A stretch of 17,337 nt of DNA from Bacteroidales bacterium (GTDB taxonomy: Bacteria > Bacteroidota > Bacteroidia > Bacteroidales > NBLH01): positions 1 to 17,337 of the forward strand of contig JALWNR010000326.1 in assembly GCA_027083715.1 (NCBI GenBank). Reading direction: 5' to 3'. Below are positions 1 to 17,337 of this stretch, piece after piece. Positions within the stretch are counted from its first letter, which is position 1; each line of letters opens with the position of its first letter. The notes beneath the pieces are model-generated. The model had not been told where the DNA came from. It did not search any database and worked only from the letters and a program-made list of their open reading frames with translations. The position numbers and the translations under genes are program-made.

Positions 1-242
1 CTTTTGATTTTTTTATTGATAAAATTGAAAATTTACAGAATGTTTTTACAGAATTTTTACGGATAAAAAAAGTTTTTTCGCGTTTAAATAACACTTTAAT
101 ATTGTTTTTTGCAATAGAAACGGTGTTTGCAATAGTAGCTTTATTTATCTTTAATCAGGTGTTTTATGTACTAGCCGTAAATTTATCAGTTTCCGGCTTA
201 TTTATTTTTTTCTTAAAATTATTTTTAAAAAAAGTTGATTGA
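1..242 (+). CDS. C-terminal end of an unidentified membrane protein (5' truncated by window)
   Basis: A reading frame with codons starting at position 3 is open from the window edge to a TGA at 240-242, giving 79 residues. The first ~30 residues are mixed and charged. They are followed by two strongly hydrophobic stretches, around NTLILFFAIETVFAIVALF and VLAVNLSVSGLFIFFLKLF, and the end is basic (KLFLKKVD). This looks like the last two membrane helices of an inner-membrane protein with a short positive cytoplasmic tail. It converges on the next gene with only 7 bases between the two stop codons, a normal tail-to-tail junction. The frame is Leu/Phe/Ile-rich, and AT-rich DNA can mimic that, so coding status rests on the open frame and the neat junction. 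I cannot name the family from this fragment. Confidence 0.55.
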   Translation, partial: FDFFIDKIENLQNVFTEFLRIKKVFSRLNNTLILFFAIETVFAIVALFIFNQVFYVLAVNLSVSGLFIFFLKLFLKKVD

Positions 243-249
243 AATCCAA

Positions 250-1704
250 TCAATTTCCTAAAGTCAAACCTAAATATAAGCCTAGCATATTGGTACGCAA
301 TGTCATATTATGATTAAGCTGCCCTGCAAGAAACAAAGGCTGATTTAAATTAATTTCCGGGTCGGCAAAATTCACAAATTCAGATATATTTTTACTAATC
401 CCCAAAGTATATTCAAACCCTACAATCAAGGATAGTTTTTTGTAATTAAATTTTGAACCCACTGACAGATGATAATAATCAGAAGGTGAAGCTACAAACT
501 CGTTCAAATATTGGTATTCATTTTCCAAAGATACTTCGTACGGATTAAAATTTATTTTGAAACCATACAACCATTCTATTTTTTCAGATTGTACATATTG
601 AAATCCTAATGCTAAATTTAAAATAGACTTTGCACCATACTTAAATGATAAAAAATCACTTGCCGGTTCGTATTTATTTTGTGTAGTTTTTGTTCCGTCA
701 ATGGCTTTATAAGTTTTGATTTTATGAAAATATTCTATAGTAAAATAACTACTCTCCAATTTATCAAAACCGGTATATTTAATTCCTAATGACACAGAAA
801 AAGGTTCTTTAAATCCTGATTTTAAGTGTGTTGACGATTGGTTTAAAAATACATCATCAACATCTTGGTTTTCATAACGGATTCCTGTATTTGAAATACT
901 TCGAGTAACATCTGCTTTTCCGAATAATTTAAGTGATGGAAATGTGAAATTTAATCCATAGCTGATTTGTTCCATTTTTAAGCGAAAACCCAATTTACCG
1001 GTAAAACGAACATCATACATGTTAATTCGTTCATAATCACCAGAACTTGCATTATAATACGGGATACTGTCCGGCAAATCATTTTCTGTAGGATTAATAT
1101 AAATACCGATACTTTTAAGATATTTAAAATCTTTGTAACTTACGATACTGCTTATCCCGACAAAAAAATTTTCCGAAACTTTGTATGCCAGTCCAAAACC
1201 GCCCCATGTATCCATATAATTTTTTGAAAAATCAAAGTATCCTGTATATTTTTCTTTAATTTCCGGTCTGATTAGCTGAACATTTTGCTTCACTTGGTCG
1301 TACATATTCACTCTGCTACTGTTTCTGTTAAATAGAGCAAATTGCAATACCATATTGTCAGATTTGGGTGTTTTATATTGATAAGAAATAAAACGTGGTT
1401 TAACGGTAAATCCCAGATAATCAAGATCATTACCTGTTCCCAATACATTTTTATAATAGGTTTTTGACAAATTAAATAAATTGGCGTTTAAAGCAAGCAT
1501 TTTATTCTCAACTTCAATTATTCCTGCCGGATTATAATAAATAGATGTAATACCTGAATTACCTCCAATTACTGCTCCTGCCAGTAAAGATGCTTCACTG
1601 TTAAAGCTTACTGTCCAATAATTACTTGGTTGCGAGTATAATTTGTTTGCATTTGAGATATTAAAAATCAGTATAAAAAATAAAATTTTTATTAAATTTT
1701 TCAT
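250..1704 (-). CDS. FadL/OmpP1/TodX-like outer-membrane transport protein
   Basis: This 484-residue protein has an N-terminal signal peptide (basic MKNLIK, hydrophobic core to about residue 18, cleavage likely near LYSQ). Shortly after comes the segment GGNSGITSIYYNPAGI, with the NPAG motif at about residues 58-61 that marks FadL/OmpP1-family barrels. The remainder alternates aromatic and polar residues as expected of beta-strands, ending in a short hydrophobic strand (YLGLTLGN). Family members are outer-membrane beta-barrels that pass hydrophobic substrates such as fatty acids; the substrate here is unknown. The length fits the family. It lies on the minus strand, 148 bases from the next minus gene, and is probably transcribed alone. 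The 1705-1852 spacer is AT-rich, and I found no consensus promoter in it. The family call is fairly secure, the substrate is not. Confidence 0.85.
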   Translation of the reverse strand: MKNLIKILFFILIFNISNANKLYSQPSNYWTVSFNSEASLLAGAVIGGNSGITSIYYNPAGIIEVENKMLALNANLFNLSKTYYKNVLGTGNDLDYLGFTVKPRFISYQYKTPKSDNMVLQFALFNRNSSRVNMYDQVKQNVQLIRPEIKEKYTGYFDFSKNYMDTWGGFGLAYKVSENFFVGISSIVSYKDFKYLKSIGIYINPTENDLPDSIPYYNASSGDYERINMYDVRFTGKLGFRLKMEQISYGLNFTFPSLKLFGKADVTRSISNTGIRYENQDVDDVFLNQSSTHLKSGFKEPFSVSLGIKYTGFDKLESSYFTIEYFHKIKTYKAIDGTKTTQNKYEPASDFLSFKYGAKSILNLALGFQYVQSEKIEWLYGFKINFNPYEVSLENEYQYLNEFVASPSDYYHLSVGSKFNYKKLSLIVGFEYTLGISKNISEFVNFADPEINLNQPLFLAGQLNHNMTLRTNMLGLYLGLTLGN

Positions 1705-1852
1705 TAATAATTATAAATTGGTACTTATTTGTTTAAATAATGTAAAAAAACTATTATTAATTAGCAAAATATAACAAAAAACGTTAAAGTAGATATACTT
1801 TGTTATTTTTTAAAACAAAATTTATCATAAATTGTAATATATTTCAGCAAGG

Positions 1853-2557
1853 TTAATTGCTTATTGTTGATTTCTTCAACAAAAAAATATCAGGAAATAA
1901 ATCAACACAAAACTTGTTGAGCTGTTTAATAGCCAAAGGAATATCCCATTTTGTTGTATCTCGTTCTTCTACATAATTTGATATACTTCGGATTTGTAAT
2001 ACAGGAATGTTTTCATTCAAGCAAACATAAAATACCGCAGCACCTTCCATACTTTCTATATCGGCATTGTATTTTTGCTGTAATTGAATAATTTCTTTTT
2101 TATTGCCACTAGTAGTATTTACACTAATCCCTTTTACCTTTTTTTTATTTTTTAATTTATAAAAATCTATATTTGATGCATTCAACTGTGCATTTTTAAA
2201 CGGAAAGTCATTTTGGTTCATAAAACCGGCTTCAAAAATATCTATAAATCGGTTTTTATCTTTAATGCCTAAATCGGCAAATCGGTCACTTGTTATTTGT
2301 ACCACATCACCAATTTGCAAATCTTTATTAAAGCTTCCGGCAATACCTGTATTAATTACTAAATCATATTTATTTTCAAAAATTGCTTTACTTAAAGCAT
2401 AGCTTGTAAAACTTAATCCAATTCCAGATATAAGAAGTGAAATACTATTTTTTGTAAATTTTTTTTGATAAAAGTTCTTATTTATTTGCTTTAAATCAAG
2501 TAATTTTATTAAATCTGCACTTTCTTTGATTGTTGCCGATACAATTAAAATGTTCAT
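1853..2557 (-). CDS. mqnB: Futalosine hydrolase (menaquinone biosynthesis, futalosine pathway)
   Basis: This 234-residue protein belongs to the purine-nucleoside phosphorylase/MTA-SAH nucleosidase fold. It shows the N-terminal strand MNILIVSAT, the glycine loop NTGIAGS (about 69-75) and the nucleoside-binding segment ESMEGAAVFYV (about 168-178). Near the C-terminus it has IRSISNYVEERDTTKWDIP, where MTA/SAH nucleosidases usually have R-x-I-S-D. The Asn in place of that Asp and the following WDIPLAI segment are typical of futalosine hydrolases. These cleave the base from futalosine, giving dehypoxanthine futalosine on the way to menaquinone. The start ATG is at 2557, divergent from folE with a 62-base gap. 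No other menaquinone gene is in the window. An MTA/SAH nucleosidase is the main alternative. Confidence 0.85.
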   Translation of the reverse strand: MNILIVSATIKESADLIKLLDLKQINKNFYQKKFTKNSISLLISGIGLSFTSYALSKAIFENKYDLVINTGIAGSFNKDLQIGDVVQITSDRFADLGIKDKNRFIDIFEAGFMNQNDFPFKNAQLNASNIDFYKLKNKKKVKGISVNTTSGNKKEIIQLQQKYNADIESMEGAAVFYVCLNENIPVLQIRSISNYVEERDTTKWDIPLAIKQLNKFCVDLFPDIFLLKKSTISN

Positions 2558-2561
2558 AATA

Positions 2562-2593
2562 TTTTTACAATTTCAATTTATTGATAATCTTTG
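2562..2593 (+). promoter_or_regulatory. Possible folE promoter
   Basis: AATCTTTG (2586-2593) differs from the Bacteroidota -7 consensus TAnnTTTG at one base. A TTTT at 2562-2565 lies 20 nt upstream, near the -33 TTTG. Initiation would fall near 2600, giving a leader of about 20 nt before the folE ATG. In this AT-rich spacer such a match can arise by chance. Confidence 0.3.
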
Positions 2594-2619
2594 CATAATA
2601 GAATTAATAAACAAAAGTA

Positions 2620-3258
2620 ATGGAAATAATTAATAACGGAACAAGTACCGACAGTTGTAGTGGATATAGCCGTATTGATAAATATGATGACGAAACTACC
2701 GAAAAATTAGCACATCATTATAAAGAAATTTTGAAACTTATTGGTGAAAAACCGGAACGCGAGGGCTTGCTTAAAACCCCTGAACGTGTGGCAAAAGCCA
2801 TGCAGTTTTTAATGCAAGGCTATAATCAAAATCCTGATGATATAATTAAAAGTGCCTTATTTAACGAAGACTACAGTGAAATGGTCATTGTAAAAGATAT
2901 TGAACTGTATTCAATGTGTGAGCACCATATGATTCCATTCTTTGGCAAAGCACATGTGGCATATATCCCTGACGGTAAAATTACCGGTTTGAGTAAAATT
3001 GCACGCGTTGTAGAGGCTTTTGCGCGCCGTTTACAAGTACAAGAACGCTTAACCATTCAAATCAGAGATTGTATTCATAAAACTTTGCTACCCAAAGGAG
3101 TAGCAGTAGTTATTGAAGCCCAGCATATGTGTATGCAAATGCGTGGAGTACAAAAACAAAATTCGGTAACAACTACATCTGCTTTTACCGGAGTATTTTT
3201 AAACTCAATACCCACACGCGAAGAATTTGTACATTTGATTGGTGCAAAGTTACATTAG
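2620..3258 (+). CDS. folE: GTP cyclohydrolase I
   Basis: This 212-residue enzyme converts GTP to 7,8-dihydroneopterin triphosphate, the first step of tetrahydrofolate and pterin synthesis, in the cytoplasm. The sequence shows the substrate-tunnel segment TPERVAKAM (about 53-61) and the zinc site: C100 and H103 in [10 protein letters not shown], and C171 in [11 protein letters not shown]. It also shows [20 protein letters not shown] (about 124-143) and the C-terminal [10 protein letters not shown] (about 187-196). All the family's catalytic positions that I can recognise are present, and the length is normal for the type IA enzyme. The first ~20 residues are variable and polar, as usual. The start ATG follows an A-rich leader (ACAAAAGTA), typical of Bacteroidota. 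It is transcribed away from mqnB. The gene is followed by a 305-base spacer holding a gene remnant, not by a pathway partner. Confidence 0.97.
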
Positions 3259-3273
3259 AAGCATTGATTGATA

Positions 3274-3547
3274 GATGTTAGGGCTTGGATGTTAGATGGA
3301 ATGTTATTTCAAATAAACATTAATTAAATTATTATGCGATTTAAGTTCGAGAAACTTAATATTTGGAAAAAAGCAATGGATTGTTCTAGGGCAGAAGTAG
3401 TTACTTATTTATACAAAGAAAAAAAAACGAAAATATTTAGAGGAGGAATTTACTGTTTTCTATGATGAAGCCTTTCATCTTATGAATATGATGATTGCTT
3501 TTAAAAAGAAAATTAAATAATATACCCAACATCAAATATTAAACATC
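3274..3547. repeat. Phased inverted-repeat flanks around the four-helix-bundle remnant
   Basis: GATGTT occurs upstream of the gene remnant at 3274-3279 and 3288-3293, a 14-base period. Its complement AACATC occurs downstream at 3528-3533 and 3542-3547, again with a 14-base period. The pairs are in inverted orientation and nearly symmetric around the remnant at 3334-3520. Both upstream copies extend to GATGTTAG. Four-helix-bundle (S23/IVS-like) genes in Bacteroidota are often bordered by short degenerate repeats of this kind; I state that from memory. The whole unit may therefore once have been an inserted cassette. Confidence 0.5.
3334..3520 (+). pseudogene. Decayed four-helix-bundle (S23/IVS-like, TIGR02436-type) gene
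   Basis: From ATG 3334 the frame reads MRFKFEKLNIWKKAMD, a close match to the conserved start of the family (F-x-F-E-K-L-x-V-W-x-K-A-M). It then runs through low-similarity sequence to a TGA at 3463-3465. In the next frame, from about 3428 to the TAA at 3518-3520, the sequence reads KYLEEEFTVFYDEAFHLMNM followed by MIAFKKKIK, the family's typical C-terminal helix. Intact members are about 115-130 residues; here the central two helices, including the usual S-I-P-x-N-I-A-E-G region, are missing. The remnant therefore combines an internal deletion of about 60 codons with a frame change across an A-rich run (3418-3427). The function of the family is unclear; some members sit inside 23S rRNA intervening sequences. 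It occupies nearly all the folE-aminotransferase spacer. Confidence 0.8.
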
Positions 3548-3563
3548 AGACACCTAATACATT

Positions 3564-4670
3564 ATGATACCAGTAAAAAAATCAGGAGCTAAATATTCTG
3601 CAATTGTTGCCATTAGCGAAGAATTAAAAAAACGCCAAACAGCGGGCGAAGATATTTTATTTTTAAACCGAGGTATTAATGCAGTTGTAAATATTGATTT
3701 ATCACAAGTTATTCCATTAATTGACTTTAATTCACCTCAAATTCAAGTTTATCCGCCAAACAATGGACATTTGCACTTACGTAAGTCGATTAATCAAAGT
3801 TTTTTTCATAACAAAGCAGATATTGATAATATTTTTGTTACTGTAGGCGGGATGGGTGCATTGGATTTAATTTTTAAGAGTTTGCAAGTTAGCAAAGTGT
3901 GGCTCTCTGAGAATTATTGGGGTGCTTATATTAATGCTCTGAAAATTAATAATATAAATCAAGGCTTTTATAAAAATTTTGACGAAGTTTTAAATAATTT
4001 GGAACAATTTAAAGATAGCGCATTAATTATTTGCGACCCTAATAATCCTACGGGTAATAAATTAAACGATGAATATTTATTAGAAGTAATTGAAAAATTG
4101 GATAAAGCCGGTATTATTGTTATTTGGGACAGCCCTTATCGCAAATTATTTTTTGAGTGGGAGGAGGATGATTTTTATACAAAATTATTAAATTTTAATA
4201 ATCTGATTATCTCTGAAAGTTTCAGTAAATCAGTTGGTTTAAGCGGACAACGTATTGGCTTTGTACATAGTACAAACAAAGCTTTTAACGAAGAATTAAA
4301 CATTAAACTCTTGTATGCAACTAATGGGATTAATGGTTTTGCACAGGTTTTGGTTTCCAAACTGTTAACAACTGATGTAGGAAAAAAAGCAGTTTCGGAA
4401 TTTAAACGAAAAACAACCGAAGATATACGTAAAAATATTGCTTATTTAAATAAAAAAGATTTTCTAGCCGAAGAATTTTATCAAAACGGAAATCCAATAG
4501 GTATTTTTGTAATAGCCAATAAATCTTTTGACGAATTATTGACAAAAGGAATAGGGAGTGTGCCATTCAGTTATTTTACAACAATGCCCAAAGAGCAAGC
4601 CGATGAATATACACGTATTTGTGTTTCGGTTCCACATGATGATCTTAGAAAATTTTTCGACAAGTTTTAA
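3564..4670 (+). CDS. PLP-dependent aminotransferase, class I/II fold
   Basis: This 368-residue protein is a fold-type I aminotransferase. It has VTVGGMGALDLIFKSL (about 93-108, phosphate-binding loop region), the NPTG motif of CDPNNPTGN at 161-164, and WDSPYRK with D189, which should contact the pyridine nitrogen, and Y192. The Schiff-base lysine is K222 in SESFSKS, followed by SGQRIGF with R230. A C-terminal TRICVS (R351) should bind the substrate carboxylate. The PLP chemistry is clear but the substrate is not; histidinol-phosphate, aspartate or related amino acid donors are all possible. At 368 residues it is slightly short for the class but shows no gap. It starts 43 bases after the four-helix-bundle remnant, so an insertion there may have replaced its native promoter. 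The next gene is convergent. Confidence 0.9.
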   Translation: MIPVKKSGAKYSAIVAISEELKKRQTAGEDILFLNRGINAVVNIDLSQVIPLIDFNSPQIQVYPPNNGHLHLRKSINQSFFHNKADIDNIFVTVGGMGALDLIFKSLQVSKVWLSENYWGAYINALKINNINQGFYKNFDEVLNNLEQFKDSALIICDPNNPTGNKLNDEYLLEVIEKLDKAGIIVIWDSPYRKLFFEWEEDDFYTKLLNFNNLIISESFSKSVGLSGQRIGFVHSTNKAFNEELNIKLLYATNGINGFAQVLVSKLLTTDVGKKAVSEFKRKTTEDIRKNIAYLNKKDFLAEEFYQNGNPIGIFVIANKSFDELLTKGIGSVPFSYFTTMPKEQADEYTRICVSVPHDDLRKFFDKF

Positions 4671-4675
4671 AAATC

Positions 4676-4752
4676 TATGTTTTTAATCACAATAATTACT
4701 TTCGGTGAACTGCGAAGCACCCCACCGAAAGTAATTTTGCGGATTAACATGA
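4676..4752. terminator. Perfect hairpin between convergent genes; short member of a repeat family
   Basis: AATTACTTTCGGTG (4694-4707) is followed after 15 bases by its exact complement CACCGAAAGTAATT (4723-4736), giving a perfect 14-bp stem. The arms extend with mismatches to about 4676 and 4752: TTAATCACAATAATT on the left, AATTTTGCGGATTAAC on the right. It lies between stop codons of converging genes, so a bidirectional terminator role is likely, although the T-tracts are weak. The outer arms match those of the larger element at 8778-9089, suggesting a dispersed repeat family. Confidence 0.65.
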
Positions 4753-4754
4753 CA

Positions 4755-5612
4755 CTAATTACCATCCCAACCGGCAAGGCGTGTCCAAAGATACCATGCG
4801 GCATAAGCTTTTAAATTACCATTAAGAGGCTGGCTATGTGCCACGGTACATGGATACCAATCCACACCTTCTTCATGTGCATTTTGCCAATCTATAGCCC
4901 AGTTTTTATCACGGGTTTCATCACCATCCGAATCATAATCGCAATTATCATTGGCTAATTTATCCAAATAATAGTTTCCATCCGGATCATAAGATTCAAT
5001 ATCGGCAAAATCATACAAAATTTTATTATTGTCTCTACAAAATTTTCTGATTTGCTCATTTCGTATATGCAGATTACCTTCTTCTCCTGTCCCATCCAAA
5101 TGACCGGTCATATAAACAAATTGTACATCAGGATAATCAATTTCTAATTGATTCATTGCATCCAGATATATATTAATCCCTCCTTCGGTATTATCAGAAA
5201 CGCCACCGCACCATGACCATATCACCACATTAATATCATCATTCCTAGGATCATCAAGTAAAGATCGTGTAGCACTTTCCCATTCAAGATCTCCATTATG
5301 CCCTAAATCACCACCCATAATCTGATCACGAATATCCAAAGCACCCTCCATACTTCCATTATTCCATTTATACAAATCTCCTTTCCATTCCATTAATCCG
5401 GTCATACCGGTAATAAGTTGCGAACCATGAGAAGTATGTCCATAGGCAATATGTAATTTCTCTTTGGCAGAATTAATCCACTCGGTAGGGATTTTATCTA
5501 AAACAGCAGCCTTGTGGTCAATAATTTTGGCAACTTGCTTTTCATCATTCTTATCGCAAGCAAAAAATAGTATGCCAATTAGAAAAAAAATAATAATTTT
5601 GGTGTTTTTCAT
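4755..5612 (-). CDS. Secreted lipoprotein of unknown function, possibly SGNH-like
   Basis: This 285-residue protein begins with a lipoprotein signal peptide: MKNTK, a hydrophobic core IIIFFLIGILFFA, and lipobox Cys19. The acidic/charged DKNDEK after the cysteine suggests export to the cell surface in Bacteroidota (inference). The mature part has distinctive segments: IAYGHTSHGSQ (about 55-65), VVIWSWCGG (about 129-137), and QFVYMTGHLDGTGEEGN (about 164-180). It also contains a DYDSDGDETRD stretch resembling a DxDxDG calcium-binding loop. Strand-then-His/Ser segments spaced like this recall SGNH/GDSL hydrolases, but the canonical GDS and GxND blocks are not present as such. I do not assign an activity. 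Aromatic and Asp residues are frequent, as in extracellular carbohydrate-active or ester-active proteins. It converges on the aminotransferase gene and is divergent from the AlkD-like gene. Confidence 0.85.
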   Translation of the reverse strand: MKNTKIIIFFLIGILFFACDKNDEKQVAKIIDHKAAVLDKIPTEWINSAKEKLHIAYGHTSHGSQLITGMTGLMEWKGDLYKWNNGSMEGALDIRDQIMGGDLGHNGDLEWESATRSLLDDPRNDDINVVIWSWCGGVSDNTEGGINIYLDAMNQLEIDYPDVQFVYMTGHLDGTGEEGNLHIRNEQIRKFCRDNNKILYDFADIESYDPDGNYYLDKLANDNCDYDSDGDETRDKNWAIDWQNAHEEGVDWYPCTVAHSQPLNGNLKAYAAWYLWTRLAGWDGN

Positions 5613-5675
5613 AGTAGTATGTTTTAGGGTATATGTTAAAAAGGTTTAATTATTTTTAAAACATTAAAAATAATA

Positions 5676-5683
5676 TACTTTTG
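5676..5683 (+). promoter_or_regulatory. Bacteroidota -7 promoter element for the AlkD-like gene
   Basis: TACTTTTG matches TAnnTTTG exactly. It lies 21 bases before the GTG start at 5705, so transcription would begin near 5690 with a leader of about 15 nt. No clear TTTG is seen at the -33 position (the sequence there is ATTT), so only the -7 element is supported. Confidence 0.5.
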
Positions 5684-5704
5684 TATAAATAAGACGAAAA
5701 ATTA

Positions 5705-6370
5705 GTGGAAAAAGTTGCAGATAAATATAAAATATTGCTAAAACACCTCAGAACACGTGAAAATGGACCTGTTGTTGATAGTATGAAACGTTTAGGGTTA
5801 AATTATACACGTAGTTTTGGTGTTTCCTTGATCGACTTAAAAGCTTTTGCGCAAGAATATGCTGGCGAACAAGATTTGGCAATCTATCTTTGGCAAAAAG
5901 ATTTTAGAGAAACTAAAATACTTTCATTAATGATTGCCAATGCCGGACAGTTGAATGAAAAGCAAATAAACGATTATATTTCGGGAATTAATAATATTGA
6001 ACTGGCAGAACAAGCTGCTATAAACCTTTTGAGCAAATTACCCAATAGCATTGAATATGCATATCAGTGGTGTAAAAGCAAAGATAAATACACACGTGTA
6101 ACGGCGCTCATCGTTTTATCAAGAATAGCCATAGTTAGTAAATCAATAGACAAACAAAGTTTTGAGCGCTTTTTTGAGCTTTTCCCGGAAATTGCAAAAG
6201 ATGAAAATTTTCACGTAAAAAAAGCTTTAGGTAGAGCCCTACTACAAATAGGAAGGCATGAAGCCTTAACAGAAAAAGTAATAAATTTTGTAAACGAGAC
6301 AAATAAAATCAATAAAGAAACAGCTTCTTGGTTAAAAGAAGAAGTTGTTTATTTTTTGGAAAACAAATAA
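5705..6370 (+). CDS. AlkD-like DNA alkylation repair / HEAT-repeat protein
   Basis: This 221-residue all-helical protein resembles the DNA alkylation repair (AlkC/AlkD, PF08713) superfamily. Near the start, VDSMKRLGLNYTRSFGVSL is followed by the helical pair QDLAIYLWQKDFRETKILSL, the usual L-W-x-x-x-x-x-E-x-(K/R) segment of that family. HEAT-like repeats then follow (AYQWCKSKDKYTRVTALIVL; HVKKALGRALLQIGR). AlkD enzymes excise alkylated purines from DNA. I cannot confirm the DNA-cleft aromatic residues, so a non-catalytic HEAT protein remains possible. The start is GTG at 5705, since no in-frame ATG precedes and the next Met (about residue 26) would remove a helix. An exact -7 element lies just upstream. 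The Bax-inhibitor-like gene follows after 24 bases, suggesting an operon. Confidence 0.8.
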   Translation: MEKVADKYKILLKHLRTRENGPVVDSMKRLGLNYTRSFGVSLIDLKAFAQEYAGEQDLAIYLWQKDFRETKILSLMIANAGQLNEKQINDYISGINNIELAEQAAINLLSKLPNSIEYAYQWCKSKDKYTRVTALIVLSRIAIVSKSIDKQSFERFFELFPEIAKDENFHVKKALGRALLQIGRHEALTEKVINFVNETNKINKETASWLKEEVVYFLENK

Positions 6371-6394
6371 TCATAAACCAAAAAAAAGAATATT

Positions 6395-7126
6395 ATGAGA
6401 ATAGGACAATCATCAAATCCGGCATTGAGTAAGAATGCACTAAGCCGAGTTTATGAAGAGGCAGCAGGAGAAGGGATGATGAGTATTAACGGAACGGTAA
6501 ATAAAACAATTTTATCTTTACTATTGGTAATGCTTACATCATATTTTACATGGAAATCAGGATTATCAGTATGGGGTATGCTTGGTGCAATAGGTGGATT
6601 TATTGTTGCGATGATTACTGTATTTAAACCCAAATGGGCATATATTACCACTCCTGTATATGCAGTTTTTGAAGGTTTATTCCTTGGAGGTATATCTGCT
6701 TATTTCGAAGCAATATATCCGGGTATAGCATTTCAGGCTGTTATTTTAACCTTTGGGGTTGCATTTGCTATGCTTTTTGCTTATCGCTCAGGAATGATAA
6801 AAGCAACACCTAAATTTACCAAAGGAATTATTGCTGCAACAGGAGGAATAGCTATTTTTTATCTGATAAATATTGTTTTCGGATTTTTTGGTGGCGGAGT
6901 AAGTTTAGCCAATATGGGTATGCTAGGAATTGGTATTCAGCTATTTATAGTGGCTATTGCTGCATTAAACCTTATTCTTGATTTTGATATGATTGAGCGA
7001 TTATCTGCACAAGGAGCCCCAAAGGTAATGGAATGGTTTGGAGCTTTTAGCCTGACAGTTACACTAGTATGGCTTTATTTGGAAATTTTAAAACTTTTGG
7101 CTCTGTTTGCCGGAAATAGAGATTAA
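6395..7126 (+). CDS. Bax inhibitor-1 / YccA family multi-pass membrane protein
   Basis: This 243-residue protein has a polar N-terminus (SSNPALSKNALSRVYEEAAG) and then about seven hydrophobic segments, starting near ILSLLLVMLTSYFTW (about 41-55). The last is VTLVWLYLEILKLLALF, near the C-terminus. The motif VFEGLFLGGISAYFE (about 91-105), GVAFAMLFAYRSGMIKATPKF, and the acidic turn NLILDFDMIERLSAQGAP in the penultimate loop identify the bacterial BaxI_1 (PF12811) branch. Bacterial relatives act as pH-sensitive calcium leak channels or modulate membrane proteases; which applies here is unknown. Length and topology are normal. It is 24 bases behind the AlkD-like gene, with no terminator between them. 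A probable promoter for the downstream leader lies inside its last ~50 bases. Confidence 0.9.
   Translation: MRIGQSSNPALSKNALSRVYEEAAGEGMMSINGTVNKTILSLLLVMLTSYFTWKSGLSVWGMLGAIGGFIVAMITVFKPKWAYITTPVYAVFEGLFLGGISAYFEAIYPGIAFQAVILTFGVAFAMLFAYRSGMIKATPKFTKGIIAATGGIAIFYLINIVFGFFGGGVSLANMGMLGIGIQLFIVAIAALNLILDFDMIERLSAQGAPKVMEWFGAFSLTVTLVWLYLEILKLLALFAGNRD
7078..7109 (+). promoter_or_regulatory. Near-consensus promoter for the poly-Cys leader
   Basis: TTTG at 7078-7081 is followed after exactly 20 bases by TCTGTTTG (7102-7109) and then C. This matches the Bacteroidota -33/-7 pair (TTTG, 19-21 nt, TAnnTTTG) with one mismatch. Transcription would begin near 7116, about 24 bases before the short poly-cysteine ORF. 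It overlaps the 3' end of the Bax-inhibitor gene. The match is a pattern call only. Confidence 0.45.
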
Positions 7127-7139
7127 AAACCAATACATT

Positions 7140-7196
7140 ATGAATTGTTGTTGTAACATAAACTATTGTTGTTGTAAGCATTCATCAATACATTAA
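7140..7196 (+). CDS. Poly-cysteine short ORF (putative leader peptide), 18 residues
   Basis: ATG 7140 opens a frame encoding MNCCCNINYCCCKHSSIH, ending in TAA at 7194-7196. Six of 18 residues are cysteine, in two CCC runs, all encoded by TGT. The runs come from a direct repeat ATTGTTGTTGTAA in the DNA, about 21 bases apart. Cysteine is normally rare, so two triple runs in a tiny ORF are characteristic of an amino-acid-sensing leader. Translation would stall in or after the runs when charged tRNA-Cys is scarce. It lies 14 bases after the Bax-inhibitor stop, has a plausible promoter at 7078-7109, and is followed 13 bases later by a strong terminator and then a cysteine-desulfurase-like gene. 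Alternatives are a metal- or redox-binding microprotein, or a noncoding TTG-rich tract. No Shine-Dalgarno is visible; an A-rich stretch (TTAAAAACC) precedes the ATG. Confidence 0.6.
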   Translation: MNCCCNINYCCCKHSSIH

Positions 7197-7209
7197 GTAT
7201 TTATATATC

Positions 7210-7244
7210 AAGGTGGCGATATAATTATATCAGCCACCTTTTTT
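7210..7244 (+). terminator. Strong intrinsic terminator, candidate attenuator
   Basis: AAGGTGGC (7210-7217) pairs with GCCACCTT (7233-7240). The inner GATAT (7218-7222) pairs with ATATC (7227-7231) around an AATT loop, with one bulged A at 7232. This makes a 13-bp stem followed by a run of six T (7239-7244). It sits between the poly-cysteine ORF (ends 7196) and the class V PLP enzyme (starts 7286). TATATC at 7204-7209 could instead pair with GATATA at 7218-7223, a weak 6-bp competitor that would open the inner stem. It could equally be the ordinary terminator of the Bax-inhibitor gene. Confidence 0.9.
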
Positions 7245-7285
7245 GTTATTATACACTTATTATCAAACCTTTATATCATTTTTTT

Positions 7286-8779
7286 ATGAATAATACGGAA
7301 AAATATTTTGAAAAATTCAAAAAAAATGTAGTTGGAAACGATGCTACATTTGAATCGCCTTATGGCATACAAAAAATAATTTATGCCGATTGGATTGCAA
7401 GTGGACGATTGTATGGTCCGATTGAGGATAAAATAAAAAATATTTTTGGCCCATTGGTTGGAAATACACATTCCGAAGCCAGTGAAACCGGAGTAGCCAT
7501 GACTCATGCTTATCATAAAGCACAGCAAATCATTAAGAATCACGTAAATGCCGGTGAAAATGATGTTTTACTCACATTAGGTCAAGGAATGACCTCTGCA
7601 ATAAATAAATTTATGCGAATTTTAGGATTAAAAATTCCGGAACAAATAAGAGCATATATGGATGATGCCGACAAACAATTTTGTATTCCCGAAGAGTGTC
7701 GTCCGGTGGTTTTTGTTACGCATATGGAACACCACTCAAATCATACGGCGTGGTTAGAAACCATTGCCGATGTTGTTGTTATTGAACCTAACGAAAAGCT
7801 GTTGGTTGAGCCTAAAAATTTGGAAAAAGAAATAAAGAAATATAAAAACAGAAAATATTTGTACGGTTCATTTTCAGCAGCTTCAAACGTAACAGGTATT
7901 ATTCCTCCCTATTTTGAATTGGCTAAAATAATGCATCAACACGGAGGGTATGCTTTCGTTGATTTTGCAGCTTCGGCTCCATATGTTGATATAAATATGC
8001 ATCCTGAAGATCCAGAAGCTTATTTGGATGCTGTTTTCTTTTCTCCGCATAAATTTTTAGGAGGTCCCGGAAGTGCCGGAATACTGATATTTAATAAAAA
8101 ACTGTATAAAAATGAAGTTCCTGACCAACCGGGAGGTGGAACTGTTGAATGGACAGACCGTTGGGGAAGAAAACGTTACATTGATGATATTGAAACCCGT
8201 GAAGATGGAGGTACACCGGGTTTTTTGCAAACCATACGTGCAGCTTTGGCAATTCGCTTAAAAGAGCAAATAGGAACAGATAATATGGAAAAAAGAGAAA
8301 AAGAACTCTTAAAAATTGCTTTTGAAAAAATGGAAAAAATTCCGGGGCTTCATATTTTAAGCGGTGATCATAAACACAGAATAGGGGTTATTTCATTTTA
8401 TCATGAAAAAGTACATCATAATTTGATGGTAAAATTATTAAATGACCGATATGGAATACAGGTTAGGGGCGGATGTTCTTGTGCAGGAACCTATGGACAT
8501 TTTTTATTGAACATCACACAAGAAATGTCGGAAGCAATTACCAAAGAAATAACCTTAGGAGATGCAAGTCATAAACCCGGATGGGTTAGAGTTTCAGTAC
8601 ATCCAACAATGACTGATGAAGAGCTGAGTTTTGTTGTTAATGCAATTGCCAAAGTGGTTGAAAATCATGATGAATGGATAAAAGAATATTATCATGATAA
8701 ACAAACAAATGAGTGGTTTCATAAGAAGTTTCATAGAAAAACACCGGATGATTTTACCCATTGGTTTGATTTTGAATAA
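7286..8779 (+). CDS. Class V PLP-dependent aminotransferase, cysteine-desulfurase-like (SufS/CsdA superfamily)
   Basis: This 497-residue protein has the class V fold-type I layout. YADWIASGRLY (about 33-43) is the substrate-entry segment, and GNTHSEASETG and TLGQGMTSAINKF (about 97-109) form the cofactor phosphate loop. THMEHHSN (145-152) supplies the stacking histidine, and VDFAASAPY (D226) the pyridine-nitrogen contact. SPHKFLGGPGSAG gives the Schiff-base lysine K256. Near the C-terminus VRGGCSCAGTYGH carries C397 and C399 where cysteine desulfurases hold their catalytic cysteine. The family removes sulfur or selenium from cysteine or selenocysteine. At nearly 500 residues this is longer than SufS (~405), with an insert around 110-135 and an extended charged tail, so the true substrate is uncertain. 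It follows a poly-cysteine ORF and terminator, which suggests cysteine-linked control (inference). A weak alternative promoter (TTTG 7242-7245, AACCTTTA 7266-7273) overlaps the terminator tail. Confidence 0.88.
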   Translation: MNNTEKYFEKFKKNVVGNDATFESPYGIQKIIYADWIASGRLYGPIEDKIKNIFGPLVGNTHSEASETGVAMTHAYHKAQQIIKNHVNAGENDVLLTLGQGMTSAINKFMRILGLKIPEQIRAYMDDADKQFCIPEECRPVVFVTHMEHHSNHTAWLETIADVVVIEPNEKLLVEPKNLEKEIKKYKNRKYLYGSFSAASNVTGIIPPYFELAKIMHQHGGYAFVDFAASAPYVDINMHPEDPEAYLDAVFFSPHKFLGGPGSAGILIFNKKLYKNEVPDQPGGGTVEWTDRWGRKRYIDDIETREDGGTPGFLQTIRAALAIRLKEQIGTDNMEKREKELLKIAFEKMEKIPGLHILSGDHKHRIGVISFYHEKVHHNLMVKLLNDRYGIQVRGGCSCAGTYGHFLLNITQEMSEAITKEITLGDASHKPGWVRVSVHPTMTDEELSFVVNAIAKVVENHDEWIKEYYHDKQTNEWFHKKFHRKTPDDFTHWFDFE

Positions 8780-9089
8780 AAAAAGGCAGTTAACCGCAAT
8801 AATTCATGAAATTCTCTTTATGCAGATACGAGGCACCGAATTTCGCCGACATATCTTTATATTTTTCACAAGCTACGCTTGTAAAGAGAAAAGTTCAAAG
8901 AATTCGTAACGAAGTAGATGCGTGAAGAGAATTTCAAGCAATACCCAACCTTTAGCCTCATGAGCCGAAGGCGAATAAATTTGAGTACGTTTTTTTGTAA
9001 TAAAACTCGCTCAACGCATTGATAATGAACATATTGCGGCATAATTATAACAAAAGCGGTGAATTTTGCGGGTTAAACTGCCTTTTTTT
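8778..9089. repeat. Nested inverted-repeat element, ~312 bp, between convergent genes
   Basis: The ends are imperfect inverted repeats: seven A then GGCAGTTAACCGCAA on the left (8778-8799), and TTGCGGGTTAAACTGCC then seven T on the right (9066-9089). A perfect 12-bp inverted pair lies inside: TGAAATTCTCTT at 8807-8818 and AAGAGAATTTCA at 8925-8936. A smaller hairpin ACAAGC-TAC-GCTTGT and the palindrome CTCATGAG are also present. I find no convincing ORF of its own; the open frame running through part of it is a continuation of other-frame sequence. The outer arms match those of the 4676-4752 hairpin. It fills most of the 393-base gap, and the remainder to 9172 holds only a weak AATTCAT/ATGAATT stem (9115-9137). 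Confidence 0.7.
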
Positions 9090-9172
9090 ATTATTAGGAA
9101 TCTTTAATCTGCATAATTCATCACATTTTTATGAATTTGTAGATAAATCATTATTTTATAGAACAATACAGA

Positions 9173-9940
9173 TTAATATGTAAACTCATCATCTTCAACT
9201 TCTAAATCTTTCAGGTGTCCGCCACGAACAACTTTTCCAAAACGATAACTGATAAAAATATTAAAAAGAAACTGAGAATTTTGAGTTGCCATAATTTCCA
9301 ATTCCTTTAAAAAAGCACTTGCCGAAGCTCCTACTTCAATAGCATTAACGCGCATTTCTTTTCTACTAAATTCAAAGCTAAAAGTTCCTTTAAGGAAAAC
9401 GCCCGGATCTACTTTCATTTCAGGAAAACCCTTGAAAAAAGAAGCTTTACCATAGATAATTTGAGTTTTGGAAATATCAAATTTTTCTTCTCTATATCCA
9501 TCCGGATAGGCAACTTGATAATAAATTGGTTTTAATAAAACCAAAGTAGGTCCGCCAGAATACACAAAGCGGATAGCAACCCCCCCTTTGTCCATTTTTC
9601 GGTATAGTTCTTTTTGAAAACCTGCCGAACCACGAAATTCCATCGCTACATTCATCTTTCCGTACACAAAACGCGACAGAGTGTATTGATCAACAGTAAC
9701 TTTATATTCTTTAGGATGTCGGATATAATTAAAATCAGCTTCCCAAATAAACTTACGCGCAGCATTTATTCTTTTCCCGTAACGATAGTTCATACCCCAA
9801 CCGTTTGAAAAGAAAAAGAACGCCCAGGTTTTTTCATTCCGGTAGAAAATCTTATTTTCTTCCTCAATTTCGCCTTGTGCAAATAGCTGAAAAGAAAAAA
9901 ACAAAGTAAACAGGTATAGTGTTAGTTTCTTGTAGTTCAT
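9173..9940 (-). CDS. Predicted outer-membrane beta-barrel protein, function unknown
   Basis: This 255-residue protein has a clear signal peptide (MNYKKLTLYLFTLFFSFQLFAQ, cleavage after FAQ). Its mature part is full of short amphipathic strands rich in Tyr, Phe and Gly: FFFFSNGWGMNYRYGKRIN, FIWEADFNYIRHPKEYKV, GGVAIRFVYSGGPTLVLLKP, and FNIFISYRFGKVV. The last is a typical closing barrel strand, followed by an acidic tail DLEVEDDEFTY that would lie in the periplasm. I recall similar proteins of this length across Bacteroidota but know no function. An SD-like GAGGGAG sits about 6 bases before the ATG, unusual in this window. It lies 57 bases downstream of a 45-residue lipoprotein gene on the same strand, possibly an operon, and converges with the class V PLP gene across the repeat element. 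Confidence 0.8.
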   Translation of the reverse strand: MNYKKLTLYLFTLFFSFQLFAQGEIEEENKIFYRNEKTWAFFFFSNGWGMNYRYGKRINAARKFIWEADFNYIRHPKEYKVTVDQYTLSRFVYGKMNVAMEFRGSAGFQKELYRKMDKGGVAIRFVYSGGPTLVLLKPIYYQVAYPDGYREEKFDISKTQIIYGKASFFKGFPEMKVDPGVFLKGTFSFEFSRKEMRVNAIEVGASASAFLKELEIMATQNSQFLFNIFISYRFGKVVRGGHLKDLEVEDDEFTY

Positions 9941-9997
9941 TAATATCTCCCTCTATCATTAAAAAATGAAAGATAAATAAATGAATTGTTTTAGTGT

Positions 9998-10135
9998 TTA
10001 ATTTTGTACGGAATTATTAGCCGGTTGCTCCATAGAGTATGCCGGACAAGGTGTTGCATGCTTATATCCTTTGCATGAACTTAATACAAAAATAATTCCT
10101 GCTACAAATACTACAAATAATACTCTTTTTTTCAT
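9998..10135 (-). CDS. Small lipoprotein, 45 residues
   Basis: ATG at 10135 opens a 45-codon frame starting MKKRVLFVVFVAGIIFVLSSC, a textbook lipoprotein signal: two lysines and an arginine, a hydrophobic core, then LSSC with the acylated Cys at residue 21. The mature peptide is only 25 residues (KGYKHATPCPAYS, then a polar tail ending NNSVQN). A second cysteine in TPCPAYS recalls a CPAY motif found in short Bacteroidota lipoproteins (from memory). It ends with TAA at 9998-10000, 57 bases before the outer-membrane barrel gene on the same strand. The two may be co-transcribed. Function unknown; it may be a periplasm- or surface-tethered partner of the barrel (speculative). The 187-base spacer upstream (10136-10322) is very AT-rich, and I see no promoter or gene in it. 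Confidence 0.75.
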   Translation of the reverse strand: MKKRVLFVVFVAGIIFVLSSCKGYKHATPCPAYSMEQPANNSVQN

Positions 10136-10322
10136 GTGCCTTTCATTTTATTAAACAAATAGCTCATTATAAGCTGTTTGAAAATTCAATAATTAATAGT
10201 AAATTAATTTAATAATACAATAATTAATTATCTAACAAAATAAAAGCCAAAATATTGCCTTTAATCGTATTAAATAATGTTAAAATATTATTATTATTGC
10301 GTAAAATTAAAAATAATTTGGT

Positions 10323-11072
10323 ATGATACAAACTATTCTAAATCATCGCTCTATCAGGAAATATAGTAAAAAAAATATAGATAAACAAATTCTGGATGAA
10401 ATATTATTAGCCGGCACACGTGCTTCAACCACAGGTAATATGCAGATATACAGTGTAATAGTAAGCACGGAAAAAGAGTTAAAAAACCGCTTATGGGAAG
10501 TACATTTTAAGCAAGATATGGTAAATCAGGCACCTGTGGTACTGACATTTTGTGCAGATATGAACCGTTTTAATAAATGGTGTAAAGCCAGAAATACAGA
10601 ACCTGCATATGATAATTTTTTATGGTTTTACAATGCATCAATTGATGCGATACTGGCTGCTCAAAATGTAGCACTTGCTGCTGAAAGTCATGGTTTGGGT
10701 ATTTGTTATCTGGGCACAACTACCTATATGGCTGATAAAATTGCCGATATTTTAAATTTGCCTGAGCAGGTTGTTCCTGTAACAACTTTAGTTGTCGGTT
10801 ATCCTGATGAATCTCCTGAATTGACAGATAGACTGCCTGTTGAAGCAGTTGTTCATTATGAAAAATATCAGGATTATGATAAGGAAAAAATTGAACAGCT
10901 TTATAAAGAGAAAGAAAATTTGCCCTCAACCAAAGAACTTATTAAAGTAAACGGTACTGAAAATCTTGCCCAAATCTTTACGCAAAAACGTTATGTGAAG
11001 AAAGATAATCTGCATTTCTCAAAAAGTTTTTTGGAATTCATTAAAAAACAGAATTTCATGAACAATGACTAG
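10323..11072 (+). CDS. Nitroreductase-family flavoprotein (NfsA/Frp-like NADPH oxidoreductase)
   Basis: This 249-residue protein has the N-terminal nitroreductase FMN motif LNHRSIRKYS (about 6-15) and ASTTGNMQ (34-41), where the phosphate/ribityl contacts of FMN lie. The second half of the flavin site follows: AAQNVALAAESHGLGICYLG (about 112-131). The 240-residue length and the long charged C-terminal extension after VVGYPDE match the NfsA/Frp group. These reduce nitroaromatics, quinones or flavins with NADPH as FMN-bound dimers in the cytoplasm. The physiological substrate cannot be told. The start ATG immediately follows TTTGGT. No consensus promoter is seen at the expected distance. The downstream coiled-coil gene follows after 115 bases. 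Confidence 0.9.
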   Translation: MIQTILNHRSIRKYSKKNIDKQILDEILLAGTRASTTGNMQIYSVIVSTEKELKNRLWEVHFKQDMVNQAPVVLTFCADMNRFNKWCKARNTEPAYDNFLWFYNASIDAILAAQNVALAAESHGLGICYLGTTTYMADKIADILNLPEQVVPVTTLVVGYPDESPELTDRLPVEAVVHYEKYQDYDKEKIEQLYKEKENLPSTKELIKVNGTENLAQIFTQKRYVKKDNLHFSKSFLEFIKKQNFMNND

Positions 11073-11187
11073 CAACTCATAAACAAAACAATATTATCGG
11101 TCAAAAAAGCAATATGTGTTTATCAAATCAATCGAAAAGAAGTAAAGATTAATTTGTACTTTTATATTGATTAATTTAGGGAAAGTT

Positions 11188-11946
11188 ATGGGCTGGAATA
11201 TTTTTAAAAGTAGTAAAAAGGACGATGAGAAATCTTTGTTGCAAAAGATTGATGCCTCTTTGCAAAAAACAAAGCGTGAAAAAAGGCAGGTTGTCAAAGA
11301 AATTGAAGAAATCAAAGACTGGGCAGCCAATGCTATTATTGATGCTTATTCTGACTTTTTTCCAAACTCAGAGCTAACCTATTACCGAAAGCAATATGCA
11401 GAAACAGCTTTGGAAGAATATGAAAAGATAAAAGCAAAGTTTAGCGCTCAAATGGATGAAGCAGAAGTACAAAAATGTGATGATATTGTTCATTCATACA
11501 TGGAGCAAATTAAAGTAAGAGAAGCCAAACTAAAACTCTATGAAAAACTGGAAACGGAATATCGTGAATCAAAAGAGAAATTAAAACAAGCTAAATTTCA
11601 GGAAGCCAAAGCAGCAAAACAATTAACAAAAGAGGAAAGACTCAAAGCTCATGCACAAAAGCTGAAGTTTTTGGAAGAAAAATCGGGCAAGGAAATATCT
11701 GAAATTGAAAAAGAAAGTTATAAACTGGAAGATATAAAACAGGATGTAGTTTATCATGAAGAGTATTATAAGGAGTTGAATCGCTTAGATAATCAGTTTA
11801 AAAAGGAAAAAGAACTTCCTGAAATTTCGGAAGACGATATTTTTAAACTTGATGACAAAGCAAAAGAAGGCTCTAATGATACTAACAAAGCTTCTTTTAA
11901 AGATGAAATTGATGATATTTTGAATAATCTGGACAGTGGAAAATAA
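11188..11946 (+). CDS. Coiled-coil protein of unknown function
   Basis: This 252-residue, highly charged, soluble protein is predicted to be mostly helical. After a short basic start (MGWNIFKSSKKDD), residues about 17-45 form one helix. A linker follows with a cluster of aromatics (DAYSDFFPNSELTYYRKQYA), then a long Lys/Glu/Ala-rich stretch from about 85 to 205 with heptad-like spacing. The C-terminus is acidic and low complexity (EGSNDTNKASFKDEIDDILN). I see no signal peptide, membrane segment or catalytic motif and do not recognise the family. A scaffold or filament-like role is possible. I chose ATG 11188, preceded by GGGAAAG, over an in-frame TTG at 11167. A strong bidirectional terminator follows directly. 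Confidence 0.75.
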   Translation: MGWNIFKSSKKDDEKSLLQKIDASLQKTKREKRQVVKEIEEIKDWAANAIIDAYSDFFPNSELTYYRKQYAETALEEYEKIKAKFSAQMDEAEVQKCDDIVHSYMEQIKVREAKLKLYEKLETEYRESKEKLKQAKFQEAKAAKQLTKEERLKAHAQKLKFLEEKSGKEISEIEKESYKLEDIKQDVVYHEEYYKELNRLDNQFKKEKELPEISEDDIFKLDDKAKEGSNDTNKASFKDEIDDILNNLDSGK

Positions 11947-11974
11947 AAAAAACCGGTTTTTACACCGGTTTTTT
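11947..11974. terminator. Bidirectional intrinsic terminator
   Basis: AAAAAACCGGT (11947-11957) and ACCGGTTTTTT (11964-11974) form an 11-bp stem around a 6-base loop, with A-tracts and T-tracts suitable for both strands. It lies between the stop codons of the coiled-coil gene (plus) and gapA (minus). Confidence 0.92.
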
Positions 11975-11993
11975 ATTTAAGTGTCAATATATT

Positions 11994-13052
<1,059 letters not shown>

Positions 13053-13097
13053 TTAAACCGTGCACATTTTAGCCTTGTGTACGATAAAAATCGACTG

Positions 13098-13129
13098 CAA
13101 AAATACGACTTTAAAATTAAAACATCAAA
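13098..13129 (-). promoter_or_regulatory. gapA promoter
   Basis: On the minus strand TTTG (13129-13126) is followed after 20 bases by TATTTTTG (13105-13098), an exact Bacteroidota -33/-7 pair. Transcription would start near 13090, about 90 bases upstream of the gapA ATG. Confidence 0.65.
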
Positions 13130-13132
13130 AAA

Positions 13133-13164
13133 TTTGAGAATTGAATTGAATAATATCACCTTTG
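13133..13164 (+). promoter_or_regulatory. Promoter of the acyl-CoA reductase operon
   Basis: TTTG (13133-13136) is followed after 20 bases by CACCTTTG (13157-13164), one mismatch from TAnnTTTG, then C. Initiation near 13171 gives a leader of about 12 nt before the ATG at 13183. The -33 boxes of this promoter and of gapA are only a few bases apart, back to back. Confidence 0.6.
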
Positions 13165-13182
13165 CAAAAAAAATCACAAAAA

Positions 13183-14226
13183 ATGAACTTAAAAGATAGA
13201 ATATTAGCATTCGCAGAGCTGGACGAACATCTTAGCTTTATTAATTTTCAAGCAAAACAGAAAATCAGTATAGAACGATTTAAAAATGTTATTCAGCAGG
13301 CATCCTTGAACAATGATTGGTTTACGCCTGAAAGCGTTAATTTTTCAATTAAAAGTATTGTTGAAAATTTAACAGAAAATCAACTGAATAAATGGCTGAG
13401 CAAATATCCTGAACTGGAAAACTATAACTCGTGTAAGAATGTGGCTGTAATTATGGCAGGAAATATTCCGTTGGTGGGTTTTCATGATTTATTAAGCATT
13501 CTGATTACAGGGCACAAAGCAATCGTTAAACTTTCAAGCAAAGACGATGTATTATTAAAAGGTATTACTGAACTATTAATTAATATAAATCCTGAGTTTA
13601 AAGATTATATCCATTTTGCTGATGAACGCCTGAAAGATTTTGACGCGGTAATTGCAACAGGAAGCAATAATTCGGCACAATATTTTGAATATTATTTTGG
13701 AAAATATCCTAACATTATTCGTAAAAACAGAAATTCAGTTGCGGTTTTGACCGGAAAAGAAACCGAAAAAGAATTAAAGTTGCTTGCCGATGATATTTTT
13801 CAGTATTTCGGACTGGGGTGTCGCAATGTTTCAAAAATATACATCCCTGATAACTTGGATTTAGACAGATTATTTAAAGCTGTATATCATTATAGGGAGG
13901 TGATTAACCATAATAAATATGCCAATAATTATACCTACAACCGTTCTGTATATATGATGAATAAAATTCATTTTTTTGAAAATGGTTTTCTGATTTTGAA
14001 AGAAGATATGGGAATGAGTTCACCCATTTCGGTGGTATTTTATGAACGCTATAAAAACTTAGACACTGTTAAACAACGTTTAAATATTGATAAAGAGCAA
14101 ATTCAGTGTGTAGTAAGTAATGTAAAAGAACTGCCGCAACAGGTTAATTTTGGCGAGGCACAAAAGCCTCGACTTTGGGATTATGCCGATAATGTGGATA
14201 CCTTAGAGTTTTTATTGAGTTTGTGA
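13183..14226 (+). CDS. LuxC-like acyl-CoA reductase
   Basis: This 347-residue protein resembles the LuxC family (PF05893) of NADPH-dependent acyl-CoA/acyl-protein reductases, which release fatty aldehyde through a thioester intermediate. It has the N-terminal NVAVIMAGNIPLVGFHDLL (about 86-104) and the nucleotide-binding stretch DAVIATGSNNSAQYFEYYFG (about 154-173). The likely catalytic cysteine is C213 in YFGLGCRNVSKIYIP, which aligns with the family's G-x-x-C-R. It lacks the luciferase and transferase partners found in lux operons, so a bioluminescence role is not supported. Aldehyde or aryl-polyene/lipid metabolism is possible (inference). An earlier TTG at 13162 falls inside the -7 promoter box, so ATG 13183 is chosen. 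miaA follows after 33 bases and the Nudix gene after that, suggesting an operon. Confidence 0.85.
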   Translation: MNLKDRILAFAELDEHLSFINFQAKQKISIERFKNVIQQASLNNDWFTPESVNFSIKSIVENLTENQLNKWLSKYPELENYNSCKNVAVIMAGNIPLVGFHDLLSILITGHKAIVKLSSKDDVLLKGITELLININPEFKDYIHFADERLKDFDAVIATGSNNSAQYFEYYFGKYPNIIRKNRNSVAVLTGKETEKELKLLADDIFQYFGLGCRNVSKIYIPDNLDLDRLFKAVYHYREVINHNKYANNYTYNRSVYMMNKIHFFENGFLILKEDMGMSSPISVVFYERYKNLDTVKQRLNIDKEQIQCVVSNVKELPQQVNFGEAQKPRLWDYADNVDTLEFLLSL

Positions 14227-14259
14227 TTTAAAAAATAAACAGGGGTACTGAACAAAAGA

Positions 14260-15171
14260 ATGAACAACAAAACGTTAATAGTAATCGTAGGTCCAACAGG
14301 CATCGGAAAAACCGATTTGAGTATTTTCCTTGCTCAAAAATTGGCTACGGAAATTATCTCGGCAGATTCGCGTCAATTTTTTCGCGAACTGAAAATAGGT
14401 ACTGCCGTACCCGATGATGAACAACTGCAGGAAGTAAAACATCATTTTATAGGGAACAAATCTATACAAGAGTATTATAATGCCAGCAGTTTTGAGTTTG
14501 AAGTGATTGATTTGCTCAAAAAGCTGTTTAAAACTAAAAATCAGGTAATTATGGTAGGTGGCTCGGGCATGTATGTTGATGCTGTATGCAAAGGCATTGA
14601 TGATTTGCCCGAAATTGATATGGAAATACGTAAGCAACTGATTAAAAAACTTGAAACAGAAGGTATTGAAAGCCTGCGCTTTGAACTAAAACGCTTAGAC
14701 CCTGACTACTATGCCGTTGCTGACCTGAAAAACCCGAAACGTTTGCTCAAAGCATTGGAAATTACCCTGCAAACAGGACAGCCTTATTCAACATTCCGAA
14801 CTCAAAGCATCAAAAAACGTGATTTTAAGATTTTAAAAATAGGACTGAATATTGAGCGCGAAAAGTTATATGAACGCATTGAAGAGCGTGTGGACAAAAT
14901 GATTGAAAACGGACTGGTAGATGAAGCTCAACTTTTCTTGCCCTTTAAACACCTAAACTCTTTAAACACGGTAGGTTACAAGGAGTTATTTCCATACATG
15001 GAAGGTGCATACCCTCTGGAAAGAGCTGTGGAATTAATTAAGCGGAACAGCCGCCGCTATGCCAAACGCCAGCTGAGTTGGTTTAACCGGGACAAAGAAA
15101 TAAATTGGTTTCGACCGAATGAGAGGGAAAAGATTTTGGAGTTTATTAATTCTTATATTTCAGGCATTTAG
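14260..15171 (+). CDS. miaA: tRNA dimethylallyltransferase
   Basis: This 303-residue enzyme transfers the dimethylallyl group to N6 of A37 in tRNAs reading codons that begin with U. The P-loop is GPTGIGKT (11-18), followed by SADSRQFF (34-41) with D36 and R38, and IGTAVPDDEQL with a downstream HHFIG. VMVGGSGMYVDAV covers the GGSGMY segment at about 100-105. The tRNA-binding and anticodon-region residues NPKRLLKALE, the helical insert QSIKKRDFKIL, and the C-terminal NTVGYKELFPYMEG and RRYAKRQLSWFNRD are all present. Length is normal. It is followed by the Nudix gene with a 4-base gap and preceded by the LuxC-like gene by 33 bases, consistent with a single transcript. Confidence 0.97.
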   Translation: MNNKTLIVIVGPTGIGKTDLSIFLAQKLATEIISADSRQFFRELKIGTAVPDDEQLQEVKHHFIGNKSIQEYYNASSFEFEVIDLLKKLFKTKNQVIMVGGSGMYVDAVCKGIDDLPEIDMEIRKQLIKKLETEGIESLRFELKRLDPDYYAVADLKNPKRLLKALEITLQTGQPYSTFRTQSIKKRDFKILKIGLNIEREKLYERIEERVDKMIENGLVDEAQLFLPFKHLNSLNTVGYKELFPYMEGAYPLERAVELIKRNSRRYAKRQLSWFNRDKEINWFRPNEREKILEFINSYISGI

Positions 15172-15175
15172 TCAT

Positions 15176-15622
15176 ATGCAAAAACAATTTACCATACGTG
15201 TATATGCCATTATCATTAATAAAAAGAACTTTGTTCTTTTAAGCGATGAATTTGTATTGGGTAGAAAAATTACCAAATTTCCGGGTGGGGGCTTAGAATT
15301 TGGTGAAGGCACAATTGATTGCCTTGAACGTGAAGCAATGGAAGAATTTGGACAAGAAATTGAAATCATCAGGCATCTTTATACAACCGATTATTTTCAG
15401 CCAGCTTTGCATAATACGGATATTCAGGTATTCAGCATTTATTATCTGGCAAAATTTAAAGAAAAACCACAGTTTAAAATTTCAACAAAAGCTTTTGATT
15501 TTGAAGAACTAAAAGAGGGAAATCAGAGTTTCCGTTGGGAAAAATTAGAAAATTTACAAGAAAATGATTTAAGTTTGCCGATTGATAAGAAAGTAGTGTC
15601 ATTGATAAAGGAGTTGTTGTAA
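15176..15622 (+). CDS. Nudix hydrolase
   Basis: This 148-residue protein carries a complete Nudix box at residues 38-60, fitting G-x5-E-x7-R-E-x2-E-E-x-G: the sequence around PGGGLEFGEG through REAMEEFGQ. The box binds Mg2+ and hydrolyses nucleoside diphosphate-X compounds. Surrounding strands (FTIRVYAIIINKKNFVLLSD; VFSIYYLAKF) fit the alpha/beta/alpha fold. Substrate is not determinable; the small size is like 8-oxo-dGTP or general NTP/sugar-nucleotide Nudix enzymes. I place the start at ATG 15176, four bases after the miaA stop, rather than at an upstream in-frame ATG at 15119 lying inside miaA. That upstream ATG would add 19 residues unlike the family. It is the last gene of the probable LuxC-miaA-Nudix operon, and no terminator hairpin is obvious after it. 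Confidence 0.9.
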   Translation: MQKQFTIRVYAIIINKKNFVLLSDEFVLGRKITKFPGGGLEFGEGTIDCLEREAMEEFGQEIEIIRHLYTTDYFQPALHNTDIQVFSIYYLAKFKEKPQFKISTKAFDFEELKEGNQSFRWEKLENLQENDLSLPIDKKVVSLIKELL

Positions 15623-15665
15623 AATATGCTTGTTCTGAACTTTACAGAAAGTGTTTTATAGAACT

Positions 15666-15742
15666 ATTGTTAAATTGTTATATTGCTAAACTGTTAAAAC
15701 TTATCTGCCCATCTGTGGATTATTGTATTGCTAAATTGCTAC
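15666..15742. repeat. Degenerate 8-bp tandem repeat (ATTGYTAA)
   Basis: Four head-to-tail units at 15666-15697 read ATTGTTAA, ATTGTTAT, ATTGCTAA and ACTGTTAA. Two more follow at 15727-15742 as ATTGCTAA and ATTGCTAC. The units lie in the Nudix-glycosyltransferase spacer, where no gene is seen. Unit length and consensus suggest an expansion-type repeat in a small noncoding spacer. It resembles the degenerate repeats I associate with four-helix-bundle insertions, but no remnant protein is present here. Confidence 0.55.
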
Positions 15743-15790
15743 AATCAATTCATTATCAGGGTTTAAATTATACACAATTAAGTAAAAAGT

Positions 15791-16780
15791 ATGAAATTCA
15801 GCATTATAATTCCCGTATATAACCGCCCCGATGAAGTGGAAGAGCTTTTGGAAAGTCTTGATCAGCAATCAAAGAAAAATTTTGAATTAATTATCGTTGA
15901 AGACGGTTCTGAAATAAAATGTGGGCACATTGTTCGTGTACACAAAGCCGATTATCCGGTAAAATATTTTTATAAAAGTAACGGTGGTCCTGCTTCGGCA
16001 CGAAATTACGGCATGAGCAAAGCCAATTATGATTATTTCATATTTTTCGATTCGGATTGTATTATACCACCTGCATATTTTGAAATTGTAACAAAATCAC
16101 TCACAGAAAATTATGTAGATGCCTACGGAGGACCGGATGCGGCGCACGAAAGTTTTACTCCCATTCAAAAAGCCATCAGCTATTCCATGACTTCATTTTT
16201 TACCACAGGCGGTATTCGGGGAGGAAATGAAAAAATGGAGCAATTTAAGCCACGTAGTTTTAATATGGGCTACTCCCGTGCAGTTTATGAAAAAACAGGT
16301 GGTTTTTCCAATATGCGTTTTGGCGAGGATGTGGATATGAGCCTAAAAATACTTGCCGGGGGGTTTCAAACAAAACTGATCAAAGAAGCCTTTGTTTACC
16401 ACAAAAGACGAACAAATTTTCGCCAGTTTTACAAACAAGTACATAATTCAGGTATTGCCCGAATTAATTTGTTTTTGCGTCATCCGAAATCATTAAAAGT
16501 AGTACATCTTTTTCCTGCTGTTTTTATGTTGGGAAGTATTTTATTACTGATAATGAGCCTGTCTGTATGGTGGTCTGTTTTACCCTTGTTGTTTTTTATA
16601 CTAATGATTTTTACAGATGCCACCTTAAAATACAATTCTGTAAAAATAGGTATTTTATCGGTAGTTGCCGCATTTATTCAACTTTTTGGCTACGGTAGCG
16701 GTTTTTTAAAAGCGGTTTGGAAAAGATTAATTCTGAACAGGAAAGAATTTCATGCATTCAGGGAGAATTTTTACGAGTAA
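15791..16780 (+). CDS. Family 2 glycosyltransferase with C-terminal membrane segments
   Basis: This 329-residue protein starts with the GT-A fold pattern: FSIIIPVYNRPDEVEELLES (4-23), then IIVEDGS with D38, SNGGPASARNYG, and FIFFDSD with the DxD metal motif D87-x-D89. Further down, AYGGPDAAHE and the acceptor-base segment MRFGEDVDMSLKIL (E179, D180) support a catalytic GT2 enzyme. The last ~90 residues hold two or three hydrophobic helices (VVHLFPAVFMLGSILLLIMS; VLPLLFFILMIF; VVAAFIQLFGYGSGF). It is probably inner-membrane anchored and acts on a lipid-linked or cell-surface glycan, using an NDP-sugar not identifiable here. No other polysaccharide gene is visible nearby. Confidence 0.93.
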   Translation: MKFSIIIPVYNRPDEVEELLESLDQQSKKNFELIIVEDGSEIKCGHIVRVHKADYPVKYFYKSNGGPASARNYGMSKANYDYFIFFDSDCIIPPAYFEIVTKSLTENYVDAYGGPDAAHESFTPIQKAISYSMTSFFTTGGIRGGNEKMEQFKPRSFNMGYSRAVYEKTGGFSNMRFGEDVDMSLKILAGGFQTKLIKEAFVYHKRRTNFRQFYKQVHNSGIARINLFLRHPKSLKVVHLFPAVFMLGSILLLIMSLSVWWSVLPLLFFILMIFTDATLKYNSVKIGILSVVAAFIQLFGYGSGFLKAVWKRLILNRKEFHAFRENFYE

Positions 16781-16796
16781 TACCCTTTTTTTGATT

Positions 16797-16909
16797 AATA
16801 ACAGCACACATATTAGAACACGAATGACATGGACTAAACGGGTTATCGCAAATTTTTATACGTGAATATTCGTCAAATCCGTATCATCTATGTTCTAAAA
16901 ACTGTTATT
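16797..16909. repeat. 113-bp imperfect palindromic repeat
   Basis: AATAACAG (16797-16804) mirrors CTGTTATT (16902-16909), and TTAGAACA (16813-16820) mirrors TGTTCTAA (16891-16898). Further in, ACGAATGACATGGAC on the left resembles the complement of TCCGTATCATCTA on the right, with mismatches. The centre (about 16850) is AT-rich. The unit shape, with TAGAACA ends and runs of ATGACACGGA-like sequence, recalls a dispersed palindromic repeat I have seen in Bacteroidota, here much diverged. It occupies most of the spacer before the LytTR gene; beyond it only an AT-rich stretch remains. Confidence 0.7.
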
Positions 16910-16940
16910 TAACATATCTAAAACCATAGGGTAAAATTAG

Positions 16941-17252
16941 TTGATTTTGTATTATTGCTATACCAATAAACCAATTAAACTCCCTTTGAAAGATGGTAAT
17001 ATTTTAATTCATCCTGATGAGATTATTTATTTATCATCAAAAAACAAAACAGCCGCCGTATATTTAGAAAACAATGAAAAGCTCTATGTTGTTAAAAGTA
17101 TTGGAAAATTAGAAGAACTTTTGGATGAAGCTTATTTTTTCAGATGCCACTGCAAACATATTGTTAATCTGCAAAAAATCAGAAAAATCAAAAAAGGATA
17201 TACAGCTATTAAATTAAATAACGGAACGGCAATATTAGTTTCGCGCTATTGA
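16941..17252 (+). CDS. Orphan LytTR DNA-binding domain protein, possibly interrupted by TGA
   Basis: The frame encodes a LytTR-type DNA-binding domain alone, without a receiver. The segments ILIHPDEIIYLSS (about 21-33), KLYVVKSIGKLEELLDE, FFRCHCKHIVNLQKIRKIKKG, and ILVSRY fit the ten-strand fold (family consensus FFRxHRSYIVNL, SRRY). There is no ATG near the start. A TAG immediately precedes the TTG at 16941, so a TTG start or loss of the original start is required. The stop TGA (17250-17252) cuts in where LytTR domains normally continue into a final helix. The next 21 in-frame codons (17253-17315) read KKEFREALNSF and more before TAG 17316-17318, just the residues expected there. The gene is therefore either truncated and decaying, or an error or readthrough lies at the TGA. 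Its upstream spacer holds a palindromic repeat. Confidence 0.65.
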   Translation: MILYYCYTNKPIKLPLKDGNILIHPDEIIYLSSKNKTAAVYLENNEKLYVVKSIGKLEELLDEAYFFRCHCKHIVNLQKIRKIKKGYTAIKLNNGTAILVSRY

Positions 17253-17337
17253 AAAAAAGAATTCAGGGAAGCGTTAAACAGTTTTTGTACAGACAATAAA
17301 GATTGTAGGATAGGATAGTAATTAATTGATTATCAGC

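Follow-up and report, generated by a model that had tools for sequence, protein, structure and literature searches.

Leader-like open reading frames (ORFs) carrying runs of cysteine codons have been described in Actinobacteria (PMC1262725), as the earlier note on this DNA had stated, and the 2020 work of Canestrari on poly-cysteine leaders is cited in PMC9094748, PMC9031893 and PMC13236596. As far as the available text on the actinobacterial leaders goes, they precede cys operons (cbs in Bifidobacterium) and are without conserved terminator hairpins. In Rhodobacterales, the uORFC-8-2 motif is a cysteine attenuator of cysS (PMC8632094); the accessible part of the source counts 145 examples of it and describes two prominent stems, with the Cys codons in the first. 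Leader-peptide systems are known in Proteobacteria and Actinobacteria, to which the accessible text of PMC2965389 adds Firmicutes. For the Bacteroidota, the available text of PMC9723704 describes leader-peptide attenuation before amino-acid biosynthesis operons in Flavobacterium psychrophilum, with cysteine not named there, and that of PMC7366714 describes short ORFs in Bacteroides thetaiotaomicron that resemble leader peptides.

The locus compared here with these systems lies in a stretch of 17,337 nucleotides from a Bacteroidales bacterium (the window), and its features are collected in Table 1. As in the accessible descriptions of the actinobacterial leaders, a short ORF with runs of Cys codons stands upstream of a sulfur-metabolism gene, and the locus shares with uORFC-8-2, as described in the same limited text, an upstream ORF that holds tandem Cys codons and has an intrinsic terminator after it. 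Unlike the actinobacterial leaders, the window ORF comes after another gene and before a terminator and a class V enzyme, in two species; unlike uORFC-8-2, the element is represented by two examples, and no antiterminator was found in it. The ORF begins 13 nt past the stop codon of the Bax-inhibitor-1-like (BaxI) gene and ends 13 nt ahead of the hairpin. The window has no Rfam match at the gathering score.

Table 1. Features of the BaxI–enzyme locus (positions are those of the window).
Feature	Position	Strand	Evidence
BaxI_1 (Bax-inhibitor-1-like) membrane protein gene, upstream neighbor	6395..7126	+	Pfam PF12811, E 7e-77
Promoter-like letters TTTG / TCTGTTTG, within the BaxI coding sequence; judged no promoter	7078..7109	+	
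Short ORF MNCCCNINYCCCKHSSIH, two CCC runs, all TGT	7140..7196	+	G005 copy MHCCCNINYCCCKHSSVH
Intrinsic terminator, 8+5 bp stem, one bulge, six T	7210..7244	+	Fold; G005 identity
Block ATCAAACCTTTATATCA near the enzyme start; candidate 5' UTR or promoter element	7262..7278	+	Identical in G005
Class V PLP enzyme, SufS-like (cysteine desulfurase / selenocysteine lyase-like), 497 aa	7286..8779	+	PF00266, E 1.4e-45

Both the 18-residue ORF and the 13-bp terminator stem with six T that the earlier note had reported are confirmed by the letters. The ORF reads ATG AAT TGT TGT TGT AAC ATA AAC TAT TGT TGT TGT AAG CAT TCA TCA ATA CAT TAA, with six Cys codons in two runs, and thus holds tandem codons of the amino acid that would be sensed; the runs sit in two identical ATTGTTGTTGTAA repeats, 21 bp apart. 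In the 13 window genes counted, 21 of 28 Cys codons are TGT, so the exclusive use of TGT in the ORF is unremarkable. When the spacer was shuffled 20,000 times with its dinucleotides preserved, no shuffle gave an ORF with two CCC runs, and 22 gave one with a single run. Across 861 kb (the window and related loci), 32 of 24,126 short ORFs contain at least one CCC, and two CCC runs are confined to copies of the window ORF and of its counterpart in G005, a sister species within the same genus. The spacer DNA has no second copy in its own genome. A search of 295 genomes of the order with the leader peptide gave 36 with E ≤ 10, the best outside its own genome at E 0.07; G005 is not among the matches listed for this search and probably lies outside that sample. 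The weak peptide matches (L120–L148, both strands) proved to be scattered Cys-rich frames, some with CCC (L128, L137), and neither strand of these loci has a short ORF with two CCC runs resembling that of the window. A stretch of 37 bases shared with the spacer at 86% (L113) was taken for chance.

The terminator stem is formed by AAGGTGGC-GATAT and ATATC-(A)-GCCACCTT (7210–7240), the parenthesis marking a single bulged A, with the six T at 7239–7244, and it lies between the ORF and the enzyme gene. It was missed by a simple terminator scan of the window (12 found vs 9.9 expected by chance), probably because of its bulge; our own scan likewise misses it when no bulge is permitted and detects it when one is allowed. 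The 164-nt spacer folds with z = −3.4, and 2 of 200 shuffles fold equally well; the terminator is the main helix, to which the excess over the shuffles is mostly due.

The gene that follows encodes, as proposed earlier, a class V PLP enzyme with a Cys motif. Its nearest matches are cysteine desulfurases of the SufS type (8d8s, E 1e-30), and in the alignment to 8d8s and 5j8q both the PLP-lysine loop (SPHK) and the catalytic-cysteine loop (RGGCSCAG in the enzyme vs RAGHHCAQ) are conserved. The CxC motif is present in all 107 enzyme loci, and SPHKFLGG or SPHKFIGG in 103 of them (three duplicates removed). The score against TIGR01979 is 137.8 bits, well short of the curated cut-off of 475.1, and the named proteins among the 120 relatives listed are selenocysteine lyase, selenocysteine lyase/cysteine desulfurase and class V aminotransferase. 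Judged by its sequence, the enzyme is a distinct relative of SufS and not SufS itself.

Conservation of the element was followed in a genus sample of seven genomes, two of which (G002, 82% complete, and G004, 59% complete) yielded no enzyme orthologue. The spacer is matched by G005 alone, and G006 matches the BaxI end only. The ORF core (7144–7181) is identical in G005 at 37 of 38 positions and the terminator (7211–7244) at 34 of 34 bases, another alignment placing two gaps in the T-run; the reading frame, start codon and stop position of the ORF are kept, and three of its five changes fall at third codon positions. From this comparison of two sequences, the ORF core and the terminator look constrained, at the level of the peptide, the RNA or the DNA. 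Neutral sequence retained by chance in the two species would be in keeping with an ORF known from these two only, with six other aligned intergenic stretches that are 69–85% identical (two more aligned hardly or not) and with 25 separate places as conserved as the ORF core; we nevertheless regard such retention as highly improbable, as the single change in the 38-nt core is set against differences at 51% of the fourfold sites (85/165 in the enzyme, 39/76 in BaxI), and only 176 of 11,335 aligned 38-nt windows (1.6%) have at least 37 matches.

Beyond G005, the expectation that Cys runs would recur upstream of orthologues of the enzyme largely failed. Among 106 upstream regions, each of at least 200 nt and with three known duplicates removed, 104 have no Cys-run ORF. 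Four regions (the window, G005, L037 and L068) contain an ORF with three Cys in six residues, and the CCC of L037 and of L068 forms the C-terminal end of an upstream protein of ~130 aa and is no leader; recurrence therefore amounts to 2 of the 106 regions, both from one genus. BaxI adjoins the enzyme on its upstream side in G001, G003, G005 and G006 as well, and in G001, G003 and G006 this order is kept with the Cys ORF absent. G006 has a hairpin, AAAGCCGG..CCGGCTTT then CAGTTTTTT, straight after the BaxI stop, and G001 has the hairpin GGGATT..AATCCC with seven T, overlapping the BaxI stop; both are unrelated in sequence to the hairpin of the window. That differing hairpins follow BaxI in these two genomes without a Cys ORF indicates that a terminator belongs here independently of the ORF. 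G003 carries a long AT-rich inverted repeat after BaxI and no T-run hairpin, and distant BaxI genes (e.g. L166–L168) have, by eye, hairpins with T-runs past the stop. On this comparison, most of these species have a terminator that goes with the BaxI end, and the Cys ORF is confined to a single lineage.

A yardstick by which to accept or reject candidate cysteine attenuators is provided by cysK (TIGR01139), which is matched in 148 of 295 genomes of the order and 115 of 296 genomes of the phylum. Upstream regions from the genus, order and phylum number 222, of which 220 are at least 200 nt long; those from the phylum comprise 30 loci and 40 more among the matches listed, some genomes give two regions, and the cysK start in L209 and L217 was set at position 1501. 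With a leader defined as an ATG ORF of 6–40 codons with three Cys in six residues, 19 of the 220 regions have a Cys-run ORF, followed by a terminator in 11, and 7 of the 220 combine a promoter (TAnnTTTG at most 40 nt upstream), leader and terminator. When runs of the other 19 amino acids are counted in the cysK regions, the full combination is found 0 or 1 times and the terminator-only count is 0 to 4. The Cys-run leaders of cysK are a minority arrangement, and they are specific for cysteine. At other genes, 50 cysD upstream regions contained three weak Cys-rich ORFs, none with TAnnTTTG (one region off by one base), and another leader candidate, a Cys-run ORF that ends in KLCPYCCC and lies ~300 nt upstream of cysS in G000 and G005, was dropped because of a TAACTTTG box, noted by eye, between the ORF and cysS in G000.

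With a ribosome placed at the first Cys codon of the run, the antiterminator test evaluated the best duplex that the RNA then left free can form with the terminator 5' arm, p being taken from 300 single-base shuffles of this free RNA. Ten of the eleven terminator-bearing cysK leaders were tested (L184, L270, L275, L285, L291, L301, L386, L387, L389 and L404), all of which share with the window the order of short Cys-run ORF, terminator and gene. Nine have an antiterminator with p ≤ 0.04 (−9.9 to −19.2 kcal/mol), the tenth, L301, giving −9.0 kcal/mol and p 0.127, and seven have TAnnTTTG at most 40 nt before the ORF; the window has neither. Its best duplex is −6.7 kcal/mol (p 0.51), as is that of G005 (p 0.60), which bears out the earlier impression that there is no strong antiterminator; the weak alternative hairpin then suggested does not exceed chance, and G005 has lost the ATATC of this hairpin. 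The stem-to-gene distances of the window and G005 (45 and 39 nt) are similar to those of the cysK leaders (33–105 nt), whereas the ORF stop lies 13 nt from the stem in the window and 11 nt in G005, compared with 19–42 nt in the ten cysK leaders. Given the usual size of the ribosome footprint, a ribosome that has reached the stop codon of the ORF should not quite extend to the stem, and, going by the positions, no ribosome position on the ORF should either free an antiterminator or cover the stem.

The promoter question was addressed with TAnnTTTG, given as the −7 consensus in Bacteroides and Flavobacterium in the available text of PMC7366714 and PMC9723704. The letters of the promoter previously suggested for a leader transcript (TTTG at 7078–7081, TCTGTTTG at 7102–7109) do occur, but within the BaxI coding sequence; they are without the TA of TAnnTTTG and are not conserved, G005 reading TTTATTTG. 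On the plus strand, no TAnnTTTG occurs between the matches at 5885 and 7345, so no promoter of this canonical type stands directly upstream of the ORF, a result that covers the canonical motif and leaves room for non-canonical promoters. A sigma-70-like match at 7250–7279 is one of 77 such matches in the window, vs 85 expected from shuffles. Nor does TAnnTTTG occur within 120 nt upstream of the enzyme in any of the five genus members (the window, G001, G003, G005 and G006); overall, 38 of 109 loci have it within that distance. Together with the gap of 11 nt between the end of the T-run and the enzyme start codon in G006, this absence makes transcription of the enzyme by terminator readthrough plausible.

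Of the cysteine-sensing attenuator put forward by the earlier note, the Cys-run ORF and the terminator are thus real, kept in G005 and placed before a cysteine-desulfurase-like gene; the antiterminator, promoter and recurrence did not materialize, and on account of all three we do not file the element as a cysteine attenuator. The simplest account, to which we give about even chances, is a BaxI terminator with a conserved, lineage-specific Cys-run mini-ORF before it. It is drawn from the hairpins that stand without the ORF in G001 and G006, from the missing antiterminator and TAnnTTTG, from the short distance between ORF stop and stem, and from the enzyme regions that have no such ORF. The hairpin would end the BaxI transcript, with the mini-ORF sitting in its tail, probably translated by ribosomes that re-initiate past BaxI; the ORF product, or stalling on it, may act at the 3' end of the BaxI mRNA. 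A candidate role is that of a thiol- or metal-binding micro-peptide with two CCC clusters, an alternative one cysteine-dependent stalling near the end of the BaxI mRNA, and the element would then be no terminator/antiterminator attenuator of the enzyme. Several observations run counter to this placement in the BaxI tail: the ORF departs far from random sequence and is composed as cysteine leaders are, the gene downstream resembles a cysteine-using enzyme into which readthrough is plausible, and G003 is without a T-run hairpin after BaxI. To our knowledge, moreover, no free-standing micro-peptide of such a kind is known in Bacteroidota.

Pausing on the TGT runs could instead alter terminator readthrough into the enzyme without a paired antiterminator, for example through ribosome–polymerase coupling. 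Such intercistronic, cysteine-responsive control, which we place on the unlikely side, would accommodate the association of ORF, terminator and cysteine-desulfurase-like gene in both species, the cysK-like stem-to-gene spacing and an enzyme without a canonical promoter, in a phylum where cysteine leaders with all parts exist. It is opposed by the lack of an antiterminator in either species, by the positions, from which a stalled or terminating ribosome should be unable to reach the stem, and by the absence both of TAnnTTTG before the ORF and of the ORF itself before nearly all orthologues. An evolutionary variant, which we consider improbable, is that the Cys-run ORF was added to a pre-existing BaxI–enzyme terminator and gave rise to antiterminator-free, cysteine-dependent readthrough control, a half-built attenuator early in its evolution. 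That the Cys codons are a by-product of a non-coding DNA or RNA element, with the ATTGTTGTTGTAA repeats serving as a tandem binding site or contributing to an RNA hairpin, seems to us decidedly improbable: their spacing equals two helical turns, they are identical to one another and unchanged in G005, where all changes to the ORF fall outside them, and the ORF region folds on itself, but the preserved frame, start codon and stop position speak against such an element, and the repeat pair occurs nowhere else in the 861 kb.

Taken by itself, the element in the window is a minor, conserved curiosity. The suggestion of cysteine attenuation in Bacteroidota holds up better at cysK, where leaders with attenuator parts do occur, than at the window element, which is without an antiterminator. 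Few reports of leader-peptide attenuation were found for the phylum, and no title or abstract opening was found on cysteine leaders at its cysK genes, which does not prove that they are undescribed. The Cys-run leaders of cysK that have promoter, antiterminator and terminator are likely to be cysteine-sensing attenuators, and with them ribosome-mediated sensing of cysteine can be put to the test in Bacteroidota. Examples of the cysK leader peptides are MKNKIQNIYCCCSN, MMLNYLTYKICCCCENIKFLHR, MTLNLNISCCCCCNVSHKNGSNDCVKM and, from G006 in the genus of the window itself, MITKLIYSACCCTTL.

In the set of 220 regions (at least 200 nt each) upstream of cysK in Bacteroidota, 11 carry a cysteine-run leader ORF accompanied by a terminator, and comparison of the antiterminator duplex with shuffled sequences gave p ≤ 0.04 in nine of the ten cysK leaders tested. 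These terminator-bearing cysteine-run leaders at cysK are likely to be cysteine attenuators in the Bacteroidota. In the same scan, no terminator was detected after the Cys-run leaders of L378, L379, L384 and L380 (exemplified by MKQHILSVSLFCLCCCCGLPSPII), which belong to genomes of one family and include a near-identical pair, L378 and L379.

Features of the window and of loci from Bacteroidota genomes (L-numbers)
Feature	Locus	Position	Remarks
Promoter (TAnnTTTG box), leader and terminator	L184, L270, L275, L285, L291, L301, L386	upstream of cysK	
Leader and terminator	L387, L389, L400, L404	upstream of cysK	
Cys-run leaders	L378, L379, L384	about −150 to −75 of cysK	
Cys-run leader	L380	−219 to −156 of cysK	
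Long AT-rich inverted repeat	L003 (G003)	about 175–260	between BaxI and class V enzyme
Small LytTR DNA-binding domain protein	window	16941–17252	PF04397, E = 4e-17
Second Cys-run ORF	L188; L194	1118–1202; reverse strand	C-terminal letters KLCPYCCCL / KLCPYCCCI
Protein of about 130 aa	L037, L068	directly upstream of class V enzyme	C-terminus SDYCCCP

In G003, a member of the genus that keeps the BaxI–enzyme order without the Cys ORF, the inverted repeat occupies the place where its sister species carry a terminator. The window also encodes a LytTR protein; such proteins may be linked to direct repeats spaced 21 bp, like the repeats within the window's ORF with two CCC runs.

One of the two copies of the SDYCCCP-tailed protein shows a weak likeness to PF02579 (E = 0.017, below the cut-off), and one might speculate that the Cys tail of this neighbour of the desulfurase-like enzyme could act as a sulfur acceptor.

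Both species with the two-CCC-run ORF (G000 and G005) possess a second Cys-run ORF, which sits at a gene end about 300 nt upstream of cysS; in G000, a separate TAnnTTTG box for cysS lies between this ORF and cysS.
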